From the NCBI RefSeq assembly GCF_030551255.1, contig NZ_CP130630.1, positions 6,305,501 to 6,369,500 on the forward strand: DNA of 64,000 nt, given 5' to 3'. Below the pieces are notes generated by a model. That model was not told where the DNA came from, ran no database searches, and worked only from the letters and a program-made list of their open reading frames with translations. Below are positions 1 to 64,000 of this stretch, piece after piece. Position numbers and translations under genes: made by a program. The DNA comes from Streptomyces sp. NL15-2K (GTDB lineage Bacteria; Actinomycetota; Actinomycetes; Streptomycetales; Streptomycetaceae). The first letter of the stretch is position 1. The number at the start of each line of letters is the position of its first letter.

Positions 1-100
1 GCGACGGCGTACTGGAACGGTCCCGACGACACGTACGTCAGGTACTGCTTCGCCGAGCGCACGGCCGCGACCAGCCCGGGAGCCGCCGTCGCCCAGCCGA
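1..100 (-). pseudogene. Aminotransferase fragment at window edge
   Basis: Read on the minus strand, the first 100 bases encode a peptide beginning GWATAAPGLVAAVRSAKQYL and ending in a SSGPFQYAV motif. It closely matches the segment around 4662-4761 of the intact aminotransferase in this window. By hand alignment about 78 of 100 bases agree, so it is a diverged homologue and not an exact duplicate. Similarity stops abruptly near base 101, so the N-terminal half is missing. The C-terminal part, if present, lies outside the window to the left. It is probably a remnant left when the block at 0.1-4.3 kb arrived or recombined. Confidence 0.75.
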
Positions 101-274
101 CACCTCGTTGGCCTACCTATTCCTATGTCGTGCGACAGGCCCCGACGCGGATCTCCGGCACCGGTGGTGAGCGGGCCGCACAACCTGTCCGGACCGGTCT
201 GCCGGCCGTACCGACGGGCTCGGTGACACGGCACTGTCCGTCGTATCCTGACCACACACGGGAAGGAGCCGTCC

Positions 275-829
275 ATGAGCGTCGACGCGATCGTGCACAC
301 CGAGTTCCCCAAGGGGTACACGGTCCTGTTCGGGGCCGACGGAAAGGTGATCATGACCCCGCAGAGCGAAGAGCATTCCAGCACCATCAGGTCGATGCAG
401 ATCGACTCCGCTCTTGCCCTCGGCCGTCACGCGAAGGTCACCTCCGACGTCTACATCGACTTTCCCGCCGACGAGAACTCCGCCCCCGACCTCGCGATCC
501 TGCGCGAGGACGCACGCAAGGACGGCAAGCGCTACAGCTTCGAGGACGTCCTGCTGATCTCCGAGGTCGTCTCGACCTCTTCCGCACGCAAGGACTACGA
601 CGACTGCACCGCGAAGTACGGCCGCTATGGAATCCCGATCTACCTGGTCGTGGACCCCTACGCCCAGGAAGTCGTCCTTCACACCCAGCCGACCGCCACC
701 GGTTACATCGCCGCACACACCCACAAGTACGGCACGGGCAAGCTCCCCATCCCCCTGGCCGACGGCCGCACCTTCACCCTCGACCTCGACGAACTCCCGC
801 GCCCTGATCCCGAGGCGGACGCCCGCTGA
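275..829 (+). CDS. Uma2 family (DUF820) PD-(D/E)XK nuclease-like protein
   Basis: The product is 184 aa, normal for the Uma2/DUF820 family. This is a restriction-endonuclease-like fold that is abundant in Streptomyces and cyanobacteria and whose cellular role is unknown. The family's conserved core is visible: the segment SAPDLAILRE (the PDL/xE part of the PD-(D/E)XK site) near residues 69-78, a VVSTSSARKDY stretch near 94-104 and GIPIYLVVDP near 119-128. The ATG is preceded by a strong GGAAGGAG ribosome site. It stands alone, with about 320 bp to the next gene. The family call is firm. DNA cleavage by this member is inference. Confidence 0.82.
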   Translation: MSVDAIVHTEFPKGYTVLFGADGKVIMTPQSEEHSSTIRSMQIDSALALGRHAKVTSDVYIDFPADENSAPDLAILREDARKDGKRYSFEDVLLISEVVSTSSARKDYDDCTAKYGRYGIPIYLVVDPYAQEVVLHTQPTATGYIAAHTHKYGTGKLPIPLADGRTFTLDLDELPRPDPEADAR

Positions 830-1151
830 CGAGGGACTCCCCGCTGGCCAGGCCCGTGCCGTCGGCACCGCCGTCGCCGGACGTGGTCGTTCCTGGTCGG
901 GGCAGTCGGCTGGGATGGCCTGGCCTTTCGTCGATCGGGATCAGCCAGAGGGCGTGCCGTTCCGTGCCGTGAGCTCGTGCGACGAAGTCCGGTTCGCCGC
1001 AAGGAAGTTCGAAGCCGCGTTTGCTGCGGGCGGCAACCACCGCGTACTGCCCTGAGGTAGCGGGCCCGCTCGTCCTCGGCCGAGTTGCCGGCCCCGGTTC
1101 GGCGATAGCGTGGCACGGCAACGACTGCTGCAGACAGGTGGACGAGATTTC
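830..1151. other. Intergenic region without a supported gene
   Basis: About 320 bp between the Uma2-like gene and the next gene. On the minus strand around 880-1060 an open stretch reads like protein (YAVVAARSKRGFELPCGEPD, later HALWLIPIDERP). It has no start or stop that makes a plausible gene, so it may be a decayed fragment. An AGGTGGA ribosome site near 1135-1141 belongs to the following gene. Confidence 0.4.
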
Positions 1152-3236
1152 ATGCGGATGCGGTTCGAACCCGAGGCCGAGGAGGAGTTCGAGGCAGCGC
1201 GTGGGCTGCTGGTCGACCGCCTGGTTCGGTGGGCCTGGGAGCAGGGGCTGCCGGTGGACGGGTACATGGCCGAGACGGTGCTGGACTACCGGCACCTGGC
1301 GACTGCCGACGGCCGACTGGGGCTGTGGGAGTCGCGCCATGTGGAGGAGCTACTGCTCTCCTGGCTTCCCCAGCAGGTCACCGAGCTTCCCGGGGAGGAA
1401 CGCGCCGACGCCCCGGGCACACTGCGCACGCTACTGCGCTATCTGCACGCCGCGCAGTTGGCGGACCCGCGCGGCCCCTCACTCCAGGATTCCCTCGCCG
1501 CGGTCGACAGGGCCGCGGCACAGCATCTGGCGGCGATGACGGACCGCACTCGCTGGGGATTGGCGAAGTTCTGGGCGATGACGGCCGCGGAGCAGGGCGT
1601 GGACGTCCAGGACGGGGCGGCGTTTCAGCGCTTCGCGGACAGGGCGCAGCGCGGGGAGGTCGCCTACGATCAGCAGGCTCTCGCCGCGATCATGGAACGG
1701 CGGCTGACCGGCCGCGCGCTGTCCGGCGTGGCCCGGGCCGAGCCGCAACTGCCCGTGATGCTTCCCCCGGACGACGAACTGCGCCGCCGGGCCGAGGCGT
1801 CGACGACCGTGGCGCAGTTGCGCGGACTCGCCGAATGGGCGGGGCAGGGCGGCCGCCCGGTGACGGCGACGGGACGGCTGCGGATGGCGGAGGCCCGCGA
1901 GCTGGTGGACGGACTCGGCACCGGCGACCGGATTGAGGGGGTGCGCTCTTCGGCCGACCTGCCGCGGCTGGGACTGCTGATGGAGTGGGCGAAGAAGGCA
2001 CGGCTGGTCCGGGTGGTCAAGGGGCGGTTGTACGCGGTGGCCAAGGCCCGGCCGGTGCTGGCCGACCCGCTCCAGCTGTGGCTGCGCGCCTTCGACGCGT
2101 GCTTCGAGCTGCGGCAGGCCCTGATCGGGGCACGCAGCGGCTGGCACGTCGAGTCGATGCTCTTCGACGTCTACGAGCACATCCTGGACGACGTGCTGAA
2201 CACGCTCTACAGCCTGCCGTACCCGATGCCCTGGCCGCGGCTGCGCGACACGGTACACCTGGCCTATCGGACCTCCTTCCAGCTCGACGCCGGGTTGGAC
2301 CTTCAGCACCGGATGTGGTTCGAGCACGCCGACCGGGATCTGCGCGCGGTGCTCGACCTGCTGGACGACCTGGGCGCGGTCGAGCGTGACCGTGGGATGG
2401 CCGATCCGGTGTTCCTGGACATCGACCTCTCCGATGCCGGTCCCGAGCTGCTCGCGGACATGCCGCCGGAGCTCGCGGAGCTGCTGGGCGTCGCGGGGGA
2501 GGCAACGGACCCGGCGGCGCGGGAGCGTGCCGATGCCCGGCGAGAGGAGCTGACCGCCGGGCCGGTCGAGCTCATCCGTCTCACCGAGCTCGGTACCCGG
2601 GCCGTACGACAGCGGTTGCTGGCGGCCGGCAGGGACGCACCGTTGGTCGGTGAACTGGCCCAGGCGCCGGCGGCCGGCCTGCTGGGGGTGCTGGCCGAGG
2701 ACTACGACCCGGACGCCGCCCGCACGGAGCTGGCCGACTGGATCACGGCCCGCGGCGAGCGGGAAGATGCCCTGCGGCAACTGACCGACGCCGTAAGGAC
2801 CATGACCTTCCGCACGCGTGCGCAGGCGATGCTCGACGTGCTGCCGGCGGCGTTGCCGGACGGTGAGGGCGAGCGGCTGCTGCGCGCGCTGCGGCGAGAC
2901 ACACAGCTGGCGCCGCTGGCGCTGAACGCGCTGGCGCACCGTGAGTTGCTGTCCCCAGAGGACATGACCGATGCAGAGTCTCTGCTGGTGCTCGCCGAGA
3001 GCCTGCTCCAGCTCGTGGAGTTGGCGGGCGGCGGGGACGGCGCCGAGGAGACGCTGCGGGCCCAGGGCTCCCAGGCCAGGGACGCGGTTGCCGCCGCGTT
3101 GGACTCCGCGCACCCGGACCGGGCCGGACTCGACGAGCTCAGGCAGCTGGCGGCCCGGGCACTGGGTACCCACGGCGCCCGCGCCCGGAAGGCTCGGCGC
3201 TCCTCAGGCAAGAGCGGCCGCAAGCGGCGCCGCTGA
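1152..3236 (+). CDS. Large uncharacterised protein, 694 aa
   Basis: I do not recognise a domain family. The protein is soluble and strongly alpha-helical, Leu/Ala/Glu/Arg-rich with no membrane segment. It ends in a basic tail (KARRSSGKSGRKRRR) that could bind nucleic acid. The start chosen is the ATG at 1152, which has an AGGTGGA site about 10 nt upstream. A GTG at 1110 would add 14 residues without a better ribosome site. It is followed after about 120 bp by a UPF0158 gene on the same strand. The two lie in a block bounded by an aminotransferase fragment on one side and the intact aminotransferase on the other, so joint transfer is plausible. Coding is supported by GC3 bias throughout. Confidence 0.8.
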   Translation: MRMRFEPEAEEEFEAARGLLVDRLVRWAWEQGLPVDGYMAETVLDYRHLATADGRLGLWESRHVEELLLSWLPQQVTELPGEERADAPGTLRTLLRYLHAAQLADPRGPSLQDSLAAVDRAAAQHLAAMTDRTRWGLAKFWAMTAAEQGVDVQDGAAFQRFADRAQRGEVAYDQQALAAIMERRLTGRALSGVARAEPQLPVMLPPDDELRRRAEASTTVAQLRGLAEWAGQGGRPVTATGRLRMAEARELVDGLGTGDRIEGVRSSADLPRLGLLMEWAKKARLVRVVKGRLYAVAKARPVLADPLQLWLRAFDACFELRQALIGARSGWHVESMLFDVYEHILDDVLNTLYSLPYPMPWPRLRDTVHLAYRTSFQLDAGLDLQHRMWFEHADRDLRAVLDLLDDLGAVERDRGMADPVFLDIDLSDAGPELLADMPPELAELLGVAGEATDPAARERADARREELTAGPVELIRLTELGTRAVRQRLLAAGRDAPLVGELAQAPAAGLLGVLAEDYDPDAARTELADWITARGEREDALRQLTDAVRTMTFRTRAQAMLDVLPAALPDGEGERLLRALRRDTQLAPLALNALAHRELLSPEDMTDAESLLVLAESLLQLVELAGGGDGAEETLRAQGSQARDAVAAALDSAHPDRAGLDELRQLAARALGTHGARARKARRSSGKSGRKRRR

Positions 3237-3355
3237 CCGGGCAACACCGCCTGGCCCGCAGGTGCCGGGTGCGCTGGCACCGGCACGGAGCCGGGCGGAG
3301 GGAAACGGATGGGTCCCGGCGTCGTACGTCCTCGGGGCGCGTTACCGTCGGGATC

Positions 3356-4102
3356 GTGGCTGAGGGATGGGACGAGGACGGGCTGCGGGCCCTGCGTGGC
3401 GCGCTCCACGCGCAGGACGGCGTGGCGCTGCTTGCCGCGTTGCACCGTGGCCCCGTGCGCGAGGTGCTGCAACTGGCCGGCGATGGTGTGGCGGTGGCCG
3501 CGGCGCAGGGCCTGCCGGGGGCTGCGGAGATGGCGGCCTTGTTTCTCGGCGCGCTCCAGGAGCGCGGCTTCCGGGGCGATGAGGAGCTGGCGGACCGGTT
3601 GCGCGCGGCCACGGGAGACGCGGCGATCCCCCTCCTGCGCCCGCTCGCAGTCGATCTGGAGATGCTCGCCATGCTGCTGGAGGGTGACCCGACCGAGTCC
3701 GGTGGCCGGATCGATCTGTCCACCGGGGAGTGCTGGCCTGCGTTCACCGATGAGCTGGGGCCTGGGCCCGAGGCCGAGGAGGACGACGATCCCGAGCGAT
3801 GGCTGTACGCGCCAGCTCTGGGGTCCCGGGCCGGCTACCGGGACATGGAGCTGTTCATCGAAGAGGTCGAGGACGCCGCCCTTGCCGACAGGCTGCGGAT
3901 CGCCATCGGTGGGCGGGGCGCCTTCCGGCGCTTCAAGAACGTCCTCGCTGGTGACGAGCGCTCCTGGAGCCGGTACCACCGGTTCCGCGATGAGCGACAG
4001 CGCGGCCGGGCCCGCGCCTGGCTGGCCGAGGAGGGCTACTGCCCGCACATCACCTTCTTCGTAGAGCCCAGCTCGGGTTCGTGTCCTTCGGGGCCGGTAT
4101 GA
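3356..4102 (+). CDS. UPF0158 family protein
   Basis: The predicted protein is 248 aa. The C-terminal half carries the UPF0158 hallmark, a YRDMELFIEEVEDAALADRL stretch followed by AIGGRGAFRRFKNVLAGD near residues 163-203. In other members of the family a similar segment precedes a W..YH / R....AWL ending, also present here. No catalytic function is known. The GTG at 3356 (MAEGWDEDG) is preferred because family similarity does not extend upstream; an in-frame ATG at 3269 gives an Arg-rich leader unlikely to be translated. The N-terminal 130 residues are helical and unplaced. It may be co-transcribed with the large gene upstream. Confidence 0.75.
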   Translation: MAEGWDEDGLRALRGALHAQDGVALLAALHRGPVREVLQLAGDGVAVAAAQGLPGAAEMAALFLGALQERGFRGDEELADRLRAATGDAAIPLLRPLAVDLEMLAMLLEGDPTESGGRIDLSTGECWPAFTDELGPGPEAEEDDDPERWLYAPALGSRAGYRDMELFIEEVEDAALADRLRIAIGGRGAFRRFKNVLAGDERSWSRYHRFRDERQRGRARAWLAEEGYCPHITFFVEPSSGSCPSGPV

Positions 4103-4324
4103 CTCTTTGCTGCCGCTGTCCTGCATGATCCGGGGGCGCTGTCACCGGGCCTGGCGGCGCCGGTTGATCGCTGATGGAAGCGTGTCCGCCCACAGGCGGG
4201 CTGCGTGATATGACTGCCGATCACCGATGTCCCGGTCGACCAGGCGGCAGTCGAGTGCGGGTGCGCGGCGGCTCGGAGCAACCAGGCCGTGTGGCCGGTA
4301 CATCTGCTGGTACGTCTGTGGCTG

Positions 4325-5515
4325 TCAGGCGGCCAGCGTCTTGAGTCGGGAGGCCGCCTCCTCCAGCACGCCTGTCCGCTTGCAGAACGCGAAGCGGACA
4401 AAGGGTGCGCCCTGCTCGCGGTGGTCGTAGAAGACCGCGTTGGGGATCGCGACCACCCCGCAGCGCTCCGGCAGCGCACGGCAGAAGGTGAAACCGTCGC
4501 TCTCGCCAAGGGGCCGGATGTCGGTGGTGATGAAGTACGTGCCGGCCGGGCGGAAGACCTTGAAGCCCGCCCGCTCCAGGCCGCCCGCGAGCAGGTCCCG
4601 TTTGGCCAGCATGTCCGCGCGGAAGTCCGCGAAGTACGAGTCGGGCAGGCGCAGGGCCTCCGCCACGGCGTATTGGAAAGGCCCGGAGGCGACGTACGTC
4701 AGGAATTGCTTGGCCGAGCGGACGGCGGCGACGAGATCGGGGGCGCCGGTCACCCAGCCCACCTTCCAGCCGGTGAAGGAGAACGTCTTGCCGGCCGAGC
4801 CGATCGAGACCGTCCGGTCGCGCATCCCCGGGAAGGTCGCCAGGGGGACGTGTTCGGCCTCGTCGAAGGTCAGGTGCTCGTACACCTCGTCCGTGACCAC
4901 GAGCAGATCGCGCTCGACGGCCAGCTCGGCGATCGCCGTCAGCTCGTCGCGCGTGAGCACCGTGCCGGTCGGGTTGTGCGGGGTGTTGATCAGCAGCAGC
5001 CTGGTGCGGTCGGTGACGGCGGCGCGCAGCTCGTCCAGGTCGAGGCGGAAGGTGCCCTCGTGCGGGCGCAGGGTGACCGGTACGCGGGTGCCGCCCGCCA
5101 TCGCGACGCAGGCCGCGTACGAGTCGTAGTACGGCTCGAAGGCGATGACCTCGTCACCGGGCTCGACGAGGGCGAGCAGCGCGGCGGCGATGGCCTCCGT
5201 GGCCCCTGCCGTGACCAGCACCTCGGTGTCGGGGTCGTACGACAGCCCGTACCGCCGCTGCTGATGCGCGGCGATCGCGGTGCGCAGCTCGGGGATGCCC
5301 GGACCTGGTGGGTACTGGTTGCCGCGGCCGTCGCGCAGCGCCCGTACGGCCGCCTCCCTGATCTCTTCGGGACCGTCCGTGTCGGGGAAGCCCTGGCCCA
5401 GGTTGATCGACCCGGTCTGCAGGGCCAGGGCGGACATCTCGGCGAAGATCGTCGTCCCGAACTCGGCGAGCCGACGGTTCAGCAGGGGGCGTGCGCTGGA
5501 GGTCATGCCGGTCAT
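4325..5515 (-). CDS. Pyridoxal-phosphate-dependent aminotransferase, class I/II
   Basis: A full-length fold-type I aminotransferase of 396 aa. Motifs in order: INLGQGFPDTDGP near the N-terminus, YPPGPGIPELR, NTPHNPTG, a DEVYEHL stretch, and the PLP lysine in SAGKTFSFTGWKVGW (Lys243), then RFAFCK near the C-terminus. The GKTFS.TGWKVGW form is typical of the kynurenine/methionine (YbdL-like) and DapC-type subgroup. The amino-acid substrate cannot be fixed from sequence. The second ATG at 5506 may be the real start, because an AGGA lies 7 nt before it. A diverged fragment of a homologue sits at bases 1-100. Confidence 0.88.
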   Translation of the reverse strand: MTGMTSSARPLLNRRLAEFGTTIFAEMSALALQTGSINLGQGFPDTDGPEEIREAAVRALRDGRGNQYPPGPGIPELRTAIAAHQQRRYGLSYDPDTEVLVTAGATEAIAAALLALVEPGDEVIAFEPYYDSYAACVAMAGGTRVPVTLRPHEGTFRLDLDELRAAVTDRTRLLLINTPHNPTGTVLTRDELTAIAELAVERDLLVVTDEVYEHLTFDEAEHVPLATFPGMRDRTVSIGSAGKTFSFTGWKVGWVTGAPDLVAAVRSAKQFLTYVASGPFQYAVAEALRLPDSYFADFRADMLAKRDLLAGGLERAGFKVFRPAGTYFITTDIRPLGESDGFTFCRALPERCGVVAIPNAVFYDHREQGAPFVRFAFCKRTGVLEEAASRLKTLAA

Positions 5516-5644
5516 CCTGCGCCCAAGCTCTGGAGTTCCTCAACTCTGCTTTGGCCGGTGAGCCGGAGGGGCATCTCCATCGCACGCACCAAGCGAGGCG
5601 CCCACGGGGGGCCGCTTCGGGGGAACTGGAAGGAGGGTGACGCC

Positions 5645-5995
5645 ATGATCATCGGCATCATCCTGGCGGTTGTCGTATTCATCTCTGTCGTGGCCCTGGC
5701 CGTACGCCGAGGCCGTCGGCGGAATGTGGTGACGGCGGGCCGCCGCGGCGGCGGGACGCGCCGGTCGGTGGGCAGCGGCAGCTCCAGCAGCCACAACAGC
5801 AGCGGCAGCGACAGCAGTTGGTGGGTCGCCGGGGGGCTGGCGGGCACGGGTGACAGCGGTTCGGGATCGTCCGACGGGGGATCCTCGTCGTCCTGCGACA
5901 GCAGCGGCTCGTCCGGTGGCGGCCACTCCTGCGGCGGTGGCTCGTCCTGCGGGGGCGGCGGAGGCGGAGGCGGATGCGGCGGCGGAGGCAGCTGA
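5645..5995 (+). CDS. Small membrane protein with Gly/Ser/Cys-rich tail
   Basis: A 116-aa protein. Residues 2-20 form one hydrophobic helix (IIGIILAVVVFISVVALAV) followed by an Arg-rich cytoplasmic-type anchor (RRGRRR). The remaining ~85 residues are nearly all Ser, Gly, Asp, His and Cys, ending in runs of Gly broken by single Cys. An excellent GGAAGGAGGGTGA ribosome site precedes the ATG, arguing for real translation. A perfect 18-bp-stem hairpin follows about 35 bp after the stop. No enzymatic domain. The Cys-Gly tail could bind metal, cross-link, or be disordered; function unknown. Confidence 0.75.
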   Translation: MIIGIILAVVVFISVVALAVRRGRRRNVVTAGRRGGGTRRSVGSGSSSSHNSSGSDSSWWVAGGLAGTGDSGSGSSDGGSSSSCDSSGSSGGGHSCGGGSSCGGGGGGGGCGGGGS

Positions 5996-6430
5996 CACGG
6001 GGCAGCTGAGCTCCAGCACCGCATCGGTACGGCGGGGACCGTGGGGCCCTACGGGGGTGGGCCCCACGGTCCCCGCACTTGCATCGCGCGCCCGCCGGGT
6101 ACCGCACCGCGCGCCCGCCGGGGTACCGCTCCGGCGCATGCGCCCGCGTCCGCGCCCCAGCGCACGCTCCGGCGGCCCCGGCGCACAACGGGGTTGAACA
6201 GTTGAGCTGTGGAGCCCTCTCAAGTATGGAAACCCCACGAAGTTGGGTAAAAACCCTGTGGCGGCGCCACAGTTCATGATTCCCTCTAAATCACCAACGC
6301 GGCCCATCGGACGCCCCGCGGACACCCTCCCTGACCCTCCGGACTGGGCCGACCGGGCCGAACCCCCTGGTGCCGACCAGGGTGCGCCGGACCACACCTC
6401 CCTTTCTTTGCGTGCTAGCGGAGCCGACCC
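5996..6430. other. Intergenic region with hairpin and 17-bp palindrome
   Basis: About 435 bp without a gene. It holds the terminator-like hairpin at 6032-6076 and, in a less GC-rich stretch (6215-6295), a palindrome at 6256-6272 (CTGTGGCG, one central base, CGCCACAG) that looks like a regulator site. No convincing reading frame, although short shadow frames exist. Confidence 0.6.
6032..6076 (+). terminator. Perfect 18-bp stem hairpin
   Basis: Arms 6032-6049 and 6059-6076 are exact reverse complements around a 9-nt loop (tacgggggt). It lies 37 bp after the small membrane protein's stop. No U-run follows, as is usual for Streptomyces terminators. Confidence 0.7.
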
Positions 6431-7009
6431 ATGCTCACGACCCTGAACACCGCCTACACCGACACGCGCGCGGCCGACCTCGCCTGGGCCCTGGGGCGCG
6501 AACCGCTCCCCGCACTGGCCACGCTCGACCTCGAACTGACCGGAGCGAAGCTCCAGTTGAGACTCCTCGGCGCGTCCCACCAGGTGCTCCTGGAGGAGGA
6601 ACAGGGCAATTGTTCGGAGACGGTGGCGTGCATCGCCGGCAGCAGCACGCCCCTGCCGCTGGGCGTCGCCAAGCGCGTCGGCGACTGGGAGTACGAGTTC
6701 GCGGCCCGGGTCGAGGTCCTCTCGCCCGGCTCCTTCGCGGGCCGCGCCCAGGAGTTGCTCGCACTGGTCTCCGAACACCCGAACGGCCTGGCGGGCGTGT
6801 TCCCCGGCAGCCCGCACGCCTTCACGGCGATGCTGGCCCAGCGACATGAAGGCCAGGTGCACTGGAGGACCTGGCACGCCTACCCGCAGGACGGGGAGTT
6901 GGTGGCGACACGCACGCGGGTGGGGGCGAGGGCGCGGACCAAACGGCAGTCCGAGCGACTGTCCGAACGGCAGTCGGAACGGCAGGCAAAACACGGGGTG
7001 CTCAACTGA
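6431..7009 (+). CDS. DUF2617 family protein
   Basis: The product is 192 aa. Residues 1-170 match the actinobacterial DUF2617 family, whose function is unknown: the LALEL-like start, the ETVACIAG and LPLGVAKRVGDWEYEF stretches, and FPGSPHAFTA...VHWRTWHAYP near the C-terminus. The last ~25 residues are a short degenerate Arg/Gln/Ser/Glu repeat (QSERLSERQSERQ) coded by a small tandem DNA repeat, and are probably not part of the fold. It is followed after 60 bp by the spermidine-synthase-like gene on the same strand, an arrangement I recall from other streptomycetes. Confidence 0.8.
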   Translation: MLTTLNTAYTDTRAADLAWALGREPLPALATLDLELTGAKLQLRLLGASHQVLLEEEQGNCSETVACIAGSSTPLPLGVAKRVGDWEYEFAARVEVLSPGSFAGRAQELLALVSEHPNGLAGVFPGSPHAFTAMLAQRHEGQVHWRTWHAYPQDGELVATRTRVGARARTKRQSERLSERQSERQAKHGVLN

Positions 7010-7069
7010 CCGTCAGATCCACACCTGTGGGTGACGAAGCGTGCCGCGGCAGTGACGTAACGTCTCAGC

Positions 7070-8707
7070 GTGATCGAACCGCACGCGCCCGCCCCGCCCG
7101 GCACCCCGCCGCCCTGGGCAGGCCCCGCGCGGCTGCCCGTCCGCCCCGGCACGGGCCGGTTCCTCGTCCTCGCCTGCGTCTTCGTCTGCGCCGCCTGCGG
7201 ACTGGTGTACGAACTCGAACTCGTCGCCCTCGCCACGTACCTGATCGGCGATTCGGTCACCCAGGCCTCCGTGGTCCTGGCCGTCATGGTCTTCGCGATG
7301 GGCATCGGCTCGCTCGTCGCCAAACGGCTGTGCTGGCGCGCGGCGGCCGCCTTCGGCGCGCTGGAGGCGGCGCTCGCCCTGGTCGGCGGATGCAGCGCGA
7401 TGGCGCTGTACGCCGTCTTCGCCTGGACCGGTGACTGGGGCGGTCCGTGGGCCAGCGGCCCCCGCTGCCTCCTGGTCGCCGCCTCCCTGGCCATCGGCCT
7501 GCTCATCGGCGCCGAGGTCCCGCTGCTGATGGAGCTGATCCAGCGCATCCGCAGACAGGACGCGGGCGGCGCGGTGGCCGACCTGTTCGCGGCGGACTAC
7601 GTCGGCGCCCTGGTCGGCGGCCTCGCCTTCCCCTTCCTGCTCCTGCCCCTCCTGGGCCAGTTGACCGGCGCGCTCCTCACCGGCGCGGTCAACCTGATCG
7701 CCGGCGGGGCGCTCATCCTCGGCCTGTTCGGCCGCGACCTGACCCGCCGCGCCCGCTGGATCCTGCTGCTGGCCAACGGGACCGTCCTCGCCGTCCTCGC
7801 CACCGCCGCCGTACTCGTCGACGACTTCGAACGGGCCGCCCGGCACGCGGTGTACGGCCGGGACGTACGGGTGGCACTGCAGACCGACGTCCAGGAGATC
7901 GTCCTCACCGGCGGCACGCACGGCCGTCCCCTCGACCTCTTCCTCGACGGTCGGCTGCAGGTCAGCGGCCGCGACGAGCACCGCTACCACGAGGCCCTGG
8001 TCCACCCCGCGATGACCGGCCCGCACGCGCGCGTGCTCGTCCTCGGCGGCGGCGACGGACTGGCTGCCCGGGAGGTGCTCCGGCACACCGGCGTGCACCG
8101 GGTCGACATCGTCGAACTCGACCAGGCGGTGCTGCGGCTGGCCCGCCGGGAGCCGGCACTCGCCCGGCTGAACGGGCACGTCTACGGCGACCCGCGCGTC
8201 CACGTGACCACGGCGGACGCCTTCCACTGGCTGCGGGGGGCGCCCCCGGCGGCGTACGACGTGGTGATCGCGGACCTGCCCGACCCGGGCATCACGGCGA
8301 GCACGAAGCTGTACTCGCAGGAGTTCTACGGCCTCGCGCGGCGGGCGCTGGCCGGCCACGGCCGCCTGGTGGTGCACGCCGGCCCGGTCTCCTCCCGCCC
8401 CCGCGCCTTCTGGACGGTGGCCACGACACTGCACGCCGCCGGCCTGCGCACGGCCCCCTACCGCGTCGGCGGCAGCCACTCCGGCTTCGCGGCCGGCCCC
8501 GACCGCTCGGCCGACAGGTCTCGGGCAGCGCACGACTGGGGGTTCGTGCTGGCGGCACCGGGCGAGCGCCCGGACCTGCGTATCGATCCCGACGGCCCGC
8601 GTCCGCGGACGTTGACGCAGGCGTCGCTGACCGCGGAGGCGAGGGCGGCGGCGGGGACGCGGATCGAGGGGTTGCCGGTGTCGACGGTGGTGCATCCGCG
8701 GTACTGA
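7070..8707 (+). CDS. Membrane-fused spermidine-synthase-like protein
   Basis: A 545-aa protein in two parts. Residues ~30-250 contain about seven hydrophobic segments. Residues ~285-530 are an aminopropyltransferase/SAM-type fold: the Gly-rich nucleotide motif [16 protein letters not shown], then [10 protein letters not shown] and [10 protein letters not shown], with [13 protein letters not shown], all characteristic of SpeE-like enzymes. Such TM-fused forms are annotated as polyamine aminopropyltransferases, but activity has rarely been shown. The GTG at 7070 is used; the sequence upstream (GACGTAACGT) could serve as a very near promoter. Membrane location is inferred from the hydrophobic segments. 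Confidence 0.82.
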
Positions 8708-8791
8708 GCTGTGTCGAGGCCGACGCCGACGCGCGGCCACTTTCGACCAACCGGGGTGCACGTCGGCGCTCACTGGGTAGGCTCGCGAACC

Positions 8792-9721
8792 ATGGAGCAT
8801 GAGGTGTTCGTTCCGGTTCCGGCCGAGCGGCTCAGGGAGGCGCTCGCCGATCCCGTGCGGGTCGCCCGGGCGGTTCCCGGGCTCCAGCAGGACGCCGGCG
8901 CCGAGCCCGTCACCGGGCGGCTGAAGGTGCGCGTCGGCAGTCACTCCATCACCTACCGCGGCTCCGTACGCGTCTCCGGACAGGACGACGGTTCGTACGC
9001 CGTCGAGGGCGACGCCACCGAGGCCCGCGGCACCGGCTCGGTCAAGCTCGCGCTCACGCTCCGCCTGCGGGACACGGACGACGGCTCCACCCTCACCTTC
9101 GAGGGAACGGTCTCCGCGGACGGCCGTGTCACCGAGCTGCCGCCGGATGCGGTGGCCTCGGCCGCGACCCGCCTGCTGAGCCGCTTCGCGGGGAACCTGG
9201 GGACGACCGCGCCGGACGACTCGCCGGAGCGGCAGGCGCAGAAGGAGCAGCAGGAGCAGCAGGAGCAGCAGGAGCAGCAGGAGCAGCAGGAGACACCGAA
9301 GGAGCCGCAGACCCCTGAGCCGGCCTCCGTCCTCGACGCCGAGGCTCCGCCGCCGTCCCTGGCCGAGGACCTCCCCGAGGACCTCCCCGAGGACCTCCCC
9401 GAGGACATCCCCCAGGACATCCCCCAGGACATCCGCCAGGACCTCTCCGAGGACCTGTCAGAGGAGGTCCCCGAAGACTTCGCGGAGCAGCCCCCAGAAC
9501 CGCCCCCCGAACCGCCCGCCGAGGCGGCCCACGCGCGGCGGACCATGATCGGGCGCAGCGCGGAGGAGGTCGACCACGCCCCGCCGCGCGGTCGCTACGC
9601 CCCCGTCCCGGCTCCGCAGACGGTCGCCCCCAACCAGACGCTCCGCTGGGCGGCACCGGCGGCGGCGCTGGTGGTGGCGTCGGCGATCGTCCTGGGCCGG
9701 GCGTGGCGCAGACGCCGCTGA
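8792..9721 (+). CDS. SRPBCC/CoxG-like protein with repeat-rich linker and C-terminal anchor
   Basis: Three parts in 309 aa. Residues 1-140 are an SRPBCC fold of the CO-dehydrogenase subunit G type (VPAERLREALADPVRVARAVPG; later GTGSVKLALTLRLR). Residues ~148-250 are low complexity: a (QEQ)n run from CAGGAG repeats at 9240-9293 and an ED[LI]P/QDIP run from ~12-bp repeats at 9364-9470, then Pro/Glu-rich sequence. Near residues 287-304 is a single hydrophobic helix followed by RAWRRRR, suggesting tail-anchoring. A TAGGCT hexamer about 12 nt before the ATG suggests a leaderless or nearly leaderless mRNA. Binding of a hydrophobic ligand at the membrane is inference. Confidence 0.78.
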   Translation: MEHEVFVPVPAERLREALADPVRVARAVPGLQQDAGAEPVTGRLKVRVGSHSITYRGSVRVSGQDDGSYAVEGDATEARGTGSVKLALTLRLRDTDDGSTLTFEGTVSADGRVTELPPDAVASAATRLLSRFAGNLGTTAPDDSPERQAQKEQQEQQEQQEQQEQQETPKEPQTPEPASVLDAEAPPPSLAEDLPEDLPEDLPEDIPQDIPQDIRQDLSEDLSEEVPEDFAEQPPEPPPEPPAEAAHARRTMIGRSAEEVDHAPPRGRYAPVPAPQTVAPNQTLRWAAPAAALVVASAIVLGRAWRRRR

Positions 9722-9778
9722 AGCCGGTCCCGACCGCCGCGGTCGACGACCGCCACCGACCGCCCTCTTGATCGGCGA

Positions 9779-9832
9779 CCGGACCAGTAGGGTCGTCCCG
9801 TGAGTCCGGACCAGTAGGGTCGTCCCGTGAGT
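9779..9832 (+). promoter_or_regulatory. Tandemly duplicated leaderless promoter and start codon
   Basis: Two exact 27-bp copies (9779-9805, 9806-9832), each containing a TAGGGT -10 hexamer followed 6 nt later by GTGAGT. The second GTG (9827) starts the epimerase. The first (9800) opens a five-codon frame (MSPDQ) that stops at the TAG inside the second -10. Confidence 0.8.
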
Positions 9833-10615
9833 AACGAAGACATCACGCTGACCGCGGGTGACGCGGAGGTGACCGTGCAGCCGGGCAACGGCGGCCGGGT
9901 CGGAGGGCTCCGCGTCGGCGGCAGCGAACTCCTCCGCCAGGGCGACCGCTTCGGCTGTTTCCCGATGGTTCCCTGGTGCGGCCGGATCAGGGACGGCCGG
10001 TTCCTGGACGGCGCGACCGTCCACCAGATGCCGCTGAACTCCCCGCCGCACGCCATCCACGGCACCGCCCGCGACGGCGCCTGGAGCACGGCCCGCGTCA
10101 CCGCGAACGAGGCGGTCATCACGTACGACCTCGTCGACCCCTGGCCCTACCCCGGCCGCGTCACGCAGATCGTCGCCCTGACCGAGGGCGCCCTGACGCT
10201 CACCATGTCCGTGGAGACGTACGAGACCTCCTTCCCGGCCCAGATCGGCTGGCACCCGTGGTTCAACCGGACCATCCAGGGAGCGGACGTACGGCTGGAC
10301 TTCACGCCGGCCTGGCAGGAGGAGCGCGGCGACGACCACCTGCCCACCGGCAACCGCCTCGACCCAAAGCCCGGCCCCTGGGACGACTGCTTCGGGATGC
10401 CCGGCGGTGTCGACGTCACCCTCACCTGGCCGGGGCAGCTGGAGCTGAAGGTGGCCAGCCCCGAGCAGTGGGTCGTCGTGTACGACGAGCAGGAGGCGGC
10501 CGTGTGCGTGGAGCCGCAGACCGGGCCGCCCAACGGGCTGAACACCCTGCCGCGCCTGGTCACACCGCTGGAGCCGCTGGAGGCCACGACCACCTGGAGC
10601 TGGCGGCGCCTCTAA
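9827..10615 (+). CDS. Aldose 1-epimerase family protein
   Basis: The 262-aa product is a galactose-mutarotase-like beta-sandwich enzyme that interconverts alpha and beta anomers of hexoses. Family landmarks: FGCFPMVPWCGRIRDGRF (residues ~43-60), NSPPHAIHGTARDGAW with the conserved His, IGWHPWFNR with the second His, and a C-terminal VCVEPQTGPPNG with the catalytic-type Glu. Length fits the short bacterial type. The start is the second of two duplicated GTG codons, each 6 nt after a -10 hexamer, so translation is probably leaderless. Its TAA stop overlaps the -10 hexamer of pyrE. Confidence 0.88.
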   Translation: MSNEDITLTAGDAEVTVQPGNGGRVGGLRVGGSELLRQGDRFGCFPMVPWCGRIRDGRFLDGATVHQMPLNSPPHAIHGTARDGAWSTARVTANEAVITYDLVDPWPYPGRVTQIVALTEGALTLTMSVETYETSFPAQIGWHPWFNRTIQGADVRLDFTPAWQEERGDDHLPTGNRLDPKPGPWDDCFGMPGGVDVTLTWPGQLELKVASPEQWVVVYDEQEAAVCVEPQTGPPNGLNTLPRLVTPLEPLEATTTWSWRRL

Positions 10616-10625
10616 GCTGGCTGGC

Positions 10626-11174
10626 ATGAGTGATGTACGCGGCGCGCTGCTGCAGCAGATCAAAAACAAGGCCGTGGTGCACGGCAAGGTGACCCTGTCG
10701 TCGGGTCTCGAGGCCGACTACTACATCGACCTGCGGCGTATCACCCTCGACGGCGAGGCCGCGCCGCTGGTGGGGCAGGTGCTGCTGGACCTGACCGCCG
10801 ACCTGGACTTCGACGCGGTCGGCGGTCTGACCATGGGCGCCGACCCCGTGGCCGCCGCCATGCTGCACGCGGCCGCCGCCCGCGGGAAGAAGCTGGACGC
10901 CTTCGTCGTACGGAAGGCGGCCAAGGCGCACGGGTTGCAGCGGCGCGTGGAGGGGCCGGAGATCGCGGGGCGGCGGGTGCTGGTCGTCGAGGACACCTCG
11001 ACCACCGGCGGCTCCCCGCTCACCGCCGTCGAGGCCGTGCGCGAGGCGGGTGCCGAGGTCGTGGCCGTCGCGACGATCGTGGACCGGGCGACCGGTGCCG
11101 CCGAGAAGATCCAGGAGGGTGCGGGGGTGCCGTACCTCTTCGCGTACTCGAAGGACGAGCTGGGCCTGGACTGA
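10626..11174 (+). CDS. pyrE: Orotate phosphoribosyltransferase
   Basis: PyrE joins orotate to PRPP to make orotidine 5'-phosphate in pyrimidine synthesis (cytoplasm). The 182-aa protein has the expected features: SSGLEADYYIDLRR at the N-terminus, a GLTMGADPVAAAMLHAA phosphate-binding stretch, the AFVVRKAAKAHGL lysine segment, and the PRPP loop VLVVEDTSTTGGSPL (residues ~119-133). A TAAGCT hexamer lies about 7 nt before the ATG and overlaps the stop of the preceding epimerase gene, so pyrE may have its own leaderless promoter there. It is followed by fba, an arrangement common in streptomycetes. Confidence 0.95.
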   Translation: MSDVRGALLQQIKNKAVVHGKVTLSSGLEADYYIDLRRITLDGEAAPLVGQVLLDLTADLDFDAVGGLTMGADPVAAAMLHAAAARGKKLDAFVVRKAAKAHGLQRRVEGPEIAGRRVLVVEDTSTTGGSPLTAVEAVREAGAEVVAVATIVDRATGAAEKIQEGAGVPYLFAYSKDELGLD

Positions 11175-11309
11175 CCGGCGCCGACCGCAGCATGGACCAT
11201 TCGGCCAAGTCTGGAAAGATGGGGCCGACGATGACGTCGCATCCCAGGTCTAGGTCAGGGCCGTAGGAACAACTCAGTACGCCAACCCGCACACCCAAGG
11301 AGCGGACGA

Positions 11310-12341
<1,032 letters not shown>

Positions 12342-12366
12342 CCTGCGCACTCGGTGAGGGTTCTGG

Positions 12367-12396
12367 GCGAGCCCGGTGCTACGGCGCCGGGCTCGC
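12367..12396 (+). terminator. Hairpin after fba
   Basis: Ten-base-pair stem (gcgagcccgg / ccgggctcgc) with a 10-nt loop, 25 bp after the fba stop. Confidence 0.75.
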
Positions 12397-12430
12397 AGCC
12401 TGTCCGAGGCATACGCGGTATACCTGAGGC

Positions 12431-13933
12431 ATGCCCGATGTCCGGCTGGCCTCGCCGCAAGGCAAGTGGATCCTGCTGACCACCGTCCTCGGCTCCAGCA
12501 TGGCGCTGCTGGACTCGACCGTCGTCAATGTCGCCCTGCCGCGCATCGGCCGCGACCTCGACGCGGACCTCGCCGCCCTGCAGTGGACGGTCAACGCGTA
12601 CATGCTGACGCTGGCCGGACTGATCCTGCTGGGCGGTTCCCTGGGCGACCGCTACGGCCGCCGCAAGGTCTTCGTCATCGGCGTCCTGTGGTTCGCGGCG
12701 GCCTCGCTGCTGTGCGGCATCGCCCCGAACGCCGGCGTCCTGGTCGCCGCCCGGGCCCTGCAAGGAGTCGGAGGCGCGCTCCTCACCCCCGGCTCCCTCG
12801 CCCTCATCCAGGCCTCCTTCCACCCCGACGACCGGGGCCGGGCGGTCGGCCTGTGGTCCGGCTTCGGCGGGGTCGGCGCGGCGATCGGCCCGTTCGTCGG
12901 CGGCTGGCTGGTGGACGGCCCGGGCTGGCGCTGGGTCTTCCTGCTCAACGTGCCGCTGGCACTGCTGTGCGTGCCCGTCGCCCTGCGGCATGTCCCCGAG
13001 TCGCGCGACGAACGAGCGCACGGGCGCTACTTCGACGTGCTGGGGGCGGGGCTGGGAGCGCTGGCCCTGGGCCTGGTGACGTATGCGCTGATCGAGGCGC
13101 ACACGGTGTCCGTCGGAGTCGTCGTCACGGCGGTGGCGGGTCTGGCCGCCGGGGTGGCCTTCGTGTACGTCGAGAAGCGCCGGCCCGATCCGATGATGCC
13201 GCTGGACATCTTCGCGTCGCGCCAGTTCACGGCGGTCAACCTGGTCACGTTGTGCGTGTACGCCGCCTTCGGCGGCTTCTTCTTCCTGGCCGCGCTCCAG
13301 CTCCAGGTCGTCGTCGGCTACTCCGCCCTCGGCGCCGGTACGGCCCTGCTGCCGACCACCGCCCTGATGTTGCTGCTCTCCGCCCGCTCCGGCGAACTGG
13401 GGGAGCGCATCGGCCCGCGCATCCCACTCACCGTCGGGCCTCTGCTGTGCGCCGCCGGCATGCTGCTGATGCTGCGGGTCGGGCAGGGCGCGTCGTACGT
13501 CCCTGACATCCTGCCCGCTCTGCTGGTCCTGGGCCTGGGCATGGTCACGCTGGTGGCACCGCTGACGGCGACGGTCCTCGGCTCCGTGGACACCGCCCGG
13601 GCGGGCCTGGCCAGCGGCATCAACAACGCGGCGGCCCGGGCGGCGGGCCTGATCGCGGTGGCGGCGTTGCCGCTGGTCGCGGGCATGGGGGAGGAGGCAT
13701 ACCGGTCGCCGGGGGCCTTCGACGAGGCGTTCGGGCGGGCGATGGTTGTGTGTGCGGGGGTGCTGGTGGTGGGGTCGTTGGTCGCGTTCGCGACGGTACG
13801 GCGGCCGGCCTCGGACTGCCGGAAGCCGGAGTGCCGGACGCATGGGTCGGTGGCGGTGCCGCCATTGGAGGGGCAGCGGCGGGGGCCCGGCCTTTCGAAG
13901 GGGGCCGGGGATACCCGGGCGTCCGGCGTTTGA
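12431..13933 (+). CDS. MFS drug:H+ antiporter, DHA2 (EmrB/QacA) type, 14 TM
   Basis: A 500-aa proton-coupled exporter. MFS motif A is intact (GGSLGDRYGRRKVFV), preceded by the DHA2 signature LDSTVVNVALPRIG in TM1 and followed by RALQGVGGALLTPGSLALI and the motif C region GFGGVGAAIGPFVGGWLV. About 14 hydrophobic segments fit the DHA2 class. The last ~45 residues are polar and their DNA contains a hairpin (CCCGGCC/GGCCGGG, 13886-13909). Possible substrates are hydrophobic toxins or secondary metabolites; none is indicated by neighbours and no regulator gene adjoins. A TATACC hexamer lies 7 nt before the ATG. Confidence 0.88.
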   Translation: MPDVRLASPQGKWILLTTVLGSSMALLDSTVVNVALPRIGRDLDADLAALQWTVNAYMLTLAGLILLGGSLGDRYGRRKVFVIGVLWFAAASLLCGIAPNAGVLVAARALQGVGGALLTPGSLALIQASFHPDDRGRAVGLWSGFGGVGAAIGPFVGGWLVDGPGWRWVFLLNVPLALLCVPVALRHVPESRDERAHGRYFDVLGAGLGALALGLVTYALIEAHTVSVGVVVTAVAGLAAGVAFVYVEKRRPDPMMPLDIFASRQFTAVNLVTLCVYAAFGGFFFLAALQLQVVVGYSALGAGTALLPTTALMLLLSARSGELGERIGPRIPLTVGPLLCAAGMLLMLRVGQGASYVPDILPALLVLGLGMVTLVAPLTATVLGSVDTARAGLASGINNAAARAAGLIAVAALPLVAGMGEEAYRSPGAFDEAFGRAMVVCAGVLVVGSLVAFATVRRPASDCRKPECRTHGSVAVPPLEGQRRGPGLSKGAGDTRASGV

Positions 13934-14622
13934 GGGTCGTGCGCAGTGCTCCTGATGGCCTGTGGTTCCTTGGTGCGACTGGGTATCACGGGGTGGTGTT
14001 CAATGTGGTGCGATCAGGCTTTTGTGGCACTTTCCGGTGATTGTTTATCGTGAGGTGCGGGAGCGTGATGGTGCATTCGGTAGCGTGCGTGTCACTGCGT
14101 GTCACTGCGTGTCACTGCGTGTCACTGCGTGTCACTGCGAGGCCGGTGAGAGCAGCAGTCACGATTCCGGTCTCCTTGAGAATCCGCCCCGTGCCCAGGA
14201 AAGCGACGCGGGGTCCCCGCCCCGCCCGGGTCCACACCGGGCGGAAAGCGTCCGGCGGGGCGGATACCCCAGCCTCCGAATCGCCGCAGCCGGCGGCGCC
14301 ACAGGCGGCAGGTACCGCACACGATGAGCACCCGCACCGCACCCGGCGGCGACGGCCCACGGTCCCACGGCAGGCGTCCAAACCCCGCCCAGCACGACGG
14401 ACCACTTCCCGGCATCCAGGAAAACCCAGGATCGCCCAGGGAACCTCAGCTCATCAGCGACGCTTGCCACGGGGAGACCGAGGTCCGGGTGACAGGGCGG
14501 AGCCCCTGGTGATGGGACGGGCAGGGGCGGCGGGGGCGAGGAAACCCATGCCGCACCCCCCCGCCCACGAAGGCCCGCCCCGCTCACCCCACCGACGCCC
14601 CTCCATGGGCGAGACTGGACCC
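13934..14622. other. Long intergenic region with short repeats
   Basis: About 690 bp between the MFS gene and DUF3151. It contains a run of five 10-bp repeats (14091-14140) and a GC-rich element, ggggcggcgggggcga (14524-14539), that recurs at 53848-53863. An open frame upstream of and in phase with DUF3151 exists, but its composition is not protein-like. I see no supported gene here. Confidence 0.55.
14091..14140 (+). repeat. Five tandem 10-bp repeats (gtcactgcgt)
   Basis: Five consecutive copies, the last ending in a instead of t. They lie about 480 bp upstream of DUF3151 in non-coding sequence. Confidence 0.9.
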
Positions 14623-15036
14623 ATGTCCATTCACGAAAACCTTCTCGGGGGCCCGCCCCCGACCCACCTCCCCGACGACCCAGAGCCGCGCGAGCTGCTG
14701 GCGGGCGGCACCGCCCCCGCGGACGTCGCCGCGAAGTACCCGACCTCCTCCCTGGCCTGGGCTCAGCTCGCCGACGACGCGTTCGAGCGGGGCAGCGTCG
14801 TGGAGTCGTACGCCTACGCCCGTACGGGCTACCACCGCGGCCTGGACTCCCTGCGCCGCAACGGCTGGAAGGGCCACGGCCCCGTCCCCTGGGAGCACGA
14901 GCCGAACCGCGGCTTCCTGCGCGCCCTGCACGCCCTCGCCCGCGCCGCCGGCGCGATCGGCGAGCAGGAGGAGTCCGAGCGCTGCACCCAGTTCCTCAAG
15001 GACTCCTCCCCGACGGCGGCCCAGACGCTGGGCTAG
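14623..15036 (+). CDS. DUF3151 family protein
   Basis: The 137-aa product matches actinobacterial DUF3151: LLGGPPPTHLPDDPEPRELL at the N-terminus, then VAAKYPTSSLAWAQLADDAF, YAYARTGYHRGLDSLRRNGWKGHGPVPWEHEPNRGFLRALHALARAA and GEQEESERCTQFLKDSSP. Function is unknown. The gene often lies near fba in actinomycetes, as here. The ATG at 14623 fits family length; no strong ribosome site is seen. The stop codon lies within three 11-bp tandem copies, so the C-terminus would stay the same if repeat number changed. Confidence 0.85.
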   Translation: MSIHENLLGGPPPTHLPDDPEPRELLAGGTAPADVAAKYPTSSLAWAQLADDAFERGSVVESYAYARTGYHRGLDSLRRNGWKGHGPVPWEHEPNRGFLRALHALARAAGAIGEQEESERCTQFLKDSSPTAAQTLG

Positions 15037-15060
15037 ACCTGGGCTAGACCTGGGCTAGAC
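15028..15060 (+). repeat. Three tandem 11-bp repeats over the DUF3151 stop
   Basis: Three exact copies of ctgggctagac. The TAG in the first copy is the DUF3151 stop; the later copies repeat it in shifted frames. Confidence 0.9.
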
Positions 15061-15082
15061 CGCCGCACCGCGGCATTCTCCG

Positions 15083-15128
15083 GGCCCGCCTGGTACTTCA
15101 CTGATGTACTTCACTGATCAGGCGGGCC
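15083..15128 (+). terminator. Hairpin whose loop is two 13-bp direct repeats
   Basis: Stem arms 15083-15092 and 15119-15128 (ggcccgcctg / caggcgggcc) are perfect. The 26-nt loop is exactly two copies of gtacttcactgat. A T-rich run (ttgcacttttc) follows, so it is probably the DUF3151 terminator on the plus strand. Confidence 0.7.
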
Positions 15129-15233
15129 TTGCACTTTTCGGTGACGACTGCGCAGGATGCGAGTGGGGACCGGGGCCCCGTGTCGGTAACGGCAGGGCGG
15201 ACCGCTACCCGGAGTACATATCAGGAGACAGCG

Positions 15234-16070
15234 ATGTCCCAGGCCCACGAGGCTCACGAGCCCGAGAGCCCGCATCTCGACTTCGCAGGCACGACGCCGT
15301 ACGAGGACTACGTCAAGGCGGACGTGCTCACCCACCTCCAGCACACCCTCTCCGACGACCCCGGAGAGATGGTCTTCCTGGTCACGACCCAGGTGATGGA
15401 GCTGTGGTTCACGGTCATCGTCCACGAGTGGGAGACCGCCGCGCGGGCCCTGCGCGGCGACGACGTACCCACCGCGATCGCCGCGCTCAAGCGTTCCGTA
15501 CGGGAGCTGGAGGCGCTGAACGCCTCCTGGAAGCCGCTCGGCCAGCTCACGCCGGCCCAGTTCAACGCGTACCGCAGCGCCCTCGGCGAGGGCTCCGGCT
15601 TCCAGTCGGCCATGTACCGCCGGATGGAGTTCCTGCTCGGCGAGAAGTCCGCGTCCATGCTGGTCCCGCACCGCGGCGCGCCGCGCGTCCACGCGGAGCT
15701 GGAGAAGGCGCTGCACGAGCCGAGCCTGTACGACGAGGTCCTGCGGCTGCTCGCCCGCCGCGGCCACGCGATTCCGTCGTCCGTCCTGGACCGTGACGTG
15801 TCGCGGCGCTACGAGCCCTCGGACGAGGTGGAGGCGGCCTGGGCGGCCCTCTACTCCGGTGACGAGAACGACGAACTCGCCCGGCTGGGCGAGGCGTTGA
15901 CCGACGTGGCGGAACTGGTGTGGCGATGGCGCAACGACCACCTGGTCGCCACCCGGCGCGCGATGGGCGCCAAGGCCGGCACGGGCGGCTCCGCCGGGGT
16001 GGCCTGGCTGGAGAAGCGCGCGCAGAAGAACGTGTTCCCCGAGCTGTGGACGGCGCGGTCCCATGTCTGA
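15234..16070 (+). CDS. kynA: Tryptophan 2,3-dioxygenase
   Basis: Haem enzyme that opens the indole ring of L-tryptophan to N-formylkynurenine, the first kynurenine-pathway step. The 278-aa protein carries TPYEDYVKADVL, FLVTTQVMELWFTVIVHE, the substrate-binding GSGFQSAMYRRMEFLLG and, near the C-terminus, RWRNDHLVATRRAMGAKAGTGGSAG with the haem-ligand His (His236). An AGGAG site 6-7 nt before the ATG supports the start. It overlaps kynureninase by 8 bp (ATGTCTGA), so the two are translationally coupled. Confidence 0.94.
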   Translation: MSQAHEAHEPESPHLDFAGTTPYEDYVKADVLTHLQHTLSDDPGEMVFLVTTQVMELWFTVIVHEWETAARALRGDDVPTAIAALKRSVRELEALNASWKPLGQLTPAQFNAYRSALGEGSGFQSAMYRRMEFLLGEKSASMLVPHRGAPRVHAELEKALHEPSLYDEVLRLLARRGHAIPSSVLDRDVSRRYEPSDEVEAAWAALYSGDENDELARLGEALTDVAELVWRWRNDHLVATRRAMGAKAGTGGSAGVAWLEKRAQKNVFPELWTARSHV

Positions 16071-17304
16071 ACTCGGTGTGAAGGCGGAGAAGCTGGACGC
16101 CGCAGATGAACTGGCGGGCGTGCGCGCGCAGTTCGTGCTCGACGCCGTGTCCGATCATGCGGCTGACGCCGCGGGCGTCTATCTGGACGGCAACTCGCTC
16201 GGCGCGCTGCCGGCCGCCGTCCCCGGCCGCGTCGACGACGTCGTACGGCGGCAGTGGGGCGAGCTGCGCATCCGGTCCTGGGACGAGAGCGGCTGGTGGA
16301 CGGCGCCCGAGCGGATCGGCGACCGGATCGCTCCGCTGGTGGGGGCGGCGGCCGGGCAGATCGTGGTCGGCGACTCGACGAGTGTCAATGTCTTCAAGGC
16401 GGTTGTGGGGGCGGTACGGCTGGCGCGGCTCGACGGGTCCGGCGGCCGGGACGAGATCGTCGTCGACGCCACGACCTTCCCCACCGACGGCTACATCGCC
16501 GAGTCGGCGGCCCGCATGACCGGCTGCACGCTCCGCCCGGTGACCCCGGCCGAGGTGCCGGGGGTGCTGGGCGACCGTACGGCGGCGGTGCTGCTCAACC
16601 ACGTCGACTACCGCACGGGCCGGCTGCACGACCTGCCGTCGCTGACGGCCGCGGTGCACGCGGCGGGGGCGTACGTCGTCTGGGACCTGTGCCACAGCGC
16701 GGGTGCCCTGCCGGTCGGGCTCGACGAGCACGGCGTCGACCTGGCGATCGGCTGCACGTACAAGTACCTGAACGGCGGCCCGGGCGCACCGGCGTACCTG
16801 TACGTGCGCCGCGATCTCCAGGACCGTTTCGACTCCCCGCTGCCCGGCTGGACCTCCCACGCCGACCCCTTCGGCATGCGGCCCGACTACGAACCGGCCG
16901 CCGGGGCCTTGCGCGGACGCGTCGGCACGCCCGACATCCTCTCCATGCTCGCCCTGGAGGCGGCCCTGGAGGTGTGGGACGGCGTCCCGATCGAGAGCGT
17001 CCGGGCCAAGTCCCTCGCGCTGACCGACTTCTTCCTGGAGTGCGTCGCGCAGTACGTCCCGCCGGGCCGGGTGGAGTCCCTGACGCCGGTCGCCCACGAG
17101 GAGCGGGGCAGCCAGGTTGCGCTGCGCTGCGAGGACGCGGGCGAGGTCATGCGGCGGTTGATCGAGCGCGGGGTGGTCGGGGACTTCCGGCACCCGGACG
17201 TACTGCGCTTCGGATTCACGCCGCTGTACGTCGGTTTCGCGGACGTGGAGCGGGCGGCGCGGGTGCTGGCGGAGACGCTGCGGGGTGGTGGGGGAGGCGG
17301 CTGA
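16063..17304 (+). CDS. kynU: Kynureninase
   Basis: PLP enzyme splitting kynurenine (or 3-hydroxykynurenine) into anthranilate and alanine. The 413-aa length is normal. Visible motifs: YLDGNSLGALP, RIRSWDESGWWTAPERIGD, the PLP-binding VVGDSTSVNVFK, DLCHSAGALPVGLDEHGVDLAIGCTYKYLNGGPGAPA with the Schiff-base Lys234, and FRHPDVLRFGFTPLYVGF. It overlaps kynA by 8 bp. With the formamidase-like gene downstream it completes tryptophan to anthranilate, which could feed catabolism or secondary metabolites; which one is not shown here. Confidence 0.94.
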   Translation: MSELGVKAEKLDAADELAGVRAQFVLDAVSDHAADAAGVYLDGNSLGALPAAVPGRVDDVVRRQWGELRIRSWDESGWWTAPERIGDRIAPLVGAAAGQIVVGDSTSVNVFKAVVGAVRLARLDGSGGRDEIVVDATTFPTDGYIAESAARMTGCTLRPVTPAEVPGVLGDRTAAVLLNHVDYRTGRLHDLPSLTAAVHAAGAYVVWDLCHSAGALPVGLDEHGVDLAIGCTYKYLNGGPGAPAYLYVRRDLQDRFDSPLPGWTSHADPFGMRPDYEPAAGALRGRVGTPDILSMLALEAALEVWDGVPIESVRAKSLALTDFFLECVAQYVPPGRVESLTPVAHEERGSQVALRCEDAGEVMRRLIERGVVGDFRHPDVLRFGFTPLYVGFADVERAARVLAETLRGGGGGG

Positions 17305-17305
17305 C

Positions 17306-17367
17306 GAATCGGCTGAGCTCGTTGACGGCGGTGAGTGAACCGACTGAGCTCATTGACGGCGGTGAGT
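17306..17367 (+). repeat. Two imperfect 31-bp tandem repeats
   Basis: Copies 17306-17336 and 17337-17367 differ at three positions. They directly follow the kynU stop, in the 250-bp gap before the formamidase-like gene. Confidence 0.85.
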
Positions 17368-17555
17368 ACGGCGTGACGCCGCCTGCTCCCGCCGTCAGCG
17401 AGGGCGACAGGGCGGCCCGGCGCCCTCACCGAGCGTGACATCCCCGTGTCCGCGCACGTCATGGGCCTGATAGCGTCCCCGCCAACGGCCGAATTCTCTC
17501 CTGGTCCGTCCTGTCCGTTCCGTCCAAGTCCGTTTCGTCGCTGAGAGGTTGGAGC

Positions 17556-18536
17556 ATGCCGGACGACGCCGCAGCCCGCGATGCCGCAGCACCGGAGAAC
17601 GCAGCTGCCCGGGCCGCCATGGAAGAGGAGTCGGCCTTCTCGCACCCTGCGGTCGACCCCGACATCACGGTGGCGTACGGCGACCATCCCGACCAGCTGA
17701 TCGACTTCTACGCACCGCACGGCGAGCGCGAACCGGGCGGTCCGGCTCCTCTGGTGGTCGTGCTGCACGGGGGTGCCTGGCGGGCGCCGTACGATCGCCG
17801 GCACATCTCGCCGTTCGCGGACTTTCTGGCGCGGCGGGGGTTCGCGGTGGCGAGCGTGGAGTACCGGCGGGGGAGTGTGGGTGCGGGTGCGGGTGCGGGT
17901 GCGGGTGCGGGTGCGGGTGTGGGCGCAGGCTCGGGCTCGGGTGCGCGTGCGGGGGCCGAGGAGTTCGGTCCCGTCGCGGGCCGCTGGCCGGACACCTTCG
18001 ACGACGTGGCCGCCGCGCTGGACGCGCTCCCCGGGCTAGTCCGCGAGGCCCTTCCGCAGGCCGACTCGCGCCGCACGGTAGTCACCGGGCACTCGGCGGG
18101 CGGCCACCTCGCCCTGTGGGCGGCTGCCCGGCACCTACTGCCTGTCGGTGCCCCCTGGCGTATCGACCGGCCCGCCCCGTTGCGCGGTGTGGTCGCCCTC
18201 GCCCCGATCGCCGACTTCTCGGTCGCCGACAAGCTGGACGTCTGCGGGGGTGCCGTACGGCAACTCCTCGGCGGCGACGAGGACTTCGCCGAGCGCCGGC
18301 CGTACGCGGACCCGGCGCTCCTGCTCCCCACCGGCATCGCGACCACGCTCGTCCAGGGGCGCGCGGACCTGGATGTCCCGCAGGCGGTCGCCGAGGCGTA
18401 CGCGGACGCGGCGGCGAAGGCCGGCGAGGTGGTGGGCCTGACGCTCCTGGAGGACGTCGGCCACTTCCCCCTGATCGATCCGGCGGCGGACGCGTGCGCG
18501 GTGGTGGCGGAGGAGATCGCACAACTGGCGTGGTGA
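17556..18536 (+). CDS. Alpha/beta hydrolase, probable formylkynurenine formamidase
   Basis: A 326-aa serine hydrolase with the HGG oxyanion motif (VVLHGGAWRAPYD), nucleophile elbow GHSAGGHLAL (Ser180), acid residue in QGRADLDVP and terminal His in VGHFPLID. Position just after kynA-kynU on the same strand suggests it hydrolyses N-formylkynurenine to kynurenine; that step is otherwise missing here. The substrate is inferred from context. Residues ~108-130 are a Gly-Ala-rich insertion (GAGAGAGAGAGVGAG) encoded by gtgcgg repeats at 17880-17925; homologous enzymes normally lack it and it should form a surface loop. Start ATG with GAGAGGTTGGAG upstream. Confidence 0.75.
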   Translation: MPDDAAARDAAAPENAAARAAMEEESAFSHPAVDPDITVAYGDHPDQLIDFYAPHGEREPGGPAPLVVVLHGGAWRAPYDRRHISPFADFLARRGFAVASVEYRRGSVGAGAGAGAGAGAGVGAGSGSGARAGAEEFGPVAGRWPDTFDDVAAALDALPGLVREALPQADSRRTVVTGHSAGGHLALWAAARHLLPVGAPWRIDRPAPLRGVVALAPIADFSVADKLDVCGGAVRQLLGGDEDFAERRPYADPALLLPTGIATTLVQGRADLDVPQAVAEAYADAAAKAGEVVGLTLLEDVGHFPLIDPAADACAVVAEEIAQLAW

Positions 18537-18583
18537 GAGCCGCCGTTGGCCCGAGCCAGTGACACCCTGAGCGCGGGCAGGGA

Positions 18584-18602
18584 TACCCGTAATACCTGAG
18601 AG
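18584..18602 (+). promoter_or_regulatory. 19-bp motif upstream of first two-component operon
   Basis: tacccgtaatacctgagag, 115 bp before the GTG of the DUF1023 gene. It matches 18 of 19 bases with the motif at 23537 in front of the second two-component operon. A candidate response-regulator or promoter element. Confidence 0.55.
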
Positions 18603-18717
18603 CTACGGCGCAGGTGAGCTCCCTGGCGTGACGCGGACGACGAGCGCGGATTCGTAACTTCCCAACCAGACAAGCCCGATGGGCGGGCGGACTGGGCGGA
18701 CGGGGAGGCAGTCGACC

Positions 18718-19935
18718 GTGGGACGCGAAACGGGGGAGACCGCAGAGGCGGCAGCGACGAACGTTGGGGATGCAGGGCGGGCAGGGCAGGCAGGACGGGC
18801 AGGGCAGGCAGGGGGCGAGGGCACAGGGGGTACAGGGGGCGCGGCAGGGCGGCGAACCGGCGAACGGCGCCGCACGCCTGTCGGAAGCCATATGCCTGTC
18901 GCAAGCCATATGCCTGGCGCAAGCCGTATGCCTGGCGCAAGCCATATGCCTGGCCGACTCGGCACATCCGGTGGGCGCCGCGCACAGAAATGGCTCCGCG
19001 GCTTCCTCGCCGCCCTCGTCACCGCCGCCGTCGTGGCCCCCCTCTCCGCCGCCGCGCAACCGCAGACCCCCGCCCCGGCTCCGGCCGCCCTAGCCCCGGT
19101 GACGGCAGCCACGCTGGACGAGGCGTACGCGGCGAACCGGGCCAATGCCGCGGAGGCGTCCCGGATGGCCGCCGCCCACGGCGACCGGGACCGCGCCGCG
19201 GCGGACCGGGCCATGGCCGACCCGTCCCGCCACTTTCTCGCCTTCGACGGCCGCGGGTCCGGCCGGGCGACGGAGGTCTTCGGCGACCTCGCCCACGCCG
19301 ACCGCGTCGCGGTCCTCGTCCCCGGCTCCGACACCTCGCTCGAGACGTACGCCCGTTTCCGCGCGACCGCGACCCACTTGCAGAGCGAGCTGGCACGGCA
19401 GGCTCCCGCAGGGACCCGCACCGCGGTCGTGGCCTGGCTGGGCTACGAAACGCCGGGCACGATCAGCACGACCGTCACCACGACGGGCCGCGCCGAGCAG
19501 GCGGCCCCGCACCTGCGGGAGTTCATACGGCACCTGCGCGGCATCGTCGGCGAGCAGGCCCGGGTATCCCTGGCCTGCCACTCGTACGGCTCGGTCGTCT
19601 GCGGCCGCGCCGCATCCGGTGTGGACGCGGACGACATCGCCCTGGTCGGCAGCCCCGGCACCGGCGCCGACACGGCCGCGTCCCTGCACACCCGGGCCCG
19701 GGTCTGGGCGGCCCGGGGCAGTGACGACTGGGTGCGGGAGGTTCCGCATGTCAAGGCCGACCTGTTCGGTACGACCGTCGGCTTCGGCACCGATCCCGTC
19801 TCCCCGTCCTTCGGGGCCCGCGTCTTCGCCGCCGGCGACGGCGGCCACAGCGACTACTTCGCACCGGGCTCGCTCTCTCTGACCAACCTGGCCCGGATCG
19901 TCCTCGGCGAGACCTCGAAGGTGACCCATGCGTGA
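18718..19935 (+). CDS. DUF1023 alpha/beta hydrolase, secreted or membrane-anchored
   Basis: A 405-aa protein. After a low-complexity Gly/Ala/Gln/Arg leader come four hexapeptide-type repeats (MPGASH/R) from 18-bp DNA repeats at 18876-18947, then one hydrophobic segment (FLAALVTAAVVAPLSAAA) and an alpha/beta-hydrolase domain of the actinobacterial DUF1023 family: VAVLVPGSDTS, WLGYETPGT, the elbow ACHSYGSVVCG, VGSPGTGADTA, and HSDYF with the likely catalytic His. The GTG at 18718 is chosen because GGGGAGG lies 9 nt upstream; an ATG at 18679 has none. It overlaps the acyltransferase by 8 bp. Substrate unknown. Confidence 0.72.
   Translation: MGRETGETAEAAATNVGDAGRAGQAGRAGQAGGEGTGGTGGAAGRRTGERRRTPVGSHMPVASHMPGASRMPGASHMPGRLGTSGGRRAQKWLRGFLAALVTAAVVAPLSAAAQPQTPAPAPAALAPVTAATLDEAYAANRANAAEASRMAAAHGDRDRAAADRAMADPSRHFLAFDGRGSGRATEVFGDLAHADRVAVLVPGSDTSLETYARFRATATHLQSELARQAPAGTRTAVVAWLGYETPGTISTTVTTTGRAEQAAPHLREFIRHLRGIVGEQARVSLACHSYGSVVCGRAASGVDADDIALVGSPGTGADTAASLHTRARVWAARGSDDWVREVPHVKADLFGTTVGFGTDPVSPSFGARVFAAGDGGHSDYFAPGSLSLTNLARIVLGETSKVTHA
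18876..18947 (+). repeat. Four 18-bp in-frame repeats
   Basis: Copies start at 18876, 18894, 18912 and 18930, with a partial fifth at 18948. Unit is gcctggcgcaagccatat with few changes. They encode hexapeptides in the N-terminal leader of the DUF1023 hydrolase. Confidence 0.85.
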
Positions 19936-21334
19936 GAAGTCCCAGGAGACGGCTCGCGGGACAGCCCATGAGACGGCCCGCGGGACGGCCCATGAGACGG
20001 CCCGCGGGACGGCCCATGAGAAGACCCGCGGGACGACCCATGAGACGGCCCGCGAGACGACCCATGACAAGACCCGCGCGACGGCCCATGACAAGACCCG
20101 CGAGAAGGCCCATGAGCCGACCCGCAAGACGGCCCCGCACCGCGCGTGGGAGGGCATACGACGGGGCGCCGACCGGGTCGACGCCGCCACCCCCGCGCAC
20201 CGGGACCGCGCGGTCGACGCCCTGCGCGCCTTCGCCATCCTCGGTGTCGTCCTCGGCCACTGGCTCGTGACGGCGCTGGTCGCGGACGGCGGCGGACTGC
20301 GTACCGCGAGCCCGTTGCGGTACATGCCCTGGCTGGCCCCGATCTCCTGGGTCTTCCAGACGCTGGCCGTGTTCTTCCTGGTGGGCGGCCACGTGGCGAC
20401 ACGCGGCTACGCCTCGGCCCGCGCCCGCGGGACGACGTACGGCCCATGGCTGGCCACCCGTATGTCCAGACTCTTCAAACCGGTCGCGGCCGTCCTGGTG
20501 CTGTGGACGGTGATGGCGATCGCCCTCCTCCTCACGGGCGCCGAGTTCGCGACCGTGCACACGCTGGTCAAGCTGGCCCTGTCCCCCCTCTGGTTCCTCC
20601 TCGTCTTCGCGGCCCTGACGGCGGCGACCCCCTTGCTGACGCGGCTCAACCCGCTCTGGCCGCTGGCGGTCGTTCTTCACGTGGACCTGCTGCGCTTCGG
20701 ACTCGGCGGCCCGCCCTGGCTCGGCTGGGTGAACGTGGCGGCGGGCTGGCTGGTGCCGTACACCTTGGGCGCCGCCTGGACCCGCGGGGAGCTGGACCGC
20801 CGCCGCGCGGGCTGGCTGCTGCTGACGGGCGGTGCGCTGACCACGGTGATGCTGGTCGCCGGGGCGGGCTACCCGGCGTCGATGGTCGGCGTCCCCGGAG
20901 TCGCGGTCTCCAACCTGAACCCGCCGACCCTGGTCGCCGTCACCTTCGGCCTGGCCCAGTGCGGCCTGGCCCTGCTCCTGCGGGACCGGCTGCGCCGGGC
21001 GATGAACCGGCCCCTGGCCTGGGCGGCGGTGGCCCTGGTCAACCTCTCCGCGATGACGATCTTCCTCTGGCACCAGACGGCCCTGATGGCCACGACGGCC
21101 ACGGGTCTCCTCGCGGGCCGCCTCCCCGGCCTGCACACACTCCCCGACGGCCTGGGCTGGGTGGCGGCGCGCCTGGCCTGGCTCCCGGTCTTCACCCTCG
21201 CCCTGACGATCTGCTGGGCTGCCTTCCGCTCCTACGAACAGGGCCCGCGCCGCCGCGCCGGCCGCCCGTCCCGAGTCGTCCGCGTCCACCGGCGCCCGCG
21301 TTCCAGGGGAACGAAGGCGGCCCGCGATGCCTAA
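19928..21334 (+). CDS. Membrane acyltransferase (family 3) with octapeptide-repeat N-terminus
   Basis: The 468-aa protein begins with a hydrophilic region of eight tandem octapeptides of the form ETARGTAH (residues 7-70). The acyltransferase-3 domain follows: RDRAVDALRAFAILGVVLGHWL, with the catalytic-type His in GHW, and FFLVGGHVATRGY, then about ten membrane helices to residue ~435 and a basic C-terminal tail. The family O-acylates sugars, peptides or envelope polymers. ATG overlaps the preceding stop by 8 bp and its own stop overlaps the sensor kinase by 8 bp, so it is within a coupled operon. The repeat is unlike typical family members. Confidence 0.78.
   Translation: MREKSQETARGTAHETARGTAHETARGTAHEKTRGTTHETARETTHDKTRATAHDKTREKAHEPTRKTAPHRAWEGIRRGADRVDAATPAHRDRAVDALRAFAILGVVLGHWLVTALVADGGGLRTASPLRYMPWLAPISWVFQTLAVFFLVGGHVATRGYASARARGTTYGPWLATRMSRLFKPVAAVLVLWTVMAIALLLTGAEFATVHTLVKLALSPLWFLLVFAALTAATPLLTRLNPLWPLAVVLHVDLLRFGLGGPPWLGWVNVAAGWLVPYTLGAAWTRGELDRRRAGWLLLTGGALTTVMLVAGAGYPASMVGVPGVAVSNLNPPTLVAVTFGLAQCGLALLLRDRLRRAMNRPLAWAAVALVNLSAMTIFLWHQTALMATTATGLLAGRLPGLHTLPDGLGWVAARLAWLPVFTLALTICWAAFRSYEQGPRRRAGRPSRVVRVHRRPRSRGTKAARDA
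19946..20137 (+). repeat. Eight 24-bp in-frame repeats
   Basis: Unit gagacggcccgcgggacggc + ccat. The first three copies are nearly identical and later ones diverge. They encode eight octapeptides rich in Thr, Ala, Arg, His and acidic residues, with alternating charge. Confidence 0.88.
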
Positions 21335-22811
21335 GGTTGACGACGTGACGGAGACGGGGACCGAGCACGGGATCGCGAGCCGCGTCCTGCGCGGGCTGCG
21401 GGTGCTGCGCGACGACCTGTGGACGCTCAGGCCGGAGCCGCTGCCCGCCGTCGGACGGCTGCGCCGGTGGCCGCACGTCGTGCTGTTCCTGCCCGCGCTC
21501 GGCATCACGATCGGCGGCACGGCCCAGCTCACGGACAACGGGAAACTGGGCTTCGGCCTCGCCTTCCTGATCGCCCTCGCGCAGGGCGGCGCGGTGCTGC
21601 TCGCGCTGTGGTGGCCCGTCCCGGCGTGGTGGCTGTCGATAGCGGCCACGGTGGTGGGCGCCGTCGCGGTACGCGGCCTGCTGCTCTCCGGCGTGACGGA
21701 CGACTTCACCTGGCCATGGGCCGCGTCCGGCATCATCGCGCACCTGCTCGTCCTGCTGCTGCTCGCCCTGCGGGTGCGCACGCGTGTCTCGGTTGAGGCG
21801 CTGGCCCTGACCGTGCTGGCCACCTACCTCCTCCAAGGACCGCTGGGCGCACCGGACTTCCAGGACACCGGCGTACTCGCGATCGCCCTTTCCGCGGTCG
21901 TCGTACTCCTCGGCATCGCGCTCCGCGGTCGCCGCGAGGCGCGCGCGGAACTCGGCCGGCAGGCCACGCTCACCGCCGAGGAGCGGGCGCGGCGCACGCT
22001 GCTGGAGGAGCGCAACCGCATCGCGCGCGAGCTGCACGACGTGGTGGCCCACCACATGTCCGTCATCTCGATCCAGGCACAGGTCGCGCCGCACCTCGTC
22101 GCCGACCCGCCCGACGAGCTCAAGGAGAACCTCGCGGGAATCCGGCAGAACGCGCTGGAGGCGCTGACCGAGCTGCGCCACGTCCTGGGCGTGCTGCGTC
22201 AGGAGAATCCCGACGCCCAGGAGCCGTCCGACGGATCAGATACCGAGACCGAGACCGACACCGACACCGGCACCGCCCCGCACGCCCCGCAGCCCACCCT
22301 CGACCGGCTCGACGCGCTCCTGGCGAACACCCGGGCCGCGGGCCTGGCCGTCACCGTCGAGGTCGTGGGGAAACGGCGGCCGCTGCCGCCCGGCGTGGAG
22401 CTGTCGGCGTACCGGATAGTGCAGGAGGCACTGAGCAACGTCCTGCGCCACGCGCCCGGTGCGCACGCCTGTATCGAACTCGCCTACCTCTCGGGCGCGT
22501 TGAACGTCAAGGTCGTCAACTCCCGGCCGACGCGGCCCGCCCCGCAGTCGCCGGGCGCCGGACACGGGCTGCTCGGCATGCGGGAGCGGGCCACGATGCT
22601 CGGCGGTGCCCTGCAAGCGGGGCCCGGTCCGGACGGCGGTTACCGGGTGTCCGCGTACCTCCCGGCGGCCGAGCTCTCCGAGGGCCTGTACTACACCCCG
22701 TCGGGCGGCATCGCCCTCACCGAGCCGGTCACGGACCCCGTCCCCATCACCGATACGGTCAGCCATCCGGCCCCCGACCAGGCCACGGACCCGAAGGACG
22801 ACACCGCATGA
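21327..22811 (+). CDS. Sensor histidine kinase, NarL/DesK type
   Basis: A 494-aa kinase. Residues ~45-205 hold about five to six membrane helices. The HisKA_3 dimerisation/phosphoacceptor segment is ERNRIARELHDVVAHHMSVISIQAQ with phospho-His His237. The ATP-binding domain shows the N-box YRIVQEALSNVLRHA and the G-box GAGHGLLGMRERATMLGG. An acidic Thr/Glu/Asp linker sits between them, and the last ~50 residues are an extra tail. It overlaps the acyltransferase by 8 bp and the response regulator by 4 bp (ATGA). The signal is unknown; an envelope signal would fit the two upstream genes. Confidence 0.9.
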   Translation: MPKVDDVTETGTEHGIASRVLRGLRVLRDDLWTLRPEPLPAVGRLRRWPHVVLFLPALGITIGGTAQLTDNGKLGFGLAFLIALAQGGAVLLALWWPVPAWWLSIAATVVGAVAVRGLLLSGVTDDFTWPWAASGIIAHLLVLLLLALRVRTRVSVEALALTVLATYLLQGPLGAPDFQDTGVLAIALSAVVVLLGIALRGRREARAELGRQATLTAEERARRTLLEERNRIARELHDVVAHHMSVISIQAQVAPHLVADPPDELKENLAGIRQNALEALTELRHVLGVLRQENPDAQEPSDGSDTETETDTDTGTAPHAPQPTLDRLDALLANTRAAGLAVTVEVVGKRRPLPPGVELSAYRIVQEALSNVLRHAPGAHACIELAYLSGALNVKVVNSRPTRPAPQSPGAGHGLLGMRERATMLGGALQAGPGPDGGYRVSAYLPAAELSEGLYYTPSGGIALTEPVTDPVPITDTVSHPAPDQATDPKDDTA

Positions 22812-23482
22812 CGAGCGGCACCATCCGCGTACTCATCGCCGACGACCAGCAGATGGTCCGGCAGGGCTTCACCGTGCTGCTCAACACCCAGCCCGACATC
22901 GACGTGATCGGCCAGGCGGTGGACGGCCTGGACGCCGTCGCCAAGGTCGCCGAACTCGCCCCGGACGTCGTGCTCATGGACATCCGCATGCCCGAGCTCG
23001 GCGGGATCGAGGCCACGCGCCGCATCACCGGCGAGCGGCCGGACATCAAGGTGCTGGTGCTCACCACCTTCGACCTCGACGAGTACGTGTACGAGGCGCT
23101 CAGAGCCGGAGCGTCCGGCTTTCTGCTGAAGGACGCCTCGGCGGACAAGCTGGCCGAGGCGGTGCGGGTGGTGGCGGCCGGGGACGCGCTGCTCGCGCCG
23201 GGGATCACGCGGCGGCTGATCGCCGAGTTCTCCCGGCTGGACGACCGGCCCCGCGCCCCGCTGAAGGAACGCGTCGGCGGTCTGACCGAGCGGGAGACGG
23301 AGGTGCTCGCCCTGATCGCGCAGGGCCTGTCGAACGCGGAGATCGCCGAGCGCCTCGTCGTCGCCGAACAGACGGTGAAGACGCACGTCGGCCGGATCCT
23401 GGTGAAGCTGGGGCTCAGAGACCGGACGCAGGCGGCGGTGTTCGCGTACGAGTCGGGGCTGGTACGGCCGTCGGGGTATTGA
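22808..23482 (+). CDS. Response regulator, NarL/LuxR type
   Basis: A 224-aa regulator with a receiver domain (acidic pair DD at 12-13, phospho-Asp58 in VVLMDIRMPE, Thr in LTTFD, Lys in GFLLKDAS) and a LuxR helix-turn-helix (LTERETEVLALIAQGLSNAEIAERLVVAEQTVKTHVGRIL). Partner of the overlapping kinase. It is highly similar to the regulator at 24955, so the two may bind similar sites; both operons carry the same 19-bp upstream motif. Confidence 0.93.
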   Translation: MTSGTIRVLIADDQQMVRQGFTVLLNTQPDIDVIGQAVDGLDAVAKVAELAPDVVLMDIRMPELGGIEATRRITGERPDIKVLVLTTFDLDEYVYEALRAGASGFLLKDASADKLAEAVRVVAAGDALLAPGITRRLIAEFSRLDDRPRAPLKERVGGLTERETEVLALIAQGLSNAEIAERLVVAEQTVKTHVGRILVKLGLRDRTQAAVFAYESGLVRPSGY

Positions 23483-23536
23483 CCTGCGTCGATCCGGTCC
23501 GGTGTGACCCAGTCGGGTCCGATCCGAGTGCGGATG

Positions 23537-23555
23537 TACCCGTAGTACCTGAGAG
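23537..23555 (+). promoter_or_regulatory. 19-bp motif upstream of second two-component operon
   Basis: tacccgtagtacctgagag, 65 bp before the GTG of the second sensor kinase. One base differs from the copy at 18584. Confidence 0.55.
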
Positions 23556-23620
23556 GGACGCCGAATGACCCGTCTCACTGGTGACGACCGCGACCCCCTT
23601 CCCCGCCTACCGTTCTGTAC

Positions 23621-24958
23621 GTGACCGAGACGACCCAGATCCACACCACGCCGCCGGGCGACGGAGCCAAGTCGCGCAGCCCGGAGTTCCGGCTGGCCGC
23701 GGACGCCCTGCGCGGGCTGCGGCAGGACCTGTTCCACGACGCCTTCGCCTACCGCCCGCTCCCTCGCTTGCGCGGCGACGGCCCGCTGACCAGGCGGCTG
23801 CCCGCGCGTCTGCGGGAGTACGCGGTCTGGACGCCGCACGCCGTGATCGCCACGGCCGCCTTGTTCGCCTTGTTCATCGCCACCGTCGACCAAGGCCTGG
23901 GCCTGATGCTCGGCCCGCTCGCCGTGATCCCGATCCTGCTGACCATGGCCCGGCCGGTCGGAGCGTTCTGGCTGTCGATGGCGGCGACCCCGTTCTCTCT
24001 CCTGTTCGGCGACCAGTGGGGCGAGTGGCCCTGGCTGGCGGGCAGCTTCGCCTGCCATCTGACAGTGCTGACGGTGGTGGCCGTGCGCACCAGGCCGCGC
24101 ACGGCCGGGTGGATGTGGGCGCTGACCGCGGCGTACGGCATCCTCGCGGAGACGCTGTTCGGCTCGGGCCACTACGACGGCACCAACACCGCCTCCATGC
24201 TGGTCGTCTCCGCACTGATCCTGCTCTGCGTCGCCGTCTGGCACATCCGTCGCGCGGCCGAGCAGGAGGTGACCGCTCAGCAGACGGTGACCGCGCACGA
24301 GCGCTCCCGCCGCACGCTCCTGGAGGAGCGCACCACGATCGCCCGCGAGCTGCACGACGTGGTCGCGCACCACATGTCGGTCGTCGCCATCCAGGCGGAG
24401 GCCGCCCCCTACCGGGTGGAGAACCCGCCGCCGGAGCTGGAGCGCGCCTTCGTGACGATCCGGGAGAACGCGGTCGCGGCCCTCACCGAGCTGCGTCGCG
24501 TCCTGGGCGTCGTCCGCGCCGAGGACTACGAGGCCCCGGACGCCCCGCAGCCCACCCTCGCCGACCTGGACGGTCTGCTCACCAATGTGCGGGACACGGG
24601 CCTGAGCGCCGAGAAGGTGATGACCGGAGCGGTGCGGGAACTCCCGCAGGGCGTCGAGCTGTCGGCGTACCGCATAGTCCAGGAGGCGCTGAGCAACACC
24701 CTGCGGCATGCGCCCGGCGCGAGCGCCCGCGTCGAGATCGGTTACGTCCTCGGCGGCCTGGGCCTGCGCATAGTCAACGGCCCGCCGCCCGCGCCGGCCC
24801 TGCTGAAGCCCTCGCCCGGAGCGGGGCACGGCATCACCGGCATGCGGGAGCGCGTCTCCATGCTGAACGGCGAGATGACGGCGGGCCCGACGGACGAGGG
24901 AGGCTATGAGGTGGCGGTGTTCCTGCCGGTGACCGGTGTGAGCGAGGGTGAGGCATGA
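23621..24958 (+). CDS. Sensor histidine kinase, NarL/DesK type (second copy)
   Basis: A 445-aa paralogue of the kinase at 21327. It has about five to six membrane helices between residues ~68 and 215. The phosphoacceptor segment is ERTTIARELHDVVAHHMSVVAIQAEA (His245), with YRIVQEALSNTLRHAPGA as N-box and GAGHGITGMRERVSML as G-box. GTG 23621 is preceded by ACCGTTCTGTAC, so a very short leader is likely. It overlaps its response regulator by 4 bp. The kinase-regulator pair probably arose by duplication of the neighbouring pair; the membrane domains differ, implying different signals. Confidence 0.9.
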   Translation: MTETTQIHTTPPGDGAKSRSPEFRLAADALRGLRQDLFHDAFAYRPLPRLRGDGPLTRRLPARLREYAVWTPHAVIATAALFALFIATVDQGLGLMLGPLAVIPILLTMARPVGAFWLSMAATPFSLLFGDQWGEWPWLAGSFACHLTVLTVVAVRTRPRTAGWMWALTAAYGILAETLFGSGHYDGTNTASMLVVSALILLCVAVWHIRRAAEQEVTAQQTVTAHERSRRTLLEERTTIARELHDVVAHHMSVVAIQAEAAPYRVENPPPELERAFVTIRENAVAALTELRRVLGVVRAEDYEAPDAPQPTLADLDGLLTNVRDTGLSAEKVMTGAVRELPQGVELSAYRIVQEALSNTLRHAPGASARVEIGYVLGGLGLRIVNGPPPAPALLKPSPGAGHGITGMRERVSMLNGEMTAGPTDEGGYEVAVFLPVTGVSEGEA

Positions 24959-25620
24959 CCATCCGCGTCCTGATCGCGGACGACCAGATGATGGTGCGCG
25001 AGGGCTTCTCGGTCCTGCTGAACGCGATGCCGGACATCGAGGTCGTGGGCGAGGCCGTCAACGGCCGCGAGGCGGTCGACCGCGTTCGCGAGCTCGCCCC
25101 CGACGTGGTCCTGATGGACATCCGCATGCCCGAGCTGAACGGCATCGAGGCGACCCGGGAGATCGTCGCCGCGGACGGAGCGGCCAAGGTGCTGGTGCTC
25201 ACCACCTTCGACCTCGACGAGTACGTGTACCAGGCGCTCAGGGCGGGAGCCTCCGGCTTCCTCCTCAAGGACGCCTCGGCCCGCCAACTCGCCGACGGCG
25301 TAAGGGTGGTGGCCTCCGGAGAGGCGCTGCTGGCACCCTCGGTGACCAGACGGCTGATCACCGAGTTCTCCAAAATGTCCACCACACCACGCCTCCCGCC
25401 CACCGCGCAGGCGGCGTACGGAGACCTGACCGAGCGGGAGACGGAGGTACTGGTCCTGATCGCACAGGGCCTGTCCAACGCGGAGATAGCGGAGCGTCTG
25501 GTGGTGGCCGAGTCGACGATCAAGACACACGTCAGCAGGGTCCTGGTGAAGCTCGGCCTCAGGGATCGCACGCAGGCCGCGGTGTTCGCGTACGAGGCAC
25601 GACTGGTCACACCGGGCTGA
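24955..25620 (+). CDS. Response regulator, NarL/LuxR type (second copy)
   Basis: The 221-aa partner of the preceding kinase. Receiver domain with DD at 9-10, phospho-Asp55 (VVLMDIRMPELNGIEA), LTTFDLDEYVYQALRAGASGFLLKDAS; LuxR-type helix-turn-helix LTERETEVLVLIAQGLSNAEIAERLVVAESTIKTHVSRVL. Nearly identical to the regulator at 22808 in the recognition region, so cross-regulation is plausible. No DNA target is known from sequence alone. Confidence 0.93.
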   Translation: MTIRVLIADDQMMVREGFSVLLNAMPDIEVVGEAVNGREAVDRVRELAPDVVLMDIRMPELNGIEATREIVAADGAAKVLVLTTFDLDEYVYQALRAGASGFLLKDASARQLADGVRVVASGEALLAPSVTRRLITEFSKMSTTPRLPPTAQAAYGDLTERETEVLVLIAQGLSNAEIAERLVVAESTIKTHVSRVLVKLGLRDRTQAAVFAYEARLVTPG

Positions 25621-25674
25621 GCGGTCCGCGCGGTCCGCACGGCCGGGGCGTGGGGGGAGAAGTACGGTGAGGGC

Positions 25675-26109
25675 ATGGAACAGCGCATCACGTTGATCAC
25701 GCTGGGCGTTTCCGATCCGGCCCGTGCAAAGGCCTTCTACGAGGCCTTGGGCTGGCGCGGCCAGGAAGTCGAGGAGACCGTCTTCTTCCAGGCGGGCGGC
25801 CTCGGACTGGTCCTCTGGAGCCGCGACAAACTCGCCAGGGACTGCGGCCTGGAGCCCGGCCCGACGGGCGGTTTCGACGGCATCGTCCTGGCGCACAACG
25901 TCCGATCCGACGCGGAGGTCGACGCACTGCTCGCCGCCGCGGAGCGGGCAGGCGGCACCATCACCAAGCCCGCGGCCGTCAACGCCGTCGGCTTCTACTC
26001 CAGCGCCTTCACCGACCCGGACGGCCACGCCTGGGAGATCGCCCACAACCCCGGATTCCCCCTCGCCGAGGACGGCACGATCACGCTCCCGGATTTCGCC
26101 AGCGACTAG
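25675..26109 (+). CDS. VOC superfamily (glyoxalase-like) protein
   Basis: A 144-aa protein with the betaalphabetabetabeta halves of the vicinal-oxygen-chelate fold: ITLITLGVSDPARAKAFYEALGW at the N-terminus and GYxSxAFTDPDGHAWEIAHNPGF-like sequence at the C-terminus. Metal-ligand positions typical of glyoxalases are only partly apparent, so it may be a lyase, dioxygenase or an antibiotic-binding relative. A TACGGT hexamer ends 6 nt before the ATG, indicating leaderless translation. It stands between a two-component operon and the P450 gene. Confidence 0.82.
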   Translation: MEQRITLITLGVSDPARAKAFYEALGWRGQEVEETVFFQAGGLGLVLWSRDKLARDCGLEPGPTGGFDGIVLAHNVRSDAEVDALLAAAERAGGTITKPAAVNAVGFYSSAFTDPDGHAWEIAHNPGFPLAEDGTITLPDFASD

Positions 26110-26177
26110 GGGCAGGGACAGCGACAGCGACAGGACGCCCCTGGTCAGCGAGGACGTCGGCAGGCTAGCGTCCGTGC

Positions 26178-27395
26178 ATGGCAGCTGTTTCCGACCTCGC
26201 GTTCGACCCGTGGGACCCGGCGTTCGTCGCCGACCCGTACCCCGCGTACGCCGAACTGCGCGCTCACGGCCGGGTCCACTACTACGAACCCACGAACCAG
26301 TGGCTGGTCCCGCACCACGCGGACGTCTCGGCGCTGCTGCGGGACCGCCGCCTCGGCCGGACTTACCAGCACCGGTTCACGCACGAGGACTTCGGGCGGA
26401 CGGCGCCGGCGGCGGAGCATGAGCCGTTCCATACGCTCAACGATCACGGGATGCTCGATCTCGAGCCGCCGGATCACACCCGGATCCGGCGTCTGGTGTC
26501 GAAGGCGTTCACTCCGCGCACGGTGGAGCAGCTGAAGCCGTACGTCCACGGGCTCGCGAACGACCTGGTGGCCGCCTTGGTGGAGGCGGGCGGCGGGGAC
26601 CTGCTGACCGACGTCGCCGAGCCGCTGCCGGTCGCGGTGATCGCCGAGATGCTGGGGATCCCGGAGTCGGACCGGGCGCCGTTGCGTCCCTGGTCGGCGG
26701 ACATCTGCGGGATGTACGAGCTGAATCCGTCGCAGGAGGTGGCGGCGCGGGCGGTGCGGGCCTCGGTCGAGTTCTCGGAGTATCTGAAGGAGCTGATCGC
26801 CGAGCGCCGTAAGAAGCCGGGTGAGGATCTGATCTCGGGGCTGATCGCGGCGCACGACGAGGGTGACCGGCTGACCGAGCAGGAGATGATCTCGACCTGT
26901 GTGCTGCTGCTGAACGCGGGGCACGAGGCGACGGTCAACGCGACGGTGAACGGGTGGTGGGCGCTGTTCCGCAACCCCGGGCAGCTGGCGTCTCTCCGCG
27001 CCGACCACTCGCTGATCCCGTCCGCCGTCGAAGAGCTCATGCGCTACGACACCCCGCTCCAGCTGTTCGAGCGCTGGGTCCTGGACGAGATCGAGATCGA
27101 CGGCACGACGATCCCGAGGGGTGCGGAGATCGCGATGCTCTTCGGTTCCGCCAACCACGACCCCGAGGTCTTCGCCGACCCCCGTCGGCTCGACCTGACC
27201 CGCGAGGACAACCCGCACATCTCCTTCAGCGCGGGCATCCATTACTGCATCGGCGCGCCGCTGGCCCGTATCGAGCTGGCCGCGTCGATGACGGCCCTGC
27301 TGGAGCGGGCGCCGACACTGAGTCTGGCGGCCGAGCCGCGGCGCAAGCCGAACTTCGTGATCCGGGGGCTGGAGGGGCTCAGCGTCGAGGTCTGA
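26178..27395 (+). CDS. Cytochrome P450 (CYP107-like)
   Basis: A soluble bacterial class I P450 of 405 aa. The haem-thiolate loop is SFSAGIHYCIGAPLAR with Cys357. The I-helix oxygen-activation motif is LLNAGHEATVN (Thr252), the ExxR motif is EELMR, and HTRIRRLVSKAFTPR is the C-helix region. The overall type resembles CYP107-family enzymes that hydroxylate macrolide-like or fatty substrates; the substrate is not predictable. No ferredoxin gene adjoins. TAGCGT lies 6 nt before the ATG, so the mRNA is probably leaderless. The last 17 bp overlap the convergent small membrane-protein gene. Confidence 0.93.
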   Translation: MAAVSDLAFDPWDPAFVADPYPAYAELRAHGRVHYYEPTNQWLVPHHADVSALLRDRRLGRTYQHRFTHEDFGRTAPAAEHEPFHTLNDHGMLDLEPPDHTRIRRLVSKAFTPRTVEQLKPYVHGLANDLVAALVEAGGGDLLTDVAEPLPVAVIAEMLGIPESDRAPLRPWSADICGMYELNPSQEVAARAVRASVEFSEYLKELIAERRKKPGEDLISGLIAAHDEGDRLTEQEMISTCVLLLNAGHEATVNATVNGWWALFRNPGQLASLRADHSLIPSAVEELMRYDTPLQLFERWVLDEIEIDGTTIPRGAEIAMLFGSANHDPEVFADPRRLDLTREDNPHISFSAGIHYCIGAPLARIELAASMTALLERAPTLSLAAEPRRKPNFVIRGLEGLSVEV

Positions 27396-27612
27396 GGTGC
27401 TGGAACAGCGCCCAGCACCCGAGGGAGGCGGCGATGCCGCCCAGGATCATCAGCGGCAACTCGGCGTAGAGCACGCTCCAGTCGGGTGCCTGCTCGAAGC
27501 GCCAGATGCGCTCCCGTACGTCGAGGGACCACACCGCGAGCCCCGCGCCGGCGCCGACGGCGGCGGTCAGACATCCTCCGGCGGCCTGCAAACGTTGTCC
27601 CATGCCTGGCAT
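27379..27612 (-). CDS. Small two-helix membrane protein, unknown
   Basis: A 77-aa protein with two hydrophobic stretches (residues ~12-28 and ~50-70) separated by a polar loop with WRFEQAPDW. Its 3' end overlaps the convergent P450 gene by 17 bp. No family recognised. The second Met (start 27603) is equally possible. Coding is supported by membrane-protein pattern and position upstream of, and on the same strand as, the ABC permease genes, but the evidence is modest. Confidence 0.55.
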   Translation of the reverse strand: MPGMGQRLQAAGGCLTAAVGAGAGLAVWSLDVRERIWRFEQAPDWSVLYAELPLMILGGIAASLGCWALFQHLRPRR

Positions 27613-27649
27613 GGACGAGCGCAGGCCGCCATGGGGTTCCGCCCGCCGG

Positions 27650-29254
27650 TCACGTCGTCATGTCCCGCCGCCGCAGCCCCGCCAGTCCCACCCCGGTCAG
27701 CGCGAGCGCCACGAGAAGAAGGGTCAGCACCGGGCCCCACTGCATCCCTCCGCCCGGCAGCTTGGGCAGATGTCCGAACGGCGACACGTCCAGCACCGCC
27801 TGCGGAACGTCCAGCGCGGGCCCGACCCAGCCGATCAGCAGCACCGCCCCCGCGACACCCCAGGCCGCCATCGCCGCCCGGGGCAGCAGTCCGTGCAGCA
27901 GCACCGCCAGCCCGCCGATGGCCCATACGGCCGGGACCTGCACGAGGCACGCCCCGAGGATCGGCCCGGCCTCCTTGCCGTAGCCCACGGCGAAGCCGAG
28001 ACCGGCGAGCAGCATGATCAGCACGGTCCCGCCGAAAGCCACCGCCAGATGCCCGGCGGCCCACCGCAGTCGGCCCACCGCGTTGGCCAGCACAGGTTCC
28101 GCCCGCCCGGACGTCTCCTCGCCGTGCAGTCGTAGCACCGAGGCGACGATGTAGAGCGCGGCGACCAGGCCGAGCATGCCGATCATCGCGGACAGGAACG
28201 AGTCCGTGAGCCCCGCCCGGCCGCCCATCCGTTCGATGATCTGGCGGGCGTTGTCGTTGTCGCCGACGAGGTCGGCGGCGCCGTCGGTCAGTCCGCCGTA
28301 GACGACCCCGGCGAGGAAGAAGCCGATGCTCCAGCCGAGCACGCTGCCCCGCTGCAGCCGCCAGGCCAGCGCCCCCGCCGACGCCAGGCGGCCGAACGCC
28401 GGTCCCGGCCGGGTCGGCAGGAAGCTCATGCCGATGTCCCGGCGCCCGGCGAGCGCGTAGGCCACGGCGCCCTGGGCCACCACCGCCGCCACCAACAGCA
28501 GCAGCACCCACCAGCGCTCGTCCGCGTACGCGCGCAGGTTCTCCAGCCAGCCGAGCGGGGACAGCCAGGTCAGTACCGACGAGCCGTCGTCGGTCGCCGA
28601 GTCGCCCGCCGCGCGCAGCACGAACGCGGCGCCGAGCACCGCCGCCGTCAGCCCGCGGGCCAGGCGCGCGCTCTCGGTGAGCTGGGCGACGATCGCCGCC
28701 ATCGTCGCGAACACCATGCCCAGACCGGCGATCCCGAGCCCGAGCGCCAGCGCGCCCGAGGCTCCCTGGCCGGCCAGCCCGGCGGTCAGCAGCAGCGCCA
28801 GTACGGCGTTCGCGCCCCCCGCCGTGAGCAGGGCCGCCGTCAGGGAGGCCCGGCGGCCCACCATCCCCGACGCCACCAGCTCCTGGCGGCCGCTCTCCTC
28901 CTCGTCCCGGGTGTGCCGTACGACGATGAGCAGGCTCATCGCGGCCGCCAGCGCGCCCGCGTAGATGCCGACGCGCCAGGCGGTCAGCGCGCCGAGCGAG
29001 TCACCGAAGACCGGGCCGACCATGGCACGCAGCGAGGCGTTGGTCTCCATCTGCCGCAACAGGTCGGCGCGTTCGGCGGCCGTGCCGTACAGGCCCTTCA
29101 GGGTGTTCGGCATGGAGAGGACCATCAGCGCGTTCACCGCGACCCAGACCGGGATCATCGCGCGGTCGCGGCGCAGGGCGAAGCGCAGCAGGGTGCCGGT
29201 ACCGGCCAGTTGGCGGGAGCTCGCGGGCCGTACGCCGAAGGCCGTGGCGGTCAT
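27650..29254 (-). CDS. ABC exporter permease subunit, ABC-2 type
   Basis: A 534-aa integral membrane protein with about 12 hydrophobic segments in two six-helix halves, as in fused actinobacterial exporters. Each half begins with a similar sequence ([15 protein letters not shown] near the start; [20 protein letters not shown] near residue 288). [19 protein letters not shown] and [19 protein letters not shown] are the matching E-loops between helices 2 and 3 that recur in this family. Its ATG overlaps the ATPase stop by 4 bp, so they are coupled. Probable efflux of a drug, lipid or peptide. Confidence 0.88.
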
Positions 29255-30162
29255 CGTGCGGCCACCTTCTCCCGTACGTCCTCCTGGTAGTGCCGCATGA
29301 ACAGTTCCTCCAGCGTCGGCGGCGTCGACGTCAGCGACCGCACGCCGGACTCGCTGAGCGAGCGCAGTACGGCGTCCAGCTTGTCGGTGTCGACCTGGAG
29401 CCGGACCCGGTTGCCCTGGACGTCGAGGTCGTGGACGCCGGGGAGACGGGACAGCCCGTTGGGGGCGCCGGCGAGTTCGGCGGTGACGCTCGTGCGGGTC
29501 AGGTGGCGCAGGTCGGCGAGGGAACCGGTCTCGACGGTGCGGCCCTTGCGGATGATGCTGACGCGGTCGCAGAGCTCCTCGACCTCACTGAGGATGTGCG
29601 AGGACAGCAGGATCGTCCGGCCCCGGTCCCGTTCCTCCTCCACACACCGCTGGAAGACCTCCTCCATCAGCGGGTCCAGGCCCGAGGTCGGCTCGTCCAG
29701 GATCAGCAGGTCGACGTCCGAGGCGAAGGCGGCGACCAGGGCGACCTTCTGCCGGTTGCCCTTGGAGTACGTGCGGCCCTTCTTCGTCGGGTCCAGCTCG
29801 AACCGCTCGATCAGCTCGGCCCGGCGCTTCTTGTCGAGTCCGCCGTCGCGCAGACGGCCGTAGAGGTCGATGACCTCGCCGCCGGAGAGGTTGCGCCACA
29901 GCGTCACGTCGCCGGGGACGTAAGCGATCCTGCGGTGCACCTCCACCGCGTCCGTCCACGGATCGCGGCCGAGTACCTGCGCGGCGCCCGAGTCGGCGCG
30001 TAGCAGGCCGAGCAGGACGCGGATGGCGGTGGACTTGCCGGCGCCGTTCGGGCCCAGGAAGCCGTGGACCTCACCGGTTTCGACGTCCAGGTCGAGGCCG
30101 TCGAGGGCGTGCGTGCTGCCGAACGACTTGTGCAGTCCGGAGACGGTCATTGCCTTGGTCAT
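29251..30162 (-). CDS. ABC exporter ATP-binding subunit
   Basis: A 303-aa ATPase driving the overlapping permease. Walker [15 protein letters not shown] (residues ~37-50), signature in the variant form [16 protein letters not shown], Walker [15 protein letters not shown] and the switch His in [12 protein letters not shown]. The C-terminal ~85 residues after [10 protein letters not shown] form the accessory domain of drug/antibiotic exporters (DrrA-like). It is divergent from a MarR-like regulator with a palindromic operator between them, suggesting ligand-induced derepression. Confidence 0.93.
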
Positions 30163-30182
30163 GCTTCAGAACGTACGCTTCT

Positions 30183-30198
30183 TTCAGAAATTTGTGAA
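30183..30198. promoter_or_regulatory. Palindromic operator between ABC exporter and regulator
   Basis: TTCAgAAATTTgTGAA, a 16-bp palindrome with one mismatched pair, in an AT-rich patch 21 bp upstream of the ABC ATPase start and 77 bp upstream of the regulator start. Probable binding site of the regulator at 30275. Confidence 0.6.
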
Positions 30199-30274
30199 GT
30201 TAAGGAAGCGTCAAAATGACGGATAGACTCGTGACCGGGGTCTGAGCAGGGCGGGCAGGGGAGATGATCGGGGC

Positions 30275-30772
30275 ATGACGGAAGCAGCCGGGGCCGGACG
30301 GGACACGGAGGCGGTCTCGCGCTTCGTGGAGCACTTCGCGGCTCAGCTCGTCGAGGCCGGCCTGCCGCGCATGCCCGCCCGGGTCTTCGCCGCGCTGCTC
30401 GCCTCCGACGCCGGCACCCTGACCTCCGCCGAACTGGGCGAACAGCTGCGGATCAGCCCCGCGGCCGTCTCCGGGGCGGTGCGCTACCTGGCACAGGTCC
30501 ACATGGTCTCGCGCGAGCGTGAGCCCGGCTCGCGCCGGGAGCGGTACCGGGTGCACAGCGACCAGTGGTACGAGGCGCTCACCAACCGCAACGCGATCAT
30601 CAAGCGCTGGGAGGACGCCCTGCGCGAGGGCGTCACCAGCCTGGGCGCGGACTCCCCGGCGGGCCGTCGGCTGGCGGAGACCCTCGCCTTCTTCGAGTTC
30701 GTCGAGGGTGAGGTCGAGGCCATGATGGAGCGCTGGCGCGTACACCGGGACAGGATGTTCGGCCGGGACTGA
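30275..30772 (+). CDS. MarR/GbsR-type transcriptional regulator
   Basis: The 165-aa protein has a winged helix-turn-helix: MPARVFAALLASDAGTLTSAELGEQLRISPAAVSGAVRYLAQVHMVSREREPGSRRERYRV (residues ~33-92), then a C-terminal helical dimer region. The form resembles the GbsR/MarR family that often controls divergent ABC exporters in Streptomyces. It is transcribed away from the exporter genes, with a palindrome between, so it most likely represses them and itself. The effector is unknown. GGGGAGATGATC lies before the ATG. Confidence 0.86.
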   Translation: MTEAAGAGRDTEAVSRFVEHFAAQLVEAGLPRMPARVFAALLASDAGTLTSAELGEQLRISPAAVSGAVRYLAQVHMVSREREPGSRRERYRVHSDQWYEALTNRNAIIKRWEDALREGVTSLGADSPAGRRLAETLAFFEFVEGEVEAMMERWRVHRDRMFGRD

Positions 30773-31037
30773 CCCGTAATGCGAAACCCCCCGCCGGAGG
30801 CGGCGGCAATGGCATCGCCCGTGTTACTGGTGAGTGAATATAATTCCTGGCCCGGCACTAATGTCTCGCCATGGCGACGGTGGTGAATCCTGCTCACGGT
30901 ATCTCCACCTCGGTCGTTCGAAGTGATCACTTAATTGTTGCGGCACCATCGTAGTGTTTCGGTGTCGAGCCCTCGAAGGCCTCGATCTTATGCGAGGGAT
31001 TTTCGTCGCACTCTTGGATCAGAAAGAACAAAGATTC

Positions 31038-32174
31038 ATGCGCGTACTTCTGTCCAGCACTCCGCTGGCCGGCCACCTCATCCCCCTGTTGCCCCTGGCC
31101 CGAGCCTTTCGGGAGCGTGGCGACAACGTTGCTCTCGTAACCGGTTCCAGCGCGGTACCGTTCGTCGCTGATGAGGAAATCGAGTTCCTTCCGGCAGGCC
31201 CCGAGCTGGAGGCGATGTTCAAAGAGGTTCTGCGGACTACCGGGCATGACCTGATGGAGCAGGGCCCCACCGTCGAGACGGAGGCGGAGCTTTTCGCCAG
31301 TGCGCGTGTCGATCTGACCATCGATGACGCGCTGGCCCAGGCGCGCGCCTGGGAGCCGGACCTGATCCTCTCCGAACACTTCGATTTCATCGGCCCCTTG
31401 GTGGGAGCGGTTCTCGGAGTTCCGGCCGCCTCACTGGCCTTCGGCGTCGCGATGCTGCCCGAGACGGTCGAGGCCACGACGGCTCGTGTCCGCAGCCGCT
31501 ACAAGGCACGCGGACTGGCGTACGCACCGGCGCGCTGGTACCTGGACACCTGCCCTCCCGCACTCCAACGGCCGGGCTGGGAAGCGCCCGAGGGCAGGAT
31601 CGCCCTGCGTCCTGAGCCGCACCGGAAGCCGGGCCAGGAGGTGCCGGCGAGGACGCAGCGTGGCGACCGCCGCCCGCGTGTCCTGGTGTCCTTCGGAACG
31701 GTGTTCTCATCATCGCAGGCCGTCGGTCCTCTGCTGCGTGCGCTGCTCGAGCAGGACGTCGACGTGCGTGTCACTCTCCTTTCCTCCGTGCCGGAGGAGT
31801 TCGCCGTGGACGCCGAGGACAGGCTGGAGTTCGCGGCATACAAGCCGTTCGTCGAACTGCTGCAGGATGTCGATGTCGTGCTGACGCACGGGGGCGCGGG
31901 CACCGTTCTCGGCGCGCTGTGCCTGGGCATCCCGATGGTCGTGGTACCGCAGGGAGCGGACCAACCCATTCAGGCCGAACGTGTGGCCGCTGCCGGGGCG
32001 GGCATCTCCTTCCCGCTCGGTGGAGTGGCCCCGGAGCGGGTGGCCGAGGCGGTGCGCGAGGTTCTGGCTGAGCGGGATTACCGCGATGCCGCCGAGAAGA
32101 TCGCCGCGCAGATCGCCGAGTACGACAGCTCCCCGGATGTCGCCGAACAACTCGCCGCCGCTCTTGCGCGATAG
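31038..32174 (+). CDS. GT1-family glycosyltransferase (MGT/EryCIII-like)
   Basis: A 378-aa protein. N-terminal acceptor domain begins MRVLLSSTPLAGHLIPLLPLARAFRERGD, typical of GT-B natural-product glycosyltransferases. The C-terminal donor domain has VLVSFGTVFSSS and the nucleotide-sugar motif VDVVLTHGGAGTVLGALCLGIPMVVVPQGADQPIQAERV. The ATG at 31038 gives the canonical N-terminus; the frame is open to 30954 but without similarity. No clear ribosome site. The leader and 5' region are AT-richer than surroundings, and remnants of two dTDP-sugar genes follow, so it may be the survivor of a deoxysugar gene set. Acceptor unknown. Confidence 0.88.
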   Translation: MRVLLSSTPLAGHLIPLLPLARAFRERGDNVALVTGSSAVPFVADEEIEFLPAGPELEAMFKEVLRTTGHDLMEQGPTVETEAELFASARVDLTIDDALAQARAWEPDLILSEHFDFIGPLVGAVLGVPAASLAFGVAMLPETVEATTARVRSRYKARGLAYAPARWYLDTCPPALQRPGWEAPEGRIALRPEPHRKPGQEVPARTQRGDRRPRVLVSFGTVFSSSQAVGPLLRALLEQDVDVRVTLLSSVPEEFAVDAEDRLEFAAYKPFVELLQDVDVVLTHGGAGTVLGALCLGIPMVVVPQGADQPIQAERVAAAGAGISFPLGGVAPERVAEAVREVLAERDYRDAAEKIAAQIAEYDSSPDVAEQLAAALAR

Positions 32175-32223
32175 ACAGCCGCATCAGGTCGTCGACCCGT
32201 CGACCACCAGGGAATGCAGGAAA

Positions 32224-32288
32224 TGAAAGCCCTTGTCCTCGCAGAGGGCGCGGGCACGCGCTTGCGGGCCATCACCCACACAGGGCGA
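32224..32288 (+). pseudogene. Remnant of glucose-1-phosphate thymidylyltransferase (rmlA-like)
   Basis: The ATG at 32224, with AGGAA before it, opens MKALVLAEGAGTRLRAITHT, which matches the start of RmlA/StrD-type nucleotidyltransferases (consensus KALVL..G.GTRLRP.THT, with the second Gly and the Pro replaced). After about 20 codons similarity ends and a palindrome begins, so about 93% of the gene is gone. The enzyme makes dTDP-glucose, the first step to deoxysugars used by GT1 enzymes such as the adjacent one. Confidence 0.72.
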
Positions 32289-32346
32289 GCTGGGCCAGGA
32301 CGTCCTGGCCCAGCATCCCGCCCGCGCCGGTGACCAGCCCGCCAGT
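32283..32346 (-). pseudogene. Remnant of dTDP-4-dehydrorhamnose reductase (rmlD-like)
   Basis: On the minus strand, 32343 downwards reads GLVTGAGGMLGQDVLAQLAL, the N-terminal NAD(P)-binding motif of RmlD-type reductases (consensus WLVTGA.GMLG.DV). It stops after about 23 codons. It faces the rmlA-like remnant, so the 3' parts of two convergent genes were lost between them. Its coding for LGQDVLAQ makes up the palindrome at 32289-32314. Confidence 0.68.
32289..32314. terminator. Perfect 26-bp palindrome, probable bidirectional terminator
   Basis: Each half is gctgggccaggac; the whole is self-complementary with no loop, 115 bp after the glycosyltransferase stop and 43 bp beyond the permease stop, between the convergent genes. 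It coincides with the junction of the two sugar-gene remnants. Confidence 0.6.
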
Positions 32347-32356
32347 TGCCGTACGA

Positions 32357-33868
32357 CTACCGCTCCTTCGTCTCCTCCAACACCGTCCGCCCGAGCAGCG
32401 CGTACCGGGACGGGTCGCGCCGCTTGAGGTACTGCGCGTACCCGATGCCCACCGCCGCGACCAGCGCCACCAGCCACGGCGTCGCCTTCAGCACCAGGGA
32501 GCCGGACTCCGGGCCGGCCGCCGCGCTCATGTTGGACACCAGCAGGACGACGACCGCGAGCATGGCCACCCCACCCACCAGCGGGGCGACGAACGTCCTG
32601 AACCAGTGCCGGCTCTCGGGGTGGTGCGAGCGGAAGTACGCCAGTACCGCGAAGGAGCACACCGCCTGGACGACGAGGATCGCCATGGTGCCGAGGATGG
32701 CGAGCAGGACGTACGTACCGGTGTACGGGTCCTTGCCCGCGATCCAGAACGCGGCGAGCAGCACCCCGCTCACGATCGTCTGGACCAGACCTGCGATGTG
32801 CGGGGAGCCGTGACTGGCGTGCGTACGGCCGATGGTGTTCTTCAGCGACGGCAGGACTCCCTCGCGGCCCAGCGCGTACATGTAGCGGGAGGCGCAGTTG
32901 TGGAAGGCCATGCCGCAGGCCAGCGAGCCGGTGATCATCAGCCACTGCATGACGACGACCGCCCAGTGGCCGACGTACTGCTCGGTCGGGTTGAAGAACA
33001 AGGCCAGGGGGTTCGCGGAGGAGGCGGCCGCCACGGCCTCCTTCTCGCCGTTGCCCGTGATGGCCATCCAGGAGACGAAGACGTAGAAGACGCCGACGCC
33101 CAGGACCGAGATCATCGTCGCCTTGGGGATGATCTTCTTCGGGTCGCGGGACTCCTCGCCGTACATCGCCGTCGACTCGAAGCCGACCCACGACCAGAAG
33201 GCGAAGAAGAGGCCGAGTCCGGCGGAGGTGCCCTGGAAGGCGTTGACCGGGTTGACGGGGCCGAAGGTGAAGCCGTCCGGGCCGCCGCCGTGCAGGGCCA
33301 CGGACCCGGCCATCAGGCCGAGGATGAGGACCTCGGTGGCCAGCAGCACCACGAGCACCTTCTCGGCGACGGAGATACCGAACCAGGTGCCCATCGCGTT
33401 GATCCCGAGCATCAGCGCCGCGAACAGCCACCACGGCACGCTCAGCCCGGTCTGGTCCTCCAGGGTCGTCGTCGCGAAGACCGAGAAGATGCCGATCAGG
33501 GCCGGCTCGAAGACGACGTACGCGAAGGTCGCGAGGAGTCCGGAGGCCAGACCCACGGTGCGGCCGAGGCCGTAGGAGATGAAGCCGTAGAAGGCGCCGG
33601 TGGAGGTGATGTGCTTCGCCATCGACGTGAAGCCGACGGAAAAGATTCCCAGTACGACCATTGCGACGAGGTAGCTCGCCGGGGCGCCGATGCCGTTGCC
33701 GGACGACACGATGAAGGGCACGTTGCCGGTCATCGCGGTGATCGGCGCGGCGGTCGCGATGGCCATGAAGACCACCCCGAGCAGGCCCACGGCGTTGGGC
33801 TTGAGCCGGTGGACGGTCGCCTCGCCGCCCGTCTTCCCCTCGGGGGCGACGCCCTCCTGTACTGCCAT
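32357..33868 (-). CDS. APC-family amino acid/amine permease, probably ethanolamine
   Basis: The 503-aa protein has about 12 membrane helices and the APC N-terminal pattern LKPNAVGLLGVVFMAIATAAPITAMTGNVPF, followed by FTSMAKHITSTGAFYGFISYGLG and FAFWSWVGFESTAMYGEESRDPKKIIPKA. The ATG at 33868 has GGAAGGGG upstream; the frame is open further but not conserved. It is divergent from eutBC across about 200 bp. Because eutBC handle ethanolamine, uptake of ethanolamine or a related amine is the likely role, inferred from position. Confidence 0.85.
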   Translation of the reverse strand: MAVQEGVAPEGKTGGEATVHRLKPNAVGLLGVVFMAIATAAPITAMTGNVPFIVSSGNGIGAPASYLVAMVVLGIFSVGFTSMAKHITSTGAFYGFISYGLGRTVGLASGLLATFAYVVFEPALIGIFSVFATTTLEDQTGLSVPWWLFAALMLGINAMGTWFGISVAEKVLVVLLATEVLILGLMAGSVALHGGGPDGFTFGPVNPVNAFQGTSAGLGLFFAFWSWVGFESTAMYGEESRDPKKIIPKATMISVLGVGVFYVFVSWMAITGNGEKEAVAAASSANPLALFFNPTEQYVGHWAVVVMQWLMITGSLACGMAFHNCASRYMYALGREGVLPSLKNTIGRTHASHGSPHIAGLVQTIVSGVLLAAFWIAGKDPYTGTYVLLAILGTMAILVVQAVCSFAVLAYFRSHHPESRHWFRTFVAPLVGGVAMLAVVVLLVSNMSAAAGPESGSLVLKATPWLVALVAAVGIGYAQYLKRRDPSRYALLGRTVLEETKER

Positions 33869-34071
33869 CGGGTGGCCCCTTCCTGGTTGCCGTGATCGCT
33901 GCACACACTGCCGCTGGACCGGAACTCTGTCTCCCGAATGAGTCGGTCAAGGGTTGCGAGGCGTTAAATGTTTGTCAACCAGACCTTTAGAAAACGCGTG
34001 CGGCGAACGCTCTTGTTAACTCTCCGGCGGTCCGTGGACCGGGCCCCGGCGCGTCTCGTAGCGTCGCCGCC

Positions 34072-35460
34072 ATGAGCGCCTACACCTCCACCCTCGGCGG
34101 CGAGCGCCACCGCTTCGACTCCCTCGCCCGCCTGCTCGCCGCCGCGAGCCCCGAGCGCTCCGGCGACCGGCTCGCCGGGCTCGCGGCTTCGTCGGCGCAG
34201 GAGCGGGTCGCGGCGCGCTGGGCGCTGGCGGAGGTGCCGCTCGCCACGTTCCTGGCCGAGCCGGTGATCCCGTACGAGACAGACGACGTGACCCGGCTGA
34301 TCCTCGACACGCACGACACGGCGGCCTTCGCGCCGGTGGCCGGCATGACGGTCGGCGAGCTGCGGGAGTGGCTGCTGTCGGAGGCGGCGGACGCGACGGC
34401 GCTGGCCGCGCTGGCGCCCGGGCTGACACCGGAGATGGTGGCGGCGGTGTCCAAGCTGATGGGCAACGCGGATCTGGTCGCGGTGGCCCGCAAGGTGCGG
34501 GTCGTGACCGCCTTCCGCTCGACGATCGGTCTGCCGGGACGGCTGGCGACCCGCCTCCAGCCCAACCACCCCACCGACGACCCGGCGGGTGTGGCGGCCG
34601 CGCTGCTCGACGGCCTGCTGCTCGGCTCCGGCGACGCGGTCATCGGCATCAACCCGGCCACGGACAGCCCCAAGGCGGTACGGCAGCTGCTGGAGCTGTT
34701 GGACGGAGTGATCGCGCGGTACGCGATCCCGACGCAGTCGTGCGTGCTGTGCCATGTGACGACGAGCGTGGACCTGATGGAGCGGGGTGCTCCGGTGGAC
34801 CTCGTCTTCCAGTCCATCGCGGGGACGCAGGCGGCGAACGCCTCCTTCGGCGTCACGCTGTCCCTGCTGGACGAGGCGCACGAGGCGGTGCGGGCGCTCG
34901 GGCGGGGCACGGTGGGCTCGCAGGCCATGTACTTCGAGACGGGCCAGGGCAGCGCCCTCTCCGCAGACGCCCACCACGGGGTGGACCAGCAGACGGTGGA
35001 GGCGAGGGCGTACGCGGTGGCACGCCGCTACGACCCGCTCCTGGTGAACACCGTGGTCGGCTTCATCGGCCCCGAGTACCTCTACGACGGCCGGCAGATC
35101 CTGCGCGCCGCCCTGGAGGACCACTTCTGCGGCAAGCTGCTCGGCCTGCCGATGGGCCTGGACATCTGCTACACGAACCACGCGGACGCCGATGACGACG
35201 ACGTGGCGACGATGCTCACCATGCTGGGCGTGGCCGGCGCGTCCTTCGTGATCTGCACGCCGGGGGGCGACGACATCATGCTCAACTACCAGTCGGCCTC
35301 GTACCACGACGCGTTGTACCTGCGGCAGGTGCTGGGGCTGCGCCCGGCACCGGAGTTCGAGGCGTGGCTCGCGTCGATCGGGCTGCTGGACGAACGCGGC
35401 GGTATCCGCGAGGTCACCTCGCATCCGCTGACGGCGATCGGACGGGAAGTGGCGGCATGA
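34072..35460 (+). CDS. eutB: Ethanolamine ammonia-lyase, large subunit
   Basis: Coenzyme-B12-dependent enzyme converting ethanolamine to acetaldehyde and ammonia; EutB is the catalytic TIM barrel. At 462 aa the length is standard. Conserved stretches: KLMGNADLVAVARKVRV, GLPGRLATRLQPNHPTDDP, GDAVIGINPATDS, CHVTTSVDLMERGAPVDLVFQSIAGTQAANASFGV, MYFETGQGSALSADAHHGVDQQTVEAR, DICYTNHADAD and TPGGDDIMLNYQSASYHD. TAGCGT lies 7 nt before the ATG, so the start is probably leaderless. It overlaps eutC by 4 bp. No microcompartment genes are present, as usual in actinomycetes. Confidence 0.95.
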   Translation: MSAYTSTLGGERHRFDSLARLLAAASPERSGDRLAGLAASSAQERVAARWALAEVPLATFLAEPVIPYETDDVTRLILDTHDTAAFAPVAGMTVGELREWLLSEAADATALAALAPGLTPEMVAAVSKLMGNADLVAVARKVRVVTAFRSTIGLPGRLATRLQPNHPTDDPAGVAAALLDGLLLGSGDAVIGINPATDSPKAVRQLLELLDGVIARYAIPTQSCVLCHVTTSVDLMERGAPVDLVFQSIAGTQAANASFGVTLSLLDEAHEAVRALGRGTVGSQAMYFETGQGSALSADAHHGVDQQTVEARAYAVARRYDPLLVNTVVGFIGPEYLYDGRQILRAALEDHFCGKLLGLPMGLDICYTNHADADDDDVATMLTMLGVAGASFVICTPGGDDIMLNYQSASYHDALYLRQVLGLRPAPEFEAWLASIGLLDERGGIREVTSHPLTAIGREVAA

Positions 35461-36212
35461 CTCAACTACCTGCCCCTACGGGCGACCTGGCCCTCTGGTC
35501 GGCCCTGCGCCGCCACACCCAGGCCCGCATCGGCCTCGGCCGCGCGGGTTCCGCCCTGCCGACCCGGCACCGCCTTGAACTCCAGGCCGCGCACGCTGCG
35601 GCGCGGGACGCGGTGCACTCACCGTTCGAGCCGGACGCGGTCGCGGCGGAGCTCACCGGGATGCCGACGGTACGGGTCCGCAGCGCGGCTCCCGACCGGC
35701 TCACGTACCTCCAGCGCCCCGACCTGGGGCGGCGGCTGGATGCCACGGACCGCGCGCATCTGCCGGTGGGGGAGTGGGACGCGGTGTTCGTGATCGCGGA
35801 CGGGCTGTCGAGCCGAGCCGTGCACGAGCACGCGGCGGCGGTGGTCCGGGAGACGGTGGCGCGGCTGGCGTCCTGGAGCATCGCCCCTGTGGTCCTCGCC
35901 GAACAGGCCCGCGTGGCCCTCGGCGACGACGTCGCGCACGCGATGGGGGCGGCGATGGTGGTGGTCCTGGTCGGGGAACGGCCCGGCATGTCGGCGGCGG
36001 ACTCACTCGGCGCCTACCTGACGTACGGCCCCCGCCCCGGCACGACGACGGACGCCGACCGCAACTGCCTGTCCAACATCCGGCCGCCGCTGGGGCTGCC
36101 GTACGAGACGGCGGCGGCGAAGCTGGCGGGGTTGATGGGGAGGGCGCGCGAGCTGCGCCGTACCGGCGTCGCCCTGAAGGACGACTCGGACGCCCCGACG
36201 GCGCTGACGTAG
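35457..36212 (+). CDS. eutC: Ethanolamine ammonia-lyase, small subunit
   Basis: The 251-aa EutC contributes part of the cobalamin-binding site to the EutBC complex. Visible family features are TQARIGLGRAGSALPTRHRLELQAAHAAARDAVH near the N-terminus, VFVIADGLSSRAVHEHA, ALGDDVAHAMGAAMVVVLVGERPG and the C-terminal CLSNIRPPLGLPYETAAAKL. ATGA overlap with eutB. It ends only 25 bp from the convergent diacylglycerol-kinase-like gene. Confidence 0.94.
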   Translation: MTQLPAPTGDLALWSALRRHTQARIGLGRAGSALPTRHRLELQAAHAAARDAVHSPFEPDAVAAELTGMPTVRVRSAAPDRLTYLQRPDLGRRLDATDRAHLPVGEWDAVFVIADGLSSRAVHEHAAAVVRETVARLASWSIAPVVLAEQARVALGDDVAHAMGAAMVVVLVGERPGMSAADSLGAYLTYGPRPGTTTDADRNCLSNIRPPLGLPYETAAAKLAGLMGRARELRRTGVALKDDSDAPTALT

Positions 36213-36237
36213 CCGGCCCGGGCCAATCACTGCCTCG

Positions 36238-37101
36238 TCAAGAGGAGGGCAACGTGAGGCCCCACGCGGCCTCCCAGACCGTCCACGTCCGCCTCCGTAC
36301 CGGCCCGGCCACCCCCGCATCCGAGTGGTACCGGAAATCCGCCCCCACCACGGTCACCGTCTTCCCGGCCGCCCGCACCGGCGACGCCTCCGCGCCCACC
36401 GACGCCGGCCGTATCTCCACCTCGACCACCCCGGAGGCCCCCGGCGTCACCGACACCGTCTCCAGCGGCTGGCCCAGATCCACCAGCGTCACCCCGTCGA
36501 CCTCCACCCGCAGCCGGGAGGGGCCGGGGCCGGTGACGACGTCCTCCCGCGCGGGCCGCGCCGGCACCAGCGTGCGTACGAGGGACTGGCACGTCCGCAG
36601 CCAGGGACGCGCGGAAGGGCCGTCCGGCGAAGCATCCGGCGCCGTCTGAGCAGACACCGGCGGAATCCGCAGCGCGCCCAGCACCACCCCGTCACTGTCG
36701 TCCACGAGCAGGTCCAGCCGCCGCTCCACCCCGTCCAGGACCGCCCGCGCCGCCGCCACCGCCCCCGTCGGCACCCCCAGCGACCGCGCCAGCGACAGCG
36801 CGGCCCCGACCGGCACCACCGACAGCGCACACTCCGCCAGCTCCCGCTGCCGGTGCAGCAGAGACACCGTCCGGACCAGCGCCCGGTCGTCGCCGACCAC
36901 CACCGGCCGCCGTGAGCCCCGCCGGGCCAGCGCCCGGGCAAATTCTTCCGGGCCGTCCGGCAGGCACACCTTCGTATGCGCCGCACCCGCGCTGAGCACG
37001 TCTTTCGCGATCCGGACGGCCTCTCCGTCCGCCCGCCGGGCGACCGGATCGATCACCACCAGCAACTGATCGGACGTCGCGAAAGTCGCCACCTCGGTCA
37101 T
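36238..37101 (-). CDS. Diacylglycerol-kinase-like protein, catalytic motif degenerate
   Basis: A 287-aa protein with the general layout of a DAGK/NAD-kinase-like domain (QLLVVIDPVARR; then VVVGDDRALVRTVS; SVVPVGAALSLARSLGVPTG). Where active lipid kinases have GGDGT and P.GTGND, this one has VGDDR and PVGAALS, so the ATP/phosphotransfer site appears lost. A gene of this type commonly sits divergent from purA in streptomycetes, which supports the call. Start ATG 37101. It may be a pseudoenzyme or regulator; lipid kinase activity is doubtful. Confidence 0.65.
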   Translation of the reverse strand: MTEVATFATSDQLLVVIDPVARRADGEAVRIAKDVLSAGAAHTKVCLPDGPEEFARALARRGSRRPVVVGDDRALVRTVSLLHRQRELAECALSVVPVGAALSLARSLGVPTGAVAAARAVLDGVERRLDLLVDDSDGVVLGALRIPPVSAQTAPDASPDGPSARPWLRTCQSLVRTLVPARPAREDVVTGPGPSRLRVEVDGVTLVDLGQPLETVSVTPGASGVVEVEIRPASVGAEASPVRAAGKTVTVVGADFRYHSDAGVAGPVRRRTWTVWEAAWGLTLPSS

Positions 37102-37117
37102 GCCTCGCTTCCTCGGG

Positions 37118-37162
37118 TAGCATCTTTGTGCAAGAGCCCCTTGCGCTATTGCGCCAGGGGCT
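37118..37162 (+). promoter_or_regulatory. Probable purA promoter with 5'-end hairpin
   Basis: TAGCAT (37118-37123) could be a -10, placing the transcript start near 37130. Bases 37135-37162 form a strong hairpin (agcccct / aggggct and gcgc / gcgc around a tatt loop). It would form the very 5' end of an approximately 170-nt purA leader. Confidence 0.5.
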
Positions 37163-37303
37163 TCGTCTATTCCGGGGCATCCGGTCCGACGGGTCGCGGC
37201 CAACGAAGGTCGCCGGTGTACGAAACACGCTGTGCGAGGCACAGGCAAGTGTCGCGTACGCCTCTGACCTTGGACATGCCCCGCCCGGAAGGGGTGTACG
37301 CGC

Positions 37304-38587
37304 GTGCCCGCACTTGTGCTGCTCGGTGCTCAGTGGGGTGACGAAGGCAAGGGAAAGGCAACCGACCTGCTCGGTGGCTCGGTGGACTATGTGGTGCGCT
37401 ACCAGGGCGGCAACAACGCCGGCCACACGGTAGTCGTGGGTGATCAGAAGTATGCCCTCCACCTCCTCCCTTCCGGAATCCTCTCCCCGGGGTGCACCCC
37501 GGTGATCGGTAACGGCGTCGTCGTCGATCCGTCGGTCCTGCTCTCCGAGCTGAGCGGATTGAACGAGCGTGGCGTCGACACGTCCAAGCTCCTGATCAGT
37601 GGAAACGCTCACATCATCACGCCGTACAACGTGACCGTCGACAAGGTGACGGAACGCTTCCTCGGCAAGAGGAAGATCGGCACGACGGGGCGGGGCATCG
37701 GCCCGACCTACGCCGACAAGATCAACCGCGTCGGGATTCGCGTGCAGGACCTGTACGACGAGTCGATCCTGACCCAGAAGGTCGAAGCCGCCCTCGACGT
37801 CAAGAACCAGATACTCACCAAGCTGTACAACCGGCGCGCGATCGCCGTCGACCAGGTGGTCGAGGAGCTGCTGGGCTACGCCGCGAAGATCGAGCCGTAC
37901 GTCGCCGACACGGTGCTCGTGCTCAATCAGGCGCTGGAGCAGGACAAGGTCGTCCTCTTCGAGGGCGGCCAGGGCACGCTCCTCGACATCGACCACGGCA
38001 CGTATCCCTTCGTGACGTCCAGCAACCCCACGGCGGGCGGTGCGTGCACCGGCGCGGGCGTCGGCCCGACGAAGATCAGCCGGGTCATCGGCATCCTGAA
38101 GGCGTACACGACCCGTGTCGGCGCGGGTCCGTTCCCGACGGAGCTCTTCGACGAGGACGGCGAGGCGCTGCGGAGGATCGGTGGCGAGCGGGGTGTCACC
38201 ACCGGCCGTGACCGTCGCTGCGGCTGGTTCGACGCGGTGATCGCCCGTTACGCCACCCGCGTCAACGGCCTCACCGACTTCTTCCTCACCAAGCTCGACG
38301 TCCTCACCGGCTGGGAGGAGATCCCGGTCTGCGTGGCCTACGAGATCGACGGCAAGCGCGTCGAGGAGCTCCCGTACTCGCAGAGCGACTTCCACCACGC
38401 GAAGCCGGTCTACGAGACCCTCCCGGGCTGGTCGGAGGACATCACGAAGGCGAAGACCTTCGCCGACCTGCCGAAGAACGCCCAGGACTACGTCAAGGCG
38501 CTGGAGGAGATGTCCGGCGCTCCGATCTCCGCGATCGGTGTCGGTCCGGGGCGGGACGAGACGATCGAGATCAACTCGTTCGTCTAG
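37304..38587 (+). CDS. purA: Adenylosuccinate synthetase
   Basis: GTP-dependent ligation of aspartate to IMP, the first committed step to AMP. The 427-aa length is standard. Motifs: [19 protein letters not shown] with the GTP-binding and catalytic Asp/His region, [65 protein letters not shown] and [20 protein letters not shown] at the end. The GTG at 37304 has GGAAGGGG about 10 nt upstream. A hairpin follows the stop. Confidence 0.97.
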
Positions 38588-38641
38588 GGACAGGCCGGGT
38601 CAGCGACTCGTTCGTCCCGTCGCGGACAACTTCATGACATG

Positions 38642-38680
38642 CCTGTGCCCCTGGCCGCCGACATCGGCCAGGGACACAGG
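38642..38680. terminator. Bidirectional terminator after purA
   Basis: 16-bp stem (38642-38657 with 38665-38680) with one mismatch and a 7-nt loop, between convergent purA and the ricin-lectin fragment. Confidence 0.75.
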
Positions 38681-38693
38681 TGTCTCTACGGGG

Positions 38694-38918
38694 CTAGCGT
38701 GACGTCAGCCTCCACAGGTGGTCCGCGGTGCCGTTGTCGCTCCACTGGAGGACCTGGGCGCCGGGGGAGGTGCTCATCTGGTCCACGCCCAGCAGCAGCC
38801 CGCTGTTGTAGTTGGCGATCTTGTAGAAGCCGTCGCGGGCCGGGATCAGTTGCCAGACGTGGTCGGCGGTGCCGTTGTCGCCCCAGATCAGGGCCTTGGC
38901 GCCGTCGGCCGTACTCAT
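38694..38918 (-). pseudogene. Ricin-type beta-trefoil lectin fragment
   Basis: A 74-codon frame with about one and a half trefoil repeats: ADGAKALIWGDNGTADHVWQL, YKIANYNSGLLLGVDQMSTSPGAQVLQWSDNGTADHLWRL. A functional carbohydrate-binding module needs three such repeats (~130 aa), and there is no signal peptide or partner domain. It begins 18 bp after the stop of the GH127 gene and in another frame. It is likely the tail of a former lectin-bearing protein, or of a GH127-lectin fusion broken by frameshift. Confidence 0.65.
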
Positions 38919-38936
38919 GGTGTCGGACAGGGGGCT

Positions 38937-40856
38937 TCAGGAGGTGGGCAGCCAGACGCGCATGCTGCCGTTCTCGCGGTTGGCCCACGCGTAGTAGGGG
39001 ATGGCGGTCAGCTCGACGAGTTCGCCGTCCTGTCGGCGGGGGCTTGCGTCGTCGGCGGGGCCGTACGGCCACCAGCCCGCGTCCGGGACGCCCCGCCGCC
39101 TGCCCGCCGCCACGACCGTGGTGACGCCGCCCAGCAGGTCCGGGCGGTGCTTCACGGCGAGCGGGCGGGTGGTGTCGATCACGATGTCGTCCAGGCCGCC
39201 GCCGGGGTGGTCGGCCCCTTCCAGGCAGTGGACGAGGGGCCCGCGTTCGATGGCCACGCAGCCGCGTACGGCGTCCACGCGGGGATCGGCGGTGGTGAGG
39301 CGGGGTTCGAGGGCGAGCTCCAGGACGACCTTGTCTCCGGGGGCCCAGGTGCGGTGCAGGCGCAGCCAGCCGTCGGCGACGGGACCGTCGTACGTCTCCT
39401 CCCCGCACCGCACCCGGAACTCCCGGCACCACTGCGGGATGCGCAGGGAGAGCGTCCAGGGGCGGTCGGTCGGGGTGTCCTCGACGGTGAGGGCGATGGT
39501 GCCGTGCCAGGGGTAGTCGGTCTCGGCACCGATGACGGCGAGGTCGCTTTCGTACCGGCCGGTGACGTACTGGTGGATCTGCAGTCCGTCGTCGTCGCTG
39601 CTCGCCAGGTAGTGCTCCAGGGAGGCCAGCAGCCGCATGACGTTCGGCGGGCAGCAGGCGCAGCGGAACCAGCGGGTGCGGCGGGCCGACTTGTCGCCGC
39701 CGGGGTCGGTGTGCCCGTCGCGGATCTGGAGCGGGTTGACGTACAGCCAGCGCTCGCCGTCCAGCGACACCCCGGCCAGGAAACCGTTGTAGAGGGTGCG
39801 CTCGATCAGGTCGGAGTAGCGGGCCTCGCCGGTGAGCAGGGCCATGCGCCAGCTCCACTGGACGGAGGCGATGGCGGCACAGGTCTCGCAGTAGGCGCGT
39901 TCGTTGGGCAGCTCGTACGGGTCGCCGAAGTCCTCCCCGGAGTGGTGGGCGCCGAGCCCGCCGGTGAGGTGGGTCTTCGTGGTGGCCATGGCGTGCCACA
40001 ACCGTTCGGCAGCGGCCCGGAGTTCCTCGTCCCCGGTCTCGGTGGCGAGATCGGCGGCCGCGGCCAGCAGGTACAGCTGTCGTACGGCGTGACCCTCGAC
40101 GTTCGTGGCCTCGCGGACGGGGACGCGGTCCTGGCAGTAGGCCTCGCCGCCGAGCAGTCCGTGGCCGTGCCGGTCGACGAAGTAGGCGGCGAGGTCGAGG
40201 TAGCGGCGCTCGCCGGTCTCGCGGTGGAGCTCGACGAGGGCGGTCTCGATCTCGGGGTGCCCGTCGATGCCGTCGATGGGTTTCCCACTCCCGGGCGGAC
40301 CGAAGACGGAATCGACATGATCGGCGAACTTCCGGGCCACATCGAGGAGTTCGGGCCGTCCCGTGGCCCGGTGATGTGCCACGGCGGCCTGGATCAGATG
40401 CCCCGCGCAGTACAGCTCGTGCCCCCACCGCAGGTCCTGGTACCGCTCGCCGCCCTTGACCACCTGGAACCAGGTGTTGAGGTAGCCGTCGGGCTGCTGG
40501 GCCTCGGCGACGAGGGCGATGAGCCGGTCGACGTGGGCGCGGAGGTCCCCGGCGGGCTCCTGGGCGAGCTGCCAGGAGGCGGCCTCCAGCCACTTGTAGA
40601 CGTCGGTGTCCACGAAGGGGTACGCGCCCTGGAACTCACCCTCGGCCGTGCCCGCCGCGAGCCGCAGGTTGTGCAGATTGCCCGCGGACTCCAGCAGTTC
40701 GGGGCCCTGCGGGAGGGAGGTACGTGTGTTGACCTCGCGGCGGGTGTGCCAGAAGCCCGCGGTGATGCCGGCGGTGGCCGGCCGCAGCGCGGCGCGGGCG
40801 TCCGGGCCGAGACGGACCGGGCCCGTCGGGGGCAGGGCGGAGTGTGTGCGGGGCAT
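38937..40856 (-). CDS. GH127 family glycosidase (beta-L-arabinofuranosidase-like)
   Basis: A 639-aa intracellular-type glycosidase with no signal peptide. The family's catalytic/metal cysteines are present: CETC (residues 323-326) and CACC followed by PPNVMRLLASLEHYL (Cys399, 401, 402). These fit the Zn-thiolate active site of GH127. Other family stretches are GITAGFWHTRREVN, AYPFVDTDVYKWLEAASWQLA, QPDGYLNTWFQ and the C-terminal WANRENGSMRVWLP, so the protein is complete. GGAG lies before the ATG at 40856. The divergent LacI-type gene probably regulates it. Substrate: arabinofuranosides by family, unproven here. Confidence 0.88.
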   Translation of the reverse strand: MPRTHSALPPTGPVRLGPDARAALRPATAGITAGFWHTRREVNTRTSLPQGPELLESAGNLHNLRLAAGTAEGEFQGAYPFVDTDVYKWLEAASWQLAQEPAGDLRAHVDRLIALVAEAQQPDGYLNTWFQVVKGGERYQDLRWGHELYCAGHLIQAAVAHHRATGRPELLDVARKFADHVDSVFGPPGSGKPIDGIDGHPEIETALVELHRETGERRYLDLAAYFVDRHGHGLLGGEAYCQDRVPVREATNVEGHAVRQLYLLAAAADLATETGDEELRAAAERLWHAMATTKTHLTGGLGAHHSGEDFGDPYELPNERAYCETCAAIASVQWSWRMALLTGEARYSDLIERTLYNGFLAGVSLDGERWLYVNPLQIRDGHTDPGGDKSARRTRWFRCACCPPNVMRLLASLEHYLASSDDDGLQIHQYVTGRYESDLAVIGAETDYPWHGTIALTVEDTPTDRPWTLSLRIPQWCREFRVRCGEETYDGPVADGWLRLHRTWAPGDKVVLELALEPRLTTADPRVDAVRGCVAIERGPLVHCLEGADHPGGGLDDIVIDTTRPLAVKHRPDLLGGVTTVVAAGRRRGVPDAGWWPYGPADDASPRRQDGELVELTAIPYYAWANRENGSMRVWLPTS

Positions 40857-40872
40857 GGTTCTCCGAGGGCCT

Positions 40873-40943
40873 TGGGATGCACTGGGATGCACTGAGCTGG
40901 AAGGGGCTGGAACGAGCTGGAAGGGGCTGGAAGGGGCTGGAAC
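40873..40943 (-). repeat. Short tandem repeats upstream of GH127
   Basis: Two copies of tgggatgcac (40873-40892) followed by about five ~10-bp units of the gctggaaggg type (40895-40943), in the GH127 leader/promoter region. Confidence 0.8.
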
Positions 40944-40961
40944 GGCTTTTGAGCAACCGTT
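40941..40961. promoter_or_regulatory. Possible LacI-family operator
   Basis: AACGG, 11 nt, CCGTT, with a TTGAGCAA core. It lies in the divergent GH127-LacI intergenic region, 85 bp from the GH127 start. LacI-family operators are palindromes of this size with TTG..CAA cores. Confidence 0.45.
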
Positions 40962-41105
40962 TTCCTGACGAGAAAGTAGAGGGCAACGGCCAAGTCAGGT
41001 CAAGGGCTGCGACAGCATATTTTTCTGATTTCTCACTGACTGGCGCTCGCCCCCGGCGGGTGCCACGATGTTGGGCACTCCTGCCGAGAAGGAAAAGGTT
41101 TGCTC

Positions 41106-42155
41106 GTGACGTCAGCCGCAGCTGCTCCAGGCTCTCCAGGCTCTTCCCCCGCCGGCCGGGCCCGTCTCGCCGACGTCGCCGCGCTCGCGGGCGTCAGCGT
41201 GGGCACGGCCTCGAAGGCGCTCAACGGCGGCGGACGGATGCGCCCGGAAACCCGTCAGCGGGTGCTGGACGCCGTGGCGACGCTCGGCTTCCGCCCCAAC
41301 CAGCACGCCCAGAGCCTGCACACCGGCCGCAGTTGGACGGTCGGCCTGATGACGACGGACGGCATCGGACGCTTCAGCACCCCGGTGCTCCTCGGCGCCG
41401 AGGACGCGCTCGGCGCCGGCAAGATCTCGGTCCTGCTGTGCGACACGCGCGGCGACGCGATCCGGGAACAGCACCACCTGCGCAACCTCATCGACCGCCG
41501 CGTGGACGGCATCATCGTCACCGGTCGCCGCACGGACCCGCGCTCGCCGCTGACCGGCATCAGCGGCCTGGAGGCGATCCCGGTCGTCTACGCGCTCTCC
41601 CCCTCCACGGACCTGGCCGACACGTCCGTGGTCTCCGACGACCGGGGCGGCGCCCAACTGGCCGTCGAACACCTCCTGTCCGCCGGCCGCACCCGCTTCG
41701 CCCACGTCACCGGCCCCGAACACCACGCCGCCGCCCGCGACCGGGCCCGCCATGGGGTGGAGCACCTGGAAGGCGCGGGGTTCGGTTTGTCCACCGGCCG
41801 GGTCCACTTCGGCGAGTGGAGCGAGGCCTGGGGCCGCCGCGCCGCCGACGCGGTCCTGCGTACGGCCCCGGACACGGACGCGTTCTTCTGCGGCAACGAC
41901 CAGATAGCCCGAGGCGTCGCGGACACACTCCGCGAGCGCGGCGTGAACGTCCCCGGCGACATCGCGATCGTCGGCTACGACAACTGGGACACCATGGCCC
42001 TGGCCTCCCGCCCACCCCTCACCACAATCGACATGAGCCTCGCGGAGATCGGCCGCATCGCGGCACTACGGCTCCTGGAAGCGATCGACGCGGAGGGCCC
42101 GGCGCCGGGGATGCATACGGTGCCGTGTCGGTTGGTGGTGCGGGAGTCGACGTGA
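41106..42155 (+). CDS. LacI-family transcriptional regulator
   Basis: A 349-aa regulator. The helix-turn-helix is ARLADVAALAGVSVGTASKALNGGGRMRPETRQRVLDAVATLGFRPN, followed by HTGRSWTVGLMTTDGIGRFSTPVL and a periplasmic-binding-protein-like sensor domain (VVSDDRGGAQLAVEHLLSAGRTRFAHVTG; VPGDIAIVGYDNWDTMALASRPPLTTIDM). It is divergent from the GH127 gene with a candidate operator between, so it likely represses glycoside use and responds to an arabinose-type sugar. GTG 41106 fits the AAGGAAAAGG ribosome site; a TTG at 41100 is also in frame. Confidence 0.9.
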   Translation: MTSAAAAPGSPGSSPAGRARLADVAALAGVSVGTASKALNGGGRMRPETRQRVLDAVATLGFRPNQHAQSLHTGRSWTVGLMTTDGIGRFSTPVLLGAEDALGAGKISVLLCDTRGDAIREQHHLRNLIDRRVDGIIVTGRRTDPRSPLTGISGLEAIPVVYALSPSTDLADTSVVSDDRGGAQLAVEHLLSAGRTRFAHVTGPEHHAAARDRARHGVEHLEGAGFGLSTGRVHFGEWSEAWGRRAADAVLRTAPDTDAFFCGNDQIARGVADTLRERGVNVPGDIAIVGYDNWDTMALASRPPLTTIDMSLAEIGRIAALRLLEAIDAEGPAPGMHTVPCRLVVREST

Positions 42156-42227
42156 GGGTGGGGGCAGCTTAGGGGGTTGCTCGGGGTTTGGCTCAGGGGG
42201 TGGCTTCAGCGGGCGCCTGCTGATGAC

Positions 42228-43503
42228 GTGACCGTTGGCCACTCGCTTCTCGGCCAGTGTCGTGCTTCCGCGACCCGAGTAAAGGGCGCTCCGCGTCGCC
42301 TTCGGCGATCGGCCTACGGCCGACCCTTGACTCGGCTCGCTCCAGCACGGGTGAGAAGCGAGCGAGCGGCCCGGAGGAGAGCGGGGGGCCAGGTGGGTGG
42401 GCCCTTCGGGTCGGTTGGGGGGGGTGGGCCGGGGTTCGGGGGCGCGATCGCGCCTCGCCAGCACGCCGGGTGGGCTCAGCGGCGAACGGTGAGTGGGCGG
42501 CTGGTGGGGGCGCACCGGCCGGGCGGGGGCACGCCGGGCCGGCTTAGCGGCGTGCGGTGGGTGGGTGGTGGCGGTGCGCGCTGGCCGGGTGGGGTACGCC
42601 GGGTGGGCTTAGCGGCGTATGGCCGGTGGGCGGCTGGGGGGCGCGTCGGTTGGGTGGTGGCACGCCGGGCGGGCTCAGCGGATGGCGGCCGGTGGGTGGC
42701 TGTGGGGGGCACCTGCCAGGTGGGGGCACGCCGGGTCGGCTTGGCGACTGATGGCCGGTGGGTGAAGGGAGGCGCCAGCGAGTGGCGGTACGCCTGGGCG
42801 CGGCGATCGCGGCGATCGCGACGAGGGCTCAGCGGATGGCGGCCCAGTGGACGATGCGAGAGTGCGCACCAGCGGGACCGACTGACCCCTCCGGCCCGAC
42901 TCGGCGGCTACGACAGGTCGCACCGTCGGATATCTCGGGCACGGATCCAGTAATTGGCAGATCTGTTCCACCCCCACGGTCACCTGAGCTGGGGTTTTCC
43001 CTCGCAGGGGTGGAACAGATCTGCCAATTACTCCTCGAGCCACCCTCGCGGGCCGCCATCGGCTGGGCCGGCCCGGCGTGACGCCACCCGGCCGACGCGC
43101 CGCCAGCCGTCCACCGGCCGTACGCCGCTGAGCCCGCCCGGCGTGCCACCACCCAGCCGCCCACTCACCGTTCGCCGCTAAGCCGGCCCGGCGTGCCACC
43201 ACCCAGCCAGCGCGCACCGCTACCGCCCACTCACCGTTCGCCGCTGAGCCCACCCGGCGTGCTGGCGAGGCGCGATCGCGCCCCCGAATGCCGGCCCGCC
43301 CCTCAACCGACCCGAGGGCCCACCCACCTGGCCCCCCGCTCTCCTCCGGGCCGCTCGCTCGCTTCTCACCCGTGCTGGAGCGAGGCGAGTCAAGGGTGGC
43401 CCGAAGGGCCATCGGCGCAGCCGACGCGGAGCGACAGCGGAGCGCCCTTTACTCGGGTCGTGGAAGCACGACACTGGCCGAGAAGCGAGTGGCCAACGGT
43501 CAC
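42228..43503. repeat. Giant inverted repeat, ~1.28 kb, with internal tandem repeats
   Basis: Outer arms 42228-42294 and 43437-43503 match at 66 of 67 positions; a second pair (42324-42404 and 43316-43396) differs at about one base. Between them are short segments that differ in sequence but both fold into mini-hairpins. Further inward, ~66-bp units beginning cacgccgggYgggct recur at about 42462, 42529, 42596, 42661 and 42727 in the left arm, with about four in reverse orientation in the right arm (43065-43262). The centre is a perfect 26-bp stem (42949-42974 / 43007-43032) with a 32-nt spacer. No transposase and no protein-like frame. Confidence 0.9.
42949..43032. repeat. Central perfect 26-bp inverted repeat
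   Basis: Arms at 42949-42974 and 43007-43032 contain taattggcagatctgttcca and its exact complement. The spacer (42975-43006) is cacggtcacctgagctgggg plus a short T/C tract. It is AT-richer than the arms around it. Confidence 0.92.
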
Positions 43504-43835
43504 TTCGTGGCGTACGTGAGGGCCGGGGCGGCATGTGAGGCGAACTCTGCAGCGCCCCGGTCCTCAACGGTTCTCAACGGCCTCACCTGGCCGCTGACTT
43601 GGCGTTACGCCCCACGAACCCGGACCACCGCGTCGCGCGCTTCCGCTGCGTGCCGCCCTTCACTCGACGGAGTGAAGAACGTGAACTTCCGCCTGGGAAA
43701 CCCCGGTTCCGGCTTGCGTTCGTCGCTCTGTGTGCCCATAGGGTCACGCCAGCACAGAAACGCCCCCGCGGTGCGCCAACACCCGGGGGCTCGACACCAG
43801 GGGCGGCAGCCCCACCAGGAAGGCTGGCGCTCCCA
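43504..43835. other. Intergenic region between inverted repeat and HTH pseudogene
   Basis: About 330 bp. Apart from the hairpin at 43762-43790 I see no gene. The stretch 43600-43760 has no consistent GC3 pattern. Confidence 0.5.
43762..43790 (+). promoter_or_regulatory. Hairpin upstream of HTH gene, copy 1
   Basis: GCCCCC...GGGGGC outer stem, GGTG/CACC inner stem, loop cgccaa. It is 45 bp before the pseudogene's ATG. Its plan matches the hairpin at 58657-58693 before the related gene. Confidence 0.65.
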
Positions 43836-44560
43836 ATGCGCATTCATCGTACGACGCCCACGCGCTCCTCTTCCGTCTTCTCCAACGCTCTCCTCCGCGA
43901 CCGGAGCATCTCCTGGTGTGCGGTCGGCGTACTGACGTACCTATTGAGCCTCCCGAACGAGGCCCTCGTCACCATCCGCCCGCTCGCGGACCGGCGCAAG
44001 GAGGGGCGGGCCCGGATCGCCGCCGCCCTGCATGAGCTGGAGGAATCCCGGTATCTGCAGCGGGTTGTGCACAAGATCCGGAAGAGACGGGCCAACTCTT
44101 CACCGTCTACGAGGTGTTCGACACTCTGTACGAGGACGAGCCACCGACGGGTGATTCTCAAGAGGCCCGGAACCTGGCCTCCGGCGAGTCGGAGATCGCC
44201 TCGCCGGGCGATCTCCCTTCGGGAGAAATGACCGGGGAGCAGGGACCTCCCTCCGGCGCCGCCGAGGCGTTGCGGCTCGCGCCGCTGGTGGAGGAGTGGT
44301 GGGAGGCGGGCGCCGGCAGCGCCCAGATCCGGGCGGCCCTGACCGACGGGCTGCCGCGCCGCCTGTACTCGGCCGCCGCCATCGTCGAGAACCGTCTGCA
44401 ACGCAAGCGCCCTTCCGGGGCGGGGGCGCCCGAGCCGGTCACGACCGTCGAGGCCGAGCTCCGCAGGCCCGGCGCCGCCGCGTACCGCGAGGCCGCGTGG
44501 CGGGCGGCGGGTGGCGGGATCGCCCGTGCGCTGCCGAGGGGGCAGGCGGCGCCCGCGTAG
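43836..44560 (+). pseudogene. Frameshifted helix-turn-helix protein, relative of the gene at 58723
   Basis: Two frames together make one protein. The first (43836 to ~44080) encodes SNALLRDRSISWCAVGVLTYLLSLPNEALVTIRPLADRRKEGRARIAAALHELEESRYLQRVV, a winged helix-turn-helix. The second (~44078-44560) continues as EETGQLFTVYEVFDTLYEDEPP and ends with PLVEEWWEAGAGSAQIRAALTDGLPRRLYSAAAIVENRL. The join is near 44070-44085, where a single-base loss would account for the shift. The C-terminal segment parallels LAAEWLSRGATPNDITRALTDGLPPDV in the intact gene at 58723. This family is common in streptomycetes; role unknown. A sequencing error is possible. Confidence 0.7.
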
Positions 44561-44666
44561 GCCCGCCCGTGATGACCCGCGAAGACTCCCGGCCGCACAC
44601 CCGTGTCGTCGGGTCAACCCAACCGAGAGGAACGCGATGACCGCATTGCTCGAACGGGCCGAGACG

Positions 44667-44683
44667 GTATACCGCAGGTATAC
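44667..44683. promoter_or_regulatory. Operator overlapping -10 of toxin-antitoxin promoter
   Basis: GTATACC, gca, GGTATAC: a perfect 7-3-7 palindrome. The right half contributes to TATACT (44679-44684), 6 nt before the antitoxin ATG. A typical place for autorepression. Confidence 0.72.
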
Positions 44684-44690
44684 TGCCGTC

Positions 44691-44954
44691 ATGGCTGACA
44701 CCACCGTCAAGGTCGACCCCGCTGTCCGTGACCGCCTCATGGTGCTCGCCCGCGAGCGCGGCATGACCATGCGTGATCTGATCGCCGAGCTGGCCGGAGC
44801 CACGCCCACGCAGGAGGAGTTGCGGAAGCGGTACGAGGAGACCAAGGCGTACTGCGAGACGCACTTCGGTGTGACGCTCACGGACGAGGACCACGACAGG
44901 GTGGAGAAGGTCTGGCAGGACCTTGAGGCCGGTCGGCCCGTGGACAGCCTGTGA
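44691..44954 (+). CDS. Antitoxin-like ribbon-helix-helix/VapB-type protein
   Basis: An 87-aa protein: DTTVKVDPAVRDRLMVLARERGMTMRDLIAELAG is a ribbon-helix-helix-type N-terminus (beta strand plus two helices), followed by a helical C-terminal part with ETHFGVTLTDEDHDRVEKVW that would wrap a toxin. The ATG at 44691 is preferred because a TATACT -10 and palindrome end just before it (leaderless). An in-frame ATG at 44637 with GAGAGG upstream would add 18 residues and place the operator inside the gene. It overlaps the toxin gene by GTGA. Confidence 0.78.
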   Translation: MADTTVKVDPAVRDRLMVLARERGMTMRDLIAELAGATPTQEELRKRYEETKAYCETHFGVTLTDEDHDRVEKVWQDLEAGRPVDSL

Positions 44955-45364
44955 GTGCGGCACGGCCGGGGTCGACCGGCGTCGTGTTCGACGAGTCCGC
45001 CCTGCTGGCTCTGGGGTCGGGGAACTCGCTCGCCTCGCAGTTCGTCGCGAACACCGAGCACGGGCCGACACGGCACGTCTACGTTCCCGCGCTCTGTCTG
45101 GCGGCCGCGGACGGTATGCGTAAGGGCCTCGCAGAGCACGTGGGCGCTCTGCCCGCCGTCGAGATCGTCGAGCTGGACTTCGCGGGTGCGTCCACGGTGG
45201 GCGCCTTGCTGCGCGACGGCGTGGAGTGGCGACTCGGCCACGCCATCCACCTGTCCCGGCCGACGGTCGACTGGCCGGACGGTCGGCACGTCGTGACCGT
45301 CGACCCGGACAGGTACGCCGACATGCCGCTCGTACGCACGATCAGGCTGCCTCACCAGCGCTGA
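44951..45364 (+). CDS. PIN-domain-like toxin of a type II system
   Basis: A 137-aa protein with a PIN-like start (GVVFDESALLALGSGN, first acidic residue) and later acidic positions in VEIVELDFAGASTVGALL and VVTVDPDRYADM. It partners the overlapping antitoxin gene (4 bp, GTGA). PIN toxins are RNases. The similarity is at motif level, and the usual four-acid set is only partly clear. A sequence-to-profile search would settle it. A hairpin terminator follows. Confidence 0.65.
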   Translation: MSAARPGSTGVVFDESALLALGSGNSLASQFVANTEHGPTRHVYVPALCLAAADGMRKGLAEHVGALPAVEIVELDFAGASTVGALLRDGVEWRLGHAIHLSRPTVDWPDGRHVVTVDPDRYADMPLVRTIRLPHQR

Positions 45365-45371
45365 CCCGAGT

Positions 45372-45398
45372 GAGGGCACTCGCCCGGCGGGCGCCCTC
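45372..45398. terminator. Hairpin between convergent genes
   Basis: GAGGG/CCCTC and CGCCC/GGGCG stems with a 4-nt bulge, 8 bp after the PIN-like gene and 39 bp from the convergent gene's stop. Confidence 0.65.
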
Positions 45399-45436
45399 CC
45401 CGCGTACTGCGGACCCCTCGGCCGAAGGCGTACCCG

Positions 45437-46087
45437 TCAGCTGAAGATGATCATCGACCCCTGCGCCAGACTCCGCGTAGCCGCCGCATGCAGCCCCAGC
45501 CACACGTGCCGCTCGCGGGAGAAGGGGCTGGGGTCGTAGGGAGCGGGTACGGCAGGCTCCTCCAGCTCCGTGGGGCCCAGCGGAGCGTCCGGTGGTGCCG
45601 GGGGGTTGGCCGGGTCGATGCCGAGCGAGGGGCCCACGAACTCCAGTTCCCGCAACAGTGTCTGGGACGAGCCCAACGGGCCGCCGCCCGCGAGGAGTTC
45701 GTCGTTGGAGAGCGGGTGCGGGAAGTCGACGGGGACGTACGCGCCCGCGTGGTCGTAGTGCCAGACGAGGTGCGACTGCTTGGCCGTCGACTCGAACATC
45801 TCCAGCAACTGCTCGTAGTCGCCGCCCAGTTCGTCCACCGGCGTCACCGGCAGCCCGCACACCTGGAGCAGGTAGGCGCGGCGCAGGAAGTGCAGCGCGT
45901 CGTAGTCGAAGCCCGCCACCGGGGCGACCTCGCCGGACAGTCCCGGCATGTACTGGTACACCGGCACCGGCGGGAGCCCGGCCTCGGCGAGCACCTTGTT
46001 GTACTGCGCGAGTTCCTCGGCGAACGGGTTGTCCGGGGTGTGGCACAACACGTCCACAAGCGGCACCAGCCACAGGTCACAGGCCAA
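45437..46087 (-). CDS. Uncharacterised protein, 216 aa
   Basis: I do not recognise a family. The sequence is aromatic- and Pro-rich: LWLVPLVDVLCHTPDNPFAEELAQYNKVLAEAGLPPVPVYQYMPG, later KQSHLVWHYDHAGAYVPVDFPHPLSNDELL. No membrane segment or signal. The start is a TTG at 46087 supported by GAGGAG 7 nt upstream. A run of 25-bp tandem repeats lies immediately upstream (46133-46250). It is on the same strand as the GntR regulator and the aminotransferase further upstream, with which it may share regulation. Confidence 0.72.
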   Translation of the reverse strand: MACDLWLVPLVDVLCHTPDNPFAEELAQYNKVLAEAGLPPVPVYQYMPGLSGEVAPVAGFDYDALHFLRRAYLLQVCGLPVTPVDELGGDYEQLLEMFESTAKQSHLVWHYDHAGAYVPVDFPHPLSNDELLAGGGPLGSSQTLLRELEFVGPSLGIDPANPPAPPDAPLGPTELEEPAVPAPYDPSPFSRERHVWLGLHAAATRSLAQGSMIIFS

Positions 46088-46132
46088 AGGTCAGCTCCTC
46101 GGATACTCGCGGCGCGCGGTTGTTGTCACAGG

Positions 46133-46250
46133 GGTCAGGACAGTGGTCAGAACATGTGGTCAGGACCGGGGTCGGAACATGTGGTCAGGACCAGGGTCGG
46201 AACATGCGGTCAGGACAGTGGTCAGAAGATGCGGTCAGGACAGTGGTCAG
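46133..46250 (-). repeat. Four and a half 25-bp tandem repeats
   Basis: Copies start at 46133, 46158, 46183, 46208 and a partial at 46233. Unit ggtcaggacagtggtcagaa + catgt, with a few substitutions. It lies between the GntR gene and the uncharacterised gene, in the latter's 5' region. Confidence 0.88.
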
Positions 46251-46339
46251 GGCAGGGTAATCGGTACGGCCATCAGCGCGCTGCGGTCGTGCACAGTGCG
46301 CCGCAAGTCGTGCAGGTCCCATACCCGACCGCGTTCCGC

Positions 46340-47041
46340 TCACCCGGCGGCGAGCCCTTCGATCAGCGCCAGGGCGTGCGCGTTGTACTCGGCGACGATC
46401 GACCGGGCGCGCGCGGTGTCGCGGCACGCGAGGGCGTCCACCAGCTCGGTGTACCCGCACCACAGCCGGCCACGCAGTTCGGTCAGCCGGCGCAGGTGCT
46501 GCACGGTGCACACCCAGGTCTGCACGCGCAGCCGCTGCAGGAAGTCGGCGAGGTAGGGGTTGCCGAACTGGGTGCTCAGCTCGCGCCAGAAGCGCAGGTC
46601 GTAGCCGATCAGGACGGTGAGGTCACCGGCGGCGGCCGCGCGCTGCGCCTCCTCGCCGCGTCGGCGCACTCCCGCGACGGCGTTGGCGGTACGGGGGTCG
46701 TCGAGGTCCCGGTAGCCCTTGTGGCCGCTGTCCAGCGCCAGGAACATCCCCTCGATGACCAGGCTGCGGGCGTCGAGCATGCCCCGGAAGTCCTCCACGG
46801 AGTACTCGTGCACGCGGAAGCCCCGGTGCTGGTCGGCCTCCAGCAGCCCCTGCGCGGACAGGTCGACCAGCGCCTCGCGCACGGGCGTCGCCGAGACGCC
46901 GTACTGCTCGGCGATCTCCTTCACCGTGAACTCCTGCCCCGGTTGCAGCCGCCCGGCCAGCACCTCGTCGCGAAGCGCGTCGGCGATCTGCTGCCGCAGG
47001 GTGCTGCGGGTCACAGCGGCGTTGCCGCTGGTGCCGGGCAT
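46340..47041 (-). CDS. GntR-family regulator, FCD (FadR) type
   Basis: A 233-aa protein with a GntR winged helix (LRQQIADALRDEVLAGRLQPGQEFTVKEIAEQYGVSATPVREALVDLSAQGLLEADQHRGFRV) and an alpha-helical FCD effector domain containing FWRELSTQFGNPYLADFL and WCGYTELVDALACRDTARARSIVAEYNAHAL. It is probably a repressor responsive to an amino or organic acid. Upstream, 47075-47105 contains repeated gtacacgtacgtacacgtat sequence and a tatatgt patch that may be its own operator/promoter. A class III aminotransferase gene lies next to it and is a candidate target. Confidence 0.88.
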   Translation of the reverse strand: MPGTSGNAAVTRSTLRQQIADALRDEVLAGRLQPGQEFTVKEIAEQYGVSATPVREALVDLSAQGLLEADQHRGFRVHEYSVEDFRGMLDARSLVIEGMFLALDSGHKGYRDLDDPRTANAVAGVRRRGEEAQRAAAAGDLTVLIGYDLRFWRELSTQFGNPYLADFLQRLRVQTWVCTVQHLRRLTELRGRLWCGYTELVDALACRDTARARSIVAEYNAHALALIEGLAAG

Positions 47042-47207
47042 GGTCGGGGCGTCTCCCTCGTCGCGATCGGGTGGCGTACACGTACGTACACGTATATGTC
47101 TACGAGCACGCCACCTTACGCGTTCGAGTCGCCCCGGTACCTGCTACTTACGCCCTCCCTGAATCGGGCGTACCCACCGGCTCGTCCGGCCCCGGCCCCG
47201 CGGCCGT

Positions 47208-48563
47208 CTACTCCGTGTACTCGTCCGCCACCGACAGCGCCGCGTCCAGCGCCGCCAGCCCTTCCTTCAGCTCCGCCTCGCTCACGTTGCACGGCGGCAC
47301 GACATGCGTCCGGTTCATGTTGATGAACGGCCACAGCCCCTGCTTCTTCGCGGCGGCCCCGAAGGCGGCCATCGCGGCATTCGCGTCACCGGCCGCGTTG
47401 TACGGCACCAGCGGCTCCCGCGTCTGCCGGTTCTTCACCAGCTCGACGGCCCAGAACATGCCGACGCCCCGCACCTCGCCCACCGAAGGGTGCCGTTCGG
47501 CCAGCTCACGCAGCGCCGGCTCGACGACGGACGCGCCGAGGTTCGCCGCGTTCTCGACGACGCCCTCCTCGGCCATGACGTTGATCGTCGCGACGGCCGC
47601 CGCACACGCCAGCGGATGCCCGGAGTACGTCAGCCCGCCCGGGTAGGGCCGCTTGCCGAAGGTCTCCGCGATCGCCGGGGAGATGGCGACACCGCCGAGC
47701 GGCACGTACCCGGAGTTCACGCCCTTCGCGAAGGTCATCAGGTCCGGTACGACGTCGAACAGATCCGCCGCGAACCACGTACCGGTCCGTCCGAACCCGG
47801 CCATGACCTCGTCCAGGATGAAGACGATCCCGTACTTGTCGCAGATCTCGCGGACCCCGGCGAGGTAACCCGGCGGCGGGATCATGATCCCGGCCGTGCC
47901 CGGAATCGTCTCGAGGATGATCGCGGCGATCGTCCCCGGCCCCTCGAAGGCGATCGTCGTCTCCAGGTGCTCAAGGGCTCGCGCGCACTCCTGCTCCTCG
48001 GTCTCGGCGTAGAAGCGGGAGCGGTAGAGGAAGGGCGCCCAGAAGTGCACGACACCGGCCGCGGCACCGTCGGAGGCCCAGCGGCGGGGGTCACCGGTGA
48101 GGTTGATCGCCTGCTGGGTGCCGCCGTGGTACGAGCGGTACGCCGACAGCACCTTCGGCCGCCCGGTGTGCAGCCGGGCCATCCGTACCGCGTGCTCCAC
48201 GGCGTCGGCACCGGCGTTGGTGAAGAAGATCTTGTCCAGGTCGCCGGGTGTCCGTTCGGCGATCAGTCGTGCCGCCTCCGACCGGGCCTCGATCGCGAAG
48301 GCGGGCGCGAAGGTGGTCAGCGTCGCGGCCTGCTCCTGTATCGCGGCGACGACCTTCGGGTGCTGGTAGCCGATGTTGGTGTAGACGAGCCCGCTGGTGA
48401 AGTCGAGGTACCGCTTGCCGTCGTAGTCCCAGAAGTACGACCCCTCGGCGCCTGCGACGGCGAGCGGGTCGATGAGCTCTTGCGCGGACCAGGAGTGGAA
48501 GACGTGCGCACGGTCCGCGGCCTTCACGGCGGCGCCGACTTCGGGGTTTGGCTGAGGGGTCAT
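47208..48563 (-). CDS. Class III aminotransferase
   Basis: A 451-aa PLP enzyme of the omega-amino-acid:pyruvate / GABA-type group. Visible: FWDYDGKRYLDFTSGLVYTNIGYQHPKVV, FFTNAGADAVEHAVRMAR, the phosphate-loop region SYHGGTQQAIN, ILDEVMAGFGRTGTWFAADLFDVVPDLMTFAKGVNSGYVPLGG with Lys280, and YSGHPLACAAAVATINVM. Substrate could be beta-alanine, taurine or a pyrimidine-derived amine. ATG 48563 fits, with TACGCT 7 nt upstream, so it may be leaderless; the longer open frame is not conserved. It diverges from the DJ-1/MarR operon. Confidence 0.87.
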   Translation of the reverse strand: MTPQPNPEVGAAVKAADRAHVFHSWSAQELIDPLAVAGAEGSYFWDYDGKRYLDFTSGLVYTNIGYQHPKVVAAIQEQAATLTTFAPAFAIEARSEAARLIAERTPGDLDKIFFTNAGADAVEHAVRMARLHTGRPKVLSAYRSYHGGTQQAINLTGDPRRWASDGAAAGVVHFWAPFLYRSRFYAETEEQECARALEHLETTIAFEGPGTIAAIILETIPGTAGIMIPPPGYLAGVREICDKYGIVFILDEVMAGFGRTGTWFAADLFDVVPDLMTFAKGVNSGYVPLGGVAISPAIAETFGKRPYPGGLTYSGHPLACAAAVATINVMAEEGVVENAANLGASVVEPALRELAERHPSVGEVRGVGMFWAVELVKNRQTREPLVPYNAAGDANAAMAAFGAAAKKQGLWPFINMNRTHVVPPCNVSEAELKEGLAALDAALSVADEYTE

Positions 48564-48632
48564 GCGCCCGAGCGTAAATGTCCGGGATGCGGACGCGGTA
48601 TCGGCGTCCTGTCTGTGGACGGTGGGTTTCCG

Positions 48633-48695
48633 CGACAGGTTGTCGAAGAGCCCATCAGTTGACAGGGCGCTGTCGAAATGACAGGATGCTGTCAT
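48633..48695. promoter_or_regulatory. Three tandem GACAG-type palindromes
   Basis: Palindromes at 48633-48645 (CGACA ggt TGTCG), 48661-48674 (GACAG ggcg CTGTC) and 48678-48695 (ATGACAG gatg CTGTCAT), the last ending 33 bp before the DJ-1 gene. They are probable operators of the MarR regulator encoded in the same operon and may also affect the divergent aminotransferase. Confidence 0.7.
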
Positions 48696-48728
48696 CTAGG
48701 GAGATGGTGACAGCCCGAGGAGGCAACC

Positions 48729-49337
48729 ATGAACCGCAAGCCCGTGTATCTCGCCGTCTACGACACGCTCGCCGACTGGGAGACGGGGCACGCGACGGCC
48801 TATCTCGCCCGCGCCGGATACGAGATCCGGACGGTCGGCCCGACCCGCGAACCGGTGACCTCCGTCGGCGGCCTGCGCATCCAGCCCGACCTGGCCCTGG
48901 ACGACGTACGGCCTGAAGACAGCTCCCTGCTGATCCTCCCGGGCGCCGATCTGTGGGACACAGGTGACGACCTGGCCCCCGTCGCCCGCAAGGCCCGCGC
49001 CTTCCTGGACGCCGGCGTGCCCGTCGCCGCCATCTGCGGGGCCACCGCCGGGCTCGCGCGCGAGGGCCTGCTCGACGACCGGGACCACACCAGCGCGGTC
49101 TCCTTCTACCTGGCCGCGACGGGCTACGGCGGCGGCGAGCGGTACGTCGACGCGGACGCCGTGACCGACCGGGGCCTGATCACCGCCGGACCCACCGAGC
49201 CCGTCGCGTTCGCCCGCGAGATCTTCGGTCTCCTCGGGGTGTACGAGGGGGAGGTGCTGGACGCCTGGTACCGGCTGTTCCACGACTCCGACGCGGAGGC
49301 GTACGCCGTACTGGAGAAGGCGGGGACGCGGCAGTGA
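48729..49337 (+). CDS. DJ-1/PfpI family protein
   Basis: A 202-aa class-I glutamine-amidotransferase-like protein. The nucleophile elbow is VPVAAICGATAGLAREGLLD with the reactive Cys, and LLILPGADLWDTGDD carries the conserved Gly/Asp segment. Such proteins act as chaperone/deglycase, isonitrile hydratase or peptidase, and specificity is not clear here. It overlaps the MarR gene by GTGA and has three palindromes upstream, suggesting stress- or electrophile-responsive regulation. CCGAGGAGG provides a strong ribosome site. Confidence 0.88.
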   Translation: MNRKPVYLAVYDTLADWETGHATAYLARAGYEIRTVGPTREPVTSVGGLRIQPDLALDDVRPEDSSLLILPGADLWDTGDDLAPVARKARAFLDAGVPVAAICGATAGLAREGLLDDRDHTSAVSFYLAATGYGGGERYVDADAVTDRGLITAGPTEPVAFAREIFGLLGVYEGEVLDAWYRLFHDSDAEAYAVLEKAGTRQ

Positions 49338-49816
49338 GCCGGGAGCGTCAGGACCTGCTCAGCCGCAGCGCGCTCGGGGTCTTCCGGCTGAACGGCCAGT
49401 TCCTGGCCGTGGCGGAGGAGTTGGCGCGCCCGGCCGGTCTGACCGCCGCCTGGTGGCAGGTGCTGGGCGCGGTGCTCGGCGAGCCGCTGCCCGTGTCCGG
49501 CATCGCCCGCGCGATGGGCATCACGCGGCAGAGCGTGCAGCGCATAGCCGACCTGCTGGTGGACAAGGGGCTCGCCGAATACCGCCCCAACCCGGCCCAC
49601 CGCCGCGCGAAGCTCCTGGCGCCGACGGGGGAGGGGCGGGCGGCGGTGTCCCGGATCAACCCCGGGCATGCGGCGTTCGCCGACCGGCTGGTGGAGGCGT
49701 ACGGGGACGAGGCCGAACTGGCGGACGCCGTACGGGTCCTGGAACGGCTGTCGAAGGTGCTGGACGAGGTGGGTCCGCCTGTTACGGAACCGATCGAGCC
49801 CGTTACGGAACCGTAG
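49334..49816 (+). CDS. MarR-family transcriptional regulator
   Basis: The 160-aa protein has a MarR-type winged helix: LTAAWWQVLGAVLGEPLPVSGIARAMGITRQSVQRIADLLVDKGLAEYRPNPAHRRAKLLAPTGEGRAAV. The C-terminal helix dimerises; the tail ends in a TEPIEPVTEP repeat. It overlaps the DJ-1 gene by 4 bp, and is likely the autorepressor acting on the GACAG-N4-CTGTC sites upstream of the operon. Confidence 0.9.
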   Translation: MSRERQDLLSRSALGVFRLNGQFLAVAEELARPAGLTAAWWQVLGAVLGEPLPVSGIARAMGITRQSVQRIADLLVDKGLAEYRPNPAHRRAKLLAPTGEGRAAVSRINPGHAAFADRLVEAYGDEAELADAVRVLERLSKVLDEVGPPVTEPIEPVTEP

Positions 49817-49895
49817 ACGACGCCCAGGTCACCGCGCGGTGGGCCCGCACTATCCTCGGGCTGTTGCTGACGTGTGGGGGGAAGGCGGCGCGGCC

Positions 49896-52106
49896 ATGGA
49901 GAAACTGGGGCCGGGGGATCCGCAGCGCATCGGCTCGTACCGGCTGCTGGCGCGGCTCGGGGCGGGCGGGATGGGGCAGGTGTACGTGGCCCGGTCGGAC
50001 CGGGGGCGTACGGTCGCCGTCAAGCTGGTGCGGGAGGAACTGGCCGCGCAGGACGAGTTCCGGGCGCGGTTCCGGCAGGAGGTGCGGGCCGCGCGGCGGG
50101 TCGGCGGGTACTGGACGGCGCCGGTGCTGGACGCGGACACGGAGGCGGCGGTGCCGTGGGTCGCCACGGGGTACGTCGCCGGGCCCAGCCTCCAGCAGGT
50201 CGTGGGCCACGACCACGGGGCGCTGCCGGAACGCTCGGTACGCATCCTGGCGGCGGGGCTGGCGCACGCGCTGGGGGACATCCACGCGGCCGGGATCGTC
50301 CACCGGGACCTCAAGCCGTCCAACGTGCTGGTGACCATCGACGGCCCCCGGGTCATCGACTTCGGTATCGCGCGGGCGTTGGAGACGGTGACGGACGGCG
50401 GCCTCACCCGCACCGGCGCGCTCGTCGGTTCGCCGGGCTTCATGGCGCCGGAACAGGTGCGGGGCGACCGCATCACACCGGCCTGCGACATCTTCTGTCT
50501 CGGCTCGGTCCTCGCCTACGCGGCCACCGGCAGACTCCCCTTCGGCACGGCCAACAGCGGCGTCCACGCCCTGATGTTCCGCATCGCCCAAGAGGAACCG
50601 GACCTTCAGGGCGTCCCCGAGGGCATCGCCGACCTGGTCCGCGCCTGCCTGAGGAAGGACCCGACGGCAAGACCGTCCCTGCACCACATCCTGGACCGCA
50701 CGGGTGCGGAGGACACGGTGTCCGGGGGCCGCTCCAGGGAGCCGTGGCTGCCGAGCGCGCTGGTGGCGCAACTGGGGCGGCATGCGGTGCGGTTGCTGGA
50801 TACGGAGGACCCGGAGGCGGATGGTGCGTCGGGGGCGCCGGACGACGGTGGCGTGCCTGCCGGAGGGCCGGCTCCCGCCGGGCCGGGAAGCGGTTCGGCC
50901 GTGCCGCCTGGAGTCCCCGCCTCCGCTGGGCCGGGAAGCGGTTCGGCCGCGCCGCCCGGAGTCCCTGCCCCCGCTGGGCCGGGAAGCGTCCCCGCCGCAC
51001 CACCCGGCGTCCCCGCCTCCGCTGGGCCGGGAAGCGGTTCGGCCGTGCCGCTCGGAGGGCCGGCTCCCGCTGGGCCAGGAAGCGTCCCCGCCGCACCACC
51101 CGGCGCCCCCGCCCCCTCGCCCGAACACGCCCCCGCCGCCGACGACTCCGCCCCGGCCGCGACGCCGGGCCCGCCCGCTCCCGGCCCGCCCGGTGGCGGT
51201 GCGCGGCTGGATCACCTGCCCACCCTCGTCACCGGGCCTGGCGGTCCGACGCCCCCGCCGGGCCCAGGCGCCCCGCCCGCGGCCGGTGCCCCCGGCGGCT
51301 CTCCCGCCGACCCGGCGTACGGCTACCCCCAACAGCACCCGCAGCCCTCCGCGTACGGCCACCCGCAGCAGCCCGGCACCGCACCTTGGCCGGCCGCGCC
51401 CGGAACCCCCGGCGCCCCCTCGCCGTACACCCCGTACGGCAGCCTCGGCCCCACCCCGCCCTACGGCCCTCCACCCTTCGGGACCCCGCCCCACGGCCCC
51501 ACCAGCCCCCAACAGCCACCCCACACAAACGCCCGTTCCACCGCTCTGCTCGTCCTCATCGCCCTCGTCGTCGCGCTCGCCGCGGGCGGATCGGTCTACG
51601 CGCTGATGAGCGGCGGCGGTGACAAGCAGGCCGTTGGCACCGCGTCCCCCTCCACCAGTGACCCGGCGAACCCCGAGCCCAGCACACCCGAACCGACGTC
51701 CCCCGCATCCCCGACCCCTTCCCGGCCCACCACCTCCGCCCCCGCCGACGGTGTGATCCCGGCCGCCTACCTCGGTACCTGGACCACCACGATCGACAAC
51801 GCCGACGGCCGGCACACCCGCCGACTCACCCTTCGGCAGGGCAAGGTGGGTGACACGGTCCTCTACCTGGTCGCCGACGGCCCCGCCGCGGGCGGCCTCA
51901 CTTACCACTGCCTCTTCGAGGCCGACCTGGCCGAAGCCCCCAGCGCGAACGGCCCGTTGCGGATCGGCCCGTCCACCATGACGAACTGGCAGCCCCGCTC
52001 TCCCTGCGGACCGGGCGAGGCCACCGAGATCACCCTGCTCCCGGACGGCAGGCTCCAGCGCGTGAACACCACCACCGACGAGAAGCTGACGTACACCCGC
52101 CAGTGA
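49896..52106 (+). CDS. Membrane Ser/Thr protein kinase
   Basis: A 736-aa Hanks-type kinase. Gly-rich loop LGAGGMGQVY (21-30), ATP-binding Lys43, catalytic HRDLKPSN (His136), DFG (Asp155-Gly157), activation segment with TRTGALVGSPGFMAPEQV. Residues ~300-545 are a long Pro/Ala/Gly-rich linker including about six ~20-residue repeats (PAGPGSGSAVPPGVPASAGP type) and a Tyr/Pro/Gly/Gln region. One membrane helix lies near 547-570, and an external domain of ~165 aa ends the protein, with no PASTA repeats. Its ligand is unknown. The ATG has GGGGGGAAGG upstream. Confidence 0.9.
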   Translation: MEKLGPGDPQRIGSYRLLARLGAGGMGQVYVARSDRGRTVAVKLVREELAAQDEFRARFRQEVRAARRVGGYWTAPVLDADTEAAVPWVATGYVAGPSLQQVVGHDHGALPERSVRILAAGLAHALGDIHAAGIVHRDLKPSNVLVTIDGPRVIDFGIARALETVTDGGLTRTGALVGSPGFMAPEQVRGDRITPACDIFCLGSVLAYAATGRLPFGTANSGVHALMFRIAQEEPDLQGVPEGIADLVRACLRKDPTARPSLHHILDRTGAEDTVSGGRSREPWLPSALVAQLGRHAVRLLDTEDPEADGASGAPDDGGVPAGGPAPAGPGSGSAVPPGVPASAGPGSGSAAPPGVPAPAGPGSVPAAPPGVPASAGPGSGSAVPLGGPAPAGPGSVPAAPPGAPAPSPEHAPAADDSAPAATPGPPAPGPPGGGARLDHLPTLVTGPGGPTPPPGPGAPPAAGAPGGSPADPAYGYPQQHPQPSAYGHPQQPGTAPWPAAPGTPGAPSPYTPYGSLGPTPPYGPPPFGTPPHGPTSPQQPPHTNARSTALLVLIALVVALAAGGSVYALMSGGGDKQAVGTASPSTSDPANPEPSTPEPTSPASPTPSRPTTSAPADGVIPAAYLGTWTTTIDNADGRHTRRLTLRQGKVGDTVLYLVADGPAAGGLTYHCLFEADLAEAPSANGPLRIGPSTMTNWQPRSPCGPGEATEITLLPDGRLQRVNTTTDEKLTYTRQ

Positions 52107-52137
52107 CGAACCACCCGCCAGTGACGAACCACCCGCC
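52096..52137 (+). repeat. 18-bp tandem repeat over the kinase stop
   Basis: Two exact copies of cccgccagtgacgaacca plus the first six bases of a third. The TGA in the first copy (52104-52106) ends the kinase. Confidence 0.85.
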
Positions 52138-52253
52138 CCCGCAACCCCGTTGAACGTCCGGCGAACTTCCTTCGACCAAACCGGAATACGCCCTCGCACC
52201 GCCGTACGGTGTGACCCCACGATCCGGCTCGGGGAGTTGCGGGGGCACCCAGG

Positions 52254-53798
52254 GTGGAATTGCTGAGCGCAGAGAACGTCGTGGCCGTGGGCACCGCGCT
52301 CCTCGGCATCGTCGCGTCCGGCGTCATGGTCTGGTACGAACGCCGGACCCCGCGCCGCAAACGCATCGGCTACCGCGTCCAGATGGACAACCCGATAGGC
52401 GACGACGTCCGCCTGGGCCGGATCAACGTCCGCCTCGGCCTCTTCGACGAGGCCCCGGACATGTCGGACGCCACCCTCGTCCTGCTCCGCATCGAGAACG
52501 ACGGCTCGCAGGGCATCGACCGCGACGACTACACCAGCCCCGAGGTCCACGGCCTCACCGCGGTCTTCACCGACCGCGTCATCCGCGGCGTCTCGGTCAC
52601 GCAGCCGTCCGACACCGACCACCTCATGGACCACTTCACCTCGTCCCGGGGCTTCGGCTACGACGGCAACACCCTGCGCATCCCCCGCGTCCCGCTCAAC
52701 ACCCGTGACCACTTCAAACTGCTCGTCCTGCTGTCCGGCGGCGACGTCGACAGCGAGATCCGGCTGAGCGGCGGCATCCGCGACGGCGTGGTCCACATGA
52801 ACCGCAGCGCGACCCCGGACGACAAGCCGCCCCTGTTCAGCCGCGCTTCCCGGCTGATCACCATCATGCTCACGGTCTCCGTCCTGACGCTCGCCACGCT
52901 CGTCGTCACCCGCGACGACGCCCGCCCCCCGATCGGCTGCGCGACAGGCGAGCTGACGCTCACCGGCTCGACGGCGTTCGCGCCCGTGCTGCGCGAGGTG
53001 GCGGAGAAGTACGAGGGGGACTGCGAGGGCGCGACCATCGAGGTCGATCCGCACGGGTCGACGGCGGGTGTACGGGAGTTGGCGGCGGCCGGCGCCCAGC
53101 AGGGGGAGCAGGGGACGAAGGGCTCACCGCCGATCGTGGCCCTGTCGGACGGCCCCAAGCCGAGCGGCCTGCCGGAGCTGCGGGAGAACCGGGTCGCGGT
53201 GTCGGTCTTCGCGCTGGTGGTGAACGACGACGTCGGCCTGACCGACCTGTCGACTCAGGACGTACGACGGCTCTACCGCGGCGAGATCAAGAACTGGAGC
53301 GAGCTGGGCGGCCCCGACCTCCAAGTGCACCTGGTCAGCCGGGACGCCAACTCGGGCACGAGACAGGTGTTTCAGCGAAGAGTGCTGGGCCGCGGCGAAA
53401 TCGCGAACTCCTCCGTCGACTGCGTTCACCAGGACGACCCGACGCTCGACGTCATCCGCTGTGAACTCGACTCCACCGAGCAGGTCCTGACCACGGTCGC
53501 CGAACTCCCCGGCGCGATCGGCTACAGCGAACTCAACGCCGCCGACGACGCCAAGGGCCTGCACCTGCTCAAGCTCGACGGCCACACCCCCTCCGTCGAC
53601 GCCATCGAACACGGCACGAACCCGTACCCGTACCGCGAGATCGAGTACGCCTACACCTACGGCCGCCCCCCGGCCGACTCCCTGGCCTCCAGCTTCCTGA
53701 CCTACCTCGCCCGCGGCAACGGCCAGGACGTCATCCGCACCCACGGGCACATCCCGTGCTGGACCCCGGAGGGCCTGGAGCTCTGCGCGGAGGATTGA
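52254..53798 (+). CDS. PstS-like substrate-binding domain protein with two membrane helices
   Basis: A 514-aa protein. One hydrophobic segment lies at residues ~8-26 and another at ~198-220. The first ~170-residue domain between them is unassigned. The C-terminal ~285 residues form a phosphate-binding-protein-like (PBP_like) fold: GELTLTGSTAFAPVLREVAEKYEG, GSTAGVRELAAAG, LTDLSTQDVRRLYRGEIKNWSELGG, HLVSRDANSGTRQVFQRRVLG, LPGAIGYSELNAAD and PYPYREIEYAYTYG. Such proteins bind oxyanions outside the membrane; no transporter genes adjoin, so a sensor role is possible. GTG start. It follows the kinase on the same strand. Confidence 0.8.
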   Translation: MELLSAENVVAVGTALLGIVASGVMVWYERRTPRRKRIGYRVQMDNPIGDDVRLGRINVRLGLFDEAPDMSDATLVLLRIENDGSQGIDRDDYTSPEVHGLTAVFTDRVIRGVSVTQPSDTDHLMDHFTSSRGFGYDGNTLRIPRVPLNTRDHFKLLVLLSGGDVDSEIRLSGGIRDGVVHMNRSATPDDKPPLFSRASRLITIMLTVSVLTLATLVVTRDDARPPIGCATGELTLTGSTAFAPVLREVAEKYEGDCEGATIEVDPHGSTAGVRELAAAGAQQGEQGTKGSPPIVALSDGPKPSGLPELRENRVAVSVFALVVNDDVGLTDLSTQDVRRLYRGEIKNWSELGGPDLQVHLVSRDANSGTRQVFQRRVLGRGEIANSSVDCVHQDDPTLDVIRCELDSTEQVLTTVAELPGAIGYSELNAADDAKGLHLLKLDGHTPSVDAIEHGTNPYPYREIEYAYTYGRPPADSLASSFLTYLARGNGQDVIRTHGHIPCWTPEGLELCAED

Positions 53799-53847
53799 GG
53801 ATCAGGGAAGGGGCAGCCGTACTCAGCCCGTCCGGACGGGAAGGGTA

Positions 53848-53935
53848 GGGGCGGCGGGGGCGAAAAAGCCCGCGCCCACACCCGACGCCGCTCACCTCAC
53901 CTCGCCTCACCTCACCTCGCCTCACCTCACCTCGG
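53848..53935. repeat. GC-rich element and three 15-bp repeats
   Basis: ggggcggcgggggcga at 53848-53863 recurs at 14524-14539 and is followed by a partly complementary stretch (terminator-like). Bases 53891-53935 are three tandem copies of ctcacctcacctcgc (last base differs). The final copy runs over the stop codon of the minus-strand gene. Confidence 0.75.
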
Positions 53936-54682
53936 CTCCGGCGGCCGCTGCCGAGGCATGTTCGGCCGAGCCCCCGCCCCCGGAGGCAAAGGAAACCGTC
54001 CCTGACCCGACACCGACTCCGACCGCTGCCCCACCACTCCCGCCGACTGAATCCCCATCGGCGTCGCGCCCGTCCGGAACTCCACCATCCAGTCCGCCGT
54101 CTCCGCCCGCACCAACTCGGTCACGTCCTCCGAAAACCTCCGCAGCACGCCCAGACACCGCTCGGCCGCCTCCCCGGCCGTCCCCTCAGCCGGCCCCAGA
54201 ACCTCCCGCACACTCTCCGAGGCCCAGTCGAACTGCAACGCCTGAAGCCGCCGCTGCACGGCCTGAGCCGTGGCCACGTCCCTTATCCACCCGGAGGTCA
54301 CCCCGAAGTACCGGTCCCCGGCCACACACGCCACGCCCAGCAGCAACGCCAGATACCCCCAGGGCGCGACCCCGCCCACCGCCCCGGTCATGTCCAGCAG
54401 CGGCAACGCGGCCCCCGCCACCGCCCCGCCCGCCGCCCCGAGCCGCAGCACCCGCGCCCCACGCCGCTTCCACACCCGGTCGGCCAGATACCAGGCCGCG
54501 GTGTCCAGCGCCCCTCGCTCCACCCACCGGTACAGCTCGTCGAGCCGCACCGCGGGCTCACCCCAGTCGCCGAGCGGGAACGCCCGCCCGGTCAGATCGC
54601 CCGGCCGCAGCCCGGCCGCCCCCTCGCCCCGCCCGTCCTGAGGCGGACCCTCGGGCTGCATCTCCGGCTGCTGACCGCCCAC
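53927..54682 (-). CDS. Probable SLATT-domain membrane protein
   Basis: A 251-aa protein: a ~40-residue polar N-terminus, LDELYRWVERGALDTAAWYLADRVWKRRGAR, two membrane helices (near residues 82-98 and 107-122), then a helix YFGVTSGWIRDVATAQAVQRRLQALQFDWAS and a charged C-terminus. The two-helix plus amphipathic layout fits SLATT domains, proposed pore-forming effectors in nucleotide-signalling conflict systems. Chromosomal copies near ybaB-recR in Streptomyces are known to me as SLATT proteins, but I could not test it. No SLOG/SMODS partner is near. Confidence 0.6.
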   Translation of the reverse strand: MGGQQPEMQPEGPPQDGRGEGAAGLRPGDLTGRAFPLGDWGEPAVRLDELYRWVERGALDTAAWYLADRVWKRRGARVLRLGAAGGAVAGAALPLLDMTGAVGGVAPWGYLALLLGVACVAGDRYFGVTSGWIRDVATAQAVQRRLQALQFDWASESVREVLGPAEGTAGEAAERCLGVLRRFSEDVTELVRAETADWMVEFRTGATPMGIQSAGVVGQRSESVSGQGRFPLPPGAGARPNMPRQRPPEPR

Positions 54683-54975
54683 CCGGCACTCCCTACCTGA
54701 TCCGACCGATCACGTTGCGTGACACTTTGAACACCGTGCGTTGGTGCTGATATGCCGGACCCTTCCTACCTCCCAATGGGTGGCGAAGGCGTAGCTTTCG
54801 TCACTTTTCCGCCCGGAAGAGTCCCTTGATCGCGTATACGACTCACGGTCGACTCACTCGAAAGAGTGCTGGGGCGATGCCCACGCGGACCACGTAGTCT
54901 CGTGCTGAACGGCAAAGCCGAACGGGAAACCCGAACGCGAGACGGAATACCCGTACAGACCAAGGAGAGCTGATC

Positions 54976-55317
54976 GTGATCCCCGGTGGTGGCCAGCCCA
55001 ACATGCAGCAGCTGCTGCAGCAGGCCCAGAAGATGCAGCAGGACCTGGCGCAGGCTCAGGAAGAACTCGCCCAGACCGAGGTCGACGGCCAGGCGGGCGG
55101 CGGCCTGGTGAAGGCCACGGTCACCGGCGCCGGAGAGCTCCGGGCGCTGAAGATCGACCCGAAGGCGGTGGACCCGGAGGACACCGAGACCCTCGCCGAC
55201 CTGGTCGTCGCGGCGGTCCAGGCGGCCAACGAGAACGCGCAGGCCCTCCAGCAGCAGAAGCTCGGCCCGCTCGCCCAGGGCCTCGGCGGCGGCGGTATTC
55301 CGGGCCTCCCCTTCTAA
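54976..55317 (+). CDS. ybaB: YbaB/EbfC nucleoid-associated protein
   Basis: The 113-aa DNA-binding protein forms dimers that coat DNA and commonly precedes recR. Gln-rich [27 protein letters not shown] helix at the N-terminus, then [56 protein letters not shown] lies before the GTG at 54976. The ~290 bp upstream is relatively AT-rich and contains no gene; it is likely the promoter region for ybaB-recR. The product ends 80 bp before recR. Confidence 0.95.
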
Positions 55318-55397
55318 GTCTCCCGGTCTGCCTTTCTAAGAGGGGCTCCGGCCAACTACGGTACGTACCGAAGGAACCCAGGAAGGACGGCAGTCCG

Positions 55398-55997
55398 TTG
55401 TACGAAGGCGTGGTCCAGGACCTCATCGACGAGCTGGGGCGGCTTCCCGGCGTCGGTCCCAAGAGCGCGCAGCGGATCGCCTTCCACATCCTGCAGGCGG
55501 AACCGACGGACGTACGGCGTCTGGCGCAGGCCCTGATGGAGGTGAAGGCGAAGGTCCGCTTCTGCGCGACCTGCGGCAACATCGCACAGGAGGAACTGTG
55601 CAACATCTGCCGCGACACCCGCCGAGACCCCTCCGTCATCTGTGTGGTCGAGGAACCCAAGGACGTAGTGGCGATCGAGCGCACCCGCGAGTTCAGGGGC
55701 CGCTACCACGTCCTCGGCGGAGCGATCAGCCCCATCGAGGGCGTGGGCCCGGACGACCTGCGCATACGAGAACTTCTGGCGCGCCTGGCCGACGGCACGG
55801 TCACCGAACTGATCCTGGCCACGGACCCGAATCTCGAGGGTGAGGCGACGGCCACGTACCTCGCCCGCATGATCAAGCCCATGGGCCTCAAGGTCACCCG
55901 CCTGGCCAGCGGCCTCCCGGTGGGTGGCGACCTGGAATACGCGGACGAGGTGACCCTCGGCCGCGCCTTCGAGGGGAGACGACTCCTAGATGTCTGA
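55398..55997 (+). CDS. recR: Recombination protein RecR
   Basis: The 199-aa RecR has all parts: the helix-hairpin-helix region [24 protein letters not shown], the Cys4 zinc finger [16 protein letters not shown], the Toprim domain ([42 protein letters not shown]) and Walker-B-like C-terminus [16 protein letters not shown]. It acts with RecO/RecF in gap repair. TTG start at 55398 with AGGAAGGA upstream. It overlaps the next gene by 8 bp. Confidence 0.96.
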
Positions 55998-56649
55998 CGC
56001 CACGCTGCACGCGACCAGCCAGGACCCGGACGACTTCGCGGTCCAGATCGCGGACCAGGTAGAGAGTTTCCTCGTAGCGGTCTCCGAGGTGGCGAAGGGC
56101 GACGAGCCGGAATCGGCGATCCCCTTCCTCCTCCTGGAGGTCTCCCAGCTCCTCCTGGCAGGCGGCCGCCTGGGCGCCCACGAGGACATCCTCCCCGAGG
56201 AGCGCTACGAGCCCGACCTGGGCCCGGAGCCCGACATGGACGGACTCCGCGAGAACCTCGCGCGCCTCCTGGAGCCGGTCGACGTCTACTCGGAGGTCTT
56301 CGACCCCTACGAGCCGAGCAAGGCCCGGGTCCCGGCCCGCATCTCCGACGACCTGGCCGACGTCATCACCGACCTCCGCCACGGCATGGCCCACTACCGC
56401 GCGGGCCGCACCACGGAGGCCCTGTGGTGGTGGCAGTTCTCCTACTTCTCCAACTGGGGCTCGACGGCGTCGGCGACCCTGCGCGCGCTGCAGTCGGTCC
56501 TCGCCCACGTCCGCCTGAACCAGCCCCTCGAAGAACTCGACGGCCTGGACACGGACCAGGGCATGGGCGACGAGACGCTCGAATTCGAGGCGGGCAAGGT
56601 GATGGCGGAGGAGATCGGGGAACCGCTGGGGATGCGGCCGGCGAAGTAG
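55990..56649 (+). CDS. DUF5063 family protein
   Basis: A 219-aa actinobacterial protein of unknown function, all-helical by appearance: [46 protein letters not shown] at the N-terminus and [56 protein letters not shown] later. It overlaps recR by 8 bp (ATGTCTGA), a conserved association in Streptomyces. Downstream gene content changes to accessory genes. Confidence 0.88.
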
Positions 56650-56681
56650 CGGCAGCGGCGAGTTTCGCGACGCGCACTGGA

Positions 56682-56798
56682 TGGAGCGGACCAGCGCTGG
56701 TACGCCCGCAAGTTGACCGGCTTACCGGTTGCCGCATGCACAACCTCAAGGAACTGCGGCCGGGCAGCTCGGGAAGTACAGAGGTCCGAATGGACGGG
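56682..56798 (+). pseudogene. HigB/Gp49-type toxin remnant
   Basis: The frame reads WSGPALVRPQVDRLTGCRMHNLKELRPGSSGSTEVR, matching only the middle of phage-derived HigB/Gp49 RNase toxins (GPALGRP.VD...HNLKELRPGSSG.SEVR in relatives, from memory). The N-terminal third and the catalytic C-terminal part (FAFDP...LLVAGDK) are missing. It lies directly upstream of the XRE antitoxin, in the normal toxin position. Confidence 0.72.
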
Positions 56799-56806
56799 GT
56801 GGCCCG

Positions 56807-57139
56807 ATGAGCCAGTACAGCAGCTGGGCGGAGGTCAAGCGCCGGATGCGGGAGAACCAGCCCGAGGTGACCGACGCCGAGTGGGAATCCCGTAAGCAGG
56901 CAGCGCGTACGGCGACCGAGGCGTACCTAGTGGGACACCACCTGCGCGAGATCCGCGAGCAGCAGGGACTGACACAGGCTCAGGTAGCCGAATCGGTGGG
57001 GATCTCCCAGGTCAGGGTCTCCCAGATCGAGCGGGGGGAGATTCACAATCTGGAGACGATGCGTATGTACGCGGAGGCGCTCGGGGCCAGGATCACTGTG
57101 ACCATCGAGTACGGGGACCGGACGGTCGGCGCCGCCTGA
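56807..57139 (+). CDS. XRE-family antitoxin (HigA-like), orphaned
   Basis: A 110-aa protein with a helix-turn-helix near residues 45-95: LREIREQQGLTQAQVAESVGISQVRVSQIERGEIHNLETMRMYAEALGARITVTIEYGDRTV. This is the usual antitoxin partner of Gp49/HigB toxins. The ATG at 56807 follows GGGGTGG. Its toxin is truncated, so it is now an orphan that may still act as a repressor. The following 279 bp (57140-57418) hold no supported gene; a plus-strand stretch near 57190-57320 reads somewhat protein-like (DTFDPYGVEVRDRHAELVARG) and may be debris. Confidence 0.85.
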   Translation: MSQYSSWAEVKRRMRENQPEVTDAEWESRKQAARTATEAYLVGHHLREIREQQGLTQAQVAESVGISQVRVSQIERGEIHNLETMRMYAEALGARITVTIEYGDRTVGAA

Positions 57140-57418
57140 ATGTGTTGCGGTTGCACGCCCAGCGGTCGGCTGTGCCCCCGCACTGCCCGAGCGTCGGTAC
57201 GCGTCGATGATCCGCGCGGCGACCCGTTCCCCCCGGACACCTTCGATCCGTACGGCGTCGAAGTGCGCGACCGCCACGCGGAGTTGGTGGCCCGCGGCCC
57301 GGCCCAGTCGGGGCGGTGAATTGTGTTCGTCATGGTCACGGGATGGGTCCCATAAGGCTACGCTCGGTAGCGAGCCGGAGAGGTGCACAAAGAAGTGCGC
57401 CGGTCAGAGGTGGTCACC

Positions 57419-58234
57419 GTGTCGGGTACGCACAACAACAACCAGCCGCCTGTCGCCTGGCGTTACAGCGGCAACCAGTTGAAACGCTGGCGCGTGAAGG
57501 CCGATGTCAGCCGCGAGGAACTCGCCTCCGCCGCCAACTACTCCCCGGAGACCATCGCGTCCATGGAACGCGGCGTACGGATGCCGACGCCGCGCGTGCT
57601 CGACGTGGCGGACGAACTCTGCGGGGCGGAGGGCCTGCTGAGCGCGGCCAAGGAGTACCTGAACCGGGAGCGGTTCCCGGCGCGGGCGCAGGACTTCATG
57701 GAGCGGGAGAAGGAGGCGATCAGCCGCTGGTCGTACGATGTCTCGCTCGTCCCCGGGCTGTTGCAGACGAAGGGGTACGCGCGGGCTCTCATCGACAACC
57801 GCATCCCGCCCCTGGACGAGGAGACGGTGGAGGAGCGGATCGCGGCCCGCATGGAGCGGCAGGCCATCCTCACCGAGCGCAAGCCTCCGGTAGGGCTGAG
57901 CTTCGTCCTCTACGAGGCCGTGCTGCGCGCTCCGCAGGTGGACGCCGAACAGCTGCGCCGCCTGTTGGAAGTGGCGCGGCTGCGGAACGTCGTGGTGCAG
58001 GTGCTCCCCTTCGAACGGGCCGTCCCTGCCGCACTCATGGGTCCCATGGTGCTCCTGGAGACCCGCGACCACGAGCGATTCGCTTTCACAGAAGGCCCGT
58101 TCGCCAGCGAGCTTTCGGCTGATCCGGGGGTTGTCAGCAGGGTCACCGAGCGGCTTAGCATGATCCGCACACAGGCTCTCGGACCCGACGAGTCGGCCCG
58201 TTTCATCGAGCGGATGGTGGACAGCCGTGAGTGA
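57419..58234 (+). CDS. XRE regulator with DUF5753 (WhiJ-like)
   Basis: The 271-aa protein has an N-terminal helix-turn-helix (NQLKRWRVKADVSREELASAANYSPETIASMERGVRMPTPRVLDVADELCGAEG) and a C-terminal DUF5753 domain with FMEREKEAISRWSYDVSLVPGLLQTKGYARALI and RMERQAILTERKPPVGLSFVLYEAVLR. These Streptomyces-specific regulators pair with small DUF397 proteins and affect development (whiJ-like, abaA-like loci). The GTG at 57419 is chosen by family N-terminus; GAGGTGG lies just upstream. It overlaps the DUF397 gene by 8 bp. Confidence 0.9.
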   Translation: MSGTHNNNQPPVAWRYSGNQLKRWRVKADVSREELASAANYSPETIASMERGVRMPTPRVLDVADELCGAEGLLSAAKEYLNRERFPARAQDFMEREKEAISRWSYDVSLVPGLLQTKGYARALIDNRIPPLDEETVEERIAARMERQAILTERKPPVGLSFVLYEAVLRAPQVDAEQLRRLLEVARLRNVVVQVLPFERAVPAALMGPMVLLETRDHERFAFTEGPFASELSADPGVVSRVTERLSMIRTQALGPDESARFIERMVDSRE

Positions 58235-58487
58235 CCAGTTGAAGTGGTTCAAGTCGAGCTACAGCGACGACGAGGGCGGCGACTGCGTCGAGGTCGCGCT
58301 GGCGTGGTTCAAGTCGAGTCACAGCGATGACGAGGGCGGCGCCTGCGTCGAAGTCGCCCTCCCCGCCGCCCGGACCACCGTCCACGTCCGCGACTCCAAG
58401 GTCCCGGCGGGCCCCCGGCTCCACCTCGGCGACCCTGCCTGGACGGCCTTCCTCGCCGACGTTTCCGCAGGTCGGCCCGGAGCTTGA
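58227..58487 (+). CDS. DUF397 protein with internal duplication
   Basis: An 86-aa partner of the XRE regulator. The DUF397 opening motif appears twice in tandem, LKWFKSSYSDDEGGDCVEVAL and LAWFKSSHSDDEGGACVEVAL, from a 60-bp direct repeat (58244-58303, 58304-58363). The usual ending VHVRDSK....GPRLHLGDPAWTAFLADV follows. Normal members carry one copy and are ~65 aa. DUF397 proteins are thought to bind and restrain their cognate regulator. Confidence 0.88.
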   Translation: MSDQLKWFKSSYSDDEGGDCVEVALAWFKSSHSDDEGGACVEVALPAARTTVHVRDSKVPAGPRLHLGDPAWTAFLADVSAGRPGA

Positions 58488-58656
58488 GCCTCGAGCTCCG
58501 AGCTCCTCCAATGGGTTTTTGGGCTTTGGGATGGTTGAAAACCAACCCAACTAACCAAGTCTGTACGTGAGTTGAGGCGTCCTACCTCGAAAGGTGACAT
58601 TCCGTGATCGGCTTGCTTCGGAACGTAAAGCCGCTCTAGGTTCGCGGCAATAGATC

Positions 58657-58693
58657 GGCCCCGGTCGGTGCTACCAACACCGGCTCCGGGGCC
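58657..58693 (+). promoter_or_regulatory. Hairpin upstream of HTH gene, copy 2
   Basis: GGCCCCG/CGGGGCC outer stem, CGGTG/CACCG inner stem, loop ctaccaa. It ends 29 bp before the GTG of the helix-turn-helix gene. Same architecture as 43762-43790. Confidence 0.68.
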
Positions 58694-58722
58694 TGGACCT
58701 ACGGATCGAAAGCGACTCGATC

Positions 58723-59817
58723 GTGGCTTACGCCCAGCCTAGCCCTGCCCTGCCGTCCCCTGCCCACCCCATGGCCAAAACGGGGTACGGAAAGCGCTCC
58801 GTGGGTGACGAAGTCCCGCACACCGACCCGGACTTCGCACACCTGCTCCCACGCGACGCTGAGGTCGCCGTCTTCATCGACCACCTCGACGACGGCCACG
58901 CGATGGGCCACAAGGTTCTCGCGGCGGAACACCCCCGCTACGGCCAGCAGGCAATGCGTACATCGCTGAATCACCTCACCGAGGCCGGCCACCTGCGCTG
59001 GATCAAGGAACACATCACCGTCGAGGACAACTCGATGCGGTGGGTGACGCGGACGTACTGGTCGCGTACGCCCAGGTCACCGGAGTGGTGGGCGGACTTC
59101 GCGCGGGAGCGCCACGGCAGGGACGTGACCCAGGACTACCGACCGGGCCTGGCCCGAACCGAGGAGCAGCCGGCTCCGCAGCCGACCCCCGAAGCAGCCC
59201 AGGACGAACCGGCCCCCGACGAGCCCAGCGCCGCGTACCGAACCCTCGCCGGACTCCGCGCAGCCGACCCCCGCATGCCCCTCTCCGAAAGCGACTGCCG
59301 CTCGCTCGAACCCCTCGCCGCGGAGTGGCTGTCCCGTGGCGCGACGCCGAACGACATCACTCGCGCCCTGACCGACGGGCTCCCGCCCGATGTCACCAAC
59401 CCGGGCGGACTCGCCCGCAGACGACTGGAGTCGAAGATGCCGCCGCAGAAGGCCGATGCCCCCACCGCGCCGAGCCGCCCCCTCCGCGCCCGCGTCACCC
59501 GCGTGATCATGGCCTGTGCCACGTGCGACCAGGACGAACGCACGGTGAAGATCGACCGGGGGATCTGCGAGGACTGCCGCAAGGAGTTCGCGGAGAACCC
59601 GATGACCGACGAGGACATCAAGAAGGGCTTCGCCGAGGTCGCACACCTGGGCGTCACGTCCGCGCGCTTCCTCAAGCAAAAACTGGAACGCCGTACCGGA
59701 GGTCCCGTGCCTGACACGTTCCGCCGTGTCCCCATCGAGGACCTCGTCTTCTACCACTACCGCGACAACCGCGACCGCATCGCGAACGGGCTCCCGCCGA
59801 GGCGCTGGAAGTGGTGA
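58723..59817 (+). CDS. Helix-turn-helix protein with C-terminal zinc-ribbon-like motif
   Basis: A 364-aa protein. Residues ~25-115 form a winged helix-turn-helix (HAMGHKVLAAEHPRYGQQAMRTSLNHLTEAGHLRWIKEHI). Residues ~135-175 are Pro/Glu-rich. LEPLAAEWLSRGATPNDITRALTDGLPPDV is shared with the pseudogene at 43836. CATC (residues ~266-269) and CEDC (~284-287) could form a zinc site. The family is widespread in streptomycetes, often in mobile or developmental contexts, function unknown. GTG start. The hairpin before it suggests post-transcriptional or DNA-level control. Confidence 0.75.
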   Translation: MAYAQPSPALPSPAHPMAKTGYGKRSVGDEVPHTDPDFAHLLPRDAEVAVFIDHLDDGHAMGHKVLAAEHPRYGQQAMRTSLNHLTEAGHLRWIKEHITVEDNSMRWVTRTYWSRTPRSPEWWADFARERHGRDVTQDYRPGLARTEEQPAPQPTPEAAQDEPAPDEPSAAYRTLAGLRAADPRMPLSESDCRSLEPLAAEWLSRGATPNDITRALTDGLPPDVTNPGGLARRRLESKMPPQKADAPTAPSRPLRARVTRVIMACATCDQDERTVKIDRGICEDCRKEFAENPMTDEDIKKGFAEVAHLGVTSARFLKQKLERRTGGPVPDTFRRVPIEDLVFYHYRDNRDRIANGLPPRRWKW

Positions 59818-59881
59818 CGGCGGCGACGCGGGTGAACGCGCGTGCGCCTCCGCGCGCCGGTGGTTTCAACGCGGCCCCCAG

Positions 59882-59895
59882 ATTACATTCGTAAT
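59882..59895. promoter_or_regulatory. Operator overlapping VapBC-like promoter
   Basis: ATTAC attc GTAAT, a perfect 5-4-5 palindrome ending at the base before the antitoxin ATG. TACATT inside it can act as -10, 6 nt before the start. Confidence 0.65.
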
Positions 59896-60180
59896 ATGGC
59901 GGAGAAGGTGAAGTTCAGCGTGAGTTTGAATGCCGAGCTCGGCGAGGCACTACGGCAGCATGCCGAGGCCGAGGACGAGCAGATCTCGGCGGTGGTCAGC
60001 CGGGCACTGGAGTCCTACCTGGGCCACCGGAAGCGGATGCGTGAGGGCCGGGAGGCCATGGTCGAGTACCAGGAGCAGTACGGCATGTTCACCGAGGAAG
60101 AGCGTGCCAAGGCCAGGGCGCGTGTGGCTGACCTCATGGGGTGGAGCGAGAAGGGCCCGAAGGAGGCCCGGCCCGCGTGA
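59896..60180 (+). CDS. Antitoxin, ribbon-helix-helix type (VapB-like)
   Basis: A 94-aa protein: KVKFSVSLNAELGEALRQHAEAEDEQISAVVSRALESYLGHRKRMREG is a ribbon-helix-helix DNA-binding domain. The helical C-terminus (FTEEERAKARARVADLMG) should embrace the toxin. Leaderless start after a palindrome, the same plan as the pair at 44691. It overlaps the PIN toxin by GTGA. Confidence 0.85.
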   Translation: MAEKVKFSVSLNAELGEALRQHAEAEDEQISAVVSRALESYLGHRKRMREGREAMVEYQEQYGMFTEEERAKARARVADLMGWSEKGPKEARPA

Positions 60181-60566
60181 ACCATGTCGTGTACGACTCC
60201 GGCGCCCTGCTTGCCGCGGCGAAGAACGACCGGAACTTCATCGCACAGCATGACGAGTTCCTTGCCGCAGACGTCCGGCCGATCGTTCCGGCGGGGGTGC
60301 TGGCCCAGTGCTGGGACACTCGTCCCAAGGCTGCCAACCTGCACAAGGTGCTGCGTCCCTGCCTTGTCCTGCCGTTGACCGAGGCCGCGGCGAAAGCGGC
60401 GGCACTGCTGTGTCAGGAGAACGGCACAGCGGATGTGATCGACGCCGGCGTTGTGCTCGCGTCTTCGACGCACGATGACGCCCTCATCCTCACGGACGAC
60501 CTCGAGGACATCCGGGCTTTGGCCGCAAGCGCGAACCGCAAACGCATCCGCGTAGAGCGACCGTAG
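60177..60566 (+). CDS. PIN-domain toxin (VapC-like)
   Basis: A 129-aa RNase-type toxin. First acidic residue in VVYDSGALLAA, later ADVIDAGVVLASSTHDDALILTDDLEDIRAL carrying the two to three remaining PIN acids, as in VapC. The GTG at 60177 overlaps the antitoxin stop. It ends one base before a truncated resolvase remnant on the other strand, so its 3' boundary may be a recombination junction. Confidence 0.85.
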   Translation: MNHVVYDSGALLAAAKNDRNFIAQHDEFLAADVRPIVPAGVLAQCWDTRPKAANLHKVLRPCLVLPLTEAAAKAAALLCQENGTADVIDAGVVLASSTHDDALILTDDLEDIRALAASANRKRIRVERP

Positions 60567-60739
60567 TCCATCGCCTTGACGAACTCGGGCCGTACCTTGA
60601 TGCGGGTGCTGATCTTCTCTGAGAAGACCGGGTCGCACCCGGCTTCCGCCAGGGCGTCGAGCTGGCTCTGGAGCTGTTGTTGGGCGGTACTGCAACGGGC
60701 GTACCCCACTCTCGTGGGCTTCGTCGCGGTCTCCCGCAT
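60567..60739 (-). pseudogene. Serine recombinase (resolvase) N-terminal remnant
   Basis: On the minus strand from ATG 60739 the frame reads TKPTRVGYARCSTAQQQLQSQL, then AEAGCDPVFSEKISTRIKVRPEFVKAMDY. This is the start of the resolvase catalytic domain with the nucleophile Ser in ARCST. After about 57 codons it runs into the VapC-like gene and loses similarity, so the rest of the catalytic and DNA-binding domains is missing. It is evidence of past mobility. Confidence 0.8.
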
Positions 60740-60882
60740 CGCGGGGTCTTCGTTTCCGGACGACAGCTGGGGATGTTCGTCATGGACCGCGCCTCGGGAT
60801 TCTGAGGCGGCCTGCACGACAAGTGGACTACGTTGGTCAGACGATGTTGCTGTGTGCCCGAAGCACGTGGGGGGAGTTGTTC

Positions 60883-61209
60883 GTGGCGAGCCTTGCTCGA
60901 ATTGAACTAGAAGGCGGGGGCTCGATCCTGCTCGAGACGGCTGCTGGGCCTGAAGGGCCGGTGAAGGCCGGCCGGGTCGGCGAGGCGATTCAGGAACTGC
61001 CGGCGAGTCTGCAGGCGGCCTTGGATCCCGTCGCGGACATGGCCCGGACGGTGCTGAATCAGCTGCGCACGGCAGGCCCTGCCGAAGTCGAGGTGGAGTT
61101 CGGGGTCGATCTGGCCGTGCAGGCCGGTGTGGTGATCACCAGGACCGATGCGGGTTGTCACCTGACGGTGAAGGTGATGTGGAAGCACGACCAGGGCGAC
61201 CGGGCCTAA
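60883..61209 (+). CDS. Trypco1 (CU044_2847) domain protein
   Basis: A 108-aa protein: LARIELEGGGSILLETA, VGEAIQELPASLQAALDPVADMARTVLNQLRTAGPAEVEVEFGVDLAVQAGVVITRTDAGCHLTVKVMW. This is the pattern I know as trypsin-co-occurring domain 1, a small partner of trypsin-like-peptidase conflict proteins. GTG 60883 follows GGGGGGAG. Nine bases separate it from the trypsin-NTPase gene, so they form one operon. By analogy it may be a switch or substrate cleaved by the protease; not demonstrated here. Confidence 0.85.
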   Translation: MASLARIELEGGGSILLETAAGPEGPVKAGRVGEAIQELPASLQAALDPVADMARTVLNQLRTAGPAEVEVEFGVDLAVQAGVVITRTDAGCHLTVKVMWKHDQGDRA

Positions 61210-61218
61210 AGCCGGGCG

Positions 61219-64000
61219 ATGGATGCTGCTGCACCCCGTAACACGCCGGGGTCGAGGTTGGACGCGGCGGTCGCTCAGGTTTTGAGTGCGGGTGGCGATG
61301 TGGTGGGGGCGGGTTTCTTCGCCGGTGAGGGTGTGCTGGTCACCTGTGCGCATGTGGTGACGAAAGCCGGGGGCGGGCCCGGTGCGAGGATCAGACTCGC
61401 CTTCCCCCACGCGCCAGGAGCCCCGCAGGTCGACGGCGAGGTCCTTGCCGGAGCATGGCGGGCTGCCGAAGACCAGGATGTCGCCGTCCTGCGGGTGGAT
61501 CAGGTTCCTGACGGTGTGCCGTTGCTGCGCTTGGATTCCGCAGCGGGTTGCCGTGGGCACCGGGTGTGCTTGTTCGGGTTCCCCCCGCAGGCGCCACCCG
61601 GCGGACAGTTCGGTTGGGGCGAGGCCGGTCACCTACTGGATGTCGCGGGTGCAGGCATGACGCTGCAACTGACCGGAGCTAACGACCTGACGACCGGGTT
61701 CAGTGGCGGGCCGGTTCTGGATGAGGTCACCGGCCGGGTGATCGGCATGCTGAGCGCTGTCGCCCCTCCCGACCCCCTTCTCAAGGGCCTGGGTATTGCC
61801 TACGCGACGCCCACCCAGGTCCTGCGGGAGGTGTATCCCGGCCTGAAGGTGGAGGCGGTATCCCCCTACCGTCACTTGGATCCGTTCACCGTCGAGGATG
61901 CCAAGTGGTTTCACGGTCGAGGTGCCGCAGTTCAATTGGTGCTGGACAGTCTGGCTGAGTATCGGGGGGCGCTGCTGCTGGGGCCCTCGGGGTCGGGCAA
62001 GTCCTCCCTGGTCCAGGCAGGGGTACTGCCCGCGCTGGCCGCGGGCAGGCTTGCGGGCAGCGACCGCTGGCTGCCCGTGTACGCCCGCCCGGGGCGGGAC
62101 CTGATGGCCGCACTGGAACGTGTGCTGCCCGCGGCAGGAGCCGAGGGCATCGTCGCGGCCGCCGGGCGCAGGGTGGCCGCTGAACCCGGCTGCCAGCGTC
62201 TACTGCTGGTCATCGACCAGTTCGAGGAATTACTCACCGGCCCTGGCACCGGCGGGCAACCGCCGGATGGTTTCCAGGCCGTGATCGAGCAGGTCACGGC
62301 TGCGATCCGCACGCGGGCCCCGGTCAGTGTGGTACTGGTCATGCGCGACGATTTCTATCCGCACCTCGCCGCCTTGGCCCCCGACCTGCTGGAGGCCGCG
62401 CCACGCCCGGTCAACGTACCGGCCACCTTGAGTGCGCAGGACCTGCGGGACATCATCACCCAGCCGGCCGACAGCGCCGGCGCCCGCTTCGAAGAGGGCC
62501 TGCCCGACAGGATCATCACCGACATCCTGACCGGCGACCGCCCCGGCATCCTGCGCGCACCGGTTACCCTGCTGCCGCCGCTGGAGTTGGCGCTCAGCCA
62601 GTTGTGGGAGCGCCGCAGCGACGGCTACCTCACGCACCAGGCATACGATGCTATCGGGGAAATCACCGGGAGCCTTGCCACCTGGTGCAACGCCGCGCTC
62701 GACCGACTGCCCGACCGGCAGCAGCCCATCGCGCAGCGCATCCTCGCCGCCTTGGTGCGCCCCGCCGACGATGCCCACCTGGTCCCCGCCGTGCGGCAGC
62801 AGGAACCCCTGGACAACCTGCGGGCCGTGGCAGCCGACCACACCCGCACCGTGCAGGCCGGTGAACCCTCAGGCCGTGATGTCGACGACGTCCTGGCCGC
62901 ACTCACCGGCTACCGGATCATCACCACCCGGACCGAACGCACCGACGGGCAGCCCGCTGCCGGCCAGCCCGTGGCCGAACTGATCCACGACGCACTCATC
63001 CGCGACTGGCCCGAGTTACGCCAGTGGGTCGCCCAGGGTCACCGGTTCCACGACTGGCTGCGCCGAACGACCGAGCAACAGCTGCGGTGGAAGGAGTCCC
63101 AGAACCCCAACGACCTCCTGCGGGGCACCGACCTCGATGAAGGCCGCGACTGGGAAAGCCGGCGTGCACTGCCGCGTGAGATCGCCGATTTCCTCGCCGC
63201 CAGCCACAGGGCTGAACGCTCCCAGATCAGCGCTGCAAGCGCCCAGATCAGCAGGAACCGCCGCATGATCGCGGCCTTGACTGCCCTGGCAGTGCTCGCC
63301 GTGGCCGCGGCGGTCGGCGCGGGGTTCGCCGCGCAGCGGGCGAGACATGCCGAAGCCGCCGTGCGGGCTGAAACGGCCGTGGCCGTGTCACGCCAACTGG
63401 CGGTCGAGGCGCTGACACTGGACTCGACGGACCCGTATACCGCCCGCCAACTGGCCGTCGCCGCGAGGACGGTGTCCGGGACCGACCAGGCGAGGCGAAC
63501 CGAGGCCGCTTTGCTGAACGAGCAGCGCGGCACCATCATCACGCCTCATCGGGACATCCATTCGGTCTCGTTCAGTCCGGACGGCTCCGCATTGGCCACC
63601 GCCGGCCGTGACGGGACGGTGCGGCTGTGGAATCCCACCGCCCAGAAACAGATCGGCGGCACCATCACCGCCGCTGACGGCGCCAACGTCTCGAAGGTCG
63701 TGTTCAGTCCGGACGGCACCACGGTGGCCACCGCCGGCGACAACGGGTCAGTTCGGCTGTGGAGCGCGGCCACACACCGCCAGATCGGAAGCACCATGAC
63801 CGCCTCCGGCAACCGCACCGCCGTTCTGGGGCTTGCGTTCAATCCGTCCGGCACACTGCTGGCGTCGGCTGGCAGCGACGGGAGCGTACGCCTGTGGAAT
63901 CCCGCGACCCAGCAGCAGGTCGGCACCATCACCGCCGCCAATGACACCCCCGCGTCAAGTGTCGCATTCAGTCCCAAAGGTGCTTTGCTGGCCACCGGGG
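61219..64000 (+). CDS. Trypsin-like peptidase / STAND NTPase / WD40 protein, partial
   Basis: Open from ATG 61219 to the window end (927 codons, no stop), so partial at the 3' end. Residues ~1-215: trypsin-like serine protease with His45 (VTCAHVV), Asp87 (DQDVAVLRV) and Ser162 (GFSGGPVLDE). Residues ~222-660: STAND NTPase beginning YRHLDPFTVEDAKWFHGRGA, Walker A GPSGSGKSS (255-263), Walker B LLLVIDQFEELL (Asp333). A hydrophobic helix lies near 683-707 and WD40 repeats start near 779 (VSFSPDGSALATAGRDGTVRLWNP), at least three in the window. Architecture of NLR-like bacterial defence/suicide proteins; WD40 senses, NTPase oligomerises, protease executes (inferred from family). Confidence 0.9.
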   Translation, partial: MDAAAPRNTPGSRLDAAVAQVLSAGGDVVGAGFFAGEGVLVTCAHVVTKAGGGPGARIRLAFPHAPGAPQVDGEVLAGAWRAAEDQDVAVLRVDQVPDGVPLLRLDSAAGCRGHRVCLFGFPPQAPPGGQFGWGEAGHLLDVAGAGMTLQLTGANDLTTGFSGGPVLDEVTGRVIGMLSAVAPPDPLLKGLGIAYATPTQVLREVYPGLKVEAVSPYRHLDPFTVEDAKWFHGRGAAVQLVLDSLAEYRGALLLGPSGSGKSSLVQAGVLPALAAGRLAGSDRWLPVYARPGRDLMAALERVLPAAGAEGIVAAAGRRVAAEPGCQRLLLVIDQFEELLTGPGTGGQPPDGFQAVIEQVTAAIRTRAPVSVVLVMRDDFYPHLAALAPDLLEAAPRPVNVPATLSAQDLRDIITQPADSAGARFEEGLPDRIITDILTGDRPGILRAPVTLLPPLELALSQLWERRSDGYLTHQAYDAIGEITGSLATWCNAALDRLPDRQQPIAQRILAALVRPADDAHLVPAVRQQEPLDNLRAVAADHTRTVQAGEPSGRDVDDVLAALTGYRIITTRTERTDGQPAAGQPVAELIHDALIRDWPELRQWVAQGHRFHDWLRRTTEQQLRWKESQNPNDLLRGTDLDEGRDWESRRALPREIADFLAASHRAERSQISAASAQISRNRRMIAALTALAVLAVAAAVGAGFAAQRARHAEAAVRAETAVAVSRQLAVEALTLDSTDPYTARQLAVAARTVSGTDQARRTEAALLNEQRGTIITPHRDIHSVSFSPDGSALATAGRDGTVRLWNPTAQKQIGGTITAADGANVSKVVFSPDGTTVATAGDNGSVRLWSAATHRQIGSTMTASGNRTAVLGLAFNPSGTLLASAGSDGSVRLWNPATQQQVGTITAANDTPASSVAFSPKGALLATG

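Follow-up and report, generated by a model that had tools for sequence, protein, structure and literature searches.

A Streptomyces family of large non-coding inverted-pair repeats with a conserved outer hairpin: candidate mobile elements of foldback/REPIN-like type

Introduction

REPINs are inverted doublets of REP palindromes that are moved by RAYT transposases, and the REP unit of REPIN/RAYT systems is short, measuring a few tens of nucleotides. Foldback elements of the FB/TU type consist of long inverted repeats with tandem repeats inside; they are non-coding and occur in many copies. Integron attC sites carry a core site. The Frpo/ssi single-strand promoters (PMC11541004) are hairpins of conjugative plasmids.

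Streptomyces sp. NL15-2K harbors a 1.28-kb protein-free inverted repeat at positions 42228-43503 of the window, i.e., the whole 64,000-nt stretch of DNA that was analysed. Each arm begins with an imperfect hairpin, termed P, behind which tandem ~65-bp repeats, termed R, point inward. The features shared with REPINs are a palindromic unit present in inverted doublets, the occurrence of lone units, copying of the doublet as a whole, and placement behind genes. The differences lie in P, which spans ~140-160 nt rather than the short length of a REP unit, and in the whole unit, which reaches ~0.7-3 kb with R arrays. Like foldback elements and MITEs, the repeat is non-coding and multicopy, with long inverted repeats that hold tandem repeats; in contrast to them, no target duplication was recognised in the units read, and the outer arm forms a conserved hairpin of its own. 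A likeness to integron attC was considered and rejected, since only an inverted order brings the ends into agreement with the core site, and ends of the type seen in genome G006 do not fit. No description of the repeat family was found in the titles and abstract openings of the papers listed in searches of open-access literature. These large non-coding inverted-pair repeats of Streptomyces apparently form an undescribed and unnamed family.

Architecture of the window element

Arm alignments and inspection of the open reading frames (ORFs) confirmed an inverted repeat that encodes no protein; none of the long ORFs crossing it has the look of a gene. Its parts are as follows, where A1 is an alignment and R1 a covariance model of the outer hairpin.

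42228..43503, no strand: whole element, an inverted pair of half-elements (arm complementarity; like architecture elsewhere)
42228..42236, + strand: left outer end, GTGACCGTT ahead of the hairpin (read directly; similar ends in other copies)
42237..42374, + strand: left P arm, imperfect hairpin with a branched head (alignment A1; R1 match of 164.5 bits)
42461..42749, + strand: left R array, five motif copies at spacings of 68, 65, 66 and 66
42949..43032, no strand: central perfect 26-bp stem with a 32-nt loop, a separate dispersed repeat nested in the element
43058..43262, - strand: right R array, four motif copies at spacings of 65, 50 and 66
43346..43494, - strand: right P arm, inverted, with a loop region 11 nt longer (alignment A1; R1 match of 153.4 bits)
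43495..43503, - strand: right outer end, inverted copy of GTGACCGTT (read directly; similar ends in other copies)

The complementarity of the arms is 97% over 70 nt (42225-42294 with 43437-43506), 87% over 138 nt (42287-42424 with 43296-43433) and 90% over 93 nt (42421-42513 with 43210-43302), and a single gapped alignment of arm against arm gives 84.1% over 491 columns. The preliminary description had the arms matching almost base for base at the outside, which therefore holds for the outermost ~70 nt and not further in. Other inverted pairs of at least 40 nt in the window, as represented by the 5 of 17 that were listed, are 40-43 nt long, 70-79% complementary and 11-52 kb apart.

The ~66-bp tandem units were found in opposite orientation on the two sides, as first described, and the R motif is absent from the remaining 62,000 bases of the window. 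In every listed two-armed element that bears R, the motif is plus-oriented in the left half and minus-oriented in the right half. Its spacing across lineages is mostly 62-68 bp, with 77 bp in G026 and 92-101 bp in G092. The motif was not found in the tested elements of G006, G158, G078 and G071, some of which have other repeats. We also note that the spacings cluster at 63-67 bp in most lineages and at 93-95 bp in G092, about six and nine helical turns, perhaps by chance.

The halves of the central stem (42949-42974 and 43007-43032) are complementary at every base around the 32-nt loop. The stem is as perfect as originally stated, but it belongs to a separate dispersed repeat of the genome. 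This central hairpin repeat (~90 bp with an oriented loop; window 42946-43036) has at least 29 further sites outside the elements in the same genome, 28 of them in the chromosome's central half, and the hairpin is present in all 20 sites that were fetched (L029-L048). A perfect central stem occurs in 3 of 27 element centres examined, all three from the window's genome; imperfect or partial copies are present there in L021, L022 and L024 as well. In L021 (3954-5042), an IS110-type transposase gene is situated between the arms and flanked on both sides by parts of the central hairpin. Outside the element, two small adjacent genes at window positions 44511-45364 appear toxin-antitoxin-like by eye.

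Copies and distribution

A DNA search of the window's genome revealed further loci with one or both arms. R1 gave 20 matches there, comprising 14 arms and 6 weaker opposite-strand readings; the latter are the same places on the other strand, because P is nearly palindromic. Five inward-facing arm pairs, including the window element, are present. R1 matched in 34 of 150 Streptomyces genomes and a broader model, R2, in 54 of 150 at E<=1e-6. Units per genome range from none found to ~20, with wide differences between species. The P counts per genome are lower bounds, with 20 candidates scored per genome in the 150-genome searches, 10 in the phylum-wide search with R2 and 150 in the others, among them those of the window's genome and G006. 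The refuting case named at the outset, a single copy with no relatives in other genomes, therefore does not apply.

R2 matched in two of 296 phylum-wide genomes, both Streptomyces (one of 198 genera). Searching a species-level collection for an exact arm pattern gave 103 stretches, and the 80 listed are all titled Streptomyces. A pattern of the P head was found in 5 of 396 phylum genomes, namely four Streptomyces and G174 of another genus, and in one stretch of a viral collection; its reversed control gave no match among the rows listed. At the sensitivity of these searches the full unit looks confined to Streptomyces, and the head is older or shared.

Fold and covariation of the outer hairpin

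The length of P is mostly ~140-160 nt and its head contains two or three small hairpins. Folded as DNA, the left arm has a z of -4.63, with none of 200 shuffles equally stable, and the right arm a z of -2.86, with 1 of 200. In A4, an alignment that broadly samples 36 arms, 95.9% of the cells are paired, and 23 of the 36 modelled pairs are altered on both sides with pairing preserved. The double-changed cells number 199, whereas shuffles average 71.3, with none of 500 reaching the observed value, and slid controls give 44 or fewer; the shuffles ignore relatedness, and the structures are favoured over their slid versions by having been derived from the same alignments that were tested. The count of further pair types was not above shuffles (152/500). 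Alignment A3, which mixes both strands, was excluded from the counts. The inner stem carries CCCTTGAC (TTGAC) on its 3' side, conserved in 37 of 38 and 36 of 36 arms opposite a variable pairing partner.

A single-arm P site near a TPR/SEC-C gene recurs in 11 genomes, at a distance of <=330 nt in 8 and ~0.6-2.7 kb in 3. In 7 of these genomes no other P was found at E<=1e-6. Here, 9 of 52 pairs are altered on both sides with pairing preserved, and the double-changed cells amount to 16 compared with a shuffle mean of 4.2 (0 of 500 shuffles as high); further pair types were again not above shuffles (86/500). Gene conversion is unlikely at this site, because in most of the genomes no second P was found. 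The alignments, this orthologous site included, provide strong evidence that the folded shape of P is under selection, and the active maintenance envisaged earlier gains support for the outer hairpin. Two relatives were read at this position. The P of G073 is truncated, and G085 has a short hairpin-forming sequence in place of P, so that neither offers a clean empty site. The TPR/SEC-C gene was rejected as a mobiliser, as it is present without an intact P nearby in some genomes and its profiles suggest no nuclease.

Pair geometry and proposed movement of whole units

In 16 genomes, 169 arms yielded 68 neighbouring pairs less than 3.2 kb apart, of which 67 face inward, none outward and one in tandem, i.e., the inverted-doublet arrangement of REPINs; 34 arms are unpaired. 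The genomes and arms were chosen by hand, some contigs lie outside the set, and where an arm was also matched weakly on the opposite strand, that second match was discarded. The median inverted-pair unit in these genomes is 1,350 bp, and 20 inward pairs were counted in G006.

Comparison of entire units from distant loci gives identities of 97.4% over 1,529 bp (L088/L094) and 95.3% over 1,559 bp (L141/L145). In G078, units L197-L200 are 91.0-95.5% alike over 1.04-1.07 kb, L199/L200 reaching 95.5% over 1,057 bp, compared with 82.8-88.5% between the two arms of one unit. Arm-to-arm gene conversion as the sole cause of symmetry does not fit these four units; L195 of the same genome, whose arms are 95.3% alike, fits it better. 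On average, P arms are 93.7% identical when they belong to one element (28 comparisons), 91.2% when they come from different elements of a genome (309) and 83.1% when they come from different genomes (1,616). Taken together, the likeness of whole units and the pattern of arm identity fit a lineage-wise spread of whole units.

Target duplications, which had been suggested as a check, were not recognised in four G078 and five G158 units, with G-/C-rich flanks and ragged ends, or at L088/L094 and L141/L145. Comparison of the window flanks with 41 genomes gave no element-free joined flanks among the matches listed. Five interior ORFs were scanned, with an IS110-type transposase in L021, a Mutator/IS256-type transposase in L100, a DUF6086 match in L025, and no Pfam match in L080 and L096; the copies read have no interior gene in common.

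We consider it somewhat probable that these repeats are a Streptomyces family of non-autonomous, protein-free, foldback/REPIN-like mobile elements with a selected hairpin. A fold-back mobile element is the best of the options raised in the preliminary description, because there are many copies per genome, the arms face inward and the copies are alike as whole units. The 97.4% unit identity, the pair geometry, the covariation of P and the placement behind stop codons are the observed parts of this explanation, and we infer movement from the copies. The mobile unit would comprise two inward-facing P arms, R repeats behind them in many lineages, and a variable centre. An enzyme acting in trans would recognise the P hairpins, perhaps extruded from single-stranded DNA, and copy the unit. 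Copies would persist mainly downstream of genes and in convergent intergenic regions, where a strong hairpin is little harmful, and the P hairpins may terminate transcription from both sides. Single arms would be remnants or retained hairpins.

Several observations run against mobility. Some sites are old and common to several species, the sites read show neither a recognisable target duplication nor a clean empty site, and the interiors read lack a shared gene. The arms of L195 resemble each other more than L195 resembles other copies. Among 53 P arms, the nearest relative is the arm's own partner in 18 cases, another arm of the genome in 28 and an arm of another genome in 7. The counts of further pair types, at shuffle level in both covariation tests, point the same way.

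Chromosomal sites and a possible host role

The gene settings of 63 loci are convergent in 33, tandem in 27, divergent in 2 and unclear in 1, and a gene 3' end lies on at least one side at 60 of the 63, often 6-100 nt away. The 63 include orthologues, with L082, L027, L140-L159 and L189 onward excluded; their genes were called from a crude codon-position score, and the settings are given as raw counts. In 17 genomes chosen by hand, 66 of 71 loci fall in the central half of the chromosome. Sites with both flanks common to different species are L070/L074, L072/L079 and L077/L103.

The Pfam families of the 85 nearest genes are varied, with no transposase among the first 25 of 98 families listed. 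DUF397 occurs in 5 of the 85 nearest proteins and HATPase_c_2 in 7; a link to DUF397/XRE genes was dropped as a rule, these being frequent neighbours only. In G125, a paralogous XRE/HATPase-type cluster, ~83% alike over 1.7 kb (L102:309-2011 and L100:4738-6444), adjoins two different elements and ends a few bases away from them. L091 and L096 have neighbour genes common to two species, with one gene inverted across the element as if both had flipped jointly.

The strongest rival to mobility is a host role, which may be compatible with it. P would be a structured 3' element held by selection, such as a two-way terminator, an RNA-stabilising hairpin or a DNA landmark, and rare spread would occur by recombination. 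The main support comes from the single-arm site of 11 genomes with its covariation, where P is mostly the sole one found; the gene 3' ends at 60 of 63 loci and the central position of 66 of the 71 chosen loci agree with it. Near-identical whole units at distant loci and a copy number from none found to ~20 units speak against it, as does the missing P of the relative G085 at the site of the 11 genomes, and placement behind genes is equally expected of a harmless repeat. In G497, which is outside the 71 loci, the genome measures 7.8 Mb and copies lie at ~1.0 and ~7.6 Mb. As an account of the whole family, we judge the resident host element rather unlikely.

Related hairpins on plasmids

Eight plasmids gave matches to the window element; six belong to Pseudonocardia and two to Streptomyces. 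A related P region is present in eight Pseudonocardia plasmids, all typed mobilizable; a mobF gene is in the stretch in two of the three viewed, and in L352 an IS256-type gene lies directly downstream of P. Seven P-head sites were read, from three of the eight Pseudonocardia plasmids, a Glutamicibacter plasmid, a Mycobacterium plasmid (one of its four matching places), G174 and the viral contig. In all seven, the conserved TTGAC faces a same-strand gene start ~60-240 nt on, and the gene downstream of the head in G174 has an ArdC N-terminal domain. A further site on a Streptomyces plasmid (L357), outside the seven, lies between convergent genes like the chromosomal copies. The DNA fold of the head region is clearly beyond chance in L351 (0 of 200 shuffles as stable), weakly so in the viral contig (5 of 200), and not beyond chance in G174 (12 of 200).

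The P head recalls the Frpo/ssi hairpins (PMC11541004) in that all 7 sites read have it ahead of a gene start on its own strand, once of ArdC type, and in the conserved TTGAC. In contrast to them, P in Streptomyces chromosomes points into non-coding R, and no -10 box was recognised by eye. P might correspond, in actinobacteria, to the single-strand promoter/primer hairpins that conjugative plasmids carry. On plasmids it would start the first genes as long as the DNA is in single-stranded form; in Streptomyces it would have become a chromosomal repeat that uses single-stranded DNA, during replication or conjugal chromosome transfer, for inward synthesis and is copied without an encoded protein. 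We offer this tentatively, as an unlikely proposal.

Other explanations

The working product of the element could be a very large structured RNA or a pair of convergent RNAs begun at P. The covariation of P is RNA-like in pattern, and the conservation of TTGAC beside a varying pairing partner would suit such a product. On the other hand, an Rfam scan of the 64-kb window gave 0 families at the gathering score, and the unit is nearly symmetric with an unequal R copy number on its two sides; this explanation is improbable.

The linear plasmid of Streptomyces sp. NBC_00663 has a half-element ~550 bp from each end, in the order tip, R, P, interior. Fusion of two such tip-R-P ends, the joined telomeres of a linear replicon, would produce the order P-R-centre-R-P. 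This is one plasmid, however, and the location of its half-elements in an 82.6% identical terminal repeat explains the arrangement equally well; the window centre is, by eye, unlike the plasmid tip. Joined telomeres are accordingly a very improbable origin. We also note that the end of the linear plasmid NZ_CP109028 (L349:1-170) carries a string of small palindromes, telomere-like by eye.

An assembly artefact or an isolated recent duplication-inversion, the latter put forward in the preliminary description and suggested by the near-perfect outermost arms, is refuted for the family and extremely improbable for the window's copy, because like architecture recurs at other loci of the genome and in many species.

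Significance

The repeats would constitute a sizeable family in the main antibiotic-producing genus, and are candidate strong two-way terminators and sites of genome variation. They also provide a testable tie between a chromosomal repeat and the hairpins of actinobacterial plasmids.
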